From assembly GCF_015207985.1 (NCBI RefSeq), contig NZ_JADEVV010000004.1, positions 1-64,000 of the forward strand: 64,000 nt of DNA, written 5' to 3'. The notes under the pieces were generated by a model. That model saw nothing but the letters and a program-made list of their open reading frames with translations, did not search any database and was not told the DNA's origin. Origin of the DNA: Synechocystis salina LEGE 00031 (GTDB lineage: Bacteria > Cyanobacteriota > Cyanobacteriia > Cyanobacteriales > Microcystaceae). Within the stretch, counting starts at the first letter, position 1, and each line of letters begins with the position of its first letter. Positions 1 through 64,000 of this stretch are shown piece after piece. Made by a program: the position numbers and the translations under genes.

Positions 1-60
1 CCCCCCGCTAAGAAAGAAACTCCCCCAGGGCCCCCGGCGGCTCAGAGCAATTAATCATCC

Positions 61-2241
61 CTAACGTATTTCTGGGTCTTCCGTACTTTCGGCGATCGCC
101 TGGGCCGTGAAAATTGCCTGGGCACTCTGGCTTTGCTCCGGGGAAGCGGGACGACGCTGGACGTAGGTGCCATCGGGTTGTAGCTCCCAAGCTTGGCGAT
201 TATCGGCCAAAAGAATGCCCAAAATAGACTGTAATTCCTGTTTGAGATCCGGCTGTTCCACGGGCACCACCGCCTCCACCCGTCGAGTTAGATTACGACT
301 CATCCAATCAGCACTACCAATGTAAATTTCTTCTTCACCGCCATTGTGGAAATAGAAAATGCGGGAGTGCTCCAACAAACGACCAATCACACTGATTACC
401 CGAATATTTTCACTGACATTTTCCACCCCTGGTCGCAGGCAACAAATGCCCCGCACAATTAGATCAATCTGCACCCCGGCCTGGGAAGCGGCGTAGAGGG
501 CACGGATAATCTGGGTATCCACCAAGGAATTCATTTTGGCCACAATGCGACCAGTGCCTCCATTTAGACAGTGGTCTGCTTCCCGCTCAATCATGGCCAC
601 CATTCTTTCCCGCATATTAACGGGGGCCACCAGTAGTTTTTGGTAATCCTTTTGGCGGGAGTAGCCAGTCAGAAAATTAAACAAATTGGTCAGGTCATTG
701 CCCAATTCTGGACGACAGGTAATTAGCCCCAAATCGGTGTAGAGCTTAGCAGTTTTGGGATTGTAATTACCAGTACCAATGTGAACATAACGACGGATAT
801 CGGGGCCTTCTTGGCGCACTACTAGTACTGTCTTAGTGTGGGTTTTTAGCCCCACCAATCCATAAACCACATGGACACCGTACTGTTCTAATTTTCTGGC
901 CCAGTTAATGTTATTTTCTTCGTCAAAGCGGGCCTTTAGTTCCACCAACACCGCCACCTGTTTGCCATTTTCCGCTGCTGCAATGAGAGCATTAACAATG
1001 GGAGAATCTCCCGAAGTGCGGTACAGGGTCATTTTAATGGTCAATACATGGGGATCGTAGGCCGCTTGGGTAATAAATTGTTGCACCGAAGCGCTGAAGG
1101 ATTGATAGGGATGGTGAACTAAAATGTCCCCCTGGCGAATCAGGCTGAAAATATCTACCCCTTCCTGCTGGACTCGGCCATTTTCATCTCCGTCGACCAA
1201 TTCATAGACATTTTTCAAGCGAGGAGGGATCACGGAAGCCCAGGGTTCATCCTTGAGATGGGGAGCCGGCAGAGAAAGGAAAAAGAACAGATCCTTTAAT
1301 CCCAACAGGCCGTCAATGTCATAAACGTCAATTTCCTCTAGCCCCAAGTCCGTCATCAGGCGATCGCGAATATTTTTGGGAGTCGAAGCATTAATTTCCA
1401 GGCGCACAGCGGATTTACCCACCCTACGTTTCCGTAATTCCTCTTCGATCGCCAAGAGTAGATCGTCAGCCTCATCTTCTTCCACTGCAATATCAGCGTT
1501 ACGGGTCACCCGAAACAAATGACACTCCTGGATGATCATGCCGGGGAAAAGGGAAGCCAAATTGTGGGCAATGACTTGCTCCAAGGGCACACCAGTCCAG
1601 ATCCATGGCTTGTTGGGATCGGGCTGGCACACATCCTCCGGCAGGGCCACAAAGCGAGGCAGAGTGGGGGGCACTTTCACCCGAGCAAATAATTCTTCGT
1701 CCGTGTCGGGATCCCGTACCACCACGCCTAGATTGAGACTGAGGTTGGAAATGTAGGGAAAAGGATGGCTGGGGTCCACCGCCAAGGGGGTTAAAACCGG
1801 GAAAATATGGTCATCGTAAAAGCGGTGCAGATAATGCCGTTCTTCCTGACTAAGGTCCACATAATCATTGAGAAAAATCCCCTCCTCGGTCAATTTTTCC
1901 TTGAGCACATATTCAAAGACCTGGTTTTGCTGATACACCAAGGGCCGCAGACTTTTGCTAATTTCCTTCAGCTGTTGAGAAGGGGTACGACCATCCGCCG
2001 TCAACTTAGTGACATTCGCTTCTACCTGTTGCTTGAGCCCCGCCACCCTCACCATAAAAAATTCGTCCAGGTTGGAGCAAAAAATCGCCAAAAACTTGAG
2101 TCTTTCCAACAGGGGAGTGCGGTCGTCCAAACCTTCATGGAGCACCCGTTGATTAAAGGCTAACCAACTTAATTCCCGATTGAAATAGTAATCAGGATCT
2201 TTAAAGTTAACGGTGGAGACAGAGGGCATAGCTTGGATCAT
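61..2241 (-). CDS. ppk: Polyphosphate kinase (PPK1 family)
   Basis: This cytosolic or membrane-associated enzyme reversibly transfers the ATP gamma-phosphate to inorganic polyphosphate, so it acts in phosphate storage. The 726-residue length fits PPK1. The N-terminal domain carries NRELSWLAFNQRVL. The two phospholipase-D-like catalytic domains carry RRYVHIGTGNYNPKTAKLYTD-type residues, whose His aligns with the autophosphorylated His of E. coli PPK, and later LEHSRIFYFHNGG followed by IYIGSADWMSRN. Translation could start at the first Met or four codons later at MPSVS. The gene stands alone on the minus strand, about 380 bases downstream of the min operon, and probably has its own promoter. 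It corresponds to sll0290 of PCC 6803 (from memory). The family assignment is secure. Confidence 0.96.
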   Translation of the reverse strand: MIQAMPSVSTVNFKDPDYYFNRELSWLAFNQRVLHEGLDDRTPLLERLKFLAIFCSNLDEFFMVRVAGLKQQVEANVTKLTADGRTPSQQLKEISKSLRPLVYQQNQVFEYVLKEKLTEEGIFLNDYVDLSQEERHYLHRFYDDHIFPVLTPLAVDPSHPFPYISNLSLNLGVVVRDPDTDEELFARVKVPPTLPRFVALPEDVCQPDPNKPWIWTGVPLEQVIAHNLASLFPGMIIQECHLFRVTRNADIAVEEDEADDLLLAIEEELRKRRVGKSAVRLEINASTPKNIRDRLMTDLGLEEIDVYDIDGLLGLKDLFFFLSLPAPHLKDEPWASVIPPRLKNVYELVDGDENGRVQQEGVDIFSLIRQGDILVHHPYQSFSASVQQFITQAAYDPHVLTIKMTLYRTSGDSPIVNALIAAAENGKQVAVLVELKARFDEENNINWARKLEQYGVHVVYGLVGLKTHTKTVLVVRQEGPDIRRYVHIGTGNYNPKTAKLYTDLGLITCRPELGNDLTNLFNFLTGYSRQKDYQKLLVAPVNMRERMVAMIEREADHCLNGGTGRIVAKMNSLVDTQIIRALYAASQAGVQIDLIVRGICCLRPGVENVSENIRVISVIGRLLEHSRIFYFHNGGEEEIYIGSADWMSRNLTRRVEAVVPVEQPDLKQELQSILGILLADNRQAWELQPDGTYVQRRPASPEQSQSAQAIFTAQAIAESTEDPEIR

Positions 2242-2625
2242 GGGGGCAAGATGCCAATGGCAGGGGAGAAGACAATGGGGACAATCAGGTTGATCTTACC
2301 CCAGCTTAACCTGGTGAAAATTATGGCCAGTTTAAGGTCAGCAGAAATGCACTCACAGTTTTTACCAATATCGGCGTAGGCTTAGCCGGGGATGAATTAG
2401 TTACAAAATACCAATAAATGCCATGACCATCGCTCTTGGAATAGCACTCCTACGACCTCCGGTTACATTCGCTATAATAAATCTCGGAGAAATGAAGGTT
2501 CTAATCTAGTAAAAAATCGCCTTAGAAAAGTTTATTGCAGTTATTGTCCAAGGAGATTTTTCTACATTAAGTTCGGAAGTTACTCTACCCTTAATAACTA
2601 TTTGACTTTGATGAATTGGGAAAAA
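2242..2625. other. Intergenic region between ppk and the min operon
   Basis: These 384 bases hold no convincing gene. They should contain the ppk promoter on the minus strand and the 3' end of the min operon transcript. A TATAAT hexamer lies at 2473-2478 on the plus strand, but no good -35 element sits at the right distance and nothing is obviously driven by it. I see no strong hairpin plus T-tract. Confidence 0.4.
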
Positions 2626-2838
2626 TTATCTTGAAACCTTCTTGAGCAAAATAGCTGCTACCAAAGCGGGAGTACCCCCAATTAAACCGATCGCCAGCCA
2701 ACGAGGGAAATTGCGGCCTTTCCCATAGGCGATCGCCGTGGCGGTGAGCCCCAGTAAGCAATGGGCAGTGCCAAGAATAATAACCTGGGTGGCAATGGGT
2801 AAATTGGTCAAGGCTGTTAGGGCATCAATATTTAGCAA
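2626..2838 (-). CDS. Small two-helix membrane protein downstream of minE
   Basis: I do not recognise this 70-residue protein. It has two hydrophobic stretches, roughly residues 13-38 and 47-65, which suggests two membrane helices with a short polar loop containing GKGRNFPRW, and a basic C-terminus (LLKKVSR). It starts 9 bases after the minE stop codon on the same strand, so it is probably cotranscribed as the last gene of the min operon. That position hints at a link with division-site placement, but nothing in the sequence shows a function. Codon use resembles its neighbours and it contains a GGCGATCGCC site. Confidence 0.6.
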   Translation of the reverse strand: MLNIDALTALTNLPIATQVIILGTAHCLLGLTATAIAYGKGRNFPRWLAIGLIGGTPALVAAILLKKVSR

Positions 2839-2847
2839 GACTAACCC

Positions 2848-3141
2848 CTATCCTTCCTGGGCTTCTGACCGGGCCTTGGTTCGACGCACCCGACGCACCG
2901 GCAAATTGGCAATTAAAGCGGTCATCCGTTGGTCACTTTCCAAGGAAAACTCCATCTCCCCAGGGTCAATTTCCACATAGCGACTTACCACTTCCACAAT
3001 TTCCCGTCGCATTTCCTCCATCATTTCTGGACTGAGTCCCGATCGATCATTGGCGATGACCAGTTTGAGCCTCCGACGGGCATCTTCGCCGCTATTTTTG
3101 CCACTCCGGCTAAAGAGCCTTTCAATCAATTCCAAAATCAT
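2848..3141 (-). CDS. minE: Cell division topological specificity factor MinE
   Basis: MinE stimulates the MinD ATPase and drives Min oscillation, which restricts FtsZ ring formation to mid-cell. The 97-residue protein has the usual MinE layout: an N-terminal membrane/MinD-contact segment (LIERLFSR), the conserved RLKLVIANDRSGLSPE segment around residues 25-40, and a C-terminal topological-specificity domain ending in a basic tail. It lies 57 bases downstream of minD in the order minC-minD-minE. The assignment rests on motif, size and operon position together. Confidence 0.95.
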   Translation of the reverse strand: MILELIERLFSRSGKNSGEDARRRLKLVIANDRSGLSPEMMEEMRREIVEVVSRYVEIDPGEMEFSLESDQRMTALIANLPVRRVRRTKARSEAQEG

Positions 3142-3198
3142 GCTGGTTTTCGCTCACTGGCTGTTGGGTCATAACGGAAAAAGGGCAAATCCATGGGA

Positions 3199-3999
3199 TT
3201 AACCCCCCAAGAGACGACGGCGGATACGGTTGAGTAGGCTATTGTGGGCGGCCATGAAATCCAGAAAGGGAATGTCTTGGCCTTCTAGGCGGCGGGCAAT
3301 ATTTTGGAATGCTAGCCCCGGCACGGATAGCTTTTCTTCCATTACTAAAGGTTCCCCTTTGTTGGTGGAAATAATAATTTTTTGATCGTCCGGCAGAATA
3401 CCGATGAGGGGCACTGCTAGCAGGTCTAAGATATCCTCCACACTGATCATTTGATTAAGCTGTACCATTTCTGGCCGCAGACGGTTGACAATCAAACTAA
3501 TTTTGCCAATGTCCTCCGCTTCCAAAAGACCGATTACCCGGTCCGCATCTCGCACCGCCGACATTTCTGGAGTAGTGACGATAATTGCCTCCTGGGCTGG
3601 AGCCACCGCATTGCGAAAACCAGCTTCAATGCCAGCGGGACAGTCGATGATGATGTAGTCAAATTTGTCCTTGAGTTGTTCCACCAGGGACTGCATTTGT
3701 TCGGCGTTGATCGCATCCTTTGACCGGTTTTGGGCGGCGGGGAGGAGGACTAAATTGGGCAAACGTTTATCTTTTACCAGGGCTTTATCGATGGTACATT
3801 CATCGGCTAAAACGTCGATGGCGGTGTAAACAATGCGTTGTTCTAACCCCAGCAATAAATCCAGATTTCGCAGGCCAAAGTCCGCATCAATCAGGACAAC
3901 CTTTTTTCCCAATCGAGCTAGGGCCGCTCCCAAATTGGCGGTGGTGGTGGTTTTTCCGACTCCACCTTTGCCCGAAGTGACAACAATAATCCGATTCAT
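3199..3999 (-). CDS. minD: Septum site-determining ATPase MinD
   Basis: MinD is a ParA-type ATPase that binds the membrane in its ATP form, recruits MinC to block FtsZ assembly, and is released by MinE. The deviant Walker A motif SGKGGVGKTTTTANLG lies at about residues 9-24, the Asp-containing DADFGLRNLD segment at about 39-48, and IIIDCPAGIE near 117. The C-terminus (NSLLNRIRRRLLGG) is the amphipathic membrane-targeting helix. The length of 266 residues is typical. It sits between minC and minE. Confidence 0.97.
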   Translation of the reverse strand: MNRIIVVTSGKGGVGKTTTTANLGAALARLGKKVVLIDADFGLRNLDLLLGLEQRIVYTAIDVLADECTIDKALVKDKRLPNLVLLPAAQNRSKDAINAEQMQSLVEQLKDKFDYIIIDCPAGIEAGFRNAVAPAQEAIIVTTPEMSAVRDADRVIGLLEAEDIGKISLIVNRLRPEMVQLNQMISVEDILDLLAVPLIGILPDDQKIIISTNKGEPLVMEEKLSVPGLAFQNIARRLEGQDIPFLDFMAAHNSLLNRIRRRLLGG

Positions 4000-4064
4000 A
4001 GTTGGCTGATAACGTGCGGTGATAACTTGGACTCGAAACTGTTAGTGGGCAAGGGGTAAAGATT

Positions 4065-4811
4065 TTAAAAAAGGGCAGAACGCTGAAACTGACGCACCGG
4101 GGTCAGACGGATACCTTCTGAAGTAATATAAGCGATTTCGGGCTCGCGACGATCAACGGCATCGGCCCCCACCCTAGCTAGGCGATCGCCAATGCGGATC
4201 TGACAGGCGGCCAACCGCAGGATCATAATAACAGCCTGGTCATTGCCTTTCGCACCAGCATGGGCCATGCCCCGCAAACAGCCCCAAATAAGGATGTCAC
4301 CGTCGGCCACAATGCTACTGCCAGGGTTAACGTCACCGATAATGACCACATCTCCACTGTGGCGAATTTCCCCCCCAGAACGGAGAGTATGGCGCACCAC
4401 CAAAGGTTTGGGAGGCAAGGGAACCTCAGATGGGTCTACCAAGGGCTTGTCGGCCATGGTTTGATCCACGGAAAGGCCCGCACTAGCGGCGGCCACAGCG
4501 GTTTGACGACGGTTGGTTTCTACCCATTGCAACGTCAGGTTCTGTTCCTTCAGACCAGCGGCGATCGCCTGGAGTTGTCTGGTGTCCAACAGTTGATTAT
4601 TCACTGCCAACCGCACCAGGGTCTGGTCTTGCCACCGCCCCGCCATAATACGCAGATAATTGGTCAAACTTTGTTGCAGTTGTTGATGGGAAAACACCAA
4701 ACTGGGGGAATCGGGGGCCGTCGTTACCGTCGGTAGGGTCAGGGATAATCGGATAAGGTTTTCCTGGGGAGCTAATTGCCACTCAGGGTGGGGGGTGTCG
4801 TCACTCATCAA
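4065..4811 (-). CDS. minC: Septum site-determining protein MinC
   Basis: MinC is the FtsZ-assembly inhibitor recruited by MinD. The C-terminal half (from about residue 140) has the beta-helix MinC domain, with SGGEIRHSGDVVIIGDVNPG and SIVADGDILIWGCLRGMAHAG-like segments that contact MinD. The N-terminal half is divergent, as is usual in cyanobacteria. The protein has 248 residues. The start is one of two adjacent Met codons. It is the promoter-proximal gene of the operon, 65 bases before minD. Confidence 0.94.
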   Translation of the reverse strand: MMSDDTPHPEWQLAPQENLIRLSLTLPTVTTAPDSPSLVFSHQQLQQSLTNYLRIMAGRWQDQTLVRLAVNNQLLDTRQLQAIAAGLKEQNLTLQWVETNRRQTAVAAASAGLSVDQTMADKPLVDPSEVPLPPKPLVVRHTLRSGGEIRHSGDVVIIGDVNPGSSIVADGDILIWGCLRGMAHAGAKGNDQAVIMILRLAACQIRIGDRLARVGADAVDRREPEIAYITSEGIRLTPVRQFQRSALF

Positions 4812-5020
4812 AAAAACTCAGAATTTCACCGTAGGATCGCCCTTTACCTTAGCACTTCACTTTCCCCGACCGTCCTCCCCCCACGGGGGCAATTCAGACT
4901 ATAGTGGCGGTTTTGTTCACCGGGAGCAAGAACGATGGGAAATACAACTTTTTCGCTAGGATTGATAGAGAATCCTGCCATACCTTGCTTTGGCATCTAA
5001 TCATTAATCCCCAATTATCT

Positions 5021-5653
5021 ATGGCTGTCTGTCCCACCTGTAACCACACCAATCCAGAAGGGGCCATCCAGTGTGAGGCCTGCTTTACGCCCTTGCCCAC
5101 CCTGATGCCTTGCCCCCATTGTGGTAGCCCCGTGCAAAGTGATGCTACCTTTTGCGGCAACTGTGGACAGACCATTGACCCCCAGCAATTGGCGGTAACG
5201 GCCCCGGAGGAGGAAGAGACCCCCACCCCGATCGCCGTGGCTCCGGAAAATAGCGAACCCATTCCGGCCATTCCCGAAGTTTCTTCCACGCCAGCCCCAT
5301 TCCCCGTGGGCACCCAACTCCAACCCCAGGGTGCTTCTCTTGTCCATGTGCAGACCCAAACCACGTTGGAAATTCCTGTGGGCATGGCTGTTATCCACGT
5401 GGGAAAACCCAACGATAAGGTGCCGCCAGATATTGATGTATCGGGTTTTGCTAATTCCGATGTGGTGTCTAGGATCCATGCCGATATCCGTCTGGAAGAT
5501 AATGAGTATTTCCTGGAAGATGTAGGCAGTGCCAATGGCACCTACGTCAATCACACAGCCCTCCCCCCTGGCAATCGTCATTTACTCCGCCCCGGCGATC
5601 GCCTTTCTTTGGGCAAAGGGGATTTGGTCACGTTTATCTTCCAGTTGCATTAG
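5021..5653 (+). CDS. Zinc-ribbon and FHA domain protein (FraH-like)
   Basis: The protein joins two four-cysteine zinc ribbons to a C-terminal FHA phosphothreonine-binding domain. From the start chosen here, the ribbons are CPTCNHTNPEGAIQCEAC near residue 4 and CPHCGSPVQSDATFCGNCG near residue 30. A Pro/Glu-rich linker follows to about residue 110, then the FHA core with SRIHADI, DVGSANGTYVN and LRPGDRLSLGK. The open frame extends 39 codons upstream, but the Met that leads straight into the first ribbon (ATG at 5021) fits the family. The layout resembles FraH of filamentous cyanobacteria and slr0298 of PCC 6803 (from memory). The FHA domain suggests reading of Ser/Thr kinase signals; the partner is unknown. 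Confidence 0.85.
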   Translation: MAVCPTCNHTNPEGAIQCEACFTPLPTLMPCPHCGSPVQSDATFCGNCGQTIDPQQLAVTAPEEEETPTPIAVAPENSEPIPAIPEVSSTPAPFPVGTQLQPQGASLVHVQTQTTLEIPVGMAVIHVGKPNDKVPPDIDVSGFANSDVVSRIHADIRLEDNEYFLEDVGSANGTYVNHTALPPGNRHLLRPGDRLSLGKGDLVTFIFQLH

Positions 5654-5713
5654 GTTGTACCCAACTTTTTTCAGGAATTAAATCCACCATTAAAATCGCA
5701 ATCCGCTAGGCGC

Positions 5714-6391
5714 ATGGAAATTCCCGTTCGCTATCAGCCTCGTCTTTTAACTCCCGAGGAAAGGGAAGGTTATCTCGATTGGTCTTTAGATTTTTTCACC
5801 GACGATCACCTATTGCAAATTCCCTATATTGACTTGACCCTACAGTTGGATGTGACCAATGCCTATGGGGTTTACCAGCGGCACAAGAGCGGCAGGGGCA
5901 GTTTTTTTGCCTTTCTCCTCTGGCATTGGATGCAGTGTTTGCAAAACCATTGGGAATTTCGGCTCCGCTATGACAACCAACAATGGTATGTGCTCGATAA
6001 TCCGCCGGCCATGGTCAGCGTGGCGATCGGGGGCAAACAACGCTTTTCGGAAATGTTGCTGGAAAATGTAGTGCAACTTAATTACAAGGAGTTTAGCGAA
6101 CTTTATAGTGAAAAATTAGCCCAAATTCGGGCTGGGCATTACCAGCGGGCTGAATATGACACCTTTTGTTTAGCTTGTATTTTTGGCAACTTGCCCAACT
6201 TGAGATTTACGGCCTTGAGCGTGCACTATCGCCGGGAAACAATCCAAGGGCAACCCTGGCTTTACTTCGGGCAACGCTATCAGAACAATGAGCGGTTATT
6301 TATTCCTCTTTGTTTTAAAATCCACCACGCCAATACGGATCCCTTGGTACTGGACCAGGCCATCAATCAATTTAAAGCTCGCTTCATTTAA
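5714..6391 (+). CDS. Chloramphenicol acetyltransferase-fold protein
   Basis: The protein has 225 residues, the usual size of a CAT monomer. Several segments match the CAT trimeric fold: FFAFLLWHWMQCLQ, VSVAIGGKQRF, and near the C-terminus IHHANTDPLVLDQAINQF. The last aligns with the CAT catalytic motif HHxxxDG, so the catalytic His is present but the Gly after Asp is replaced by Pro. That change and the chromosomal setting make chloramphenicol resistance unlikely; an acyl-CoA-dependent transferase with another substrate is more plausible. It follows the FHA gene by 60 bases on the same strand and may be cotranscribed. Confidence 0.72.
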   Translation: MEIPVRYQPRLLTPEEREGYLDWSLDFFTDDHLLQIPYIDLTLQLDVTNAYGVYQRHKSGRGSFFAFLLWHWMQCLQNHWEFRLRYDNQQWYVLDNPPAMVSVAIGGKQRFSEMLLENVVQLNYKEFSELYSEKLAQIRAGHYQRAEYDTFCLACIFGNLPNLRFTALSVHYRRETIQGQPWLYFGQRYQNNERLFIPLCFKIHHANTDPLVLDQAINQFKARFI

Positions 6392-6667
6392 CCTATCTAA
6401 TCCAAACCTTAAACTGTCTCAAATATCTTTGGCGATCGCCTTCTCACTGGAATTGAAAGCCAACTCTGACGTAGAAAAGCTAAAATCAATGACCACAAAC
6501 AAGCAACTATTATCAGTTTACCGTAGATCTTGCTCTTACAATGATTTTTTAATAATTAATTAACACTATATTTAAGAAACCTATCAATTTATAAATAATT
6601 ACCAACAAAATAAAGTTTATTATATCAGCCTCGATAAACTGAAGGTATCGATTAGGGGTAAATAGAT

Positions 6668-9600
6668 ATGGTAAGTTCAGTCGTCGAAAAAACCTCTGTG
6701 GCCCATAAAGAAACTGCTTTAATCCTCTGGTTTGAAGAGGTGGGCACCCATGACGTTGGCTTGGTGGGGGGTAAGAATTCTTCCCTGGGGGAAATGATTC
6801 AACAGTTGACCAGCAAGGGAGTAAATGTGCCTTCTGGTTTTGCCACCACTGCCTATGCTTACCGCTATTTTATCCAAGAGGCTGGCTTAGAGCAAAAACT
6901 TCGGGATCTCTTTGCCGACCTGGACGTAAATAACATGGTCAATTTGCAGGAGAGGGGTCATCTAGCCCGGCAATTAATATTAGACACACCCTTCCCCCAA
7001 AATCTACAAGCGGCGATCGCCGAAGCCTATGGAGTCATGTGTGAGCGCTACGGTTGCAAGGTTGATTGTACTGGAGTGGATGTGGCGGTGCGCTCCAGTG
7101 CCACAGCAGAAGATTTACCGGAGGCTAGTTTTGCGGGGCAACAGGAAACCTACCTCAATGTCCACAGTCTTTCCTGTGTTTTGGAATCCTGCCATAAATG
7201 CTTTGCTTCCCTGTTCACTGACCGGGCCATTTCCTATCGGCATCACAATGGCTTTGACCATTTTGCGGTGGCTTTATCGGTGGGTGTACAAAAAATGGTG
7301 CGCTCTGATCTGGCCACTTCTGGGGTGATGTTTTCCATTGATACGGAAACTGGCTTTAAAAATGCCGCCCTAATTACCGCCGCCTATGGGTTGGGGGAAA
7401 ATGTAGTCCAGGGCGCGGTGAACCCCGATGAATATTTTGTTTTTAAACCCACTTTGAAGGAAGGTTTTAAGCCAATTTTGGAGAAACGTTTAGGCAGTAA
7501 GGCCATTAAAATGGTCTACGATGTGGGCGGTTCTAAACTGACTAAAAATGTGGAAGTGGCGGAACCGGAACGGGAAAAATATTGCATTAATGATGAAGAA
7601 ATTCTCCAATTAGCCCGTTGGGCCTGCATCATCGAAGACCACTATTCTGAAGTGCGGGGAATTTACACTCCCATGGATATTGAGTGGGCTAAGGATGGAC
7701 AAACGGGGGAATTATTCATTGTTCAGGCCCGACCAGAAACGGTGCAATCCCAAAAGTCCGCCAATGTGATTAAAACCTACGAGTTAAAGGATCACAGCCA
7801 AGTGTTAGCCACGGGGCGCAGTGTGGGGGCGGCGATCGGCCAGGGCAAAGCCCAGGTAATTCGCAATGTTTCTGAAATTAACCAGTTTCGTCCCGGCGAG
7901 GTCTTGATCACCAACCGCACCGACCCGGATTGGGAACCGATTATGAAACAGGCTTCGGCGATCGTTACTAATCAGGGGGGCCGAACCTGTTTTGCTGGAG
8001 CAACTAATATCCTGACCAATCAAGGCTTTATGAGCTTAAAGCAAATTCATACCCAGGGTTATGATGGTTTATCAACTTTGTCTTTAAATACTGAAACTCA
8101 AAAAATGGAATGGAAACCCATTTTAGACAGTATGAAACGTTCTGGAAAAATAATTGGAGTCAGTGTTTCCCAAACCGGCAAAACAGTTAATAACACCCTG
8201 CGCCTTACTCCGGATCACAAAATGGTTAATCTCCGTCAGGGGAAATATGTGAAAACTGAAATCCAGGAGATGTTAGAAAAGCGAGAAATGGTCTTGGTAT
8301 CTCAAAATATACCAATGCTGGGGGATGGAAAAAATAAAGAAGCAGATTTAGCTTATTTCCTCGGCGGCATTATCACCGATGGCTCTATCTACACCAGTCG
8401 TACCCATGGTGAAGTGCAGTTTATCCAAAAAGATGTTCCCGAAAAAGAAGCTTTCATTGCAACCATGCAAGAAAAGGCTACGGCCCTCTTTGGTAAATCT
8501 TTTACCCCCTATCCCAAAGCGGTGTCCTCTGGCTATATTCGAGGAGAAAAGGTAACAGGACAAGCCACAGCCTATCGTCTTTACTCCAAGGCGATCGCCT
8601 ATGAAGTGCAAGCAAAAGAGCAAAAGATTAGCCAAATCCTCCTAGAAAATGATGCAGAAGTTGCTTATCAATTTTTAGCAGGGGTAATTGATGGGGATGG
8701 ATGCTATGGCAATAATCGCATTAACATTTACATCTCTGAAGAAAATTTATTACAGGCAGTAATTATTGCTTGTTTGAAAATTAACACCGTTCCCCAGGTA
8801 ACTAATAATCGCCATATCCATAACGTCCAAATTGTAGAAAAAATCCCCGAAATTCTTCTCTACACCCGAAGGGTGAAAGGGGAAGTAAAACCTCGCACTA
8901 TCCAAACTCGTTTCTTTGCCACTAAACAACTGTTTGATGGAGAGGTTAAGGGACAAATTAAACTTCGTAAGGATAACAATTTCCTCATTTCTGATAAACA
9001 ACTACAGGAAATCGGTCAATTTGAGTCTTTACTCAATAGTGATCTACGGATGCAACGGGTAATACAGATGGAAGATGCCCAAACAGGGGATGTTTATAAC
9101 ATTACGGTTGCGGATCACCATAACTATGTGGTCTTTACCGAAAAATATACCCCAGTGGTGGTTTGCAATTGCCATGCTGCAATTATTGCCAGGGAAATGG
9201 GCATTCCGGCGATCGTGGGTTGTGGGGATGCTACCGACAGCATTAAAACCGGCGAAGACGTTACCATCTGTTGCTCTGAGGGAGATGAAGGCTCTGTTTA
9301 CAGCGGCATTTTGAACTACGAAGTCCACGAAACGGAATTATCTAATATTCCCCGCACCAAAACTCAAATTTTGATGAATGTGGGCAACCCAGAACAGGCC
9401 TTTGGTTTTGCCAGTTATCCCGCCGATGGTGTAGGCTTAGCCCGGTTGGAATTTATTATTGCTAATCACATTAAGGCCCATCCCCTCGCCCTGATGAAAT
9501 TTGACGAGTTGGAAGATCCCGTTGCCAAGGCAGAAATTGCCCAGTTGACCAAACTCTACGCTGGCGATCGCCCGCAGTTCTTTGTCGATAAATTGGCCCA

Positions 9601-10309
9601 TGGCATTGCCATGATTGCAGCGGCGTTCTATCCCAAACCTGTGGTGGTGCGGATGTCAGACTTCAAATCCAATGAGTACGCCAATCTCCTTGGTGGTCGT
9701 CAGTTTGAACCGAAGGAAGAAAACCCCATGATCGGCTGGCGGGGGGCCTCCCGTTACTATGACCCCAATTACCGAGAAGCCTACGCGTTGGAATGCCAAG
9801 CCCTCAAACGGGTCCGGGACGATATGGGTTTAACCAATGTTATTCCGATGATTCCTTTCTGTCGTACCCCCGACGAAGGTCGCAAAGTCATTGCGGAAAT
9901 GGCTAAACATGGCTTGAAGCAAGGGGAAAATGGCCTAGAAATTTACGTGATGTGCGAACTACCTAGCAATGTCATTCTCGCCGATGAGTTTAGCCAAGTA
10001 TTTGATGGGTTCTCCATTGGCTCCAACGATTTAACCCAATTAACCCTGGGTCTGGACCGGGATTCTTCCCTCGTTGCCCATCTATTTGATGAGCGTAATC
10101 AGGGGGTTAAACGCATGGTCAAAATGGCGATCGAAACGGCCAAAGCCAACGGTCGTAAGATCGGTATTTGTGGTCAAGCCCCTTCAGATTATCCTGAGTT
10201 CGCCGAATTTTTAGTGGAATTGGGCATCGATTCCATCAGTCTTAATCCAGATTCCGTGCTGAAAACCGTTTTACGCATTGCGGAGGTGGAAAAAGCGAAA
10301 CCTAGTTAA
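6668..10309 (+). CDS. ppsA: Phosphoenolpyruvate synthase precursor with intein
   Basis: PEP synthase converts pyruvate and ATP to PEP, AMP and phosphate for gluconeogenesis. The open frame encodes 1213 residues, but a 394-residue intein occupies 441-834, leaving a mature protein of 819 residues, normal for this family. The N-extein has the ATP-binding domain ([11 protein letters not shown] near residue 35; [21 protein letters not shown] near 140). The phosphohistidine motif is split: GGRT ends the N-extein and [11 protein letters not shown] begins the C-extein, so the catalytic His is only placed correctly after splicing. The C-terminal PEP-binding domain carries [18 protein letters not shown] and ICGQAPSD. 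An AGGGG ribosome site precedes the ATG. PCC 6803 slr0301 lacks this intein as I remember it. Confidence 0.96.
   Translation: [1213 protein letters not shown]
7988..9169 (+). mobile_element. PpsA intein with LAGLIDADG homing endonuclease
   Basis: The in-frame 1182-base insertion encodes a 394-residue intein. Intein residue 1 is Cys ([15 protein letters not shown]). The N-terminal splicing block B has the TxxH motif ([11 protein letters not shown], Thr74 and His77). The endonuclease motifs are LGGIITDGS at about 125-133 and LAGVIDGDG at about 230-238, both with their acidic residue, so homing activity may be intact. Block F is [15 protein letters not shown] at about 368-382. Block G ends VVVCN, and the +1 extein residue is Cys. 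The penultimate residue is therefore Cys instead of the usual His. The terminal Asn and both nucleophilic cysteines are intact, so splicing is expected. The insertion point is the same catalytic motif used by archaeal PEP synthase inteins (from memory). Confidence 0.95.
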
Positions 10310-10395
10310 TCAACATACCCTGAGTAGGTCTTAAATTGCTCCACTAGGCTATATTTGTACATCCTCAGTTGTTTTCACTCTGATAATTCAAATTG

Positions 10396-10434
10396 ATTAT
10401 CCTCCCCCATCTCTGATAGTGGGGGATAATTTTT
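10396..10434 (+). terminator. Probable rho-independent terminator after ppsA
   Basis: The segment starting ATTATCCTCCCCCA can pair with TGGGGGATAAT across a loop of about 10 bases, with a small bulge, and is followed by TTTTT. It lies 87 bases after the ppsA stop codon. Confidence 0.7.
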
Positions 10435-10574
10435 AAAAACAAGGTGTGGTAGGGCTTTCTGGTATCCATTGACGGTTAATTTTTTGGCTAGGGAGTAGAC
10501 TAATTATCAATCATTAGTTAACATGCAGAACTAATACCAGATGTCGATTGGTAATTCCACAGGAGAACTTAAGT

Positions 10575-11279
10575 TTGAAATTATTTGTCAAGTTGGCAAT
10601 TACCACTCTTTTAATTGCTGGATTGATATTTATTGTCCATCATTTTCAGTTAGGAAATGCGCTTAATTTGTTACTAACTAAAATTGAAAACTTAGGTTGG
10701 TGGGCTCCTTTAATTTATATCGCTGTCTACAATCTAGCCACAATTTTACTGATACCCGGTTCCTTATTAACCATGAAAGGAGGCTGTTTATTTGGTTGGT
10801 GGTGGGGCAGCATTTACACTACCATTGCCGCTATGATTGGAGCGATTATTGCTTTTTTGATTGGCCGCCACCTCTCCAGAAATTGGGTAAGGCAAAAAAT
10901 AGCAAAATATCCAAAATTTCAATTGCTCAATGTTGCGATTAAAAAAGATGGTTGGAAAATTGTTGCTTTAACTCGTCTTTCCCCCATTTTTCCGTTCAAT
11001 TTACTTAATTACGCCTTTGGGGTCACTGATGTTTGTATAAGGGATTATATCACTGGTTCTTTCGCTATGATTCCAGCTACAATTATGTACACTTACATTG
11101 GCTCATTAGCTACGGATTTAACGACCATTGGTGACAACCTTAATGGTACACCCCAATTAATTCAGTGGTTCATGCGCATTTGTGGCTTGGGGGCAACAAT
11201 ATTTTTGTTTGTTTATCTCAAGCAATGGTCAGACAAAGTTTTCCACCAAAGTCTATCTAACTTAGAATCGAAAAAGTAA
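10575..11279 (+). CDS. TVP38/TMEM64 (SNARE-associated, DedA-like) membrane protein
   Basis: This inner-membrane protein of about 234 residues has about five or six hydrophobic segments. It carries family signatures: LLIPGSLLTMKGGCLFG in the first half, the FLIGRHLSRNWVRQKI segment, and LTRLSPIFPFNLLNYAFGVT followed by IPATIMYTYIGSLA. The family is thought to act in lipid or small-solute handling at membranes; the substrate here is unknown. The frame is open from a TTG at 10548, but AGGAG at 10561-10565 sits 9 bases before an in-frame TTG at 10575, which I take as the start. It is the first gene of a plus-strand run leading into arsM and arsS and is paralogous to the gene at 13414. Confidence 0.85.
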   Translation: MKLFVKLAITTLLIAGLIFIVHHFQLGNALNLLLTKIENLGWWAPLIYIAVYNLATILLIPGSLLTMKGGCLFGWWWGSIYTTIAAMIGAIIAFLIGRHLSRNWVRQKIAKYPKFQLLNVAIKKDGWKIVALTRLSPIFPFNLLNYAFGVTDVCIRDYITGSFAMIPATIMYTYIGSLATDLTTIGDNLNGTPQLIQWFMRICGLGATIFLFVYLKQWSDKVFHQSLSNLESKK

Positions 11280-11328
11280 GTTAACACATCTAATTCAGTC
11301 ATCAAGTTTTTGTCAGCTAAAATTAACA

Positions 11329-12297
11329 ATGACCTATCTCCAAACCACTGCTGATTTTTACGCCGAAGTAGCCCAGACTCCAGAAGTGGGACTCTGTTGC
11401 GTTCAGAGTAGCCCTCTGCAACTGCCGGGCTTAGTGATTCCCCGCTCCATGCAGGAAATGAACTATGGCTGTGGTAGTACCGTTCATCCCAACGAGCTAG
11501 GTAATAATCCCAAAGTACTTTATGTCGGTGTTGGTGGTGGGCTAGAGGCACTACAATTTGCTTACTTTTGCCGTCAGCCAGGGGCCGTAATCGCAGTGGA
11601 GCCTGTAGAGGCTATGCGTCAGGCCGCTAATCGAAATTTACGGTTAGCCGCTGAAGAAAATGATTGGTTCAGTATCGATTTTGTGGATATTCGGGCAGGA
11701 GATGCCTTTGCGTTGCCGGTGGCGGATAATTCAGTAGACGTAGTTGCGCAAAATTGCTTATTTAATATTTTTGAGCCGGAAGATTTATCCCGAGCTTTGC
11801 AAGAAGCATATCGAGTTTTAAAACCCCATGGTCGTTTAATAATGAGTGATCCCATTGCTACTCGGCCTATTCCCCGACATCTGCGTCAGGATGAACGGCT
11901 CCGGGCCATGTGTTTATCCGGGGCATTGACCTATGAAGAATACACTCAGCATTTGATTGATGTCGGCTTTGGGCAAATTGAAATTCGGGCCCGTCGTCCC
12001 TACCGTTTACTTGATTCTGTTACTTATCAACTAGAGCAAAGTTTGTTGTTAGAAAGTCTTGATTCCGTTTCCTTTAAAGTCCCGATCCCCGATGACGGGG
12101 CCTGCATTTTTACTGGCAAAACTGCTATCTACGCTGGTTCAGAACCTCTATTTGATGACCAAGCTGGCCATATTCTTCAGCAGGGAGTTCCTAGTGCGGT
12201 ATGTGATAAAACAGCCTTAAAATTAGGCTCTACTTATCCAGATAAAATTCTGATCACTGACTCAACTTGGCATTATGATGGCGGTGGTTGTTGTTAA
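11329..12297 (+). CDS. arsM: ArsM-like methyltransferase of arsenosugar synthesis
   Basis: The protein is a SAM-dependent methyltransferase of 322 residues, predicted to methylate trivalent arsenic in the cytosol. The SAM-binding motif VLYVGVGGGLEALQFAY is near residue 63, and the post-motif segment FALPVADNSVDVVAQNCLFN is near 125. Likely arsenic-binding cysteines occur in GLCCVQS near residue 23, YGCGSTV near 46 and a terminal GGGCC. It lies 49 bases after the TVP38 gene and about 65 bases before a radical SAM gene of the ArsS type; that pairing is what points to arsenosugar rather than simple volatilisation. PCC 6803 ArsM is, as I recall, slr0303. Confidence 0.85.
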   Translation: MTYLQTTADFYAEVAQTPEVGLCCVQSSPLQLPGLVIPRSMQEMNYGCGSTVHPNELGNNPKVLYVGVGGGLEALQFAYFCRQPGAVIAVEPVEAMRQAANRNLRLAAEENDWFSIDFVDIRAGDAFALPVADNSVDVVAQNCLFNIFEPEDLSRALQEAYRVLKPHGRLIMSDPIATRPIPRHLRQDERLRAMCLSGALTYEEYTQHLIDVGFGQIEIRARRPYRLLDSVTYQLEQSLLLESLDSVSFKVPIPDDGACIFTGKTAIYAGSEPLFDDQAGHILQQGVPSAVCDKTALKLGSTYPDKILITDSTWHYDGGGCC

Positions 12298-12363
12298 AAT
12301 TAGTCTAATTGATCTTTGGCGATCGCCAGATTTTGCCCTCTTGTGTAGTCAACTTTGAGTAAC

Positions 12364-13374
12364 ATGGTTCAACACCTAGAAATTTCTTCACAAAAATATC
12401 CCATAACTCCCTTTGCCTCTAAGCTAACTGCTCCTTTGGATAAGCAAAAAATTTCTACTCTCCAAATCAATTTAGGTAAACGCTGTAATCTAGCCTGTAG
12501 CCATTGCCATGTAGAAGCTAGTCCCAAACGTACAGAGGAAATATCAGCGGAAGTTTGCCAACAACTAATTGAAATTATTCAAAAATTCCCCCAAATTAGG
12601 GTAGTGGATCTCACCGGGGGAGCCCCGGAAATGCTCTATGGTTTTAAGCCCATTGTGAAAGCGGCTAGAGAGATGGGAAAAGAAGTAATCGTCCGCTCCA
12701 ATTTGACTATTTATTTTGAAATGGGATTTGCAGATATTCCGGATTATTGTGCCCAGCATCAAGTGAAAATCGTGGCATCATTGCCCTGTTACCTGGAAGA
12801 TAACGTTGATAAAATGCGTGGCAATGGGGTTTATGAAAAGTCAATTAAAGCTCTGCAATGGTTAAATAAACTTGGCTATGGTAAGGATGCTAATTTAGTT
12901 CTTGATTTGGTTTATAATCCTCCTTTGCCAACTTCAGATGAATTTTCTCTGCCCCCTCCTCAGGAGCCCCTTGAACAAGATTACAAAAAATTCCTCAAAG
13001 ACCATTTTGACATTAGTTTTAATCACTTATTGACCATTACAAATTTACCCATTGGTCGAAGCAAATTCCACCTTGAAAAATATCAATTACATCAAAAATA
13101 TTTGAATTTTCTGGAAAATAATTTTAATCCAGACACAGTTGACAGTTTAATGTGCCGCAACGAACTTTCCATTGACCATTTAGGCAATGTTTATGATTGT
13201 GATTTTAATCAAATGGAAAACATTCCCGCTGAAAATAAATTCAATCAAAAGTTAACTGTTGCTGATCTAGTAAAAGCTGAAAATTTAGACTTAATTCAAA
13301 GAGTTAAAACCGCCCAGTATTGTTATGGTTGCACCGCCGGTTCTGGCTCTAGTTGTGGAGGTGCACTAATTTGA
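12364..13374 (+). CDS. arsS: ArsS-like radical SAM enzyme of arsenosugar synthesis
   Basis: The radical SAM motif CNLACSHCH (CxxxCxxC) near residue 40 binds the 4Fe-4S cluster, followed by DLTGGAPEM. The C-terminus has the family signature CYGCTAGSGSSCGGALI, a cysteine-rich segment of the radical SAM/Cys-rich (ArsS) family. ArsS is understood to join a 5'-deoxyadenosyl group to dimethylarsenite, the step committing methylated arsenic to arsenosugars. The frame opens at a TTG at 12355; the ATG three codons later is used here. No strong ribosome site is visible. The gene sits between arsM and a second TVP38 gene. Confidence 0.85.
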   Translation: MVQHLEISSQKYPITPFASKLTAPLDKQKISTLQINLGKRCNLACSHCHVEASPKRTEEISAEVCQQLIEIIQKFPQIRVVDLTGGAPEMLYGFKPIVKAAREMGKEVIVRSNLTIYFEMGFADIPDYCAQHQVKIVASLPCYLEDNVDKMRGNGVYEKSIKALQWLNKLGYGKDANLVLDLVYNPPLPTSDEFSLPPPQEPLEQDYKKFLKDHFDISFNHLLTITNLPIGRSKFHLEKYQLHQKYLNFLENNFNPDTVDSLMCRNELSIDHLGNVYDCDFNQMENIPAENKFNQKLTVADLVKAENLDLIQRVKTAQYCYGCTAGSGSSCGGALI

Positions 13375-13413
13375 TCTTAGTTAGCTTTCTCTATTTACTT
13401 CCCCCTTGATTAT

Positions 13414-14187
13414 ATGTTTATCCATTGGCTAAAAAAACAATTTTTATTTTCCCAAAGGCAGAGTTTTTACTTTTTGGTTATTTCCACTTTTAGCCTTGTC
13501 ATAATCTTTGTTGCCAGTCCGGCTCTAGCTCAGGAAACAGGCACGGGTGGCTTCAATCCCCAAAATTGGTTGCTTAATGCCCTGCAATGGATTGACGGCT
13601 TAGGCACGGCCGGGGCGATCGCCTTTATTTTGCTTTACATAGTCGCAACAGTAGCATTTCTACCAGGATCAATCTTGACCCTAGGGGCTGGGGTTGTGTT
13701 CGGAGTAGTGCTCGGTTCGGTCTATGTTTTTGTTGGAGCTACTTTGGGAGCTACGGCAGCTTTCCTGGTGGGACGCTATCTTGCCCGGGGCTGGGTGGCC
13801 AAGAAAATTGTCGGTAATCAAAAGTTCAAAGCCATTGATGAAGCGGTGGGTAAAGAAGGCCTAAAAATTGTCATTTTAACCAGACTTTCTCCAGTTTTTC
13901 CCTTTAATTTATTAAATTATGGTTATGGCATCACCGGCGTTTCTTTAAAGGATTATGTCATTGGCTCCCTCGGCATGATTCCCGGCACCATTATGTATGT
14001 TTACATTGGCTCTTTAGCTGGAAGTTTAGCCACTGTTGGCACAGAAACTAACCAAGCTAATCCCACTTTACAATGGGTAATCCGCATCATTGGCTTTATT
14101 GCCACCGTTGTCGTCACTATCTATGTCACTAAAATTGCTAGAAAGGCTTTAGATGAAGCGATTCTAACATCGGAAGTAGTTGAATAA
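13414..14187 (+). CDS. TVP38/TMEM64 membrane protein, second copy
   Basis: This 257-residue membrane protein is paralogous to the one at 10575. Shared segments include FLPGSILTLGAGVVFG, FLVGRYLARGWVAKKIV, and LTRLSPVFPFNLLNYGYGIT followed by IPGTIMYVYIGSLAG. It has an extra N-terminal hydrophobic stretch (about residues 17-40, ending SPALAQE) that looks like a signal or anchor segment and is missing in the first copy. It follows arsS by 39 bases and precedes the flavoenzyme by 126 bases. A role in arsenosugar or membrane-lipid handling is inferred only from context. Confidence 0.85.
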   Translation: MFIHWLKKQFLFSQRQSFYFLVISTFSLVIIFVASPALAQETGTGGFNPQNWLLNALQWIDGLGTAGAIAFILLYIVATVAFLPGSILTLGAGVVFGVVLGSVYVFVGATLGATAAFLVGRYLARGWVAKKIVGNQKFKAIDEAVGKEGLKIVILTRLSPVFPFNLLNYGYGITGVSLKDYVIGSLGMIPGTIMYVYIGSLAGSLATVGTETNQANPTLQWVIRIIGFIATVVVTIYVTKIARKALDEAILTSEVVE

Positions 14188-14313
14188 CAGTTTGTTTTTG
14201 AATTATTGTTCAGGAATCTTTTTCAAATTAAATTGATAATTTAGAAATAATTTTGGTTTTTAATGTGATGTTTATTTCAATTTCAAATAATTTTTTGTTA
14301 CACAATTATCCCT

Positions 14314-15870
14314 ATGAATAACCGCACTACATCTAGTATTGACATTACCCCCCTAGATGAATATAACCAGCAATTATTAGCCCATGTTCATCCCCCCGAT
14401 TGGATCAATCCTGCTCCCAAAGCTCAATATGATCTAGTGGTTATTGGTGCAGGAACTGCCGGTTTAGTGGTGGCGGCCGGGGCGGCTGGTTTAGGCATTG
14501 GTCTCAAAGTCGCCCTAATTGAAAAGCATTTGATGGGAGGTGATTGCCTCAATGTGGGATGCATTCCATCCAAGGCCTTAATTAGCTCGGCCCGCGTGGT
14601 AGGAATAATGAATAATGCCGACAGTTTGGGCGTTAAAAAACCAGACAATATTGAAGTTGATTTTCCGGCCGTGATGGCCAGAATGCGCCAAATTCGGGCT
14701 GGTATTAGCCACCATGATTCTGCCCAAAGATTTCGGGATTTAGGCATTGATGTTTTTCTTGGACAAGGACATTTTTTGCGTAACAATAAAATTGAGGTAG
14801 GGGAAACTATTCTTAATTACAAAAAAGCTGTAATCGCCACTGGAGCTAGGGCGGTAAAACCTGACATTCCCGGTATAGAAGAAGTCGGATTTTTAACTAA
14901 TGAAACAGTATTTTCTTTAACGAAATGTCCCGATCGCCTGGCGGTTATTGGCGGTGGCCCCATTGGCTGTGAGCTAGCCCAAGCCTTTCAGCGGTTGGGA
15001 GCAAGGGTGACTCTGCTTCATCGAGGTGACCATTTATTAAACAAAGAAGATCCAGAAGCTGCGGAAATTGTTCAACAATCCTTACTTAAAGATGGCATTA
15101 AACTAGTTTTAAATGTCAAATTAGAACGGGCAGAGTTCACAGAAAATGGTAAGGTTTTACACTACAGCAATAACGGTGAATTAGGTTCCGTTATCGTCGA
15201 TGAAATTCTAGTTGGTGCAGGGCGAGCCCCCAATGTGGAGGGATTAAATTTAGAGGCTGTGGGGGTAAAATTCGATCACCGGGGCGTGAAAGTGAACGAT
15301 TATTTGCAAACCACCAATCCACAAATTTATGCCGCCGGGGATATTTGTATGGACTGGAAATTCACCCATGCCGCCGATGCTGCCGCTCGCATTGTGATTA
15401 AAAATACTCTCTTTTCTCCCTTCGGTTTAGGACGTAGTAAATTAAGTCATTTAACCATGCCTTGGGTGACCTACACTGACCCAGAAATTGCCCACGTAGG
15501 ACTAAATGAAACTACCGCCGATGCTTTAGACCTAGGCTATAAAACTATTAAAATTCCCTTCTCCCAGGTTGACCGGGCGATCGCCGCCGGAGAGACGGAG
15601 GGCTTTTTGAAAATTATTCACATAGCCAACAGCGATGAAATTTTAGGCGCCACCATTGTCGCTCCCCACGCAGGGGAAATGATCTCAGAAATAACCACAG
15701 CCATGGTCAATAAAATTGGTTTGAGTAAATTGTCTGGTGTTATTCATCCCTACCCTACCCAAGCGGAAGCAATTAAAAAAGCTGCTGATACTTATCGTCG
15801 TACTTTGCTCACGAATAATACGAAAAATTTATTAAAAATTCTAGCTAAATTTCCCAGCAAATTATTCTAA
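14314..15870 (+). CDS. Mercuric-reductase-like FAD disulfide oxidoreductase
   Basis: The protein belongs to the class I pyridine nucleotide-disulfide oxidoreductases. The FAD-binding motif VVIGAGTAGLVVAAGA lies near residue 45 and the redox-active pair GGDCLNVGCIPSK near 80. The NAD(P)H-binding motif VIGGGPIGCELAQAF is near 212, and YAAGDICM is near 345. The C-terminal dimer domain has HPYPTQAEAIKKAAD, whose first His-Pro aligns with the catalytic base. It has neither the N-terminal heavy-metal domain nor a C-terminal Cys pair of true mercuric reductase, so the electrophile it reduces is unknown. An N-terminal extension of about 30 residues is unusual. Its position suggests it belongs with the arsenic genes. 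Confidence 0.85.
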   Translation: MNNRTTSSIDITPLDEYNQQLLAHVHPPDWINPAPKAQYDLVVIGAGTAGLVVAAGAAGLGIGLKVALIEKHLMGGDCLNVGCIPSKALISSARVVGIMNNADSLGVKKPDNIEVDFPAVMARMRQIRAGISHHDSAQRFRDLGIDVFLGQGHFLRNNKIEVGETILNYKKAVIATGARAVKPDIPGIEEVGFLTNETVFSLTKCPDRLAVIGGGPIGCELAQAFQRLGARVTLLHRGDHLLNKEDPEAAEIVQQSLLKDGIKLVLNVKLERAEFTENGKVLHYSNNGELGSVIVDEILVGAGRAPNVEGLNLEAVGVKFDHRGVKVNDYLQTTNPQIYAAGDICMDWKFTHAADAAARIVIKNTLFSPFGLGRSKLSHLTMPWVTYTDPEIAHVGLNETTADALDLGYKTIKIPFSQVDRAIAAGETEGFLKIIHIANSDEILGATIVAPHAGEMISEITTAMVNKIGLSKLSGVIHPYPTQAEAIKKAADTYRRTLLTNNTKNLLKILAKFPSKLF

Positions 15871-15936
15871 AAAGAATAACTAAAAACTCTAAAAATGAGA
15901 AAATTAGTTAACAAATTAAATCTGCACTAACCTGTT

Positions 15937-16272
15937 CTAAGATTGGCCACAACAGGTTTCATAACCTAAACTTTCTAAGATTAGATCGCTGACAGCATTG
16001 GCCACCGCAAATTCACTAAAAAAACTTTCCCGAAAATCAAAAGCTTGCATTTCGGTCACAATGGCAATGACCAGGGAGCCCAGGTCATTTTCCCCTTCCA
16101 GTCGTTGACGCACAAAAATTTGGGCAGCCCTTTCCGCAATGGTGGCATTAATTCCTTCGGGGATAAATTCTTGGTTAAGCCATTGTTGTAATCCTTGGCG
16201 TAACCAATCTCCCTCTTGCACAGGGTCTTGGATGGGGGGCAATGTGATGGGGGGGATGGGGTCAACAGCCAT
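15937..16272 (-). CDS. Hypothetical protein of 111 residues
   Basis: I do not recognise this protein. It begins with a Pro-rich stretch (MAVDPIPPITLPPIQDPV), followed by a mainly helical acidic domain with WLRQGLQQWLNQEFIPEG and ERAAQIFVRQRLEGENDLG, and ends in a Cys pair (ETCCGQS). No membrane segment or signal peptide is visible. It lies about 110 bases downstream of ureC on the same strand and could be on the urease transcript, though nothing links it to urease. Confidence 0.6.
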   Translation of the reverse strand: MAVDPIPPITLPPIQDPVQEGDWLRQGLQQWLNQEFIPEGINATIAERAAQIFVRQRLEGENDLGSLVIAIVTEMQAFDFRESFFSEFAVANAVSDLILESLGYETCCGQS

Positions 16273-16382
16273 AGTTCCAGGACGCTTTGCTAATAAAATG
16301 TTGACGGAATATTGTCAAAAAATGGGCAATTCAAGGCCATCGTAGCAGATTGTTACATGGCCAAAAACAGGTCCAAAAGTTA

Positions 16383-18092
16383 CTAAAATAAGAAATAACG
16401 CTGGGCCATGGGCAATACCGTTGCCGGCTCACAGGTGAGTAATTCTCCGTCGGCCCGTACTTCGTAGGTTTCTGGATCTACTTCAATATGGGGCAAATAA
16501 TCATTCAGTTTCAGATCCCGTTTGGTTAACTGGCGAATATTTTTTACCGCCACCACCGGCTTGCTCAGTCCCAATTTTTCTCCAATATCTTTTTTCGCTG
16601 CCTTCTGGGAAACAAAGGTCACACTCGTAGCGGCGATCGCCCCACCATAACTAGCAAACATCGGCTGCATATGCACTGGCTGAGGCGTGGGAATACTAGC
16701 ATTGGCATCCCCCATTTGGGCGTAGGCAACCATGCCCCCTTTAATCACTAATTCCGGTTTAACCCCAAAGAAGGCGGGACTCCAGAGGCAGAGATCCGCT
16801 AACTTACCCACTTCCACTGAACCTATTTCCTCGGAGATGCCATGGGTAATGGCGGGATTGATGGTGTATTTAGCCACATAGCGCTTAGCCCGAAGATTAT
16901 CATTGTCTCCCCTTTCCCCGGTGAGGGCTCCCCGTTGCACCTTCATTTTGTGGGCTGTTTGCCAAGTGCGACAAATTACTTCCCCTACCCGGCCCATGGC
17001 TTGGGAATCGGAAGAAATGATGCTAAAAGCCCCCAGGTCATGGAGAATATCCTCCGCCGCAATGGTTTCTCGACGAATCCGAGACTCTGCAAAAGCCACA
17101 TCTTCAGGAATATTACGGTGCAGGTGATGGCACACCATTAACATATCTAAATGTTCTTCCAGGGTGTTGATGGTGTAGGGTCGGGTGGGATTAGTGGAGG
17201 AAGGGAGGACGTTCAATTCTCCGCAAATTTTGATAATGTCCGGGGCGTGGCCTCCCCCGGCTCCTTCGGTGTGATAGGTGTGAATAACTCGATTTTTGAG
17301 GGCGGCAATGGTGGTTTCCACAAACCCCGCTTCGTTGAGGGTGTCGGTGTGGATAGCCACCTGGACGTCGTAATCTTCCGCCACGCTCAAACAGTTGTCG
17401 ATCGCCGCTGGGGTAGTGCCCCAATCCTCATGGAGTTTCAGCCCGATCGCCCCGGCCTTAATCTGCTCAGCTAAGGCCGCTGGTTGACTGCCATTGCCCT
17501 TGCCCAAAAAGCCCAGGTTAATGGGAAAGCCATCGGCCGCCTGTAACATGCGGTGAATATTCCAAGCCCCGGGGGTGCAAGTGGTGGCCTTGGTGCCTGC
17601 CGCTGGCCCAGTGCCTCCCCCCACCAGGGTGGTAACGCCCGACGCTAAGGCCGTTTCGATCTGTTGGGGACAAATAAAATGCACATGGGCATCAATGCCC
17701 CCCGCCGTTAAAATCATGCCTTCCCCGGCGATCGCCTCGGTGCTGGGGCCGATAATAATAGAAACATTGTCTTGGACATGGGGGTTCCCTGCCTTGCCAA
17801 TGGTGCAGATACGGCCGTTCTTAATGCCGACATCAGCTTTGACAATGCCCCACCAATCCAAAATCAAGGCATTGGTGATCACCACATCCACTGCCCCTTC
17901 GGCTCGGCTTAAAGGGGATTGTCCCATGCCATCCCGCACCACCTTCCCACCGCCAAATTTGACCTCGTCGCCATAGGTGGTATAGTCCTGTTCCACTTCG
18001 ATAAATAATTCCGTATCCGCCAGCCGCACCTTATCCCCCACTGTGGGACCAAAGGTGTGGGCGTAGCTGTGGCGGTCCATCCGATAACTCAT
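16383..18092 (-). CDS. ureC: Urease subunit alpha
   Basis: UreC is the catalytic subunit of nickel urease, which hydrolyses urea to ammonia and carbon dioxide. The length of 569 residues is normal. Nickel ligands are visible in [13 protein letters not shown] near residue 133 and in the carbamylated-lysine motif [12 protein letters not shown] near 214. The flap and catalytic His region is [21 protein letters not shown] near 315. No other urease genes lie in this window, in line with the scattered urease genes of Synechocystis. It is the last recognisable enzyme gene of a minus-strand run with a DUF29 gene 18 bases upstream. Confidence 0.97.
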
Positions 18093-18109
18093 GGTGACTA
18101 TTTCCTTTG

Positions 18110-18580
18110 TTAATCAAGGGGAAGGGATTCGAGCAGTTGCGTCAAACTATAGGGACATTTCTGAGGAAAATCCACTGTGTGGCCGGTTTTCTCCTGCACG
18201 TAGCCTAGGGCATCTTGATAAATCTGGGGTAATTCTTCCTCCAGATAGTTTTTCAGAGTAGTGGTCAAATGGCGGCGCAATTGGGTACGAAAACCTTGTA
18301 TTTCAGCTCGCCAATGGTTTTGGTTCCGCCCCCGTTCCTGCTGCCAGTATTGCAAGAGTAGGCAATGGCGTATTAGCTGTTCCAAAAGATGGGCGACTCG
18401 ATTGCGGTCCCGCTTACCCAAACTTTCCAACTCCTCAATTAAATGAACCCAGTCCACATCCACCAGAGCATTCTGACGCAATAGGCTCACCGTCACCTCA
18501 AGCCATTGGGTTGGATCTTGCTCATAAAGTTCGGAGAGAACTTCGCTAGGGGAAATGGGGAATTGCAGTTGAGATTCCAT
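18110..18580 (-). CDS. DUF29 family protein
   Basis: The 156-residue protein matches the cyanobacterial DUF29 pattern: [19 protein letters not shown] near the N-terminus, then [36 protein letters not shown], then a basic, helical middle. The function of the family is unknown. The frame extends 15 codons upstream, but the Met at 18580 precedes the conserved region more closely. It is immediately upstream of ureC; DUF29 genes are numerous and mobile in cyanobacteria, so no urease link is claimed. Confidence 0.8.
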
Positions 18581-18630
18581 TGCTGAGAAACTAACAGTCC
18601 GGAATATTTGGTTCAGTCTAGCCAAAGCCC

Positions 18631-18885
18631 TTAACTCTTACCAGTGGCAGGGGAATAATCGGCAATAACGGCAATGTATAACAGGTGCAAAAGCAAACCC
18701 CCCAGCCAGATGCCGGAAAGGGGCGTCAACCAAGACCAATCGGCCTTGTTCAAGTTATGGACAAACCATAGGCCAGAATTAATCGCTAAAAACACTGCCA
18801 CATGGACAGCAAAATTCATACGATCGTCTAAACGGCGAAAGGCGGGATCGTTACGGTCGGGTTTACGGGGCCAACGGGGAGGCAT
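18631..18885 (-). CDS. Small 2TM-domain membrane protein
   Basis: The 84-residue protein has a basic, Pro-rich N-terminus (MPPRWPRKPDRNDPAF) followed by the 2TM-domain pattern: RRLDDRMNFAVHVAVFLAINSGLWF, a short loop and WLTPLSGIWLGGLLLHLLYIAV. Two membrane helices are predicted at about residues 27-46 and 53-75. Related 2TM segments occur attached to histidine kinases or as stand-alone proteins. No function can be assigned. It lies 50 bases upstream of the DUF29 gene on the same strand. Confidence 0.75.
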   Translation of the reverse strand: MPPRWPRKPDRNDPAFRRLDDRMNFAVHVAVFLAINSGLWFVHNLNKADWSWLTPLSGIWLGGLLLHLLYIAVIADYSPATGKS

Positions 18886-19008
18886 AGATTACCAGTCAGG
18901 GTCACAATTCATCACTAGCCCCAATTTTAACGGCAATGGTCTGAAATCCCCGCCGACGAAGGGGCAAAATAAACAAAATTTCCGCAGTCCTTCCTGGTTC
19001 CGATTTAA

Positions 19009-21486
19009 CTAATTGAGCAATCCAGATTGTTGCACCGTTTGCCAAGCGGGCCAGATTTTTCCTTGCATAAAGAGGGCGATCGCCTGGAGGCCATTAATTT
19101 CTGGATTATCGGGAGCTAGGGCCAAGGCGGGTTTGAGGGCCTGTTCCCCCTGGTATCCCTGCCAATCGTAAAGATGAACAAAGGCTAAATAAGCATGGGC
19201 GTAGGGATTTTGGGGATCCAGTGTGACTAACGACTGCAAAGCGGCGATCGCCTCGGGCGGATTTTCCTGTAATACCCGGGCCAAAACCTGGGCATAGGTG
19301 AGACTGAGGGCATCAACAGGATTTTGGCTCAAACGATAGGTCCAACTAGCATCCCCCTGACGCAGATAATCGTGGCGTGGGTCGTATAAATTAATCCGGT
19401 CCACCTGGGCAAAAACCGGTTCTAATCCAGTAATACCCTGCCGTAAATTTTGCGCTAAATGGTACAGTTGGCTGACAAAATCCAATGGTGGTGCAGGTAA
19501 AGCCGGAGCGTTGGCATCCAGGGTTAGGGTGATGTCTGGCAAAGACAGAGGTTGGGCCGTCATCGTGCTGGGGTCTAACCATTGCCCTTTTAAGCGGTAA
19601 TTCCCTGGGGGTAGATCCGCTGGAGGCAACATAGCTGTCCTTTCAACAACTTCAACCCCTTGATCCTCAACAGAAGGAAGCAATTCCCCCAAACCGATGG
19701 CATGGTCATGGAACCAAACTTGCCCTGGGTTAGCCGTATTTTCCCAAGTGAGCAAAACAATTCCCTCACTCAGGCGATCGCCGTTGCCCTGCCAATGGTA
19801 GGTAATTGGTACAGGTTGACCGGGGGGAGCGCTGGCCGGTAAATCAACTTGGGTCAATTGGGGCAATTCAGTGTTGATGGGACTGGGTTTAACTTCTATC
19901 CTGGGTTGACGGCGGTGCCAGAGGCTCAACTCATCACCATTGGGCAAAGACCAGGCTTGCACAGCGGCAAAATCGTCATTCTGGGCAATGGTTTCCCCTA
20001 ACTCCACTTGTATGGGGTCAGCTAAATAGTTGTCTCCGGTTTTGGTCAAGAACCAGTCGAAATTTTGCTGATCCTGTTGAATAATTTCCCCGTTACGACT
20101 CAATTCCCGACCGTAGGCCCGAAAATTTTCTGCTGCGCCATAATAATTCAGCGTATTGGGATTGACCGCTGGGGTGTTGGGAATAACGCCCAAATTAATC
20201 CTTTGCTCCGGGGTGGTTGCTATGGCGGTGGTAATGACTTCCGTGTTGGGAGCAGGTAAAACGAAATCGGGACGAAATAATACCGATGGGTTTAGGGCTT
20301 GGACAATGCCATTACTACCGGGGATGGGAAATAAGTTACCAAGGGTGATCAAAATGGCGATTGCCAACGTGCCCCAACGCACCCACAGCCAACGACCACA
20401 CCAACGGGTCAACCCAAAGGCGAGAAAAATAGCCACAATGGGTAGATAGGGCAAAATGTAGCGGTCATCCTTATTTTGAATAGCAGAACAAATTAGATAG
20501 GTGCCGCCGTAGTAATATCCCAGCCACAGCAACCCCGGTTTTGCTTCCCGCCAGCTAGGTATCTGCAGCGAAGCAGGAAAACGGTTTAGTAAAGATAAAA
20601 TTACTCCCACCAAAGGCGGTATCAACCAAACCCAGGACAGGGCATTGGGTAAATCCTGCCAGTAGTAAGTCCAGGCAGCCAGGGTATTAATGGGAGGATC
20701 TCCCTCTAAGGTGGCGGGAATGGCATTGGAATTTTGGGCGGTGCTAAACAGGTAAATCCAGTTGGTGCGATACCACGGATACCAGAGGGGAATGCTTGCC
20801 AGTAAACCCACTAGCAATTGAGCTAACCGTTGCCATTGCTTCGTCCAAATACTCCACAGCCCCAAGCCCACCAGGGGAAAAAACAGATAGAAGATAATAC
20901 TTTGTTTGGAGAGCAAACCTAGTCCCAATGACACTCCAGCGGCGATCGCCCAAAGCCATTGGGAACGGCGACCTTTGGCCTCTTTCCAATAGGTCAGACA
21001 GGTAAAGCTCAAGAGGGTAAAAGCTAGGAGTGGGCTGTCCAACAGCACAATCAAACGACTATGGATTAAACGAGGAATCAAAACCATGATGGCCACTGCC
21101 CACAGGCCAATTTCCCGGCTGAAAAGCTTTTTCCCTAGGCCGTAGACAGAGAGAATTAAAATGCCACTCCAGAGCCAATTACTCAGTAAAGCCAGATCAC
21201 TGCCTGGGCCATCCAGTCCCTGGAAAGGAGCATTGACAATGTAGGTCAAAGGGGGATATTTGGGGGAAAGCATCCAAAAACTCCGCCACCATTCCCCGCT
21301 CAAAAGGTTCGGCGATCGTAGGGCTTGCCAATATTCCAGGCCGTAGGATAGGTGATTACTTTGGTCCCAGGCCGGCACCGTCTGGTCCATGGCCAACCAG
21401 AGGCGATCGAGGCCGTTGCTTCCAAGCCACACCAGGGCCAAGAGCAGAGGCACTCCCCAGGATTTCGATAAAATTTGCTTAACCAT
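19009..21486 (-). CDS. GT39-type membrane glycosyltransferase with C-terminal TPR
   Basis: The protein has 825 residues. The N-terminal half contains about ten hydrophobic segments and the acidic motif MDQTVPAWDQSNHLSYG near residue 33, typical of polyprenyl-phosphate-sugar-dependent GT39/ArnT-like transferases. The middle (about 390-660) is a soluble, probably periplasmic region with beta-rich segments. The C-terminus (about 740-820) looks like TPR repeats (AYAHAYLAFVHLYDWQGYQGEQALKPALALAP-like pattern). It probably transfers a lipid-linked sugar to a protein or glycan outside the cytoplasm; the acceptor is unknown. Confidence 0.75.
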   Translation of the reverse strand: MVKQILSKSWGVPLLLALVWLGSNGLDRLWLAMDQTVPAWDQSNHLSYGLEYWQALRSPNLLSGEWWRSFWMLSPKYPPLTYIVNAPFQGLDGPGSDLALLSNWLWSGILILSVYGLGKKLFSREIGLWAVAIMVLIPRLIHSRLIVLLDSPLLAFTLLSFTCLTYWKEAKGRRSQWLWAIAAGVSLGLGLLSKQSIIFYLFFPLVGLGLWSIWTKQWQRLAQLLVGLLASIPLWYPWYRTNWIYLFSTAQNSNAIPATLEGDPPINTLAAWTYYWQDLPNALSWVWLIPPLVGVILSLLNRFPASLQIPSWREAKPGLLWLGYYYGGTYLICSAIQNKDDRYILPYLPIVAIFLAFGLTRWCGRWLWVRWGTLAIAILITLGNLFPIPGSNGIVQALNPSVLFRPDFVLPAPNTEVITTAIATTPEQRINLGVIPNTPAVNPNTLNYYGAAENFRAYGRELSRNGEIIQQDQQNFDWFLTKTGDNYLADPIQVELGETIAQNDDFAAVQAWSLPNGDELSLWHRRQPRIEVKPSPINTELPQLTQVDLPASAPPGQPVPITYHWQGNGDRLSEGIVLLTWENTANPGQVWFHDHAIGLGELLPSVEDQGVEVVERTAMLPPADLPPGNYRLKGQWLDPSTMTAQPLSLPDITLTLDANAPALPAPPLDFVSQLYHLAQNLRQGITGLEPVFAQVDRINLYDPRHDYLRQGDASWTYRLSQNPVDALSLTYAQVLARVLQENPPEAIAALQSLVTLDPQNPYAHAYLAFVHLYDWQGYQGEQALKPALALAPDNPEINGLQAIALFMQGKIWPAWQTVQQSGLLN

Positions 21487-21616
21487 AGCAGGGGTTGGAC
21501 GTAAGATGGATAGCAGCAGCCCATCGTTATGATTGGGCAGAAAGTCTTCCTGGCCTGACCCAAACGGTTAGGGTTAGGGGGGCTTACCATTCAGCATTAA
21601 TCATTTTGGTAATCCT

Positions 21617-22363
21617 ATGAGTGCAAACCTTGCCCAACTCCACCAGGCCCTGGAAAATCGTACCGCCTTAAAGGTAATTAGCGGTTTAAATAACTTCGAT
21701 AGCGCCAATGTTTTAGCTGTGGCCCAGGCCGCCCAGGCTGGGGGAGCGACTTTTGTGGACATTGCGGCCGATAGCCAATTGATCCAACAGGTACGCCACG
21801 CCATTGATTTGCCCATTTGTGTGTCAGCGGTGGAAGCGGAATTGTTAGCGGCAGCAGTGGCCGCGGGGGCTGACTTGGTGGAAATTGGTAACTTTGACAG
21901 CTTTTATGCCCAAGGCCGCCGTTTTGAAGGGCCAGAGGTGTTAGCCCTCACCAAAGCAACCCGTCAACTGTTGCCCCATACTTTGCTCTCTGTCACCGTG
22001 CCCCACATCTTGGCCTTGGATGAACAGGTGCAATTGGCCGAAGCCTTGGTAGCCGCTGGAGCCGACATTATCCAAACCGAAGGTGGCACCAGTGCCGAAC
22101 CCCATCACCCCGGAGTTTTAGGGCTGATTGAAAAAGCTGCCCCCACTTTGGCCGCCGCCCATGCCATCAGTCGAGCCGTCACTGTGCCCGTACTCTGTGC
22201 CTCTGGTCTGTCCGATGTGACCGTTCCCATGGCGATCGCCGCTGGGGCCAGTGGAGTAGGGGTTGGTTCCGCCATTAACCAATTGAACGACCAAGTGGCT
22301 ATGGTGGCTGCGGTTCGTCGCTTGGCCGATGCCTTAGTGCCCCAGCCTGTTCGGGTGGCGTAG
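21617..22363 (+). CDS. ycf23: Ycf23/DUF561 TIM-barrel protein
   Basis: The 248-residue protein matches Ycf23, a conserved cyanobacterial and red-algal plastid protein of unknown function. Typical segments are ALKVISGLNNFDSANVLAV near residue 18, GATFVDIAADSQLI near 43, DLPICVSAVE near 66 and VPVLCASGLSDVTVPMAIAAGASGVGVGS near 190. The pattern resembles a phosphate-binding TIM barrel. It is convergent with dxs. The conservation with photosynthesis suggests a plastid-type metabolic role, but no reaction is known. Confidence 0.9.
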   Translation: MSANLAQLHQALENRTALKVISGLNNFDSANVLAVAQAAQAGGATFVDIAADSQLIQQVRHAIDLPICVSAVEAELLAAAVAAGADLVEIGNFDSFYAQGRRFEGPEVLALTKATRQLLPHTLLSVTVPHILALDEQVQLAEALVAAGADIIQTEGGTSAEPHHPGVLGLIEKAAPTLAAAHAISRAVTVPVLCASGLSDVTVPMAIAAGASGVGVGSAINQLNDQVAMVAAVRRLADALVPQPVRVA

Positions 22364-22480
22364 TCATCAGTTTGAGTTCGACTAAATAGTTTAAAAACCT
22401 CTGGCACCCCAGTTTGGGAGGAACTAGATAGAAGTCCCCCAATATTGCCGGAGCTTTAGAGGGCAAACTGAAACTTGGAA

Positions 22481-22523
22481 AATAAAAACTGAGGGGAGCG
22501 TCGGAATAACCGTTGACTCCCCT
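22481..22523 (-). terminator. Probable terminator of dxs
   Basis: On the minus strand AGGGGAG pairs with CTCCCCT (outer arms 22492-22498 and 22517-22523), with partial pairing inside, and is followed by AGTTTTTATTTTCC. It lies about 28 bases past the dxs stop codon and between the convergent ycf23 and dxs genes. Confidence 0.65.
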
Positions 22524-22550
22524 TGGCGAGTGCATTGCAACTTTTCTTGC

Positions 22551-24467
22551 CTAACTAACCCCATGGGCCACCGCTGATTCCGCTTTGAAGAGGGAAGCCA
22601 TAATGTCCGCCGCCATCTGCGCTGGGGTTAAGCCAAGATCCACTGTCGATTGCTCCGGAGTGGCATGGTCCACCAGCATGTCGGGCACCCCTAGACGCTT
22701 CAAAGGTACGAGCACATTGTTATCCATCAAGGCCTCCGCCACCGCTGAGCCAAAGCCCCCCATCAAACAACCTTCTTCCATGGTTACCACTTTGCCAATG
22801 CGCTGGGCCAAGGGCAAAATTAGTTCCGTATCCATGGGTTTAACAAAGCGGGCATTAACCACCGTCGCTTCAATGCCATGTTCGTGGAGCAATTCTGCTG
22901 TTTGCAGAGCCGGATACACCATGGAGCCATAGCCCAGCAATAACACATCGTCCCCAGACCGGAGAATTTCCCCCTTGCCGATTTCCAGCGACTCCCAACC
23001 TTCCTCCATCAGGGGCACTCCAATACCATTACCCCGGGGATAACGCATGGCGATCGCCCCATCGGTGTAGTCAACACCCGTGACCAACATTTGCTGTAGC
23101 TCTGCCTCATCCTTAGGAGCCATGATCACCAAATTGGGGATGCAGCGGAGATAGGCAATGTCATACATCCCTTGGTGGGTAGGGCCATCGGCCCCCACAA
23201 TGCCCGCCCGGTCTAGGCAGAAAAACACCGGTAATTTTTGGATGCAAACGTCGTGGATAATCTGGTCATAACCCCGCTGCAAAAAGGTGGAATAGATGGC
23301 TACCACCGGACGCATTCCTTCACAGGCCATGCCTGCGGCTAAAGTAACGGCATGTTGTTCGGCAATGCCCACATCCACATACTGTTTGGGGAGCTTGGCC
23401 TGGAGTTTATCCAACCCTGTCCCCGTCGCCATGGCCGCCGTGATACCGACAATGTGGGGATTTTCTTTAGCTAGGGTGGTTAACGTGTGGGCAAAAACCT
23501 TGGAATAACTGGGGGGTTTAGGCTTGCTGGAGGGGTAGGCCTTCCCAGTGGAAAGATTAAAGGGACTTTGGGCGTGGTAACCCACCTGGTCTTTTTCTGC
23601 CAGGTCATAGCCCTTACCTTTAGTGGTGGAAACATGGACAAATACCGGGCCTTGTACTTTTTCCGCTTGCTTAAATGTGTCGATTAATTCCTGCAAATTG
23701 TGACCATCAATGGGGCCAAAATATTTGAAGCCCAACTCTTCAATCACCGCCCCCACCTTGGGCACCACTAGCCGCTTCATTCCTTCCTTAACCCGTTCCA
23801 TTTCTGGGGTGAGGGAATCGCCAAGGAAAGGCAAATGTTTAATTTGTTCCTCCAGATTGTCCGTTAGAAATTGCATCGGACTGCTGAGGCGCACCTTGTT
23901 TAAGTAACGGGAAATGGCTCCCACATTGGGGGAAATGGACATTTCGTTATCGTTGAGCACCACCATTAACTTGGTGTGGGGTAAATGCCCCGCATGGTTA
24001 ATTGCTTCCAGGGCCATGCCTCCGGTCAAAGCGCCGTCGCCAATGATGGAAACTACCTTGAAGTCTTCCCCTTTGGCATCCCGGGCTAGGGCCATGCCCA
24101 AGCCAGCAGAAATACTAGTGGAAGCGTGGCCAGCCCCAAAATGGTCAAAACGACTTTCGGAGCGTTTCAGGTAACCAGCCACCCCATCTTTCTGCCGCAG
24201 GGTGTGGAAATCGTGGTAACGTCCCGTCAACATTTTGTGGGGATAGGCTTGGTGTCCCACATCCCAAATCACCCGGTCTTTGTCCAAATCCAGAGTGGAG
24301 TAAAGCGCCACTGTCAGTTCCACCACTCCTAACCCTGGCCCCAAATGACCACCGCTGGTGGCCACAGTTTGCAAATGCTTTTCTCGGATCTGCCGGGAGA
24401 CTTCCTCCAGCTCACGGATGGATAAACCCTTTAACTGGTTAGGGTGGGTCAGTTCGCTTATGTGCAT
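22551..24467 (-). CDS. dxs: 1-deoxy-D-xylulose-5-phosphate synthase
   Basis: DXS condenses pyruvate and glyceraldehyde 3-phosphate to DXP, the first step of the MEP pathway that supplies carotenoids, phytol and quinones. The 638-residue length is typical. Thiamine diphosphate binding is shown by [18 protein letters not shown] near residue 150. Other motifs are [18 protein letters not shown] near 38, [17 protein letters not shown] near 370, and [19 protein letters not shown] near 420. It corresponds to sll1945 of PCC 6803 (from memory). It is divergent from rubA. Confidence 0.97.
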
Positions 24468-24702
24468 GGTGGATTGGGACTAACGATGGCTAGATTGTGG
24501 AACTTTTTTCAGACTTCTCACACTTTAACCCATTGGGTGAAGGGAAGTTAGTGGTGAAAACTCCGGTCATGGCCTGGACAAAATATCCAATGAACCAATA
24601 ATCAATCGCCATTGACAAGGCTGGGGAAAAGGGTAGCGAAGATGTCATAATTTTTAACAAAGATTACTAAAGATTTCCCCCCAGTTCCCTGCGGTAGTAG
24701 CC

Positions 24703-25050
24703 ATGAGTGAGCGTCCCCCCGAAAAGACCCTGGCGGAGTTGGCATCCCCAAACCATGAATGCCGGGCCTGCGGCTATGTTTACATTCCCAGCCAAGGGGA
24801 TCAAAAGACCAATATCTCTCCCGGTACTCCCTTTGAAGCCTTGCCTCTTAATTGGAAATGTCCAGTGTGTGGTGCCCCGCGCAACTACTTTATGAGCACG
24901 GGGGAAACCGATGCTCCCTCTGGTTTTGCCGAGAACCTTAACTACGGTTTTGGTTTTAACCGTATGAGCGGTGGCAAAAAGAATTTGCTGATTTTTGGTA
25001 GTCTTTTTGTCATTTTCCTATTTTTCCTGAGCCTTTACGGCATGGGATAA
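24703..25050 (+). CDS. rubA: Membrane-anchored rubredoxin RubA
   Basis: The protein binds one iron with four cysteines, ECRACGYVY near residue 20 and [13 protein letters not shown] near 50, and has a single C-terminal membrane helix ([19 protein letters not shown]). The 115-residue layout is that of the cyanobacterial/plastid rubredoxin RubA (Rbd1), needed for photosystem II assembly. It begins the cluster rubA-ycf48-psbEFLJ on the plus strand; this order is conserved in cyanobacteria and supports the assignment. Confidence 0.95.
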
Positions 25051-25105
25051 GGCTTAAATTTTCCCTCTGAGCCCTTGCTGTACTCCTTGATTATCTCTGT
25101 TCACA

Positions 25106-26134
25106 ATGCCTTTTAAATTCCCCAGTTTGAAGTTTGAGCGACTGAAGCAACTTGCCCTAGTGGCGGTCATTGCCGTTTTCTGTGTGAGCTGTAGCCATGT
25201 GCCGGATTTGGTATTCAATCCCTGGCAAGAAATTGTTTTAGAAACGGATTCTACCTTTGCGGATATTGCCTTCACGGAGGATGCCAACCATGGCTGGTTG
25301 GTGGGCACCAAGGAAACCATTTTCGAGACCACCGATGGCGGTGACACCTGGGAGCAAAAGTTGATTGATCTGGGGGAAGAAAAGGCTAGTTTTTCCGCCG
25401 TTAGTTTCTCTGGCAATGAGGGGTGGATCACTGGCAAGCCTTCCATTCTGCTCCACACCACCGATGGTGGCCAAACCTGGGCCCGCATTCCCCTGAGCGA
25501 AAAATTGCCCGGCGCTCCCTATAGCATTATTGCCCTGGGGTCCCAAACGGCGGAAATGATTACGGATTTGGGGGCCATCTATAAAACCACCAATGGGGGC
25601 AAAAACTGGAAGGCTTTGGTGGAAGGGGCCGTAGGAGTAGCCCGTACCATTCAACGATCGCCTGATGGCCGTTATGTAGCGGTGTCAGCCCGGGGTAATT
25701 TTTATTCCACCTGGGCTCCTGGGCAAACGGAATGGACTCCCCATAACCGGAATTCTTCGCGACGCTTGCAGACCATGGGCTATGGCAAGGACGGTCAACT
25801 ATGGTTGTTAGCCCGGGGGGGACAACTCCAGTTCAGCACCGATCCCGATGCGGAAGAATGGAGTGATGTGATTGCGCCCCAAGATAAGGGTAGTTGGGGT
25901 CTGCTCGACTTATCCTTCCGTACCCCCGAAGAAGTGTGGGTGGCGGGGGCTAGCGGTAACCTGTTGATGAGTCAGGACGGCGGACAAACCTGGGCTAAGG
26001 ACACTGGGGTGGAGGATATTCCCGCCAATCTTTATCGGGTGGTGTTCCTCAGTCCGGAAAAAGGATTTGTGCTGGGACAGGACGGGATTTTGCTCAAATA
26101 TAACCCCAGCGCCGAGGTGGCTATGGTTCCCTAG
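25106..26134 (+). CDS. ycf48: Photosystem II assembly factor Ycf48 (HCF136)
   Basis: Ycf48 is a lumenal seven-bladed propeller that binds newly made D1 and stabilises early photosystem II intermediates. The 342-residue protein begins with a lipoprotein signal peptide (LALVAVIAVFCVSC, lipid-modified Cys near residue 29). It has repeated propeller signatures with Asp boxes: ETTDGGDTWEQKL, HTTDGGQTWARI, KTTNGGKNWKAL and SQDGGQTWAKD. It lies 55 bases after rubA and 84 bases before psbE. Confidence 0.96.
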   Translation: MPFKFPSLKFERLKQLALVAVIAVFCVSCSHVPDLVFNPWQEIVLETDSTFADIAFTEDANHGWLVGTKETIFETTDGGDTWEQKLIDLGEEKASFSAVSFSGNEGWITGKPSILLHTTDGGQTWARIPLSEKLPGAPYSIIALGSQTAEMITDLGAIYKTTNGGKNWKALVEGAVGVARTIQRSPDGRYVAVSARGNFYSTWAPGQTEWTPHNRNSSRRLQTMGYGKDGQLWLLARGGQLQFSTDPDAEEWSDVIAPQDKGSWGLLDLSFRTPEEVWVAGASGNLLMSQDGGQTWAKDTGVEDIPANLYRVVFLSPEKGFVLGQDGILLKYNPSAEVAMVP

Positions 26135-26218
26135 GCGGCTCACAAATAGTAGACTAGACTCTAATTGCTTTGCATTTGTCAGTCAATGTTGTTTTGAAAA
26201 ATTGAAGGAGAACACAAA

Positions 26219-26464
26219 ATGTCAGGGACTACCGGTGAGCGTCCATTTTCCGATATTGTCACCAGCATTCGCTATTGGGTGATCCACAGCATCACCATTC
26301 CGATGTTGTTCATTGCTGGTTGGTTGTTTGTCAGCACGGGCTTAGCCTACGATGCTTTCGGCACTCCCCGCCCCGATGAATATTTCACCCAGACCCGTCA
26401 AGAGTTGCCCATTCTCCAGGAACGCTACGACATTAATCAGGAAATTCAAGAGTTTAATCAATAA
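26219..26464 (+). CDS. psbE: Cytochrome b559 subunit alpha
   Basis: PsbE is one of the two haem-binding subunits of cytochrome b559 in the photosystem II reaction centre. The 81-residue protein has [20 protein letters not shown], whose His is the axial haem ligand in the single membrane helix, and a long lumenal tail. AAGGAG at 26205-26210 precedes the ATG by 8 bases. It heads the psbE-psbF-psbL-psbJ operon. Confidence 0.99.
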
Positions 26465-26501
26465 AACATTTAATTGTTCTTTTTTTAGTTGGTAATTAAC
26501 A

Positions 26502-26636
26502 ATGGCAACCCAAAATCCTAATCAACCGGTTACTTATCCCATTTTTACGGTGCGCTGGCTGGCGGTTCACACCCTGGCGGTGCCCTCTGTCTTCTTTGTC
26601 GGGGCGATCGCCGCGATGCAATTTATTCAACGCTAG
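26502..26636 (+). CDS. psbF: Cytochrome b559 subunit beta
   Basis: This 44-residue protein starts [19 protein letters not shown]. The His in [14 protein letters not shown] ligates the haem shared with PsbE. One membrane helix is predicted. It lies 37 bases after psbE, and its stop codon overlaps the AGGAG ribosome site of psbL. Confidence 0.98.
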
Positions 26637-26645
26637 GAGTTTTCC

Positions 26646-26765
26646 ATGGACAGAAATTCAAACCCAAACCGCCAACCGGTGGAATTGAATCGTACTTCTT
26701 TATACCTGGGTCTATTGTTGGTGGCTGTGTTGGGGATTTTATTCTCCAGCTATTTCTTTAACTAA
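26646..26765 (+). CDS. psbL: Photosystem II protein PsbL
   Basis: The 39-residue single-helix subunit starts [20 protein letters not shown] and ends LFSSYFFN, which is diagnostic for PsbL. It sits at the photosystem II monomer interface and helps electron flow at the quinone sites. AGGAG at 26635-26639 gives a 6-base spacing to the ATG. Confidence 0.98.
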
Positions 26766-26797
26766 ACTTTTTTAATACGCAATTTAGGAGGCATGGT

Positions 26798-26917
26798 ATG
26801 TTCGCAGAAGGCAGAATCCCTTTGTGGGTGGTGGGTGTAGTGGCTGGTATTGGAGCCATTGGTGTCCTAGGTTTATTTTTCTACGGAGCCTATGCTGGTT
26901 TAGGTTCTTCCATGTAA
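26798..26917 (+). CDS. psbJ: Photosystem II protein PsbJ
   Basis: The 39-residue single-helix subunit starts [17 protein letters not shown] and ends [16 protein letters not shown] at 26786-26791 lies 6 bases before the ATG at 26798. An upstream ATG at 26793 is out of frame and is not the start. It is the last gene of the psbEFLJ operon. Confidence 0.98.
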
Positions 26918-26952
26918 TCGAGGGCTAGCCGCCACACAATATCATGGTTTTT

Positions 26953-26977
26953 AAGGTGGGCTTGGCCCACTTTTTTT
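26953..26977 (+). terminator. Terminator of the psbEFLJ operon
   Basis: A 6-base-pair stem, GTGGGC with GCCCAC, closes a TTG loop (26956-26970) and is followed directly by seven T residues. It lies 36 bases after the psbJ stop codon and separates the operon from proB. Confidence 0.85.
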
Positions 26978-27008
26978 ATGGCAATTTTTCCTCCCAAAAT
27001 AGATAACA

Positions 27009-28130
27009 ATGGCAATGCAACCCCAAACTTTGGTGATTAAAATTGGTACCTCCAGCCTAGCTCGCCCGGAAACGGGCCAGTTGGCCCTGTCCACCATTGC
27101 CGCTTTGGTGGAAACTTTATGCAAGTTAATCAACCAAGGTCATCGGGTGGTGCTAGTCTCCTCCGGGGCCGTGGGGGTGGGATGCAGTCGTTTGGGTTTA
27201 ACGGAAAGACCGAAAAAAATGGCCTTTAAACAGGCGATCGCCGCAGTAGGCCAAGGCAGATTAATGCGGACCTATGATGATCTTTTTAGTAGTCTTCAGC
27301 AACCCATTGCCCAAATTTTGCTCACCAGGCGGGAATTAATTGAGCGCACCGCCTACGTCAACGCCTACAACACGTTCCAAGCTCTGTTTGAGTTGGGGAT
27401 AATTGCCATTGTCAATGAAAACGACACAGTGGCGATCGATGAACTGAAATTTGGTGATAATGATACCCTATCGGCTTTAGTGGCCAGCTTGGTGGAGGCG
27501 GATTGGCTATTTTTGCTCACCGACGTTGACCGCCTTTATTCCAGTGATCCCCGCTTAGATCCCCAAGCCTATCCCATTCCCCTGGTGAAAGCGACGGAAT
27601 TGGCCCAACTGCAAGTCCGCACCGATAGCACTGGTTCTGCCTGGGGGACCGGCGGCATGGCCACCAAAATCACCGCCGCCCGCATTGCCACGGGGTCCGG
27701 GGTCCGCACCGTCATTACCCATGGCCAAAAACCTGAGCAAATTCTAGCCATCCTCCAGGGAGCTGATTTAGGTACCCAGTTTGAAGCCCAGCCCCGCTCC
27801 GACAATGCCCGCAAACGTTGGATCGCCTATGGTTTAGTGCCCACTGGGAAAATTTTTATTGACGCTGGGGCAGTACAGGCCCTCAAAGCAAGGGGCAAGT
27901 CCCTATTGGCGATCGGGGTCATTGCCATGGAAGGAGAATTTAGCGCCACCGATGCCGTGGTGATTTGTGATCCCCAGGGGCAGGAACTGGGAAGAGGGTT
28001 AATTAACTACAACTGCAACGAGCTAGAAAAAATCAAAGGACTCCACTCCGAGGCGATCGCCGCAGTGTTGGGTTACATAGGTCCAGAAACAGTGATCCAT
28101 CGAGATAATTTGGTACTACAAGAAAATTAG
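27009..28130 (+). CDS. proB: Glutamate 5-kinase
   Basis: ProB phosphorylates glutamate to gamma-glutamyl phosphate in the first step of proline synthesis. The 373-residue protein has the amino-acid kinase domain: VIKIGTSSL near residue 9, [15 protein letters not shown] near 47, [24 protein letters not shown] near 138, and [16 protein letters not shown] near 213. A C-terminal PUA domain starts near residue 280. It starts 32 bases after the psbJ terminator and corresponds to slr2035 of PCC 6803 (from memory). Confidence 0.97.
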
Positions 28131-28136
28131 AAGAGT

Positions 28137-29015
28137 ATGAAGACAGACAAATGGTTTTACGAATTATTTCTATCTCAACCCGGCATGTTGGCGGAATTAA
28201 TTCCCGGTATTGAAGCAAGCTGGCAGTTTGCCTACAGTGCACCGGTGATTAAAGAAAGGGAATTTCGCCTGGATGGATTGTTCAAACCCTTGTCCAATAA
28301 TCCTCTAATACCATTGGTGTTTGCAGAAGCCCAAATGCAGACAGATTTCACCTTTTACGGGCGATATTTTGCTGAAATATTCCTTTACTTGGAGCAATAT
28401 CAGGTAAAAAATACCTGGCGAGGACTGTTAATTTTACAAAATCGAGAGCAGAAACTTGGTCCAGATTTGCCTTATGAAGATTTGTTAGAACAGCGCATAG
28501 CCAAGCTATATCTCAGCGATCTGCAGAATCAACAAGGGTTGCAATCTAATTTCGCCCTGCTACAACTGCTAGTGTTGGACCAAGAAGCAAGCGCAAACGT
28601 TGGTAAAAGAATTTTGCACGAAGCGGAGACAGAAGCTGAATTTCAACGCCGACTAACTTTGATCGAGGCTATACTGGCCAATAAATTTCCAGATTTGACC
28701 AAGGAAGCCATCATGCAAATATTAGACTTGAAGAAAACGGATATTACCCAGTCCCGCTTTTATCAAGAAATTATCCAAGAAGGACTCCAAGAAGGTCATG
28801 AGAAGGGTCGCCAGGAGGGTCGCCAGGAGGGTCGTCAAAATGAAGCCTTGATCCTAGTGTTGCGCCTATTAAACCGTCGTCTGGGTAGACTGCCAGTAGT
28901 TCAGGTGGAGCGAATCCAGAAACTATCGATCGCTGAGTTGGAAGATTTGGGGGAAGCATTGTTGGATTTTACGGAGACGACCGACCTAGAAGTGTATTTA
29001 GAAAAGTTGGGATAA
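28137..29015 (+). CDS. DUF2887 / Rpn-like PD-(D/E)XK nuclease-family protein
   Basis: The 292-residue protein has the N-terminal pattern of the DUF2887/Rpn (recombination-promoting nuclease, transposase-31-like) group. Candidate catalytic residues are EFRLDGLF near residue 42 and VFAEAQMQTD near 62, followed by FAEIFLYLEQY. The C-terminal part is helical and contains GRQEGRQEGRQNEA, encoded by a short tandem repeat, then LLNRRLGRLPVVQVERIQKLS. Members are abundant and variable in cyanobacteria; biochemical roles are poorly known. It starts 6 bases after the proB stop codon, so it probably shares that transcript. Confidence 0.8.
   Translation: MKTDKWFYELFLSQPGMLAELIPGIEASWQFAYSAPVIKEREFRLDGLFKPLSNNPLIPLVFAEAQMQTDFTFYGRYFAEIFLYLEQYQVKNTWRGLLILQNREQKLGPDLPYEDLLEQRIAKLYLSDLQNQQGLQSNFALLQLLVLDQEASANVGKRILHEAETEAEFQRRLTLIEAILANKFPDLTKEAIMQILDLKKTDITQSRFYQEIIQEGLQEGHEKGRQEGRQEGRQNEALILVLRLLNRRLGRLPVVQVERIQKLSIAELEDLGEALLDFTETTDLEVYLEKLG
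28806..28839 (+). repeat. 12-bp in-frame tandem repeat in the DUF2887 gene
   Basis: The unit GGTCGCCAGGAG occurs twice exactly and then once partially (GGTCGTCAAA). It encodes the repeated GRQE segment. The unit is a multiple of three, so gain or loss would change the length of the linker but not the frame. Confidence 0.85.
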
Positions 29016-29425
29016 TGCTCAAAAATTGGTGGCGATCAGCTAGAGTAATGAGTTATTGAAATCCTGATGTAGTCTGGCATTGTGCCCATTGGACTGCGGA
29101 AGATAAAGTTTTGTAAATCAAGAAAAAGTATCTGGTTTTAACCCTTCCTAAGCAATTAGACTTAAGGAAGAACATGGTTCAGGTATGGAATTTTTTGGTC
29201 TAAAAACTGAAGTTTCTAGGAGTGCGATTTAAAAAGCCGTTATCCGACCCAGCTACCCTGGCAAATATTGCGAATTAGTCCCTAACGAGTCTCAAAAAGA
29301 ACCGTATTTCGCAACTGACAAGCTTTAGGGAATTGCTTTGACCAGATTTAAAACAGTTTTTACTACCTCGAAAAAACCAGTTTCTGCCACTCGAAAATTC
29401 TGCCTTAAATTTGGGCGTTAAAACT
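29016..29425. other. Intergenic region before the PAS histidine kinase
   Basis: I see no gene in these roughly 410 bases. There is an imperfect inverted repeat (CTTCCTAAG and CTTAAGGAAG, 29144-29170) without a T-tract, and no clear promoter. Codon-like structure is lacking in all frames. Confidence 0.4.
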
Positions 29426-31456
29426 ATGTCCGCTTTTTTGCTCGGTTCTGAACCAGAGGGATTTTTACAGAAAGTGGCCGGAGTAATTCCGGGCTGGTTG
29501 TATGGTTTTGTGCAACGTAGCGATGATTCCATTGCCTTCACCTATATCAGCTCCCAAATTGAGGTTGTGCACGAAGTCTCTGCCACTGCCGTGTTGGCCG
29601 ATGCCGAGATACTCCTGCGGCAGATCCATCCTGACGACTGGCTCCACTACCGCCAAACCCTGGCCTACAGCCGAGCTACCCTAGAACCATTATTTTTAGA
29701 ATGGCGCATCATTACCCCTTCAGGGAAGCTTAAATATTTACGGACTAACTCTCAACCAGAAAGGTTGCCCAATCAAGATACCTTTTGGTACGGCATGGTC
29801 TTGGACATTACAGCAGAAAAGCAGAGCCAAGAAGAATTAATCCAATTAAATAATGATCTCCAAGAAAGCGAACAAAGATTTCGTCTAGCCTTTGAAAATG
29901 CTAACGTTGGTGTGTGTTTGGTAAATCTTGAAGGCAACTTAATCAAGGTAAACCAAAAAATGGCGGATATATTTGGCTACACTCCGGAGCAAATGCAATC
30001 CATGAATGTCAATGATTTGACAGTTCCGGAAGACAAAAGTTTGAGTACAAAGGTAATGAATGAAGCCATTCACCAACATGTGAATTTTGCTACTTTTAAA
30101 AAACGCTATATTCATAGTCAGGGACATATCATTTATGGGGAAGTTTGCACTTCTTTGGTGCGGGATATAAATTGCCAGCCATTATATTTTATTTCCCATG
30201 TTCAGGATATTAGTCAACGCATTGAAGATGAGAAAAAAATAACTCAATCTAGGGACGAAATCCAAAAAATTAATCAGCAATTGGAAGAGAGGGTCAAACT
30301 TAGAACGATAGAAGTTTATGAACAACAACAACTCCTACAACTTTATTTTGACCAGTCTATTATTGGCATGGCCATAGTATCCGTTGATAAATTTTGCTGT
30401 AATGTGAATCAAAAATTTTCGGAAATAGTGGGCTATTCCCCTGAAGAGTTGCGGATCAAAACCTGGGCAGAAATTACTCATCCCGATGACATAGAGTTGG
30501 ACCTAGGTAATTATCAACGTGTATTAGACGGAGAAATAGATGGTTACCAAATTGATAAGCGCTACATCCATAAAAATGGCCATGCTGTTTACGCTAATCT
30601 CGGGGTCCAGGCTCATCGTCGTCCCGATGGTAGTTTGAACTTTTGCGTGGTGATGATCCAAGACATTGGCGATCGTAAGGCTATGGAAAACAGCATCTCT
30701 TTGGCTTTGCAGCGGGAAAAGGAGCTAAATGAACTGCGTTCTCAATTCATTACTTCCATCTCTCATCAGTTTCGTACCCCTTTAACAACCATTGCCTGTG
30801 CCGCTTCAATTATGGAAAAGTTCCAGGGAAAAATTACCAGGGAAAAACAAGGTCAATATCTACATTCAATTCTCAAAAGCGTTAAATACATTGATGAGTT
30901 AATCAATGACATCACCACAATTAACCTTAATACCGAAGAAGTAGAGCCTATGGTGATCGATGGAGACTTAATTGATTTTTGTCACGAGTTAATTGATAAA
31001 ATTGAATATCTCTATGCACCATACAAAATCAATTTTCATCCTGACTTAGCCATAGGCTCAAATACAGAATGTGAGCAAGTAATAGTGAGATTTGATCCTG
31101 TATTACTAGCGCCAATTTTGAATCATTTACTGACTAACGGGATTAAGTATTCCCCCACCAATTTCACCATTGATTTTCATCTGCGAGAATCTCCCCAGGA
31201 AATAATTTTTGATGTTTTAGATTATGGCATCGGCATCCCGAAAACAGATTTCGAAAAAATTTTCGAGCCATTTCAGCGGGGTTCCAACGTGGGGCATATT
31301 GCCGGCATTGGCATTGGTTTGACGATCGCCAGAAAATTGGTAACCTTCTATGGGGGTAAAATCGAGATCCAAAGTGAGCTAGGGGAGGGCACCAGGGTGT
31401 CTTTATCCATTCCTAAATGGCCCTTTACCAATATCCCATGGGACTCTCCAGCCTGA
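29426..31456 (+). CDS. PAS-domain sensor histidine kinase
   Basis: The 676-residue kinase appears soluble because it has no clear membrane segments. It holds three PAS modules with PAC-type ends: the first at about residues 15-130, the second about 150-270 (FRLAFENANVGVCLVNLEGN), the third about 310-430 (FDQSIIGMAIVSVD). A short coiled coil precedes the third PAS. The H-box ITSISHQFRTPLTT is near residue 452, the N-box HLLTNGIKYSP near 575, and the G-boxes are DYGIGIP and GIGIGLTIARKLV. The start at ATG 29426 is preferred over an in-frame TTG 15 bases upstream. There is no receiver domain and no adjacent response regulator, so its partner is unknown. The end overlaps the next gene. Confidence 0.93.
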   Translation: MSAFLLGSEPEGFLQKVAGVIPGWLYGFVQRSDDSIAFTYISSQIEVVHEVSATAVLADAEILLRQIHPDDWLHYRQTLAYSRATLEPLFLEWRIITPSGKLKYLRTNSQPERLPNQDTFWYGMVLDITAEKQSQEELIQLNNDLQESEQRFRLAFENANVGVCLVNLEGNLIKVNQKMADIFGYTPEQMQSMNVNDLTVPEDKSLSTKVMNEAIHQHVNFATFKKRYIHSQGHIIYGEVCTSLVRDINCQPLYFISHVQDISQRIEDEKKITQSRDEIQKINQQLEERVKLRTIEVYEQQQLLQLYFDQSIIGMAIVSVDKFCCNVNQKFSEIVGYSPEELRIKTWAEITHPDDIELDLGNYQRVLDGEIDGYQIDKRYIHKNGHAVYANLGVQAHRRPDGSLNFCVVMIQDIGDRKAMENSISLALQREKELNELRSQFITSISHQFRTPLTTIACAASIMEKFQGKITREKQGQYLHSILKSVKYIDELINDITTINLNTEEVEPMVIDGDLIDFCHELIDKIEYLYAPYKINFHPDLAIGSNTECEQVIVRFDPVLLAPILNHLLTNGIKYSPTNFTIDFHLRESPQEIIFDVLDYGIGIPKTDFEKIFEPFQRGSNVGHIAGIGIGLTIARKLVTFYGGKIEIQSELGEGTRVSLSIPKWPFTNIPWDSPA

Positions 31457-32676
31457 CGGTTGTAGAAAAACTATTAATCTTTTCGGAAATAATGCTGATC
31501 ATTGCCATACTTTGCCTGGGGTTGTTAGTGTCCCAGGGGGTAGCCAGTTTAATTTTGCTCAGTCGTTTGGCCAAAGGAGCACGGCGGCGATCGCCATTGA
31601 CACCAGTATTTCTGCCGGAAGACGGGGTTCGCAATGTCTCGGTAGTGGTGCCTACGTTGAATGAGGCAGCCCGGGTAACTCCGTGTTTAGTGGGTTTGGC
31701 ACAACAGGGGCCACCGTTAAGGGAAATTTTAGTGGTGGATAGTCGTTCCACCGATGGCACCCAGGCGGTGGTGCAAGCTAGGCAAAAAGATAATCCCCGT
31801 TTGCAACTGCTGACCGATGATCCTTTGCCGGATAACTGGGTGGGGCGACCCTGGGCCTTGAACTATGGTTTTAGGCAGAGTGATGCCGCTAGCGAGTGGA
31901 TTTTGGGCATTGATGCCGATACCCAACCCCAACCGGGGCTAGTGGCCAGCGTGGTGCAGGCAGCGGAAGAAGAGGGTTACGACATACTTTCCCTGTCGCC
32001 TCAATTTATTTTGCAATCCCCTGGGGAATGGTGGCTGCAACCGGCTTTGCTGATGACTTTGCTCTATCGCTTTGAGTCCGCTGGGGTGAGGCAACAGGCA
32101 CCGGAAACGGTGATGGCCAATGGTCAATGTTTTCTCTGTCGGCGATCGGTGCTGGAGGCCTTGCAGGGTTATGAACTGGCGGCCCGCTCCTTTTGTGATG
32201 ATGTGACCTTAGCTAGGGCGGCGGCCCAACGGGGTTATCGGGTGGGCTTTTTAGATGGCGCCAATTTAATCCGGGTGAGAATGTACGAAGGGATTGGTGA
32301 AACCTGGCGAGAATGGGGGCGATCGCTCGATCTCAAAGATGCCACGGTGCCGGCCCGGTTATGGGCAGAGGTGATTTTTCTGCTATTGGTGCAGGGTTTG
32401 CCCATTTTGCTTTTTTCCCTGTTGTTGATGCTCTGGGGAGAAGACTTTGATTTTTTAACCCTCCGCTTGGCGATCGCCGTCAATGGCTTTTTACTCCTAA
32501 TCCGTTGGGCTATGCTATGGGCAATTTATCCTTCCTATTACCGACCTTCGGGACAGGGGGCCTGGAGTTATTGGCTTTCTCCCCTGGCGGATCCGTTGGC
32601 AGTGGCCCGAATTATCATTTCCGCCTCCCAAACCCCCAAACAATGGCGGGGAAGGGTTTACCCCGGTGCGTCCTAG
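31438..32676 (+). CDS. Family 2 glycosyltransferase, CruG-like
   Basis: This membrane-associated GT-A glycosyltransferase has an N-terminal hydrophobic helix, the nucleotide-sugar motif VSVVVPTLNEAARVTPCL near residue 60, VVDSRSTDGTQ near 97 and the DxD-type GIDADTQPQPG near 155. C-terminal membrane helices follow from about residue 300. The overall pattern resembles CruG, the 2'-O-glycosyltransferase that makes myxoxanthophyll glycosides in cyanobacteria, and sll1004 of PCC 6803 (both from memory). Substrate assignment is tentative. The start is ATG 31438, overlapping the kinase gene by 19 bases; ATG 31417 is an alternative. Confidence 0.75.
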   Translation: MGLSSLTVVEKLLIFSEIMLIIAILCLGLLVSQGVASLILLSRLAKGARRRSPLTPVFLPEDGVRNVSVVVPTLNEAARVTPCLVGLAQQGPPLREILVVDSRSTDGTQAVVQARQKDNPRLQLLTDDPLPDNWVGRPWALNYGFRQSDAASEWILGIDADTQPQPGLVASVVQAAEEEGYDILSLSPQFILQSPGEWWLQPALLMTLLYRFESAGVRQQAPETVMANGQCFLCRRSVLEALQGYELAARSFCDDVTLARAAAQRGYRVGFLDGANLIRVRMYEGIGETWREWGRSLDLKDATVPARLWAEVIFLLLVQGLPILLFSLLLMLWGEDFDFLTLRLAIAVNGFLLLIRWAMLWAIYPSYYRPSGQGAWSYWLSPLADPLAVARIIISASQTPKQWRGRVYPGAS

Positions 32677-32807
32677 GATGGCTCAACTTCATCGGGAAAA
32701 ATTGGCATTGCCGCAAACTTTGCCAACCCATGTAAACGTTTTGCCCCAATTAAAAATCATCTTCTGATTCCCCGTTGTACTGGCCAGATTAATTAATTGC
32801 TAATTTT

Positions 32808-33617
32808 ATGGATGCCACTGCCCCCATTCTCCAAGCCCTAGAAAAATTAATTGCCGTAGTGGCCCAACTGCGATCGCCAGAGGGGGGATGCCCCTGGGAT
32901 TTGGCCCAAACCCAACAAAGTTTAATTCCCTACGTGGTGGAAGAAGCCTACGAAGTAGTTCACGCTCTACAAGGCCAAGACCAAACGGCGATCGCCGAAG
33001 AGTTGGGGGATTTACTGCTCCAGGTGGTGCTCCAAGCCCAAGTTGCGCAAGATTTAGGCCACTTCAATTTGCAGCAGGTGGCAGAAGGCATTACCGCAAA
33101 GCTTATCCGTCGTCATCCCCATGTCTTTGCCGAGGTAACAGTTAGTAATGCCGAGGAAGTGAAAGCCAATTGGCAGGCAATTAAAGCAGAGGAAAAGGGT
33201 TTAAGCCCCGACCAACCAGAACTTTTAAGCTCCAAACTGGAACGCTATAACAGTACATTGCCCCCTCTGATGGCCAGTAGTAAAATTTCCCAGAAAGCGG
33301 CGGCGGTGGGCTTTGAATGGCCAGATATTGAAGGTGTCTGGGCTAAATTTAACGAAGAATTAACCGAGTTTAAACAGGCTTTGGCCACGACAGACAAAGA
33401 ACATCAACAGGCAGAATTGGGAGATTTACTATTCACCCTCATTAACCTGGCTCGTTGGTACAAGTTGGACGCTTCCCTCGCCCTCCACGGCACAAATCAA
33501 AGATTTATTCAACGGCTGCAATTAATGGAAAAATTTGCCGATCGCCCGTTGGATAAATACAATCTGGAAGCATTGGAAACCCTATGGCAGAGGGCAAAAA
33601 AACAACTCAATCAATAA
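32808..33617 (+). CDS. mazG: Nucleoside triphosphate pyrophosphohydrolase MazG
   Basis: MazG hydrolyses non-canonical and excess nucleoside triphosphates to monophosphate and pyrophosphate. The 269-residue protein has two MazG domains. The first has RSPEGGCPWDLAQTQQSL near residue 22 and the metal-binding VVEEAYEVVHAL and EELGDLLLQVV. The second has FNEELTEFKQAL and AELGDLLFTLINLARW near residue 205. Family length is typical. It lies 131 bases after the glycosyltransferase, the same neighbourhood as sll1004-sll1005 in PCC 6803 (from memory). Confidence 0.95.
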   Translation: MDATAPILQALEKLIAVVAQLRSPEGGCPWDLAQTQQSLIPYVVEEAYEVVHALQGQDQTAIAEELGDLLLQVVLQAQVAQDLGHFNLQQVAEGITAKLIRRHPHVFAEVTVSNAEEVKANWQAIKAEEKGLSPDQPELLSSKLERYNSTLPPLMASSKISQKAAAVGFEWPDIEGVWAKFNEELTEFKQALATTDKEHQQAELGDLLFTLINLARWYKLDASLALHGTNQRFIQRLQLMEKFADRPLDKYNLEALETLWQRAKKQLNQ

Positions 33618-33779
33618 ATTCACCCATTGCTCTGAGTTAAATTTTTCTAGTTCATTTCTAAGCAGATCGTTGTCGTTAATTTCTTCCAGTTCCAGAATTG
33701 CCCCGTTATCATCCCCTATCCCTGGCGATCGCCTGGTACGGTGAAAGTTCAGTGGCGAGCAATGGAGGAAAATTGGGGC

Positions 33780-34859
33780 ATGAACATCACCAAAACAGAC
33801 CTGGTCTGGGCGATAGAGCAAGGATACTTATCCGCCGAGCAAGCCGAACAATTATGGCAAGCCTGGACAGAACATAAAGGCCTCCTTGCCATGGAAGAAG
33901 AAAGGGAAAACAGTGATTCCCCACCGTTGCGATTCGACTTTGCCAACGTCGCTTTTTACTTTGGCGCCTTGATTGTAATTGTGGCCATGGTTTTCCTCGG
34001 TACCATTGTTTGGGATGCCCTGGGGGGATTTGGTCTATTCACCGTGGCGGTGGTGTATGCAGTGGGTTTAACCCTAGTGGGTCAATGGCTTTATTTCCAG
34101 CAAAAATTACCCGTTCCCGGCGGTTTATTAATTACCATCGCTGTGTGGATGACCCCCTTGGCCATTTATGGACTGCAACGGGGTTTTGGGTTAATTTCCC
34201 TTGATGATCCATCTGTGTACCGCAATTTATCCACCTGGTTAGTCAGCGGCCGTTTTCCCCTGGCCATGGGCACCATTATTGCCAGTTTATTGGCTTTACG
34301 CTTCATCCACTTTCCCTTCCTCACCTTTCCCCTCGCCTTTTGCCTCTGGTTCCTCTCCATTGATATTCCCCCCCTCATCTACGGAGAGACAGTCAGTTTC
34401 ACTACCGCAGCCCACTTGACCCTAGGCTTTGGCATTGTTTGTTTGGCGATCGCCTATGGGGTGGATTTACGTTGGCGACGCAGCCGGGGAGATTACAGCT
34501 TTTGGCTCTACCTTTTTGGACTGATTAGTTTTTGGTTTAGTCTCTTAGCCACCGGGCAGGATACGGAATGGTACCGACTACTTTTTTGTCTAATCAATTT
34601 AGGTCTGATGGCTTTCTCAATTCTCCTTAAACGGCGACTATTTATGGTGTTTGGCGTCATTGGAGTGTTCGGCTACATCAGTTATCTCGCCTTCCAAGTC
34701 TTTGCCGATTCCCTCCTCTTCCCCTTTGCTCTCTCTGCCCTGGGCCTAGCCATCATTGCCGTTGGCGTACTGTACCAAAAACATTACCGTGTGGTGGAAG
34801 CCTATTTTGACAATCTACTCCCTCCCCAGTGGCGTAATTTTTTGCCCAGGGAGCGGTAG
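33780..34859 (+). CDS. DUF2157 membrane protein
   Basis: The protein starts with a short helical cytosolic region (about residues 1-45: ITKTDLVWAIEQGYLSAEQAEQLWQAW), as in DUF2157 proteins, followed by about nine or ten membrane helices. The function is unknown. The frame is open from 33741, but GGAGGA at 33764-33769 lies 10 bases before the ATG at 33780, which also begins the conserved region. It is alone between mazG and the exchanger gene on the opposite strand. Confidence 0.8.
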   Translation: MNITKTDLVWAIEQGYLSAEQAEQLWQAWTEHKGLLAMEEERENSDSPPLRFDFANVAFYFGALIVIVAMVFLGTIVWDALGGFGLFTVAVVYAVGLTLVGQWLYFQQKLPVPGGLLITIAVWMTPLAIYGLQRGFGLISLDDPSVYRNLSTWLVSGRFPLAMGTIIASLLALRFIHFPFLTFPLAFCLWFLSIDIPPLIYGETVSFTTAAHLTLGFGIVCLAIAYGVDLRWRRSRGDYSFWLYLFGLISFWFSLLATGQDTEWYRLLFCLINLGLMAFSILLKRRLFMVFGVIGVFGYISYLAFQVFADSLLFPFALSALGLAIIAVGVLYQKHYRVVEAYFDNLLPPQWRNFLPRER

Positions 34860-35098
34860 AGGTATCGCATTACCATCAATACAACCCCTATTATTTGCCT
34901 AACTCGGTAACGGGGACCGTCAGTTTTAGACTAGTTTTGATAACTTCTTTCAATAGTGCTCGTACTAACTACACCGTGGTGATCATGAACGAGGATTCGG
35001 TTGCCGGCAAAAGGATGTCCCCTTGGGGAATAAGGTGAAACCAATCATTAAAGTCCCGTTTTCTCGTCTCTCATTTCTGATGCCCCACGGGTTCCCCT

Positions 35099-36187
35099 TT
35101 ACCCTTTGGAACGGCGCAGCTCTGGCCAGAGGGATAGGACTAGGGCAAAAATCGTTGCGGGCATGACCCCAAAAAGCAAAATCCTATTAAATAGGTCAAT
35201 ATTTGTATTTTGGGTGGCGCCCAACACAATGTAGGCGGTATAGGCAATGTAATAGGCTAAAAATAGGCACCCTTCCCACCGAGAAATTAAGCGACCACTA
35301 ATGAATACAGGCAAACACACCAGCGCCACTGCACACATAACCGGCAAGTCGAATCGGATCGCTTCCGTCGATACCCGTATCCCTTCCGGTGATATGAGAG
35401 CGGAAAAACCCAACACCGCCAAAATATTAAAAATATTACTGCCAATCACATTACCTACTGCGATATCTCGCTCGCCGCGATAACTAGCCACCACCGATGT
35501 GGCTAACTCCGGCAAAGAAGTTCCAGCAGAAACCAGGGTTAAGCCAATAACTAACTCACTAATGCCAAAGGTTTTGGCGATCGCCACGGAACTGGACACT
35601 AATAATCGAGACCCGAATACCAATAGGCAGATTCCTCCTAGGATATAAACCACCTGGAGGGCGATTTGTTTACCTGTTTTGGGCACCGTCCCCCCAAATT
35701 CTTGGAGATATTCTTCTTCAACGGCGGGATTACGTTCCTTTTTGCTCTGGCGAATTAGAAATCCGGTGTACAAAATGGACCCTGTGGCAAAAATGGCCCC
35801 ATCTACCCGGCTAATCAGCCCATCCAACCCGAACATCATGGCCAAGCCTGACACCCCAATCAAAATGGGTACATCCAAGCGAATCAATTGCTGATCCACG
35901 ACCAGAGGAGTCACGATGGAACAGATACCCAGAATAAGCAAAACATTAAAAATGTTACTGCCTACCACGTTTCCCAGGGCAATGTCCGCCTGACCAGCAA
36001 GGGCCGATTGGAGACTCACCACCATTTCCGGCATACTGGTGCCATAGGCCACAATGGTCAACCCTATAATCAGGGGAGAAAGCCCCACCATTAAGGCGAT
36101 GCGGGACGCCCCTTTTACTAAAACTTCCGCACCGACAACAAGAACGGTTAATCCGATCGCCAGACTAACCCAAGTTATCCAATTCAT
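35099..36187 (-). CDS. Calcium/sodium antiporter (CaCA family, YrbG-like)
   Basis: The 362-residue membrane protein has the two inverted alpha-repeats of CaCA exchangers. The first is VGLSPLIIGLTIVAYGTSMPEM near residue 34, with GNVVGSNIFNVLLILG near 73. The second is ELVIGLTLVSAGTSLPEL near 213, with GNVIGSNIFNILAVLG near 248. About ten membrane helices are predicted with a loop near residue 140-170. The family exchanges calcium for sodium or protons; the ion pair here is not determined. It may match slr0681 of PCC 6803 (from memory). Confidence 0.93.
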   Translation of the reverse strand: MNWITWVSLAIGLTVLVVGAEVLVKGASRIALMVGLSPLIIGLTIVAYGTSMPEMVVSLQSALAGQADIALGNVVGSNIFNVLLILGICSIVTPLVVDQQLIRLDVPILIGVSGLAMMFGLDGLISRVDGAIFATGSILYTGFLIRQSKKERNPAVEEEYLQEFGGTVPKTGKQIALQVVYILGGICLLVFGSRLLVSSSVAIAKTFGISELVIGLTLVSAGTSLPELATSVVASYRGERDIAVGNVIGSNIFNILAVLGFSALISPEGIRVSTEAIRFDLPVMCAVALVCLPVFISGRLISRWEGCLFLAYYIAYTAYIVLGATQNTNIDLFNRILLFGVMPATIFALVLSLWPELRRSKG

Positions 36188-36566
36188 GCTGTTGTAGCTC
36201 CCGAGGGGTAAAAAAGACGGAAAAAAGGGTTTTGCCTAAAGGAAATGCACCGAGTGCGAAGGATCGGGTAGGAAAAACTTGGAATAGGTTCCCCCAAAGG
36301 GGTACAAACCATTATTCCCGAAGAAGGGCCCAATGGTTAAGGAGAATTTAGGCGGTGGCCAGGTTTTCTTTCGCAATGGCGATCTCCCTGAGGATGCTGG
36401 TAAGGTCAACGTGTTTGGAAAGTTTTATTCCGCTCCCTAAATCGACCCACTAAAGCTCTGGCAATACTGGGGGACTTTCATTCAGTTTCCCCCCAAATGG
36501 GCGGGGAAGGGGGCCTTTAAAACAGGTTCTAACAACGGTTGAGCATAAACATGGCAAAGAAAAAAT
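36188..36566. other. Intergenic region between antiporter and feoB
   Basis: These 379 bases contain no confident gene. A 35-codon frame lies on the plus strand at 36333-36440 (begins MVKENLGGGQVFFRNGD), but it has no clear ribosome site or recognisable domain. The antiporter leader (36188 to about 36300) is purine-rich and could contain its promoter. A GC-rich inverted repeat (TTCCCC to GGGGAA near 36487-36510) lacks a T-tract. I do not recognise a known riboswitch. Confidence 0.35.
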
Positions 36567-38417
36567 TTATCCTCCCCAGCCGAGCCAGGAAAATCCTTGG
36601 TAGAAAATAAAGCTAAACAGCCAAGCTGTTATCAGGGGAATTACCACGGCAATAATGGTATAGACAAGGGATTTGCTTTCCCCCCAAATAGCGCCAAGGG
36701 TAGTAAGGCAAGGAATATAGATCAGACTAAATAGACAATAACTAAATCCCTGGGCAAAGGTCACCGTACTATGGATCTGATCAGAGACAGCGTCGGAATT
36801 ATTGAGGCCGTAAATAACAGTTAGGGCTGCCACTTGAATTTCTTTGGCCACAAAACCAAAAATCAGGGAAACCGTTAAAAAGGGATTAATGCCCAAGGGA
36901 TTCATTAACGGCTGGAAAAGACTGCCGATGCGGCCAGCAAAAGTGTCTAAACCCGTACTGCCTTCAGGAAAGCTGGTTAAAAACCAAATCAGGCTACTAC
37001 CGATAATCATAAATATCGATAAACGGGCAACAAATTCTCGCATCTCTCCCCAGACTCGCAAAAATACTTGCTTGAAGGTGGGCAAGCGGTAGGGGGGTAA
37101 TTCTAATACGAAGGGGTCCCGGGCTTGGAAGTAATGAAAACGACTTAATACGGAGGCGACGGTAAAGGCAGCCATAAAGCTCATCAAATATAGTAAAAAT
37201 AGGGCGATCGCCCCTTGGGTACCGGGCATAACGGCGGCCAAGATAAAAACAAATACTTGCAGGCGGGCAGAGCAGAGAGAAAAGGGAATGACCAACATGG
37301 CCAGGAGTCGCATTCCCCGGCTACGCATCACCCTAGTACCCATAATGGCAGGGACGTTACAGCCAAACCCCATCATTTGCAAAACAAAGCTCCGACCATC
37401 TAGCCCCAATCGCCCCATGAGGGCGTCCATTAGGTAGGCAGCCCGGGAGAGGTAGCCACTGCCCTCTAAAATTCCCATGACCATGAAAAATATGGCCACC
37501 AAGGGTACAAAGGAGAGTAGGGCGGCAAACCCGGTCCAAATACCGTCCAAGAGCAGTTCTTGCAGGATAGTGGGTAGAGGGGAAAATAACGGCTCTAAGA
37601 CATTGCTTTGCAACCAACCAGTGACTACATCCACAGGATCGGCACTGGGCAAACCCACATTCCAAATTACCCAAAACACGCCAAACATGGAGGCGAAGAA
37701 GAGGGGCAGACCAAACAAGGGATGGAGCATCACCCCGTCAATGGCATTGGTGAGGGTGCGGGCAGTGGGAGACGGCATCTGCACCACACCAGCCAGGGCC
37801 GTTTCCATATCGGCGATCGCCACGGGATGGTGGGAAAGAACATTAACCAGATCGGGAATTTGGTAGGCTTCCGGTTGCTGCGCCACAGCACGACCAATGG
37901 CATCCATGGCCCGGGGACAGCCGGTGCCGTATTTCGCACTGATGGGATAGAGGGGCAGACCAAGCCTTTCCTGGAGGGCGGCCACATCAATTTGCACTCC
38001 GTAGCGCTTAGCTTCGTCAGCTAGGTTTAAGAGGGCGATCGCCGGAATGCCCAGGGTTTGTACCTGAAGAAGAAGACGGATTTGCCGGTCAATTTGGGCT
38101 GCATTCACCACCACCACCACCAAGTTGACAGCATAGTCAACAAGGAAGCGTTGCACCACTCGTTCATCTTCGGAAAAGCCATTGAGGTCATAGATGCCCG
38201 GTAGATCGACAAACTCGATGGGTTCCCCCTGTAACGGCACCACCGCCCGGAATAGGTCCACCGTCAATCCTGGCCAGTTGGCGATCGCCGCATTGGCTTT
38301 GGTAATCCGGTTGAAGAAAGTGGATTTGCCCGTATTGGGCTGACCAATAAAAGCAATCCTTTTTTTCACACCGGGACGACTGGACTGGACTGACCCCCGC
38401 TGGCAATGACTTACCAT
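36567..38417 (-). CDS. feoB: Ferrous iron transporter FeoB
   Basis: FeoB imports ferrous iron across the inner membrane and carries a G-protein domain. The N-terminal GTPase motifs are GQPNTGKSTFFNRI near residue 26, NWPGLTVDL near 48, FVDLPGIYDLNG near 70 and LLNLADEAKR near 131. The last departs from the strict NKxD pattern, as FeoB proteins often do. The membrane domain from about residue 235 has Gate motifs with FGCNVPAIMGTRVMRS and, later, VAKEIQVAALTVIYG. The length of 616 residues is on the short side for the family. It follows feoA by 7 bases and matches slr1392 of PCC 6803 (from memory). Confidence 0.96.
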   Translation of the reverse strand: MVSHCQRGSVQSSRPGVKKRIAFIGQPNTGKSTFFNRITKANAAIANWPGLTVDLFRAVVPLQGEPIEFVDLPGIYDLNGFSEDERVVQRFLVDYAVNLVVVVVNAAQIDRQIRLLLQVQTLGIPAIALLNLADEAKRYGVQIDVAALQERLGLPLYPISAKYGTGCPRAMDAIGRAVAQQPEAYQIPDLVNVLSHHPVAIADMETALAGVVQMPSPTARTLTNAIDGVMLHPLFGLPLFFASMFGVFWVIWNVGLPSADPVDVVTGWLQSNVLEPLFSPLPTILQELLLDGIWTGFAALLSFVPLVAIFFMVMGILEGSGYLSRAAYLMDALMGRLGLDGRSFVLQMMGFGCNVPAIMGTRVMRSRGMRLLAMLVIPFSLCSARLQVFVFILAAVMPGTQGAIALFLLYLMSFMAAFTVASVLSRFHYFQARDPFVLELPPYRLPTFKQVFLRVWGEMREFVARLSIFMIIGSSLIWFLTSFPEGSTGLDTFAGRIGSLFQPLMNPLGINPFLTVSLIFGFVAKEIQVAALTVIYGLNNSDAVSDQIHSTVTFAQGFSYCLFSLIYIPCLTTLGAIWGESKSLVYTIIAVVIPLITAWLFSFIFYQGFSWLGWGG

Positions 38418-38424
38418 AATCGCC

Positions 38425-38664
38425 CTACTCTCCTAAGGTAATCTGCACCAATTGGGCTTCACTGCGGCGCATGGCCACTTCGGTGGTACTGCCAATGCGG
38501 AGGTGGAGCGGTCCCCCCAAACCAGCCTTGCGGAGTAATTGAATCGGTTTATCAGGAATAATTCCCATTGCTTCTAGGCGATTAACCAAGCCCTGACCGT
38601 GATTTCCCAGTAAAATTTGCTCCACAAAAGCCACCTGGCCCACCGACAAATCCAATAACGTCAT
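38425..38664 (-). CDS. feoA: Ferrous iron transport protein FeoA
   Basis: FeoA is a small SH3-like cytosolic partner of FeoB. The chosen start gives 79 residues beginning MTLLDLSVGQVAFVEQILLG, followed by RLEAMGIIPDKPIQLLRKAG and ends with a MRRSEAQLVQI segment, all typical. The frame extends 10 codons further upstream to 38694, but that would place a 17-bp perfect palindrome inside the gene, and the shorter form fits the family better. It is cotranscribed with feoB. Confidence 0.93.
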   Translation of the reverse strand: MTLLDLSVGQVAFVEQILLGNHGQGLVNRLEAMGIIPDKPIQLLRKAGLGGPLHLRIGSTTEVAMRRSEAQLVQITLGE

Positions 38665-38682
38665 GGTTTTCCAAAAACTGCA

Positions 38683-38699
38683 AATAATTCTCAATTATT
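38683..38699 (-). promoter_or_regulatory. Fur-box-like palindrome upstream of feoA
   Basis: The 17-bp sequence AATAATTCTCAATTATT is a perfect 7-3-7 palindrome, 18 bases upstream of the feoA start codon. Its A/T-rich arms around a CTC/GAG centre resemble Fur sites of cyanobacterial iron genes. Repression of feoAB by Fur under iron sufficiency is inferred. Confidence 0.7.
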
Positions 38700-38908
38700 A
38701 AATTAGCACTGTTTGTTAAGAATAGATCTCAAAAATAATTGTGAGTATAATCACTTACCATTGATTAAACTCGATGCAAAGGATCAAAAAAATTAGGCCC
38801 AGGGTAGATGCTTGGGATGGCATTGCTGTGAACTAGAAAAAATATCCCCAACTATTTGGGAATCGAGCCTTGGGCTTTTAGTGGGTTAAGGGAAATCCCC
38901 GATGGCAG

Positions 38909-39379
38909 CTAGGATTCCAGTAAAACAGTACGACCATTTTGATTAGTGCGGTAAACCCAATTTTTTTCTCCCGATTGCACCGTCACCTGCCAACCTGGGG
39001 TCATCACTTGGGCGCACATTTGCCCTTCCTGGGCTAAACCAAGGCAACTGTCTGGCCAGGTTTTATTTTCTGAGGACTGGACTTGGAATGCACTGGTTGG
39101 TTCACCGGTACGTTGAGCGAGGTCAGCTATGATTTTGTCGGCGATCGCCTGGGGAAGCATGGGAGATGGGGAAGCTAAAGGACTAGGGGAAGGGGGTTGG
39201 TTGGCGATGGCGGAGGAGTTTTGCCCTGGGGGGGATAAACCCTGGTCGGCGTAGGCACAACCCTGGACTGGACCAATACTGAGCAAACTAAACAATAATA
39301 ATGTGCCCAGAAATTTGCCGCCATTGGCAGATTTTCCCGGTTTTCTCGGTTGGGAATAGGTTAGATGGGGGTCGGACAT
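38909..39379 (-). CDS. Secreted or anchored hypothetical protein next to ftsH
   Basis: I do not recognise a named family. The 156-residue protein has an N-terminal hydrophobic segment (about residues 23-42: FLGTLLLFSLLSIGPVQGCAY) that could be a signal peptide, possibly of lipoprotein type. A Pro/Ser-rich linker follows (about 47-75), then a compact domain ending KTWPDSCLGLAQEGQMCAQ, MTPGWQVTV and NWVYRTNQNGRTV. That domain, with its two cysteines, recurs in cyanobacterial exported proteins. It begins 15 bases after the ftsH stop and is probably cotranscribed with it (slr1391 position). Confidence 0.7.
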   Translation of the reverse strand: MSDPHLTYSQPRKPGKSANGGKFLGTLLLFSLLSIGPVQGCAYADQGLSPPGQNSSAIANQPPSPSPLASPSPMLPQAIADKIIADLAQRTGEPTSAFQVQSSENKTWPDSCLGLAQEGQMCAQVMTPGWQVTVQSGEKNWVYRTNQNGRTVLLES

Positions 39380-39393
39380 TATGGAGATGGGGG

Positions 39394-41391
39394 CTACTTA
39401 CCCGCTAAAGCAGGCTGTTTCTGAGATTTTTGATAACTTTCCACCAGTTGCCGAAAATGCTCTCCTTCAATGGTTTCTTGATCAATCAGGGCGTCCACCA
39501 ATAAATCCATCAAATTGCGGTTGTCTTCGATGATGCGGGTGGCCCGTTGGTGGGCGGCGGTGACAATGGCTTGGATTTCCCGGTCAATGCGGGCGGCAAT
39601 ATCTTCGGAGTATTCCGATCTTTTACCCCAATCGCCACCGCTGTAATTACGATCGCCCTCTTCCTCTAACGCCACCAAGCCGAGGGAGGACATGCCTAGT
39701 TTCGTCACCATTTGTCGGGCTAGGTAGGTGATTTTTTCGATGTCATTACCGGCCCCGGTGGTCACCTCGTCGTCACCAAAAATAACTTCCTCCGCTACCC
39801 TGCCCCCCAACAATCCGGCGATGCGGGCAATCATTTGGTTGCGGGTCATGAGGCTTTGGTCTTCATCGGGGGTGAACCAGGTTAAACCTTGGGCTTGACC
39901 CCGGGGAATGAGGGTAACTTTTTCCACTGGATCATGGCCAGGACAGAGGGTACCAATTAAGGCATGGCCGACTTCGTGGTAGGCAATTAACCTTTTGCTT
40001 TTACTGTCCACCAAAGGAGTCCCTTCCATACCGGCCACTACCCGGTCAATGGCATCATTCACTTCCGCCATGGTGATGGCATCCTTGCGCCGCCGAGCAG
40101 TGAAAATGGCCGCTTCATTTAACACATTGGCTAAATCTGCCCCGGTGAATCCTGGAGTCCTGCGGGCGATCGCCGCTAACTGGACTTCTTCGTGCAATTT
40201 TTTATTTTGGGCGTGGATTGCCAAAATTAATTCCCTGCCCTGCACATCGGGATAATCCACTGTCACCTGGCGATCGAACCGTCCCGGCCGCAAAAGGGCC
40301 AAATCCAACACGTCGGGCCGGTTAGTGGCCGCAATGACAATGATGCCGCTATTACCTTCAAAGCCATCCATTTCCGTCAGCAATTGGTTGAGGGTCTGTT
40401 CCCGTTCATCGTTGCCGCCGCCGTAGCCCACGCCCCGTTGCCGACCCACCGCATCAATTTCATCGATAAAGACTAAGCAGGGGGCATTTTCCTTCGCTTT
40501 TTTGAATAAATCCCTCACTCGGGAAGCTCCCACCCCCACAAACATTTCCACAAATTCCGAACCGGAAATGCTGAAAAATGGCACCCCCGCCTCCCCGGCG
40601 ATCGCCTTGGCCAATAAAGTTTTGCCCGTACCGGGAGGGCCGATGAGTAAAACGCCCCGGGGAATTTTGGCCCCAATGGCGGTAAATTTTTCCGGCTGCT
40701 TGAGGAAAGTCACCACTTCTTGCAATTCTTCCTTCGCTTCATCAATGCCGGCCACATCGTCAAAACCGACACCGGTTTTTGCTTCCATTTGGAACCGGGC
40801 CTTAGATTTGCCGAAACTCATGGCCTGCCCCGACGCATTGGCGGATCGACGCACCACCATCACCACCAAACCGATCAAAATAGCCACCACCAGCAAATTG
40901 GTCAATAGACCATACAGGGCCGAATTATCCGGGGTGCGGTTGATGTCTAAATCAATGGTTTCAGAACGACTGCGCAGGAGGTTGAGCAACTCTGGGTTAT
41001 TGTCTAGCAACTGCACCGTTTGGGGCTTAGACCCTGGGGGCGCATCCTTGAGGGTTACGATCGCCTGGCGGCGGTTAGTGTCCACTTCCACCTTGGCCAC
41101 CTGATTGGCCTTGATGGCATCGATCAACTGCCCATAGTTCATTTTGGGTTCAGCGGAACGGGAGGAGCCAGAGCCAAACAAGGAGCGGGGCTGAGTTTCT
41201 CCATTGCTGGAGCTAGGGGATTGGGGGGCACTAGGACTGGCCTTGGGTTGGGCCCCATCTCCCCCTTCCTGGGCCAGGGTGGATACTGGTAGAACTAGGG
41301 TGCCAGCTACCAGTAAACCCATCCCCAAACGGTGCCAAAAGCGGCTAGGGCTGGAGAAAAAATGGCGATCGGAACGGGGACGATGACTCAT
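39394..41391 (-). CDS. ftsH: FtsH AAA+ zinc metalloprotease (FtsH1-like)
   Basis: FtsH is a membrane-bound ATP-dependent protease. The 665-residue protein has an N-terminal signal-like hydrophobic segment (about residues 20-38), a low-complexity Pro/Ser stretch and a second membrane helix near 162-182. The AAA domain has Walker [22 protein letters not shown], Walker [17 protein letters not shown] and the second region of homology ending RPGRFDRQV. The zinc site is [11 protein letters not shown]. Its neighbours feoA and feoB match slr1390 (FtsH1) of PCC 6803. FtsH1/FtsH3 complexes there are reported to control Fur turnover, which would make the iron-gene context meaningful (from memory). Confidence 0.95.
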
Positions 41392-41490
41392 GGACGTTTT
41401 AAACTAAAAAATTCCAGCAGAGGGGAAAAACTCCAACCCCCATGATAGCTTGGGTCTTTGATTAACAAAATGTAACGAACTGCTTTAACT

Positions 41491-42075
41491 ATGGTTTTAA
41501 CTCCCTCCACCATGCTCACCCTCGGTACCCAAGCACCGGATTTTTCCCTCTGGGACGTGACCACGGAAAAGTCCCTGACCCTAGGGGAAGCCATGGGGGA
41601 AAAAGGCCTACTGGTGATGTTCATCTGTTGTCATTGTCCCTTTGTGAAGCATATCCAGGCCCAGTTAAGTCAGTTGGGTAAGGATTACCAAAACTCTGGT
41701 TTGGCCATGGTGGCCATCAGCGCTAACGATGCGGCCAAGTACCCCGATGACGCTCCCCCAGGCCTGAAAAAAATGGCCCAGGATTGGGACTATCGCTTCC
41801 CGGTGCTGTACGACGAAACCCAGGCGATCGCCAAGGCCTACCGAGCGGCTTGCACCCCCGACTTTTTCCTCTTTGATGCCCAGGGGAAATTAGCTTACCG
41901 GGGCCAGTTGGATGATAGTCGTCCTAGCAATGGTTTGCCTGTGACCGGAGTCGACCTGAGACAGGCGATGGATTTAGTGCTGGCAGGTAGCCCTGTGCCA
42001 ACGGAACAAAAACCCAGCATTGGTTGCAACATTAAGTGGAAACCGGGTAATGAACCCGATTATCAAAGCAATTAG
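41491..42075 (+). CDS. Thioredoxin-fold peroxiredoxin-like protein
   Basis: The 194-residue cytosolic protein has the AhpC/TSA-type thioredoxin fold. Typical segments are LTLGTQAPDFSLWDVTTEKSL near residue 9, VMFICCHCPFVKHIQAQL near 42, VAISANDAAKYPDDAP near 72 and AYRAACTPDFFLFDAQGKLAYRGQ near 110. The C-terminus ends with PSIGCNIKWKPGNEPDY, a conserved cysteine-containing tail of this subfamily. The CCHC motif is not the standard peroxiredoxin PxxxTxxC, so the oxidant or partner is uncertain. It is divergent from ftsH and lies 78 bases before the RNase gene. Confidence 0.85.
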   Translation: MVLTPSTMLTLGTQAPDFSLWDVTTEKSLTLGEAMGEKGLLVMFICCHCPFVKHIQAQLSQLGKDYQNSGLAMVAISANDAAKYPDDAPPGLKKMAQDWDYRFPVLYDETQAIAKAYRAACTPDFFLFDAQGKLAYRGQLDDSRPSNGLPVTGVDLRQAMDLVLAGSPVPTEQKPSIGCNIKWKPGNEPDYQSN

Positions 42076-42153
42076 GCGGTGAAAAATCTAAGGGGGAGTA
42101 ACCCCTGTGCCAAAATAACGGGAGAGTAATTGTGACGGGGCAAAGGCATTCCG

Positions 42154-44154
42154 GTGGAAAAAGGCAAACTAATTGAATTTCGGCATCAAGGGGAACGGCG
42201 GTTGGCGGTGGTCGATCGCCCGGACGGCAAAAAGGATTGGGTGGTTATTGACCACCAGGGCCAGAGCCATAAACTGAAGCCCCAGCGGGTGGAGTACGAA
42301 ATTCCCGGCGGCCCCTATACCACCGACGATTTGCCCAGTTTTTTGGGGGAGGTGGAACCATACCTCGATCCTTCTAGTTTGGAGGTGGCCTGGGAATTGT
42401 TAGTGGAAGATGGGGAAAGCATTACCCCGGCCGATTTAGCCCTCTTGCTGTTTTCTGGCCAGAGCCCCAGCCAATGCTATGCCGCCCATGCCCTGCTAGC
42501 GGAAGATAAGCTCTACTTCAAACAAAAAGGCGATCGTTACGAACCCCGCCCCAGTGGTCAAATTGAAGAAATCAAACATCAAATGCGGGTGCAAGCCCAA
42601 AAAGAAGAGGAGCAACAGGGTTTTATTGACCGAGTCAACCAAGTCCTGGCCGGAGAAATCGTAACTTGGCAGGGGAGCGATCGCCTACGGCTAGAAGCCC
42701 TAGAGAAATTCATCCTTTTCCCGGACCAAAACCATCGCCAAGCCTTGGATATTTTGCAAAGCCTTGATAAACCTGGCCGCACCGACGAAACCCAAAACCT
42801 CCTGATAGAATTAGGCATCTGGCAACGCCATGAAAATCTCTTTTTGCGTCGTAGTGCTTATCCCAACCAATTCCCCGCAAAGGTATCTGATGTGGCCCAT
42901 GCTTACCTAACCAATCCTCCCCCCGACCCCGACCAAGAACGCCTCGATTTGACCGCCCTGAAGACCTACACCATCGACGATGAAAGTACTTCGGAAATTG
43001 ACGATGGTCTGAGTGTGGAAACCTTGGCGGACGGTGGCCATCGGCTTTGGATTCATGTGGCTGACCCCACCCGACTATTGAGTCCCAACGACGAACTAGA
43101 TTTAGAAGCCCGTAAGCGCAGCACCAGTCTTTACCTCCCCACGGGCATGATTTCCATGTTTCCGCCGGAATTGGCCACAGGACCCATGAGTTTACTCCAG
43201 GGCCAGCGGTGCGTGGCCCTCAGCTTTGGGGTGATTTTAGACGAAGTCGGAGCGGTGACGGATTTTACCATTGCCCCCAGTTGGGTCAAGCCCACCTATC
43301 GCCTCACCTATGAGGACGTGGACGAAATGCTGGTGCTGAAAATCCAGGGGGAACCGGAATTACCCTTACTAGCTGAGGCGGCTAAAAAACGGGCCCAATG
43401 GCGTAAATCCCAGGGGGCCATCACTATCAAAATGCCGGAAGCCATCATCAAGGTCAACGCTGACGAAGAAGTGCAAATATATCTCCAAGAAACCTCCGTT
43501 GCTCGGCAACTGGTGGCGGAAATGATGATCCTGGCTGGAGAAGTGGCGGGGCGTTTCTCTCAAGAGCATGGCATCCCGGTGCCATTTCGAGGCCAGCCCC
43601 AACCAGAGTTACCTTCCGATGAAGAATTGCTGTCCCTGCCGCCTGGTCCCGTGCGGGAATGTGCGGTGCGCCGTTGTATGCCCCGTAGTGAAGTGGGCAT
43701 TACCCCCAGTCGCCATGCCAGTTTGGGGTTAGACCTCTATTCCCAAGCCACTTCCCCCATCCGTCGCTACACCGATTTAATTACCCATTTTCAAATTAAG
43801 GCCTATCTGCGGGGGGAACCGTTGCCTTTTTCCGGGGAGCAAGTGCAGGAAATTTTATATAGCGTTATGCCCTCTTCTAAGGAGGCCACCTTGGTGGAAC
43901 GACAAACTAACCGCTACTGGAGCCTGGAATTTCTGCGGCGCAATATTAATGAGGTGTGGCAGGGGGTGATGCTCCGTTGGTTACGGGAGGATGATGGTCT
44001 GGGATTAATTCTCCTGGAAGAGTTGGGACTGGAACTACCCCACCGCTTTGACCGCCCCATTTCCCCTGGCGATCGCCTGAGCTTGAAAGTTAGTAACGCT
44101 GATCCACACCGAGACGAAATCCGTTTTCGGGAATTGCTGGCTAACGAAGCCTAG
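42154..44154 (+). CDS. RNase II/R family exoribonuclease
   Basis: The 666-residue protein degrades RNA 3' to 5'. The RNB catalytic domain starts near residue 265 with TIDDESTSEIDDGLSVE, which has the magnesium-binding Asp residues, followed by LWIHVADPTRLLSPNDELDLEA. Later come FRGQPQPE and YSQATSPIRRYTDLITHFQI near 530. The C-terminal S1-like region is short. It matches sll1290 of PCC 6803 and the plastid RNR1 group (from memory). Translation begins at a GTG (42154). Confidence 0.93.
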   Translation: MEKGKLIEFRHQGERRLAVVDRPDGKKDWVVIDHQGQSHKLKPQRVEYEIPGGPYTTDDLPSFLGEVEPYLDPSSLEVAWELLVEDGESITPADLALLLFSGQSPSQCYAAHALLAEDKLYFKQKGDRYEPRPSGQIEEIKHQMRVQAQKEEEQQGFIDRVNQVLAGEIVTWQGSDRLRLEALEKFILFPDQNHRQALDILQSLDKPGRTDETQNLLIELGIWQRHENLFLRRSAYPNQFPAKVSDVAHAYLTNPPPDPDQERLDLTALKTYTIDDESTSEIDDGLSVETLADGGHRLWIHVADPTRLLSPNDELDLEARKRSTSLYLPTGMISMFPPELATGPMSLLQGQRCVALSFGVILDEVGAVTDFTIAPSWVKPTYRLTYEDVDEMLVLKIQGEPELPLLAEAAKKRAQWRKSQGAITIKMPEAIIKVNADEEVQIYLQETSVARQLVAEMMILAGEVAGRFSQEHGIPVPFRGQPQPELPSDEELLSLPPGPVRECAVRRCMPRSEVGITPSRHASLGLDLYSQATSPIRRYTDLITHFQIKAYLRGEPLPFSGEQVQEILYSVMPSSKEATLVERQTNRYWSLEFLRRNINEVWQGVMLRWLREDDGLGLILLEELGLELPHRFDRPISPGDRLSLKVSNADPHRDEIRFRELLANEA

Positions 44155-44655
44155 GATAAAGAGTCTGTGTTTTTATAGTCCCACTTGAAAGGCCGTTTTT
44201 GGCATTCTATCCAGGTTGGGTATTTGTTTTTATTGTGGTTTACGGTGGATTAGTTCTACAAAAAATATCTATTTATAACAAAAAAAGTCTTCTTGTATAA
44301 GTAAAAATTGTGTTTCCACTTAGGTATTTGTGTAAATAAAATTTGAGCCCCCACTTAAGTAGTTGAACACTGAAATTTAATTACAATAAATGTAGCAACA
44401 GATACTACTAAGAGAGGACGTTTCCCATAAATTGAGGTGCAAAAAGGATTCGGGGATGTATGCTTGGTGTACAAATTGGGTAGTGCTTGATTTTGGACAG
44501 AAGATAGGGTTAGACTCTACTCGTTAATTTTTTTTGTTCTCATTATGAAAAGTTAACTTAGGATTAAAAAATGGTTAACTTACAGAATTAATAAGAATTG
44601 ACAGGTTTAACTCCGCCCTTGATGGACTTTTTTGCTCAAACGCCATTGTTGTCCT
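44155..44655. other. A/T-rich intergenic region upstream of the chemotaxis operon
   Basis: These roughly 500 bases have no confident gene. They probably contain the promoter of the chemotaxis operon. Two exact copies of GTTAACTTA lie 22 bases apart (listed separately), and TTGACA occurs at 44597-44602 without a good -10 at the right distance. Two loosely similar stretches, CCACTTAGGTATTTGTG and CCACTTAAGTAGTTGAA, lie near 44317 and 44352. Confidence 0.45.
44552..44582 (+). promoter_or_regulatory. Tandem GTTAACTTA direct repeats
   Basis: GTTAACTTA occurs at 44552-44560 and 44574-44582, a 22-base period close to two helical turns, about 75 bases before the first gene of the chemotaxis operon. 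Such spacing is typical of a dimeric regulator binding one face of DNA; the regulator is unknown. Confidence 0.4.
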
Positions 44656-45870
44656 ATGCAGTCTCCCCTGTCTCCTTCCCCAGATACGAATCAGACTCTA
44701 TTGGAGCTGGCCTATCCCCCGCCGCCTCCCCCTAATGTTATGGAAGCCTCAGCGTCGCCGGTTACTGAAAATCCGAACCTCTATCAGATTTTGCAGAGTC
44801 TCATCGTTAATGAGAGTTCGGGTAAGCTCATTGTCCATAGTCAGGCTAACCCTGATGTTCAATGGCGCGTTTATCTTGGCAATGGCCGCATACATTATGC
44901 AGGGAGTGAGCAGGGGCAACGGGAAAGGCTCAGTTACCTTTTCCAGCGGTATATTCCCACGAAGAACATCCGTCTAGAAGAGCCCATTGCAAGCGACTAT
45001 CAGTACCTCTGTGAGTTGTGGGATTCCCAGCAGTTTTCCTTTCAAGAAATTCGTTCCATTCTGGCCAAGTTGACCCAGGAAGCATTGGTACAAATCCTTT
45101 CCCTATCCCAGCCGGTGTGTGTGTTCGAGGAAACGGTGGGTTTGGATCGTTTGTTGCTCTATCTTGATTTCAAGCAGTTGATGCAGCCCGCCACCCAGGA
45201 GATCAAACATTGGCTCAAGGTCCGCACTGTTATCAATTCCCCTTTTCAAAGGGCGATCGCCGACAATGTGGATGCGATTTTGCCTGGGCTATGTAAGCTT
45301 GAGCACATCACCAGCGACTTGCTGAACCGCTACCAAAAACTGCCGGAATTGGTGGCACAGGAAACATGTGTGTATGAGATTGCTGAATCCCTAAACACCA
45401 GCACCCTCAACGTGGCGATCGTTCTCAAAACCTTAGTGGACCAAGGGATAATCTCCATGGGGCCCTACGAACCCCAGGAGGAGGATAATCGCCCCGTCAT
45501 TGCCTGTGTGGATGACAGTCCCTCTATCCAAAGGGTAGTGAGCTTTGCTCTGGAGGCCACCGGCTTTAAGGTGATCAATATTAAACAGGCCGCCAGCGCC
45601 CTAACCACCTTGATGCATGCCAAACCGGCTCTGATTTTGATGGACATCAATATGCCCGACATTGACGGCTATCAACTGTGCAGTATTTGCAATAAATCTG
45701 AAGCACTCAAACATATTCCCATTGTGATGTTGACCGGCCGCAGTGGGGTTTTAGACCGGGTAAAAGCTAAAATGCACGGCTCCGTTGGCTATATTTGCAA
45801 GCCCTTCCAACCCCAGGAATTGGTGGAAACAGTGCAGAGCTTTATTTCCGTTAATCCCATGACGGTTTAA
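44656..45870 (+). CDS. PatA-type response regulator (Tax2-like)
   Basis: The 404-residue protein has an N-terminal DUF4388-like/PATAN region (about residues 40-260: NLYQILQSLIVNESSGKLIVH) and a C-terminal CheY-like receiver (about 285-400). The receiver has CVDDSPSIQR, phosphoacceptor Asp in ILMDINMPDIDGYQL, and MLTGRSG followed by YICKPFQP with the conserved Lys. PATAN proteins act downstream of phototaxis and pilus chemotaxis systems. A TTG opens the frame at 44632; the ATG at 44656 is used. It begins a five-gene run resembling sll1291-sll1296 (Tax2) of PCC 6803 (from memory). Confidence 0.88.
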   Translation: MQSPLSPSPDTNQTLLELAYPPPPPPNVMEASASPVTENPNLYQILQSLIVNESSGKLIVHSQANPDVQWRVYLGNGRIHYAGSEQGQRERLSYLFQRYIPTKNIRLEEPIASDYQYLCELWDSQQFSFQEIRSILAKLTQEALVQILSLSQPVCVFEETVGLDRLLLYLDFKQLMQPATQEIKHWLKVRTVINSPFQRAIADNVDAILPGLCKLEHITSDLLNRYQKLPELVAQETCVYEIAESLNTSTLNVAIVLKTLVDQGIISMGPYEPQEEDNRPVIACVDDSPSIQRVVSFALEATGFKVINIKQAASALTTLMHAKPALILMDINMPDIDGYQLCSICNKSEALKHIPIVMLTGRSGVLDRVKAKMHGSVGYICKPFQPQELVETVQSFISVNPMTV

Positions 45871-46023
45871 TCAATTTCACTAACACCATTGACTGCTCAG
45901 GGCGGCTCTAAATTGTGGAGTCAAATTTTAAATCTAATGCCTAAACCACACTCAAATTAATCACCAAGATTGCTGTCACTAGTTTATGATTATTATCGTT
46001 AAGAATTGTCTAGGGAGATACCA

Positions 46024-46389
46024 GTGAAAACTGTTTTAGTTGTGGAAGATACCAAATCTGACCAATTATTGGTTCAGGGCCTTTTGAAATCCATGGGCAC
46101 AGAAACGGTCATTTGCAACAATGCCGACGAGGCTCTGGATTGGCTAGACAAAAACAAGGTGCCGGACTTAATCATGCTGGACATCGTTATGCCAGATGTT
46201 AGTGGTTATGATCTATGTCGCAAAATTCGCGGCGAATTAGCTCTGGAAGATGTGCCCATTGTTTTCTGTTCCACCAAGAACGAAGATTATGACCGGTTTT
46301 GGGCCCTGCGGCAGGGGGGCAATGCTTACTTAATTAAGCCCTATAGCCCCATTGAGTTGATGAAAACCGTTAAGCCCTATATTTCCTAA
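46024..46389 (+). CDS. CheY-like receiver protein (Tax2-like)
   Basis: The stand-alone receiver of 121 residues has VVEDTKSDQ near the N-terminus, phosphoacceptor Asp in IMLDIVMPDVSGYDL near residue 53, FCSTKNEDYDRFW and YLIKPYSP with the conserved Lys. It has no output domain. AGGGAG at 46012-46017 lies 6 bases before a GTG at 46024, which I take as the start over an in-frame TTG at 46006. It lies between the PatA-type gene and the cheW gene. Confidence 0.93.
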   Translation: MKTVLVVEDTKSDQLLVQGLLKSMGTETVICNNADEALDWLDKNKVPDLIMLDIVMPDVSGYDLCRKIRGELALEDVPIVFCSTKNEDYDRFWALRQGGNAYLIKPYSPIELMKTVKPYIS

Positions 46390-46421
46390 AATTTGCCAAT
46401 GCTGACTATGGTGATGGGGTT

Positions 46422-46892
46422 ATGGTAGAGGACTATTTTTGGATTGACTTAGGTTTGGCCCTAACGGTGGCTATTCCTTTGACGAAAACTAGGGAGGTGT
46501 TATCGTTTCCCCTTAATTCCCTTTGTCTGATTCCTGGGGTGAGACCGGAGTTGCTGGGGGTGAGTAATCAACGGGGAAATTTGCTTTGGGTGATGGATTT
46601 GCCCCGCCTATTGTCTCCGACCACGGCCAAGCCTCTCAATTACCGGACCTTAAATAATACTAAGGCGGTGGTACTGGTGGGGGAATCGGCCCAGGTTGCG
46701 GCGATCGCCGAAGGGTTGAAGGGGATTGTCAGCTTTGAACGGGGGGAAATTAAGCCCCTACGGGAACCTTTTTTATTGGGAGAAGGCAACAAAGATGGGG
46801 AAACCATTCTCATTTTGGATGTGGATCAAGTCTTTACCTGGTTTCAAGGAGGGGGGAGTGGTGTTTACCCAGGAGAGAAGGCTGCAAAATAG
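46422..46892 (+). CDS. CheW-like scaffold protein (Tax2-like)
   Basis: The 156-residue protein has the CheW fold. Typical segments are VAIPLTKTREVLSFP near residue 15, IPGVRPELLGVSNQRGNLLWVMDLPRLL near 37, and a C-terminal ETILILDVDQVFTWF. It should couple the MCP and CheA of this operon. It starts 32 bases after the cheY-like gene. The last residues (GVYPGEKAAK) are a basic tail. Confidence 0.9.
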   Translation: MVEDYFWIDLGLALTVAIPLTKTREVLSFPLNSLCLIPGVRPELLGVSNQRGNLLWVMDLPRLLSPTTAKPLNYRTLNNTKAVVLVGESAQVAAIAEGLKGIVSFERGEIKPLREPFLLGEGNKDGETILILDVDQVFTWFQGGGSGVYPGEKAAK

Positions 46893-47011
46893 GAAAAAAC
46901 GACAATTTACCTGTTTTTTGCGGTCTATTGACAAAACTATTTCCACTCCTTGTTAGTCATTAATATTGCTCCGTTAGTTTTCTATTCATTGTTTATCCAT
47001 TGGGAACCGCC

Positions 47012-49465
47012 ATGGCCAGCTCCACCACTACCCCCAAGTTTTCCGCAGAGATCCTCGAATTAGAAAAAATTGCCCTGGGAGCTCCGGACGATCTGTTTGC
47101 CAACATCGTTTTGGCTGGGGCCCTGCAGGAAGAGGAATTTTGGCAGGAGGCGGCCCACTATTACCAAAAAGCTAGGGCTTTGGACTCCGATGGCATTTAT
47201 GCCGAAACCATCTCTAAGGCCTTGGCGGAAATTGGTCCCCATTTACCCGAGGAAGAGGAAGAGGAAATCCGTCCCCAGGTTTTGACGGAGGAAGAAAAAA
47301 AGCAAGCCTATCCCCCGGAAATTTTGGCCCTCCAGGAAACTGTGCGCGATCGCCCAGATGATTTGGTGGCGCAAATTAGTTTTGCCAGTGCTTTGGAAGC
47401 GGGGGGCTTTTTACCTGATGCCCTGGCGGCCTACGAAGATCTAAAAATCCGAGACGAAGAGGGAATCTTCCACACCACCTGTGACCAGGCGATCGCCGGC
47501 ATTGAAGCCCAATTGGCTGACCCGAAGCGAGTTACCCAGGCCACGGGTTGGACGGGGACCCTGAAATACGCCGCTGCCACCGATGATTTGGCTCTGGATG
47601 AGGAGCGCTCTAATTTAACGCTGCAAAAACGCTGGGCCAATCTCCCCATTGCAGCTAAACAGTTCACCGCCTTTGTGGCCTCCAGTGCCCTGACGGTGGT
47701 GGGGGTAGTGGGTACGGGTATGGCCATTGCCCTGGTGACGGGGCGGGCCCAACTGGCCAACCAAACCATGGCGGAGTTAGTCATCTCCGAAAATAACTAT
47801 AACGTCAGCGTCCAAGGCAACATTGTTGATTTTGGCGATCGCTCCCGCAGTGTGGTCCGGGAAACTTTAGAGATTCTCAATGGGGGCTACAATGCCATCT
47901 ACACCATTAACCCCGCTGGCAATTTGGAATTGTCCGTGTCGGCCCTAGAAACGGAGGATGCCCAGGGTAATGCCCGCATTGCCGACAGTGTGCCCCTAGA
48001 AAATTTGACCCTAGTAGAGCAAGCTCGCAGTGGCGGAACGGAAATGGTGGCCGGTCGGGGGGACATCCGTGGTGTGCCCTTTACCATTGCGGTCAAACCC
48101 ATCAGTGATGGCCAGGGGGAAGTGACTGCTTTTTTGGTGCGGGGTAAACAGGAACAGGCTTTGATGGACTTGCTGGAAACCACTTTCCTCCTGCAGATGG
48201 GGGTGGGGGGTCTGGCCCTGGTGGTGGCGGCGATCGTGGCCTATTGGCTGGGAAGAACTTTGACTAAGCCCCTAAAAACTTTACAGACTACCGCCCAAAA
48301 GTTGGGGGAGGGGGACACCAGTATGCGGGCAGTGGTGGAATCCAAGGATGAGGTAGGGGAATTGGCCCGCACCTTTAACGCCATGGCAGAACAAATTGAG
48401 GCTTCTACCCAATCCCTGCAGGAAACCTCCTTGGAACGGCAACGGGAAGCGGAAAACCAACGGCGCCAAAAAGAAGAACTCCAAGAAGGGGTGGTGCGGT
48501 TGTTGACGGATATTGAAGAATCCTCCCGGGGGGATTTGACTGTGCGCAGTTCGGTGGAAGCCGGGGCAGTGGGGGCGATCGCCGATGCCTTCAATGCCAC
48601 CCTAGCGGGGTTGAGAAAACTGGTTAAACAGGTGGTGGATACGGCGACGGAGGTAAGTGGCCAGGCCCAGGAAGATAGTGAGGAGATCACTAGTTTGTCT
48701 GACAATGCGCTGGAACAGGCCCGGGCTCTGGAATCGGCCACGGCTTCGGTGGCGGAAATGGCCCAATCCATTGAATCCGTAGCTAAAAGTGCCCAAACGG
48801 CAGCGGCGATCGCCAAACAGGGTAACGAAGCCGCCCAGCAGGGGCAAAACACCATGGACCAAACGGTGGACAGTATCTATAAGGTGCGGGGGCGGGTAGC
48901 AGAAATTTCCAAAAAATCGAAGCGATTGGCGGAATCTTCGCTGGAAATCTCTAAAATTGTCGGTATTATCGCTGGTATCTCCGAAAAAACCAACTTGTTG
49001 GCTTTTAACGCCTCCATTGAAGCCGCTCGGGCCGGGGAAAATGGCCAGGGCTTCCGGATCGTTGCGGATGAGGTACGTCGTCTAGCGGAAATGGTCACCC
49101 TTTCTGCCCAGGAAATTGAACAGGTAATTCTGAGCATCCAAGAAGAAACCTCCCAAATGAGCCAACTAATGGAAGAAAGCACCAACGAGGTGGTAACTGG
49201 CACCCAACTAGTGCAAAAAACCAAGGAAACCCTGCAAAATCTGACCCAAATTAGTGAGGAAATTGATGGCCTCCTCGATTCCATCTCCCGTAACACCGAA
49301 TCCCAACGGTTGGCCTCCCAGACGGTGACGGAAACGGTACAGAACGTAGCCAGTGTGGCAAAATCCACCTCCGATAAATCTCAGCAGGTATCCCAATCCC
49401 TCCAGTCCCTGGCTAAAACCGCTGTGGATCTACAAACCGCCGCCGGTAAATTCAAAGTGGAATAG
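47012..49465 (+). CDS. Methyl-accepting chemotaxis protein (PilJ-like)
   Basis: The 817-residue receptor begins with a soluble acidic region holding two TPR-like repeats (about residues 10-140), which is unusual for an MCP. Two membrane helices (about 225-248 and 395-418) bracket an extracytoplasmic sensor region. HAMP domains follow ([18 protein letters not shown] near 422, and a second near 500), then the signalling domain with hairpin tip [21 protein letters not shown] near 660 and [11 protein letters not shown]. The frame opens at a TTG at 47000; the ATG at 47012 is preferred. Confidence 0.92.
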
Positions 49466-49520
49466 GTCAAAAATTTTTTCATGCCTCGTCCAAACGCCTA
49501 ACTCTCCATCTGGTCAACGT

Positions 49521-52289
49521 ATGTTTGATGCCGCCACCTTAGCCGCCATTACCGCCGAAGCCCGCCAGGCCTTTCTGGAGGAAGATGCGCCGGAATGTTT
49601 AGAACAGTTGACAGTGGGTTTTCAGTCCTTGGAACAGGTGTTGAACTCTGCCGGGGATGCCCAGCAACGCCAGAAATTAATCCAAGATATGGGACGGGCG
49701 GCCCATTCCCTGAAGGGGGGAGCGGGCATGTCGGCCCTCACTCCCCTGCAAACCCTTTGCCATCGCCTAGAGGATTTATTTGAAGCCCTGGAACAAGGAA
49801 GGGTGGAAGATACCTCCGTGGCAGTGGGTTTGATTGGCATGACCATTGAAGAAACCCAGGCCATGGTGGAGTTAGCTAACAGTGGCCAGTTGCTGGATAC
49901 GGATGAGCCACCGGAACTAGCCTTGGCCCTAGGAGAATTTCTGGCCACCTGTCAACCCCAGCCTGCCCAGGGGGAAACGGTTAGTGGCAATGTGTCTCAA
50001 TTTGTGCGGACTTCCCTCTCGGTGGAATTGGAGGCCTGTTTAGATCGGGTGGAACGTCGGTTGGAACGGGGCGGCACGGCCGGGGAATTGCGGGAAAGTT
50101 TTAGTCTTTTACTGGAGGAATGTACTCTTCTGGGCCAGGCCCTTAGCTGTGAATGGCTAGAGGAAACCGCCAAGGAATTCCGGGCCCAACTAGCCGAGCC
50201 TTCCCTTGATTTGCCCAGCTTTATCCCTCCGGCGATCGCCACGTTGAGATCCCTAAGGGCGCAGTTTCTAGCAGGGGAATTAACGCCCCCAGCAGATCCA
50301 CCCCCAGTGGCCGTCGTAGAAGCCCCAGTCCCTGTGACCATGGCCCAGACTGAGCCAGTCCCTGTTACCGTTACTGCCTCAGCACCGCTCCCCGTAAAAT
50401 CGCCTGTCGCAGTTAGGCCGACCACTAGCCGCCAAACTCTCCGTATTCCCCTCGATCGCCTCAATAAACTGAGCAACACAGTCAGCGAACTGCTAATCAA
50501 CCAGGAGAGGTTATTGGAATACGACAAACAACTGCGCCAGGCCAGTCGTAACTTGAAAAAACGGGGACAACAGTTAATCCCCATGCGGGAACAGGTGGAG
50601 TCTCTCTATGACGAACTGTCCTTTAGTGACCAAACCAAAGTCATCCCCGGCAATGGAGGGGAGCCCAGTGAAGGCCAAAGTAGTCTAGGCATAGCTGGGT
50701 TAGTGGACTTTGACGCGTTGGAAATGGATAGTTACACCGCTGTCCACGGCATTTTGCAGAGGTTTCAAGAACTGATGGTGCAGGTGCAGGAAATCCAGGA
50801 AGACGTGGATTTAGTGGAACGGGATTTACAGGAAACTTTGATTCAAATGAGTCAATCCCTCCATCAGTTGGATAGTGAGTTGACCCAATCCCGTCTGGTG
50901 CCCTTTCGGGGTCTTGCCCAATCCTTTGCCCAACCCCTAGAAAAATTAGGCGATCGCCATAAAAAGCCGATACAGTTTGCAGTTGAAGGGGAAACAACCT
51001 TGGTGGAGGTGGCCATTCTCGACCAGTTACGCACCCCCCTCACCCATTTAATCCGCAATGCCTTTGACCATGGCCTAGAATTTGTGCCGGAACGCCAGGC
51101 CCAGGGCAAACCCCCCCAGGGAACCATCACCCTCAGCGCCAGCACGGCTAATAACCAAGTGCTGATCACCGTAGCCGACGACGGTCGGGGCATTGATCCA
51201 GAGAAAATTGCCCGCAAAGCAGTGGAACTGGGTTGGTTAACGGAAGCACAATCAGGGAGCATGGCCGAAGCCCGAATACTTGATTTTCTCTTCCAGCCGG
51301 GATTTTCCACCGCGGCGGAGGTTAGCAACCTGTCCGGCCGGGGCCTGGGGCTAGACATTGTCAAGCAGATGATCGAAGCCCTGCGGGGGACATTGACGGT
51401 GGAAACTAAACTGGGCCAGGGCAGTCGTTTTCTCATCCGTATTCCCCTCAGCCTTAACATTGTGCCCCTACTGTTGGTGCGCTATCAACAGCGGTTACTG
51501 GCGTTTCCTTCCGAAAGTGTGTTGCGTATTTTGCCCCTGGATGATTACCCCGTTAAAAATGGCCGGGTGGAGTGGCAATCCCAAATTATGGAAGCCCGCC
51601 CCCTGGATGAGGTGTTACCCCAAATTTATCCCCAGGGTTTTAGTCCTTCCCCTGGTTTACCCCATAAAGTCGGCCTCATGGTCAACCTCGGCGATCGCCC
51701 GGCATTGTTAACGGTGGAGCAAATTGTCGATGAACGGCCCCTAGTGGTCAAGGCTTTGGATGCCATCACCCCCATTCCTTCCTATGTGGCGGGTTGCACT
51801 GTGTTGGGGACTGGGGATGTGGTGCCTGTATTAATTCCCAACAATTTTGCTGTGCTCTGGCGCATGGAACCCACCCTGACCCAAGCTCCCAGCGTCCTTG
51901 GTACTGGCCAAACAACGATTCTGGTCATAGACGACTCCGTCACAGTACGGCGGACTCTACAACGGGTATTGGGGGGCACTTTCCGTTTGATCCAATGTCG
52001 GGATGGCAAGGAAGCCTGGGATTTGCTCAACCGGCAGAACCAAGGCATTGATTTAGCCCTGTGTGACATCGAAATGCCCAATATGGACGGCTTTAGCCTC
52101 CTGCAATTGGTGCGGGCCCACCGGGTATGGCATAGCTTGACGGTGATTATGCTTACTTCCAGGGAAAATCCCCTCCACCGTAGCCGAGCCCAGGCCTTAG
52201 GTGCCAGTGGCTACCTTACCAAACCTTTCCAACCAAACCAACTACTAGATACCATTGACCAATTTTTGGCAGAAACTGCTAGGAATTAA
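49521..52289 (+). CDS. CheA hybrid histidine kinase with receiver (Tax2-like)
   Basis: The 922-residue kinase has an N-terminal HPt domain (phospho-His in GRAAHSLKGGAGMSAL near residue 60), a second helical region near 165-240, a Pro/Val-rich linker, and a CheA dimerisation region (LDRLNKLSNTVSELLINQERLL near 313). The ATPase domain has THLIRNAFDHGLEF near 508, VADDGRGIDPEKIARKAVE near 552 and LSGRGLGLDIVKQMIE near 607. A CheW-like domain and a C-terminal receiver (VIDDSVTVRR, LCDIEMPNMDGFSLL) follow. The frame runs 56 codons upstream inside the MCP gene; the Met at 49521, after that gene's end, is the natural start. Confidence 0.94.
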   Translation: MFDAATLAAITAEARQAFLEEDAPECLEQLTVGFQSLEQVLNSAGDAQQRQKLIQDMGRAAHSLKGGAGMSALTPLQTLCHRLEDLFEALEQGRVEDTSVAVGLIGMTIEETQAMVELANSGQLLDTDEPPELALALGEFLATCQPQPAQGETVSGNVSQFVRTSLSVELEACLDRVERRLERGGTAGELRESFSLLLEECTLLGQALSCEWLEETAKEFRAQLAEPSLDLPSFIPPAIATLRSLRAQFLAGELTPPADPPPVAVVEAPVPVTMAQTEPVPVTVTASAPLPVKSPVAVRPTTSRQTLRIPLDRLNKLSNTVSELLINQERLLEYDKQLRQASRNLKKRGQQLIPMREQVESLYDELSFSDQTKVIPGNGGEPSEGQSSLGIAGLVDFDALEMDSYTAVHGILQRFQELMVQVQEIQEDVDLVERDLQETLIQMSQSLHQLDSELTQSRLVPFRGLAQSFAQPLEKLGDRHKKPIQFAVEGETTLVEVAILDQLRTPLTHLIRNAFDHGLEFVPERQAQGKPPQGTITLSASTANNQVLITVADDGRGIDPEKIARKAVELGWLTEAQSGSMAEARILDFLFQPGFSTAAEVSNLSGRGLGLDIVKQMIEALRGTLTVETKLGQGSRFLIRIPLSLNIVPLLLVRYQQRLLAFPSESVLRILPLDDYPVKNGRVEWQSQIMEARPLDEVLPQIYPQGFSPSPGLPHKVGLMVNLGDRPALLTVEQIVDERPLVVKALDAITPIPSYVAGCTVLGTGDVVPVLIPNNFAVLWRMEPTLTQAPSVLGTGQTTILVIDDSVTVRRTLQRVLGGTFRLIQCRDGKEAWDLLNRQNQGIDLALCDIEMPNMDGFSLLQLVRAHRVWHSLTVIMLTSRENPLHRSRAQALGASGYLTKPFQPNQLLDTIDQFLAETARN

Positions 52290-52591
52290 ATCAACTAACA
52301 AGACTTTTCCAGTCGGCGATCTCCCTTGCATTGCTTCAGGATCTCCATTGAATTGGAAAACTTCTGCAATATCCATCAAATGAGAGTTTGAGAAGTGGCT
52401 TGTTGCTTTTTACTTCTATCTGGACAATTTGAGTTACTAGCAAGACCTTGATTTTTGTCCAGAAGGAGTTAGAAAACTTCTTTTTTGAAGCGGACCATAT
52501 TTTGTGATGCTACTATCCCATTGGAAGTTTAGGCTTTGACACCAGACTTGCCCGTATTGTCATACATAGGCGATCGCCAATTTTGAAAATT
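52290..52591. other. Intergenic region between cheA and the ferredoxin gene
   Basis: No gene is visible in these 302 bases. A perfect 9-bp inverted repeat, TCTGGACAA (52419-52427) and TTGTCCAGA (52455-52463), has a 27-base loop. The segment GAAAACTTCT occurs twice (near 52357 and 52472). No T-tract terminator or clear promoter is seen. Confidence 0.4.
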
Positions 52592-52888
52592 ATGAATCAT
52601 TGCATAATTTCCTTCCCTGAAAGTAATTTTTCGCTCCTATCATTACAATTTAATGCTCGTCTAGGGGAATATTTAACCCCAGAGAACTCGCCAATTTTAT
52701 TCGGTTGTCGCACAGGATTATGTGGTACCTGTCTAGTGCGGGTTGTGGGGGAACTCCCTCCTCCAGAGGCCGAGGAAAGGGAACTGTTGGCTATTTTGGC
52801 CCCCGATGACGCCCAAGCTAGATTGGCCTGTCAAATTAAGTTAACGGGAGATATTGCGATTAGAACCTATCAAAGCGATGAAATTTGA
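52592..52888 (+). CDS. Plant-type 2Fe-2S ferredoxin
   Basis: The 98-residue protein has the plant-type ferredoxin cysteine pattern: ILFGCRTGLCGTCLVRVVGE near residue 36 and LACQIKL near 79. It probably hands electrons to the Rieske oxygenase encoded next, whose start codon lies inside this gene's last codons. The frame opens with a TTG at 52583; ATG 52592 is used. It matches ssl2559 of PCC 6803 in position (from memory). Confidence 0.92.
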   Translation: MNHCIISFPESNFSLLSLQFNARLGEYLTPENSPILFGCRTGLCGTCLVRVVGELPPPEAEERELLAILAPDDAQARLACQIKLTGDIAIRTYQSDEI

Positions 52889-53891
52889 AGATTTTTGGTA
52901 TGTGGCCGCGGAAAGTAGGCATTTAAAGTCTGGCCAAGTTTTGGCTCGGCAAATTTTGGGGCAATGGTTAGCAATTTTTCGAGATCACCATGGCACGGCG
53001 ATCGCCTTGGAGGATCGTTGTGTCCATCGCCATAGTCGCCTTTCCTGCGGTTCGGTAAAGCAAGGTAATCTTCACTGTCCCTACCACGGTTGGATTTATG
53101 ATCATCGAGGGCAAGTTATTGGTGTGCCAGCGGAGGGTCGGCAGTTTAAACCAAGGGAAAATTTGCAGACAAAATGTTACCAAACGATGGAGCAGGAAGG
53201 CTTTATTTATGTCTGTTTAGGGAACCCCATTCAACCCCCTTTTGCTTTACCCCAGTATGGTGAAAAAGGTTGGCAGAGGATAAGGCTAATCCACCAATTT
53301 GCCAATAACGTCACCAACTGCGTTGAGAATTTCATTGACATTCCCCACACAGCTTCGGTGCATCCAGGTATTTTTCGCACTGCCCAACGGCAAGCCATAC
53401 AAATGACTGTGCATCGCCATCAAGGACAAGTCAAAGCTGAGTATCATAACGAAAATAATAATTTGGGTTGGTGGGGCAAATTCCTCAATTCCCAGGGCAA
53501 TGAAATTATTCATACTGACCGGTTTATGATGCCGAATACCACGTCTGTGGAATATAAATTTAATGCCCAACGTCATTTATTTATTACTAGCCAATCGGTG
53601 CCCGAAACGGAGCAATCTACCCTAGTTTATACAGACGTTGCCTTCAATTATGGCATTTGGAATTTATTTGCCATTCCTTTGGTTTGGGGGACTGCAAAAC
53701 GGATTATTGCCCAGGACTTAAAAATTCTTGCCATCCAACAGGAAGTAATCGCAAAATACGGCACCAATTTTAATCACACCCCCGCCGATACTATCCATAT
53801 TTTTGTGGAATCCATCCGCACGGCGATCGCCAAGGGAGAAGATCCGCGACAGTTGCCAGATAAGAGTGTGGAAGTAACTTTCTACGTTTGA
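52878..53891 (+). CDS. Rieske non-haem iron oxygenase
   Basis: The 337-residue protein has an N-terminal Rieske 2Fe-2S domain (CVHRHSRLSCG and LHCPYHGW, ligands Cys-His and Cys-His, near residues 49-71) and a catalytic domain with the mononuclear iron motif ENFIDIPHTASVHPGIF near residue 148. Such enzymes use reduced ferredoxin to oxidise hydrophobic or aromatic substrates; the substrate here is not indicated. The start overlaps the ferredoxin stop codon by 11 bases, implying coupled translation. It corresponds to sll1297 of PCC 6803 (from memory). Confidence 0.92.
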   Translation: MKFEDFWYVAAESRHLKSGQVLARQILGQWLAIFRDHHGTAIALEDRCVHRHSRLSCGSVKQGNLHCPYHGWIYDHRGQVIGVPAEGRQFKPRENLQTKCYQTMEQEGFIYVCLGNPIQPPFALPQYGEKGWQRIRLIHQFANNVTNCVENFIDIPHTASVHPGIFRTAQRQAIQMTVHRHQGQVKAEYHNENNNLGWWGKFLNSQGNEIIHTDRFMMPNTTSVEYKFNAQRHLFITSQSVPETEQSTLVYTDVAFNYGIWNLFAIPLVWGTAKRIIAQDLKILAIQQEVIAKYGTNFNHTPADTIHIFVESIRTAIAKGEDPRQLPDKSVEVTFYV

Positions 53892-53902
53892 TGGGTAGGG
53901 CT

Positions 53903-54151
53903 TTATGGATCGTTGGGCTTGGGGCGACGCATTCCTTTGCCCAGATAGGCAATGCAAAAAGTAGTCAGGGCCATCATGGTTAAATTGAAGTTCTGGGTGG
54001 TTCCCCAGAGGGTGAGGGGACAGAGGAGAAACACCGCTAAACTGAGGTAGATTTTTGCTCTGCCTGAACCGGACTTTTGTTTAATTTGCTTAGGTTTATT
54101 GCCAACCTTGGTAGAGAAAAATAATCGCTTCAACCGCCGGTAACTCTTCAT
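53903..54151 (-). CDS. Small two-helix membrane protein
   Basis: I do not recognise this 82-residue protein. The N-terminal half is strongly basic (MKSYRRLKRLFFSTKVGNKPKQIKQK), followed by two hydrophobic segments, about residues 33-50 and 55-71, and a basic tail (GMRRPKPNDP). It is convergent with the Rieske oxygenase gene, ending 11 bases after it. No function can be assigned. Confidence 0.6.
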   Translation of the reverse strand: MKSYRRLKRLFFSTKVGNKPKQIKQKSGSGRAKIYLSLAVFLLCPLTLWGTTQNFNLTMMALTTFCIAYLGKGMRRPKPNDP

Positions 54152-54324
54152 ACGTTTCTGTTGTATTGCTCGTGGAATTTATCCTTAAAATTCTAGTTAT
54201 TCCAGTCATGAAATGGGTCTTGAAGACCTCCCCCGCTCCCCAGTGAAAAAGTAAACTTCAGCCGCAGTGTAACCAAAATGCAGATGGGTATGGAAGGGAT
54301 AATTCTGAACTTTTACCCACTTTT

Positions 54325-55293
54325 CTAGGCTGGCAAAAGCATACAAACAACGTGGGCAACCTGGCCATGGTTATCTAGAATGGGGGAAAACCAAGCATCG
54401 TAGAACCAAGTGCCATGGTCAACCCGTTCCAATTGCACACTGACGGACTCAATCACATTGTTAGCTAAAGCATGGCTGATCAAACTTTTTAATTCGTTAG
54501 CTTCGGGTAACAAATAATAAATCGATTTACCAATGCTTTCTTTGGGGTCAAGGCCAATTTGTGCTAAATATTTTCCCCCACATTTTAGCAATACTCCTTG
54601 GTTATCTAAAATGAAAATCACACTGGGAAACCATAAAATAGCCTGGTTTAAGAGGTCATCTTCCTGTTGGATCAGGGTCTCATTTTGTTTATGTTTGGTT
54701 TGAATGCGGGCATTGTTCAAGACTAGGGCAATTAATTCCGCCGTTTTTTCCATGGCGATGGCAGAGGCCGGGGTGAAATGGTCCGCTTGGGAATGCATCA
54801 GGGTTAAAATCCCCAATAATTCGTCTCCCCAAACAATGGGAACCCCCAGGGCCGACAGGGCATTGTAGGGTTCGTCGGGCAGTTTCAGCCAACGGTAATC
54901 CTTAGTGGTGTCGTTAATTAATCCCGTTCTTTTATTTTCCCTGACCCAACCCGCCAGTCCTTTATCCAACACTTGGCCGACAAGATTTTTTTTCTGATTT
55001 TGGTCGGTGGCTCCCCTGGCCAAAATACTCTCTGTGACCCGGCCGTCGCCATCTAGTAAGAAAAGACTGCCCAACTGGGCCCCCGTTTGGTGAATGGAGG
55101 CTTCCATGGTTTTTTGCAACGTGGCCTTAATCAACATCCGCCCCGCGGAGACGTTGGTGAGGGAAATAAAGCCTTTGAGAATTTTATTTTGGATATCCAG
55201 GGTGTTGTTACTGGCTTTGAGGCTGGCCAACTCCTGCTCTAGGGCTTCGATTCTGGCTAGAGACTGATCTGGATTGGGATCGTAGATGCTCAT
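54325..55293 (-). CDS. Coiled-coil, GAF and PAS domain sensor protein
   Basis: The 322-residue protein starts with a short coiled coil (about residues 10-45: ALEQELASLKASNNTLDIQNK), followed by a GAF domain (about 55-195; LGSLFLLDGDGRVTESILARG) and a PAS domain (about 215-320; ILWFPSVIFILDNQGVLLKCGGKYLAQIGLDP). No kinase, cyclase or GGDEF output is present, so it must act through a partner. No cysteine in the usual bilin-binding context is visible in the GAF domain. Confidence 0.82.
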   Translation of the reverse strand: MSIYDPNPDQSLARIEALEQELASLKASNNTLDIQNKILKGFISLTNVSAGRMLIKATLQKTMEASIHQTGAQLGSLFLLDGDGRVTESILARGATDQNQKKNLVGQVLDKGLAGWVRENKRTGLINDTTKDYRWLKLPDEPYNALSALGVPIVWGDELLGILTLMHSQADHFTPASAIAMEKTAELIALVLNNARIQTKHKQNETLIQQEDDLLNQAILWFPSVIFILDNQGVLLKCGGKYLAQIGLDPKESIGKSIYYLLPEANELKSLISHALANNVIESVSVQLERVDHGTWFYDAWFSPILDNHGQVAHVVCMLLPA

Positions 55294-55427
55294 ACACGGA
55301 GGACGATGAAAATTGGCCTAGACGCTTTTATCCTAATCTTCTTGGGGATTTTCCGGTTGTTAAAGGGAAGACTTTTCCTTGATCTGGTGGGTGAGTTGCA
55401 GTAAATGATAGCGATATTGACCGCATT

Positions 55428-56612
55428 CTACCCCTTGCTGGCCAAAGTTTTGGCAGTTTCGGCAATATAGTTGGCGATCGCCAGGGAACCACCGGGGGGA
55501 CCAATGCGTTCTTGCCCGTTCTGCCGACAGCTTTGTTGATAATGGTGATCTGCCAAAATTTCCAGGGCTTTCTGACTAGCTTGACTGATTAAATTGGCTG
55601 CCTGGGGATTTTGGCCAATGGTGGTGACGGAACGGCCTAATAACCGCATTTGAGCTTCCGCAAAACCATAGGTAAATTGGGGGCCACGGCCAGGAATTTG
55701 TAACACTGGCTTACCTAAACCCACGGCCTGTTCCACCGCAGTACCGGCCATGCCTAACACTAAATCCGCCTGCTGGAGAATGTCGGCAAATTGCTGCCAG
55801 GAAAGGTGAATGGTGCAGTTCCCCCGTTCCAGGCGATCGCCGTGGTATTGCCAACCATGCTCCACTGCCAAGGTTTGTAGATGCTCCACCGTCACTGCGG
55901 GTACGAGGGCGGCCCAAAAATCCAATACTTTTTCCTGGGCAATGGCTCCACAGAGGGGTAATAGTTGGCCCAAATTGTTTAACGCTTCCGGCACCCGGCT
56001 ACCGGGTAAAAGGGCAATGAGGGTGTTGCTGTGCCGTTGCAATGGCTGTCCCGTCGGTTGGAGAGCGTCCATGATCGGATAGCCCAAACAACGAATATTA
56101 ATGCCCCGTTGTCCTAAATCCTCCGCTGTTAAATGGTCTTTGGCGATCGCCCCGAGACAATGGCGAGATTTTAAACACCAGGCCACAGTAAAGGGCAAGG
56201 GTAACCGGCCTTCGTAATAACTGGAATTGGCCACCAAAAAACTCAGGTAGGGCTTACCACTGAGACGGGCAAAGGCCAAGGGCACAATGTCACCGATCGC
56301 CACAATGAGGTCAAATTGATGTTTTTGTTTGAGTAGGGCTTTAATTTGCTTAATGGTCAGGCCCACTAAACCACCAACAATGTCTTGCCACCAAGTCAAA
56401 AAGCCAGTGTAAATTAGCCCCCCGGAGGGCAGAGGTTGGGTCGGGGCAATGATACTAATCCCCCTCTGTTGATAAGCTTTGCCTTCCCCTACCAAGGGCA
56501 GGGCAAACAGATCAAATTCCGGCGATCGCCCTTGTAGGGCATCGATAATCAGGCCGGCGTTGAGGTCTTCTCCGTGGCCGTTACTAATGAAAAGGATCTT
56601 CACTGGGGTCAT
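55428..56612 (-). CDS. Lipid-A-disaccharide synthase-related protein
   Basis: The 394-residue protein resembles the LpxB-related family of cyanobacteria. Key segments are ILFISNGHGEDLNAGLIIDAL near residue 5, LIVAIGDIVPLAFARL near 100, IALLPGSRVPEALNNLGQLLPL near 198, and ADLVLGMAGTAVEQAVGLGKPVLQIPG near 278, a GT-B nucleotide-sugar site. LpxB joins two acylated glucosamines for lipid A; whether this relative does so is unknown. Its first 46 codons are duplicated upstream at 57336-57473. Confidence 0.85.
   Translation of the reverse strand: MTPVKILFISNGHGEDLNAGLIIDALQGRSPEFDLFALPLVGEGKAYQQRGISIIAPTQPLPSGGLIYTGFLTWWQDIVGGLVGLTIKQIKALLKQKHQFDLIVAIGDIVPLAFARLSGKPYLSFLVANSSYYEGRLPLPFTVAWCLKSRHCLGAIAKDHLTAEDLGQRGINIRCLGYPIMDALQPTGQPLQRHSNTLIALLPGSRVPEALNNLGQLLPLCGAIAQEKVLDFWAALVPAVTVEHLQTLAVEHGWQYHGDRLERGNCTIHLSWQQFADILQQADLVLGMAGTAVEQAVGLGKPVLQIPGRGPQFTYGFAEAQMRLLGRSVTTIGQNPQAANLISQASQKALEILADHHYQQSCRQNGQERIGPPGGSLAIANYIAETAKTLASKG
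56472..56609. repeat. Direct repeat copy 1 (within the LpxB-related gene)
   Basis: This 138-base stretch is the 5' coding part of the LpxB-related gene. It repeats at 57336-57473 in the same orientation with about 8 mismatches by eye, most at the start-distal end. The two copies bracket the PIN toxin module. Confidence 0.93.
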
Positions 56613-56657
56613 GCGAATAGAGCCACTTTGGTCATTCTGACTCTTGATTGTGATGAT

Positions 56658-56831
56658 TTAGGGAAGACAAAAGTTTGGGTTGAAGCATCTCGGTTCTTTG
56701 GCCTGTAAGGGGAAACCTTGTTCTTGCCAATGCTTGAGATCCGCCACAATCGCGTGGATGTTGTAGCCATGTTTGGCCGCATACTCATCTCGCAAGCGTC
56801 GTGTTTCTTCAACTATATGATCATTCCACAT
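56658..56831 (-). CDS. Small antitoxin-like protein paired with PIN toxin
   Basis: The 57-residue frame starts MWNDHIVEETRRLRDEYAAK and continues through HGYNIHAIVADLKHWQEQG, a pattern seen in small proteins encoded next to PIN toxins in cyanobacteria and other bacteria. Its start overlaps the end of the toxin gene by 11 bases, so translation is probably coupled. An antitoxin role is inferred from this pairing only; the order (toxin first) is the reverse of most vapBC operons. Confidence 0.65.
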   Translation of the reverse strand: MWNDHIVEETRRLRDEYAAKHGYNIHAIVADLKHWQEQGFPLQAKEPRCFNPNFCLP

Positions 56832-57312
56832 CAGAATTAACTCCGAGCAGTTCCTCGGGAGTGCAAAGGATAGGGGACTCAAAGCCAAATTCTCGGCAGG
56901 CACGTTCAATAAGGTAACGTTTAACTGCGTTGGCAATGTGTTTACAATTCCAGGTAAGCAAAAAATCAAGTTGGTGATAAGTCGCTATTGCAATATGTAA
57001 TGCGTCCGCCACTGCGTTCTGGGGGAGGGCCTCTCTTTGAATAAGATATTCGGAAAGAGCTTCAGCTTCTTGGGTAATAGCAATAACGGGAATGTCCCGC
57101 AACCATTCTAAACGGGCCGATGCGGCCTCTGGGTTTCTGTTACTGGCTTCCCGAAGCACCAGGGCGGAAGTGTAGAGAGAAAAATTGATGCGCTCTGTGG
57201 CCCACCATTCGTAGCTGATCTGTTGATGCCCTGCGGCAACCACATCCCGGCTGGGACGGGCTGCGAGGTAGCTAATCACACTTGTTTCGACGTAAACCGT
57301 ACTTTTTTTCAT
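56821..57312 (-). CDS. PIN-domain toxin (VapC-like)
   Basis: The 163-residue protein has the PIN ribonuclease layout. The first acidic patch is in VYVETSVISYL near residue 8, a central acidic residue is in VLREASNRNPEA near 53, and a third is in NAVADALHIAIATYHQLDFLLTW near 98. The fourth site, usually an Asp before a conserved Asn or Asp, reads TWNCKHIAN, so it is altered. VapC-type toxins cleave tRNA or rRNA; the target here is unknown. It lies upstream of a small overlapping gene and both sit between two copies of a 138-base repeat. Confidence 0.85.
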   Translation of the reverse strand: MKKSTVYVETSVISYLAARPSRDVVAAGHQQISYEWWATERINFSLYTSALVLREASNRNPEAASARLEWLRDIPVIAITQEAEALSEYLIQREALPQNAVADALHIAIATYHQLDFLLTWNCKHIANAVKRYLIERACREFGFESPILCTPEELLGVNSDVE

Positions 57313-57335
57313 GGTTTAGACCAAAGTGTCTATTC

Positions 57336-57473
57336 ATAGGCTTTCCCTATCCCCACCAAGGGCAGAACAAACAGATCAAATTCCGGCGATCGCCGTTGTA
57401 GGGCATCGATAATCAGGCCGGCGTTGAGGTCTTCTCCGTGGCCGTTACTAATGAAAAGGATCTTCACTGGGGT
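57336..57473 (-). pseudogene. Truncated 5' remnant of the LpxB-related gene
   Basis: This is direct repeat copy 2. On the minus strand it corresponds to codons 1 to about 46 of the gene at 55428-56612, but the ATG has become ATT (the plus strand reads GGTAAT instead of GGTCAT), and the frame runs out downstream. It keeps the GGCGATCGCC site. About 8 of 138 bases differ from copy 1. It cannot make a functional protein. Confidence 0.9.
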
Positions 57474-57491
57474 AATTAGAACCAAACTGCT

Positions 57492-57713
57492 TCAGTCATC
57501 TTTATCGTTGTCATCATTGTCATTATCTTCCTCGTTATTATCATTGTGGTCATCATTGGCATGATTGTCGTTATCCCCGGCCCTATCTTCTTGCTGTTCC
57601 ATGTTCTGTTGATTTTGTCTACCTTCCTCTTCCCGATTACCACCGCCGCAACCACTGACCAATAACAAACACCCCACAACAAGCAAAGACAAAAGTAAGC
57701 CAGGTTTAAACAT
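57492..57713 (-). CDS. Small Asp/Asn-rich lipoprotein
   Basis: The 73-residue protein has an N-terminal lipoprotein signal (LLLSLLVVGCLLLVSGCGGG; lipobox LVSG followed by Cys) and a very acidic tail, Glu/Gln/Asn-rich then almost only Asp, Asn and Glu (ending NDDNDKDD). The tail is encoded by degenerate GAT/AAT/GAC triplets. It should be a membrane-anchored polyanion facing the periplasm; metal binding is possible but not shown. ATG 57713 is preferred over an in-frame TTG three codons upstream. Confidence 0.7.
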   Translation of the reverse strand: MFKPGLLLSLLVVGCLLLVSGCGGGNREEEGRQNQQNMEQQEDRAGDNDNHANDDHNDNNEEDNDNDDNDKDD

Positions 57714-57787
57714 TGTCCTCAATTCCCTTAGATTGCAAAAAAATGACGGTGGTTACCCTTAGGTAACAACAGTTACAGTTTGCGATC

Positions 57788-59650
57788 TTAACGTTTTTCT
57801 TGGCGTTGGCGGATAATGTTTTCCACCTGGGAGCCCAAATCCAGCAGACGTAAATTTCCCCCATTGCCCTGCCACGTGGCAAACAAGCAGAGATAACGAC
57901 CCATGGGGGCGATCGCCGTGATAGTTTCCCCTAGGGAAAAATTGCCAAATAGAAAACCCTCATAATCCAACAGAGCCACTTCCCCATGGCGATCAGCCAG
58001 TAAATAGCCCCAGGGAAAAGGCTGAACGAATTGGGGCTGGACATTTAAAGCAATGCGATTGACTTTTAGGGGTTGTAGGCGAACCAAAATACCGGTTTGG
58101 GGGGCATCATCGGCCAAGCCAAACAGATGGTTACGGGAGTAGCGGTTAACCACCAATTGAGACACTAAAAAAGAAAGACGAAATGCCGGAAACACAGACC
58201 CCCGCCGATTAAATAGGAAAAAAACAGTCTGACGGTGACTCGCAGTTGATGGTGACTGCACTAACAGGCCATGGTTTTGATCTAGGGTGAGCAGTTGGCA
58301 AGGACATCGAGTTGGCAACGCCGGGGCCACCGCTAAGCAGAGGTCAGTCCGCCATACCTGAAAGTAACCTTTAGCACTGCTTTGATCCCCCACCACCACT
58401 GCCAGGGTTTTGCCCCCGGGGCTCAGGTTAGCCAACAGACGATCTGCTTGCAAATTGATGCAGGGCTTGGGTAGGCAAAGATTGCTAAGTAGGGTTTCTT
58501 GCCATTGGTAAAATTGCCATTCTCCTGGTTCCCCCCCCTGGATTAACAGGTTAATTTGGTCTTGGTTTACCTCCAGGTTAGCCATGGTTCCCGGTAAACC
58601 CAAAGACCATCGGGGCAAGGGATGGTGCTCGAAATTGCCGTCGCCATATTGCCATAGGTACAGTTCAGTCCCATTGCCCAGATACAACCAAAGTCCTGCC
58701 CTGGTTAGATGGTTGACGGGAAATAGCAAAGGGGTACTGTGTTTCACCGTGGCCGTAAAAGTCAGCGAGGCCGGGGCAAGGTGATGGTAAAGATAGCCGT
58801 TAGCCTGGGGGAGACTCTGTTCCAATGCTTGTTTTTGGGCCGTTGCCAAAGCACTGGCCATGGCTGCGGCACTGGAAAATCGCCGTTGGGGCAATTTCTC
58901 CAAAGCTCGTTGGACGATGGAACCAAGCAAGGGGGGAAATTCCGGCGGTAAAGTTAGGCGGGTATTGAGATGGGCCGTCTGTAAAGCTTTAGGAAATCCT
59001 GAAAATGGGCGATCGCCGACAATGAGCTCGTACAGTAAAATGCCCACTGCATAAATGTCGGAAGCCACAGAAAATTTGCCGTAGAAGCGTTCCGGGGCCA
59101 TATAGGCGGGGGAACCAGTATAACCTTTGCCGAAGTTAGGATTGCCCGTTTTTGCCGTCAGGCGAGCAATGCCAAAATCTGATACTTTCACCTGCCACCC
59201 CTCTCCCCGCGGAATTAACAGGATATTTTCTGGTTTGAGGTCACAGTGGACAATGTCATGCTGATGGGCCTGGGCCAAACCCAGCAATATCTGTCGTACT
59301 AGGTCTATTTTTCCCACCACACATAAATCTCCATCCCCATCGATAATGTCCCGTAGAGTTCCCCCCTCACAGTAATCCATCACCAAATAGCGCCCCCCAG
59401 GATGGTATTCCAAGCCATGGCAAGCCACAATGTTGGGATGGCGTAGGGTCAGCAGATAGGACAGTTCCCGCAGAAATTTGTTGGTGGGAAATACCCGGTG
59501 CTCCAAATCCTTGAGGGCAAACATTCTACCCGTAAGCCGGTGGATAGCACAGTAAACCCGTCCGAACTGTCCCTGTCCAATTTGTCCAATAATTCTATAT
59601 TGGGAACGGGGAAACAGTGGCATAACCGCCACATTGGCAGTCTTCACCAT
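57788..59650 (-). CDS. spkG: Serine/threonine protein kinase (SpkG-like)
   Basis: The kinase domain spans about the first 285 residues: glycine loop GQIGQGQFGRVYCA, lysine in FALKDLEHR, catalytic loop IVHCDLKPENILL, DFGIARL and the APE motif (YMAPERFYGK). The second half (about 320-620) lacks known motifs and is rich in beta-strand-like segments with Trp and Leu; it may be a propeller-like sensor. The frame opens at a TTG (59752); ATG 59650 is used, and ATG 59623 is also possible. It closes an operon like slr0144-slr0152, where slr0152 is SpkG (from memory). Confidence 0.9.
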   Translation of the reverse strand: MVKTANVAVMPLFPRSQYRIIGQIGQGQFGRVYCAIHRLTGRMFALKDLEHRVFPTNKFLRELSYLLTLRHPNIVACHGLEYHPGGRYLVMDYCEGGTLRDIIDGDGDLCVVGKIDLVRQILLGLAQAHQHDIVHCDLKPENILLIPRGEGWQVKVSDFGIARLTAKTGNPNFGKGYTGSPAYMAPERFYGKFSVASDIYAVGILLYELIVGDRPFSGFPKALQTAHLNTRLTLPPEFPPLLGSIVQRALEKLPQRRFSSAAAMASALATAQKQALEQSLPQANGYLYHHLAPASLTFTATVKHSTPLLFPVNHLTRAGLWLYLGNGTELYLWQYGDGNFEHHPLPRWSLGLPGTMANLEVNQDQINLLIQGGEPGEWQFYQWQETLLSNLCLPKPCINLQADRLLANLSPGGKTLAVVVGDQSSAKGYFQVWRTDLCLAVAPALPTRCPCQLLTLDQNHGLLVQSPSTASHRQTVFFLFNRRGSVFPAFRLSFLVSQLVVNRYSRNHLFGLADDAPQTGILVRLQPLKVNRIALNVQPQFVQPFPWGYLLADRHGEVALLDYEGFLFGNFSLGETITAIAPMGRYLCLFATWQGNGGNLRLLDLGSQVENIIRQRQEKR

Positions 59651-59770
59651 AAAAAACACGCCTAGGACAGGGAGTGACTCTATCTTACCTTTGTCCCAGG
59701 CGATTATTGCTGTTGTTGTTGTCTTGGAGGCAATGGGGGAAGTCTTGGCCAACGGGCTGAAACCGCAGCT

Positions 59771-60697
59771 TTAACCAAACAAGTTGGCCGCCGTGGTGTC
59801 GCTTTCTTCCGTCAACAGGGGTTTAATTTCCCGGTCTGGATCGGCAATGTAAGCTTCATGGTCAACACCATCCGCTGGGGCCATTGCCGGGGTGGCTTCC
59901 ACTTCTAGCTCCAGATCTTCCACTGGCCCTTCATAGTAGTGCTTATGGAGAGCCCTGGCCACTTCATAATTGTCCAAATCCCCTTGGTCAAAATAGAGCT
60001 TGTAGGCCTGACGTAAATCGTCCGTGGCTTGCTTGCGGTTATCTAGGCGGGCGTAGGCCATGCCCCGATGGTGAAAAGCACCGGCCAAATCGCCCCTGAG
60101 ACGAATGGCTTCCGTGCAATCCCGCACTGCTTCGGTCCAATCTTCCAAGCGGAAATGGCTCAAGCCCCTTTGGTAATAAGCCTCAGCATGGGGATAGGCG
60201 GCAATGCTTTGGGTGCAGGTTTCCATAGTGCGTAACTCCTGAACCACAGCAACTAGGTCTTGATGTTGGTGGTCTAGGATTTCATGGGTCTGTGCAGCGG
60301 TTGCCCGGAAAGCTTTGGTCAAATTTGCTTGGTTAGCGGCGATCGCCTGTTGCTGTTGACCGAGGGAAGTTTGAACATCCCCTTGGAATTTTTGTAGATA
60401 TTCCTGCAGATGGGCTTGGTTTTGGTTCACCAACTGGACAATCTGGGCCGCTGTGGCCTGTTGATTGGCCAACAAATGCTGTTCCAATTGCTTACGGTTA
60501 AATAAATGGAGTCCGACCCCGGCCGCCACTGGAATTACCCCGGCCGCTGGGTTAGCAGGCAAAACCACACTGGCGATCGCCCCACCGATTAACGCTACCA
60601 CCGACAAGCCATCCCAGAGCCCGGATTTGTAGCCCGTGGTTGGGGCCCCGTTTCCCTGGGAAGTTACCGTTTGTTCATTAACTTGATTTTCCATCAT
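59771..60697 (-). CDS. Membrane-anchored TPR protein (Slr0151-like)
   Basis: The 308-residue protein has a hydrophobic hairpin near residues 29-62 (LSVVALIGGAIASVVLPANPAAG), a Gln-rich coiled coil (about 70-150), then two or three TPR repeats (about 165-235; YQRGLSHFRLEDWTEAVRDCTEAIRL and FHHRGMAYARLDNRKQATDDL). The tail is acidic. In PCC 6803 Slr0151 is reported to affect thylakoid organisation and photosystem II repair (from memory). It lies 120 bases after the ferredoxin gene and shortly before the kinase gene. Confidence 0.88.
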   Translation of the reverse strand: MMENQVNEQTVTSQGNGAPTTGYKSGLWDGLSVVALIGGAIASVVLPANPAAGVIPVAAGVGLHLFNRKQLEQHLLANQQATAAQIVQLVNQNQAHLQEYLQKFQGDVQTSLGQQQQAIAANQANLTKAFRATAAQTHEILDHQHQDLVAVVQELRTMETCTQSIAAYPHAEAYYQRGLSHFRLEDWTEAVRDCTEAIRLRGDLAGAFHHRGMAYARLDNRKQATDDLRQAYKLYFDQGDLDNYEVARALHKHYYEGPVEDLELEVEATPAMAPADGVDHEAYIADPDREIKPLLTEESDTTAANLFG

Positions 60698-60817
60698 AAT
60701 CCTGATTCCTTTGCCGACAATGGATAGAACACAGATTGCTAGAGCTCAGAAAAGCCCATCAACAGAGTTTGAACATGCTGGGCATCCTATGGAAGATGGG
60801 AGAACCCCGCTGGAGAT

Positions 60818-61129
60818 TTAACCAAATAAAGCTTCCTCTTGGTGAGTAAGAATTTTGCAATTGGCAGTGGCATAGGCCGCACAGAGCAACACACAACCCG
60901 CCGCCAATTCCTCCGGCTTGAGGAAATCAGACCCCTTATCCGTATGCTCAACGGTCCCCTCCAGTAATTGACCTGCACAGGCCACACAGGACGCCGCCCG
61001 ACAGGAATAGGGCAAATCCAATCCCTGATTTTCCGCCGCTTCGAGAATTAACTCATCCGCTGCCACCTGGATGGTGACATCACTGCCCGTGGCCGGATTG
61101 ACCAAATTAACGGAATAAAGCGTACCCAT
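60818..61129 (-). CDS. 2Fe-2S ferredoxin (Slr0150-like)
   Basis: This 103-residue plant-type ferredoxin starts MGTLYSVNLVNPATGSDV. The cluster cysteines are in DLPYSCRAASCVACAGQL near residue 36 and AGCVLLCAAYATANCKI near 78. It should carry electrons from photosystem I or FNR to an oxidoreductase, perhaps one in this operon. The frame opens at a TTG 24 bases upstream; the ATG at 61129 fits ferredoxin starts. It is the second ferredoxin of the operon. Confidence 0.92.
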   Translation of the reverse strand: MGTLYSVNLVNPATGSDVTIQVAADELILEAAENQGLDLPYSCRAASCVACAGQLLEGTVEHTDKGSDFLKPEELAAGCVLLCAAYATANCKILTHQEEALFG

Positions 61130-61163
61130 GAATGATCCAAACAATTGATTCAAAATTAGCCCA

Positions 61164-61634
61164 TTAGCTACTGAGAATGGTGTGGTCCAACTTCAGCGCT
61201 GGCAACACCATTGCCACCTCATCAGGTTCCAGAAATTCCTTAATGGTTTCCTGGATCACTTTATAACTAATCTTGGCGTACTCAGTATAGTTGTAAGCAC
61301 GCACAATAGTTTGGTACCAAATCAATAAACCCTCCCGCAGGCGGTCTAAATCCCCAAATAAAATGGCCGTAATTGAACAACGGAACACATTGGTCATATC
61401 CCGCCGACAAATCTCAGTCACATCCCGATCGCCCATGTGGAAAGTATCCTGGGGCAGGTTCCGTTTTTCCGCTTCCCAGCGGTTAATAATTTGTTCTTCG
61501 TTGTCCCGGATTTTTTCATAGGCACTAATACGAATTTCCGCCGTATCCAACAAATCCTGCAAAAACTGCAACTCTTGATCCGTGGCGTAACGGCCATCGG
61601 CATCAATGGTCAAACGAGTTAGGGATTTAAACAT
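61164..61634 (-). CDS. Phycobiliprotein-like protein with bilin-type Cys (Slr0149-like)
   Basis: The 156-residue protein shows a degenerate phycobilisome globin pattern: GRYATDQELQFLQDLLDTAE near residue 14, AYEKIRDNEEQIINRW near 38, then ICRRDMTNVFRCSITAILFGD near 75. The last aligns with the chromophore region of allophycocyanin ([20 protein letters not shown]), and the Cys falls on the bilin-attachment position. It is otherwise very different from antenna subunits. Binding of a bilin is inferred, not shown. It lies between two ferredoxin genes. ATG 61634 is used; the preceding TTG is in frame. Confidence 0.8.
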   Translation of the reverse strand: MFKSLTRLTIDADGRYATDQELQFLQDLLDTAEIRISAYEKIRDNEEQIINRWEAEKRNLPQDTFHMGDRDVTEICRRDMTNVFRCSITAILFGDLDRLREGLLIWYQTIVRAYNYTEYAKISYKVIQETIKEFLEPDEVAMVLPALKLDHTILSS

Positions 61635-61686
61635 CAATCACATACCTCATAAAAATAAAAATCAAACTGCCCCCATGGGCCGGTGC

Positions 61687-62169
61687 CTACTCATCCACAT
61701 CCTTGGCAATTTGGATTTTGGCTGCCTGTAACTGATCTGCTAATTGACTAATCATCGAACGGGTAATTAATTTACCTTTTTCCACCAGGATGCCCCCATC
61801 CCGAGGATTTAAAATGTTTTCCTCCGCCCGACGGCCAATCAGTTCCTCGATGTCCTCGATTTCACTGACGTACATCCCAGCGGGCAACTCCACCACCACC
61901 CCTTCGTCCAACACCCGGGCCTGGCAGGCCAAGCGAGAATAGCGACTATGGGTAGTAATCACCTCTAGGGTGCGCTGTTCCCGACGGTTGAGGGGGGAAA
62001 GACTTTCCATCCCAGCGGTGACGTAAACGTGACAAGTGGCACACATCCCCCGACCACCACACTCCTTCATAATTCGCAAATCTTGACTAAGTAATCCTGA
62101 AAGCAGATTATCGTTAGTCTCAATGGCGACTTTTAAATTGATGGGGTCGAGTCTAATGGTTTTAGCCAC
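61687..62169 (-). CDS. 2Fe-2S ferredoxin-like protein (Slr0148-like)
   Basis: The 160-residue protein has an adrenodoxin/plant-like 2Fe-2S domain: Cys residues in KECGGRGMCATCHVYVTAG near residue 36 and LACQARVL near 77. The C-terminal extension (about 95-160) is helical and of unknown role. Translation starts at a GTG (62169), with AGGAGG at 62175-62180 five bases upstream. It follows the V4R gene by 30 bases. Confidence 0.88.
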   Translation of the reverse strand: MAKTIRLDPINLKVAIETNDNLLSGLLSQDLRIMKECGGRGMCATCHVYVTAGMESLSPLNRREQRTLEVITTHSRYSRLACQARVLDEGVVVELPAGMYVSEIEDIEELIGRRAEENILNPRDGGILVEKGKLITRSMISQLADQLQAAKIQIAKDVDE

Positions 62170-62199
62170 ACAATCCTCCTTAGTGCTGTAATACTGATA

Positions 62200-62865
62200 T
62201 TAGCCCTGTTGGCGACAGAGCAATTCCATAATGGTGGCATGGTCATGGCCTTCTGTTAACCAAGCAGAAACTGGTTTAAGGCGCTCCTTCAGGCCGAGGA
62301 TGAAAAGATTTTTTTCCGCCCCCAGGGACTCACAGACGGTTTGCTCACAATGGAGCTTTTCACCGGTTAACTGTGAGAAAAAGGCGGCCAGCATGCCCGC
62401 TTCCAGGAAACCCATGGGGCTTTTGCCCTGGGGAGCACAGGCCACAAAAGGGGAATTAATCACCTCGGCCACAATGAAGCCGTTTTGGTAGTATTTCAAG
62501 TCGATATCCACCAGGCCGTAACCGTGGGATTTCCAACATTGTTTAAAGGTCTGCAGGAATTCCACCATGGCCATGGCCTGGATTGGCTTGCCATAGTATT
62601 CCTGCAGTTCGTCGGCAAAGCGCTTATAGAAAGCACTGCCCCAGGTTTTGCCACAGGCGGTGAGAGCCACCCCAGCCCCAATGCCTAGTTCGGAATCTAG
62701 GGCGGTGAATAGACCCTTGATGAGGGTATCGGGCAGGGCAATCAGACGGGCTCCACTGCGATTTTCCAACAGGCCAAACTCGTTATCCCCTTGGAGATAA
62801 ACGTCCGGGGCAAAGTAGTTACCTTTGGGGGGTTGGGCATTAATCAGAGCATTTACGTCAATCAT
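62200..62865 (-). CDS. V4R (4-vinyl reductase) domain protein (Slr0147-like)
   Basis: The 221-residue protein ends in a V4R domain. Its hallmarks are FVACAPQGKSPMGFLEAGMLAAFFSQLTGEKLHCEQTVCESLGAEKNLFILG from about residue 138, with conserved Cys residues that could bind a metal. V4R domains occur in 4-vinyl reductase BchJ-like and small-molecule-binding proteins. No enzymatic step is established. It starts 3 bases before the end of the upstream gene's intergenic gap, so it is tightly coupled in the operon. Confidence 0.85.
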   Translation of the reverse strand: MIDVNALINAQPPKGNYFAPDVYLQGDNEFGLLENRSGARLIALPDTLIKGLFTALDSELGIGAGVALTACGKTWGSAFYKRFADELQEYYGKPIQAMAMVEFLQTFKQCWKSHGYGLVDIDLKYYQNGFIVAEVINSPFVACAPQGKSPMGFLEAGMLAAFFSQLTGEKLHCEQTVCESLGAEKNLFILGLKERLKPVSAWLTEGHDHATIMELLCRQQG

Positions 62866-62867
62866 CG

Positions 62868-63380
62868 TTACTCTCCTAGGGTCATCATTTCTGCTTCTTC
62901 CTCTGGGGCGGGCGCAGGGGCCTGGCCGAGGATGGTTTGGTCTGCCTGGGCTAAAAAGGGTTCTAGGAGATGGTATTGGAGGGGCTCCAACAGGGACTGT
63001 AACTGTTCTTTTAGTAATTCCGATACCCTGGTTTCCATGGCCACCATTTCATGGGCCTGTACCACTCCCTCTAGCCACTCCAACAAACGGTATTGTAGGT
63101 ATTCGGGATTACTCAGGAGCATGGCCATGGCTCCGTAGCGCAAAATGCTAATCCAATGCAGGAGAGCTTGGTGCAGTTGGGCCACCGGTGCATCGTTAAA
63201 TTCCATTTCCAATTGGTCGGCGATCGCCTGGAAAAGAATAGTTTCCCCATCCCGCAGGAGGCGGTAGGTGTTTAACCGTTCTTGCATTAAGCCTAAATTT
63301 TTGCGGAAGGAAATAATTTCCAGAGGATGGAGATAATGGTCTTCCGCCCGATGAAAGAGCCGTTCAAAATCCTTTTGCAT
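62868..63380 (-). CDS. Phycobiliprotein-like protein without bilin Cys (Slr0146-like)
   Basis: The 170-residue protein starts MQKDFERLFHRAEDHYLHPL and continues with helices resembling a phycobilisome globin: GLMQERLNTYRLLRDGETIL near residue 30, then ALLHWISILRYGAMAMLLSN near 72. The LRYGAMAML segment aligns with the LRYATYAML helix of allophycocyanin, but the bilin-attachment Cys position holds Ala. The tail is acidic. The frame is open 103 codons upstream inside the next gene; the Met at 63380 is the natural start. Confidence 0.75.
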   Translation of the reverse strand: MQKDFERLFHRAEDHYLHPLEIISFRKNLGLMQERLNTYRLLRDGETILFQAIADQLEMEFNDAPVAQLHQALLHWISILRYGAMAMLLSNPEYLQYRLLEWLEGVVQAHEMVAMETRVSELLKEQLQSLLEPLQYHLLEPFLAQADQTILGQAPAPAPEEEAEMMTLGE

Positions 63381-63394
63381 AATTTTATGGACCC

Positions 63395-63820
63395 CTAAAA
63401 TAAATCGGAAAGATCTTCCAAACCAATGGCCGGTTCTACCTTGGTCACCGGCGCTTTTTGTTCTAGTTGTTCTAGCTTGGCAGGGCGAGAACTGGCGATC
63501 GCCAATGGTTGAGGCAATGGCTGACCTTGCCACTGAATACCCCGACAAAAATCCGCCACCGAGGCTGTGAGGGAAAGGGGTCGGGGAGGGGCTTTGGGAC
63601 GATGCAACGTCGGTAAGTTTTCCCCCCCAGGGCGGGATTGTTGCCCAGTCCAATTTCCCTGGGAAAAGAAGTCCGCCACCGACAAACAAACCAAAGAGGG
63701 CAAGTTATCTAGGCTTTCCTCCGTCACCGAAGACTCCAACACCCGGGGGGAGCCCTGCCAGTTGTAACCCCGGAAAAAATCCCCCACTTTCATCTGGGCC
63801 CATTGGGCTGGATGGATCAT
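63395..63820 (-). CDS. Small protein with triple DFF-W motif (Slr0145-like)
   Basis: I do not recognise a named family. The 141-residue protein carries three copies of a short motif: KVGDFFRGYNWQG (residues 11-23), SVADFFSQGNWTG (47-59) and SVADFCRGIQWQG (87-99), separated by Pro-rich, probably disordered linkers. The pattern suggests three identical docking peptides for a partner, perhaps a protein of this operon. Its ATG overlaps the stop codon of the upstream V4R gene (ATGA). Confidence 0.75.
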   Translation of the reverse strand: MIHPAQWAQMKVGDFFRGYNWQGSPRVLESSVTEESLDNLPSLVCLSVADFFSQGNWTGQQSRPGGENLPTLHRPKAPPRPLSLTASVADFCRGIQWQGQPLPQPLAIASSRPAKLEQLEQKAPVTKVEPAIGLEDLSDLF

Positions 63821-64000
63821 TTGAGGTACTCTCCCTTAACCAGCTTGGTGGCAATGTCATTGGCATTGGCCCCTTCGTTTTGCCAGAAGGTGGCCGCATC
63901 AATGCGGTCCTGTTTGCCGATTAGAAACTTGCAATAGGTTTCCCCCATGGCGTAGCACTGAATTTCAATGCAGTTGAGGGACTTTTTCACCAGGCGACTG
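63817..64000 (-). CDS. V4R domain protein, partial (Slr0144-like)
   Basis: Only the last 60 codons lie in the window. They end with the V4R C-terminal pattern: NCIEIQCYAMGETYCKFLIG, with conserved Cys residues, then IDAATFWQNEGANANDIATK. The stop codon overlaps the next gene's start (ATGA). The operon continues beyond the window. Confidence 0.85.
   Translation of the reverse strand, partial: SRLVKKSLNCIEIQCYAMGETYCKFLIGKQDRIDAATFWQNEGANANDIATKLVKGEYLK

Follow-up and report, generated by a model that had tools for sequence, protein, structure and literature searches.

Recurrent association of the arsenosugar gene arsS with TVP38-type membrane proteins and a MerA-like flavoenzyme, as seen from a five-gene run in Synechocystis salina

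Results

Layout of the gene run

The window analysed here, a stretch of 64,000 nucleotides from Synechocystis salina LEGE 00031, carries at positions 10575 to 15870 a run of five intact genes on the + strand, in the order TVP38-a, ArsM, ArsS, TVP38-b and a MerA-like FAD oxidoreductase, each with profile matches and located where the first-pass annotation had placed it. The intergenic gaps measure, from 5' to 3', 49, 57, 39 and 126 bp, with 57 bp applying to an ArsS start at the TTG in position 12355. Since the relative at a same-genus locus (L320) opens with a matching ATG, ArsS probably starts at ATG 12364 instead, and the gap to ArsM is then 66 bp. A terminator-like hairpin after ppsA (10403 to 10426, + strand; a run of T after an 8-bp stem, 5 of whose pairs are G-C) is a possible upstream limit of the run, between ppsA and TVP38-a; such sites are, however, no more frequent in this region than in its shuffles (5 found, 6.4 expected), and a promoter scan of the region was uninformative (11 sites, 14.1 expected).

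ArsM and ArsS

ArsM converts arsenite to dimethylarsenic by methylation, and a 5'-deoxyadenosyl group is attached by ArsS. Beyond its first two enzymes, the arsenosugar/arsenolipid pathway is not known to have characterised members, and no TVP38 or MerA-like enzyme is known to belong to it. In the window, ArsM (11329 to 12297, + strand) is an arsenosugar-type arsenite methyltransferase that reaches 589 bits against NF038099 (cut-off 400; profile positions 1-321 of 321 covered), and ArsS (12364 to 13374, + strand) reaches 424 bits against TIGR04167 (cut-off 300; 2-303 of 303), with the domains PF04055 (radical SAM) and PF12345 (DUF3641). Both enzymes, (nearly) full-length and well above curated cut-offs, correspond to the known ArsM-ArsS pathway, whereas the TVP38 and MerA-like genes that flank them do not. 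By family membership, the ArsS of the window is a putative dimethylarsenite adenosylation enzyme. According to passages of one source, arsM of Synechocystis is slr0303 and was not induced by arsenic in one genome-wide expression study (PMC4010505), a point against the reading of the run favoured below.

The FAD enzyme

The last gene (14314 to 15870, + strand) encodes a FAD/NAD(P) disulfide oxidoreductase that matches NF004991 with 846 bits (cut-off 620). Its description as a mercuric-reductase-like enzyme without a heavy-metal domain holds, as no heavy-metal-associated domain is among its 11 Pfam matches. The Cys-x4-Cys redox pair is found in 78/78 FAD-family sequences, and Tyr stands at position 480 in all 77 that have a residue there. 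Dihydrolipoamide dehydrogenase and glutathione reductase possess at this place the catalytic His of a His-Glu dyad, as do 2eq6 and 1ebd at the aligned site, and differ from the FAD family in that this His is replaced by Tyr. MerA, in turn, is characterised by a C-terminal vicinal Cys pair, whereas CC occurs in the last 40 residues of 0/78 FAD-family sequences; together with a score below the cut-off of the MerA model (TIGR02053, 395 bits versus 454), this rules out a true mercuric reductase. What the enzyme shares with MerA, including the MerA-like Slr1849, is the sequence family, the Cys-x4-Cys pair and a Tyr where the disulfide reductases have His, the likeness to Slr1849 being one at family level and not that of an established orthologue. 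The predicted structure of the FAD enzyme, built from 4 sequences only (pLDDT 48.7), was set aside as evidence.

The TVP38 proteins

TVP38-a (10575 to 11279, + strand, TTG start) and TVP38-b (13414 to 14187, + strand) exceed the PF09335 gathering score of 33.9 with 96.4 and 104.2 bits, respectively, which places both in the VTT/DedA superfamily; the paralogy suggested for them is borne out by 45% identity over 195 residues. The genome of the window holds 4 TVP38 genes. In a tree from which 25 of 118 sequences had been removed as near-copies, and which was built without the two other TVP38 loci of this genome, TVP38-a groups with the TVP proteins that come first in TVP-TVP-FAD tandems (SH-aLRT 98), and loci survey and tree agree that its relatives normally stand before TVP38-b in such a tandem.

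The COG0398 subfamily of DedA proteins is described, in the parts of PMC10127716 concerned, as lacking an acidic residue at the first re-entrant tip, as scramblase-like in presumed function and without the residues tied to proton-driven transport, and as of unsettled function in bacteria. Neither TVP38-a nor TVP38-b has Asp or Glu in its PGS...FG stretch, a candidate position for the re-entrant tip. A Foldseek search of the PDB with the predicted TVP38-b structure (pLDDT 80) returned nothing at E 0.001 or better, and a PDB sequence search gave a single match (E 0.65); a role of the TVP38 proteins as TMEM41B/VMP1-like phospholipid scramblases is putative.

Neighbourhood of ArsS across genomes

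Among the close same-strand neighbours of ArsS in 88 cyanobacterial genomes, ArsM ranks first (9 taxonomic families) and TVP38 second (6); in this unlabelled ranking, TVP38 stands ahead of the clusters whose representative sequences hit TIGR04169 and TIGR04282/04283. A same-strand TVP38 lies within 500 bp of ArsS in 15/88 genomes (6 families) and a same-strand FAD gene within 6 kb in 8/88 (7 families), with about 0.1 expected in either case, assuming 4 TVP38 genes per genome, as in that of the window, and one FAD gene. That unrelated genes came together here by chance is therefore highly improbable: ArsS and TVP38-b do stand apart in two genomes of the same genus (G062 and G118), but the association recurs with altered gene order in several families as well as in Proteobacteria, with a Poisson probability of about 2e-9 for ArsS-TVP38 when each taxonomic family is counted once. 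ArsS and the FAD enzyme also co-occur across genomes (66/22/6/23, P 3e-7; by genus, P 0.0015).

These distance counts, like those for FAD-TVP38, derive from six-frame profile hits, other gene calls being simple open frames; the TVP38 and FAD profiles were seeded from members adjoining ArsS or FAD and then widened, so that distant TVP38 may escape, and the cut-offs of the purpose-built profiles were our choice. The initial set of ArsS loci (the best 80 of 268) leans towards near relatives of the ArsS of the window, and no rates were drawn from it. A set of repeated FAD regions (L120-L149) was excluded from the tree, the neighbour counts and the active-site survey. In the hit tables per class, every match above cut-off precedes the weaker ones, which are listed to a limited depth.

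A lack of co-occurrence, which would have refuted the first-pass reading, was not observed: TVP38 and the FAD family recur beside ArsS in multiple cyanobacterial families as well as two Proteobacteria. The same gene families recur in other orders, among others on a Pseudanabaena plasmid, and runs of all five exist elsewhere with changed gene order. The same-genus locus L320 reads ArsM-ArsS-TVP38-b-FAD and a Cupriavidus locus ArsS-FAD-TVP38-glycosyltransferase, while in Acinetobacter a single fused TVP38-FAD gene begins 1 bp after arsS and is followed by DUF547, TIGR04283, TIGR04282 and a methyltransferase. The association is far from general: 72/88 ArsS genomes have no same-strand TVP38 within 6 kb of ArsS, although a few may be hidden by short flanks, as the sequence on one side is shorter than 6 kb for 22 of the 91 ArsS genes and shorter than 500 bp for 4. 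On plasmids of Burkholderia glumae, Thiodictyon and Hymenobacter, annotation and profiles reveal neither TVP38 nor FAD within 6-8 kb of arsS.

TVP38-FAD as a module of its own

Of the 72 genomes with a FAD gene, 41 have TVP38 at most 500 bp upstream of it; the two are within 500 bp of each other in 42/72 genomes from 19 families, never on opposite strands. The TVP38 clade, for which a limit of about 200 bits was set by visual inspection and to which one hit truncated at a contig end (G026) was added, tracks FAD (P 8e-8) more tightly than ArsS (P 0.012). Six genomes have FAD without ArsS, four of them with TVP38 directly before FAD (G002, G009, G026 and G054; loci L256, L276, L254 and L300), and 13 genomes with the TVP38 clade have no ArsS. 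Conversely, the clade is missing, at about 200 bits, in 24/88 ArsS genomes, including all 10 genomes of one family (f7), which have weaker TVP38 matches only. This excludes an obligatory arsenosugar partner and, together with the TVP38-FAD pairs without ArsS, means that TVP38-FAD is not exclusive to arsenosugars. TVP38-FAD fusions also exist in plasmid clusters without arsS, and in 3 of 4 such plasmids examined the fused gene and a CDP-alcohol phosphatidyltransferase gene share one gene run.

A fused TVP38/TMEM64-FAD oxidoreductase of Proteobacteria, consisting of COG0398 with PF07992 and PF02852, is described in a passage of PMC10127716, the main text of which contains 'arsen' 0 times. Its two parts match the neighbouring TVP38-b and FAD genes of the window, whereas TVP38 and FAD are separate genes in the surveyed cyanobacteria. 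The upstream pairing, the Acinetobacter fusion and the recurrence in other orders make TVP38-FAD look like an old two-part module that was joined to ArsS repeatedly.

Discussion

That ArsS, TVP38 and FAD keep company far above chance suggests that arsenic metabolism includes steps not yet studied. Among the literature matches listed, none connects ArsS with TVP38 or with the FAD enzyme. From our point of view, the run is an arsenosugar cluster that has acquired a pre-existing module of TVP38 and MerA-like flavoenzyme, a reading to which, including the mechanism outlined below, we assign a probability of about one half. The first-pass annotation had described ArsM and ArsS as bracketed by two TVP38 proteins. 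The recurring gene company and the flanking positions stand, but the bracket needs correction: as TVP38-b and FAD form a pair of their own and relatives of TVP38-a normally precede TVP38-b, the most suitable reading is that ArsM and ArsS have been inserted into a TVP-TVP-FAD tandem.

The association itself is observed; the biochemical steps that we infer for the three extra genes are as follows. The FAD enzyme would be docked at the membrane by TVP38-b, would spend NAD(P)H via its Cys-x4-Cys pair and would maintain, for dimethylarsenic or its thiol partner, the trivalent or reduced state on which ArsS depends. The TVP38 proteins would act as scramblase-like membrane partners that anchor the enzyme and/or equilibrate arsenosugar lipids. 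The roles in reduction, lipid transfer or membrane transfer proposed earlier for these genes would fit.

One could also imagine that TVP38-FAD is a general membrane redox/lipid module for oxidative or metal stress, which shares the stress neighbourhood of arsM-arsS without any arsenosugar role. The partial independence from ArsS and the closer tie of TVP38 to FAD argue for this, as do the arsS-less fusions that occur alongside genes for ABC transporters and CDP-alcohol phosphatidyltransferases, the reduction of Hg(II) and uranyl by the MerA-like Slr1849 of Synechocystis, as stated in part of a review (PMC4307280), and a link of COG0398 to aerobic metabolism drawn in a passage of PMC10127716. 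A module of this kind would, however, not be expected beside ArsS ahead of the named arsenosugar partners, and in Acinetobacter the fusion sits between arsS and arsenosugar glycosyltransferases. We regard it as a real possibility, albeit not the probable one.

Less likely still, TVP38 could be an exporter or flippase of an arsenical (arsenosugar or methylarsenic), with the FAD enzyme supplying the carried form. In Microcoleus-type loci, ArsS-TVP38 indeed follows a series read as arsR, aquaporin, arsH and arsC, and DedA-family proteins are connected with indium extrusion and selenite in passages of PMC8679861; the scramblase-like character of COG0398 and its missing proton-driven transport residues speak against it.

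The recurrent link of the arsenosugar/arsenolipid pathway to the COG0398 DedA proteins supplies candidate genes for its missing steps; for these widely conserved membrane proteins, it also suggests a function that can be put to the test. In this context, the Tvp38/DedA protein Slr0305 of Synechocystis PCC 6803 deserves attention. It is a probable relative of TVP38-b, judged by gene context rather than sequence comparison, because L320 has the order ArsM-ArsS-TVP38-b-FAD and arsM is slr0303. The published roles of Slr0305 differ, as it has been treated for vesicle or thylakoid functions (PMC3836016, PMC13174344), with arsenic absent in the passages concerned. The ArsS link offers a competing reading for this protein, a thylakoid-emergence candidate in a 2026 preprint (PMC13174344). 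One could go further and speculate that TVP38 joins the MerA-like flavoenzyme in a membrane-bound complex for arsenic reduction and lipid handling that performs the missing steps from ArsS to arsenosugar phospholipids, and that Slr0305-type proteins are retained largely owing to arsenic metabolism and not to thylakoid building; we consider this extended version rather doubtful.

Lastly, the arsenosugar-associated NCBIfam families TIGR04282, TIGR04283 and TIGR04169 are recurrent ArsS neighbours as well, and the first two occur together with TVP38-FAD in Acinetobacter, whereas all three are absent from the run in the window. A TIGR04283 gene of the genome sits on another contig (C74).

Structure and probable origin of the gene run

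ArsM and ArsS, the arsenosugar methyltransferase and radical SAM enzyme, had been described in the first-pass annotation as flanked on each side by a TVP38/TMEM64 membrane protein gene and followed by a FAD enzyme gene, and this arrangement is seen as five intact plus-strand genes at 10575-15870, in the order TVP38-a, ArsM, ArsS, TVP38-b and a FAD-dependent pyridine nucleotide-disulfide oxidoreductase, with intergenic gaps of 49, 57, 39 and 126 bp. A terminator-like hairpin (10403-10426) lies between the run and ppsA on its 5' side, and an opposite-strand open frame is found 66 bp away on its 3' side. Both curated arsenosugar models, NF038099 (ArsM) and TIGR04167 (ArsS), were passed easily, while the FAD enzyme passed NF004991 and did not pass the mercuric reductase model. 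TVP38-a and TVP38-b, which are two of four VTT-domain genes in the genome, share 45% identity across 195 residues.

A tree of 93 sequences of the TVP38 family, built by a quick method whose program flags long branches, places TVP38-a in a clade of 7 rows (SH-aLRT 98) that also holds the leading TVP38 of TVP-TVP-FAD tandems (loci L008, L195, L239, L240 and L253) and the lone TVP38 of L035, and TVP38-b in a clade of 36 rows (SH-aLRT 99) that represents the second, FAD-side TVP38. As such, the TVP38 pair does stand on both flanks of ArsM-ArsS, but the run is best read, from these sequence groupings, as an ArsM-ArsS pair set within a TVP-TVP-FAD tandem. In the tree, TVP38 proteins linked to ArsS and those linked to FAD are intermixed (the ArsS-only group shows 12 label changes versus 26.9 in shuffles, at least 9 of the 12 being forced by starred branches), so the ArsS link was gained or lost several times.

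At nine further loci (L159, L163, L190, L193, L198, L201, L015, L046 and L082) two TVP38 genes come after ArsS and no FAD gene adjoins them; the two belong to different clades in 8/9 loci, with L201 outside the tree. Upstream in the window, the PEP synthase gene ppsA (6668-10309) carries an in-frame intein-like insert (residues ~444-833), which matches PF14890 with 33.5 bits, slightly below the cut-off of 35.8, and LAGLIDADG_3 weakly, and the other four searched genomes of the genus match only on its two flanks. A 225-residue protein at 5714-6391 weakly resembles chloramphenicol acetyltransferase (32.8 bits to PF00302, whose cut-off is 23.5, and 39 bits to NCBIfam CatA, whose cut-off is 270).

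Recurrence of the linkage

Among 117 evenly drawn Cyanobacteriia genomes, ArsS was above cut-off in 88, and all genes surrounding the 91 ArsS genes of these genomes were clustered without prior labels. Within 1.5 kb and on the same strand, the top neighbour was ArsM (15 genomes, 9 taxonomic families), followed by TVP38 (15 genomes, 6 families), an AhpD-like cluster (9 genomes, 5 families), represented by a protein that matches TIGR04169, 'arsenosugar biosynthesis-associated peroxidase-like', and a glycosyltransferase (GT) cluster (6 genomes, 4 families), whose representative matches TIGR04282 and TIGR04283. All remaining clusters reached at most 2 families each, including the FAD family (2 families, 3 genomes). 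By recurrence, TVP38 thus ranks above two partners already named by NCBI, the AhpD-like protein and the GT.

A six-frame profile search bore out the co-occurrence that the first-pass annotation had proposed to check: in 15/88 genomes (6 families) ArsS has a same-strand TVP38 at a distance of up to 500 bp, and in 16/88 (7 families) at up to 6 kb; a FAD gene lies within 6 kb in 8/88 (7 families), and the known partner ArsM within 3 kb in 14 of the 88. By chance, ~0.1 genomes would be expected for ArsS-TVP38 within 500 bp and likewise ~0.1 for ArsS-FAD within 6 kb. On the opposite strand, TVP38 and FAD occur within 6.5 kb of ArsS in one genome only (G023).

The order of the genes varies. Within the genus, G119 (L319) repeats the order of this run and G117 (L320) has ArsM-ArsS-TVP-FAD. 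TVP-FAD-ArsM-TVP-ArsS is found in G037 and also on a plasmid of Pseudanabaena galeata with an ArsS ~40% identical to that of the window; in loci L119 and L237, which both hold this order, a sensor kinase/response regulator gene pair lies directly 5' of the run. Further orders, with x for other genes, are ArsM-ArsS-GT-TVP-FAD (L035), ArsM-ArsS-GT-x-TVP-TVP-x-FAD (G036) and FAD-x-x-DUF547-ArsM-TVP-ArsS (G006), and four genomes (G066, G078, G079 and G107) combine ArsS, GT and FAD without TVP38. In Microcoleus-type loci, a series read from translated clusters as arsR-aquaporin-arsH-arsC precedes ArsS-TVP38. Outside the cyanobacteria, profiles on an unannotated Cupriavidus record gave ArsS-FAD-TVP38-glycosyltransferase, and in Acinetobacter portensis arsS is followed 1 bp on by a fused TVP38-FAD gene, then DUF547, TIGR04283, TIGR04282 and a methyltransferase. 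Functional partners would be expected to keep the same company while the order changes, as is seen here, and we assign a probability of about 0.8 to the narrower claim that, in organisms where the genes are linked, TVP38-FAD and ArsS are partners in function.

TVP38-FAD linkage beyond ArsS

The FAD gene has its own partner in TVP38. FAD was above cut-off in 72/117 genomes, and 42 of these 72 (19 families) carry a same-strand TVP38 within 500 bp, upstream in 41; no opposite-strand TVP38 was found within this distance in any of the 72. When the genes within 1.5 kb of FAD were ranked without labels, TVP38 reached 20 families (43 genomes) and GT 4, while ArsM, ArsS and two more clusters had 2 families apiece. 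TVP38 and FAD frequently form a single protein in Proteobacteria, COG0398 fusions with a FAD oxidoreductase were reported in 2023 (PMC10127716), and 22 of the 40 plasmid matches listed, out of at least 5000, are annotated as such fusions.

Presence and absence were compared across the genomes, with P values that do not allow fully for kinship. ArsS and FAD are both present in 66 genomes, ArsS only in 22, FAD only in 6 and neither in 23 (P 3e-7; by genus 47/16/2/8, P 0.0015). The corresponding counts are 61/16/11/29 for the TVP38-b clade and FAD (P 8e-8) and 64/13/24/16 for the clade and ArsS (P 0.012), i.e., the clade tracks FAD more closely than ArsS.

Several findings speak against a role in arsenic metabolism only. 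Among the 88 ArsS genomes, 24 are without the TVP38-b clade and 22 without FAD above cut-off; conversely, 13 genomes have the clade without ArsS (7 of them also without FAD above cut-off), and in four ArsS-free genomes (L254, L256, L276 and L300) TVP38 lies immediately 5' of FAD. On Klebsiella, Pseudoalteromonas and Pseudooceanicola plasmids, none of which is among the 57 records with an ArsS match, the fused gene shares its run with genes for a CDP-alcohol phosphatidyltransferase and an ABC transporter, and the phosphatidyltransferase hints at a possible lipid role; an Edwardsiella plasmid has the fusion without these two neighbours. In the stretches examined of two further plasmids, from Variovorax and Acidiphilium, the FAD gene is present but both ArsS and TVP38 are absent, and within 6-8 kb of arsS on Burkholderia glumae, Thiodictyon and Hymenobacter plasmids no gene for either TVP38 or FAD is seen.

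Possible mechanism

Cys-x4-Cys is present in 78/78 FAD-family sequences, and where dihydrolipoamide dehydrogenase has the His of its His-Glu dyad, 77/77 carry Tyr, as does MerA in a PDB alignment; a C-terminal Cys pair occurs in 0 of 78. The family hence shares a MerA-like redox core from which the mercury-capturing parts are missing, and judged by these residues the core would fit reduction of another soft metalloid or of a thiol adduct. ArsM methylates arsenic (PMC4010505), and the radical SAM enzyme adenosylates in oxo-arsenosugar synthesis according to a review (PMC12159101). Beyond the genes, their families and the repeated linkage, which are observed, the FAD enzyme is inferred to act as a reductase near the membrane with TVP38 as a scramblase-like partner; this mechanism as a whole, linkage and ArsM/ArsS chemistry included, we hold to be roughly an even bet. 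Titles, abstract openings and term counts of the papers listed yielded no report joining ArsS or arsenosugars to TVP38 or the FAD enzyme, which is weak evidence of absence as most subscription journals were out of reach. Slr0305 has been described as a membrane or thylakoid factor (PMC3836016, PMC13174344, PMC9950537); judged by how the genes are ordered in L320 and by the adjacent number that arsM bears (slr0303), it may correspond to TVP38-b.

Beside ArsM-ArsS in L229, a single protein (10220-11539) fuses TIGR04282 (233 bits) and TIGR04283 (274 bits). Acinetobacter, Cupriavidus and B. glumae plasmids (L116, L115 and L117) have, at most ~8 kb from arsS, a methylthioadenosine phosphorylase gene of the MtnP type, whose product could cleave an adenosyl arsenical to a ribose-1-phosphate.
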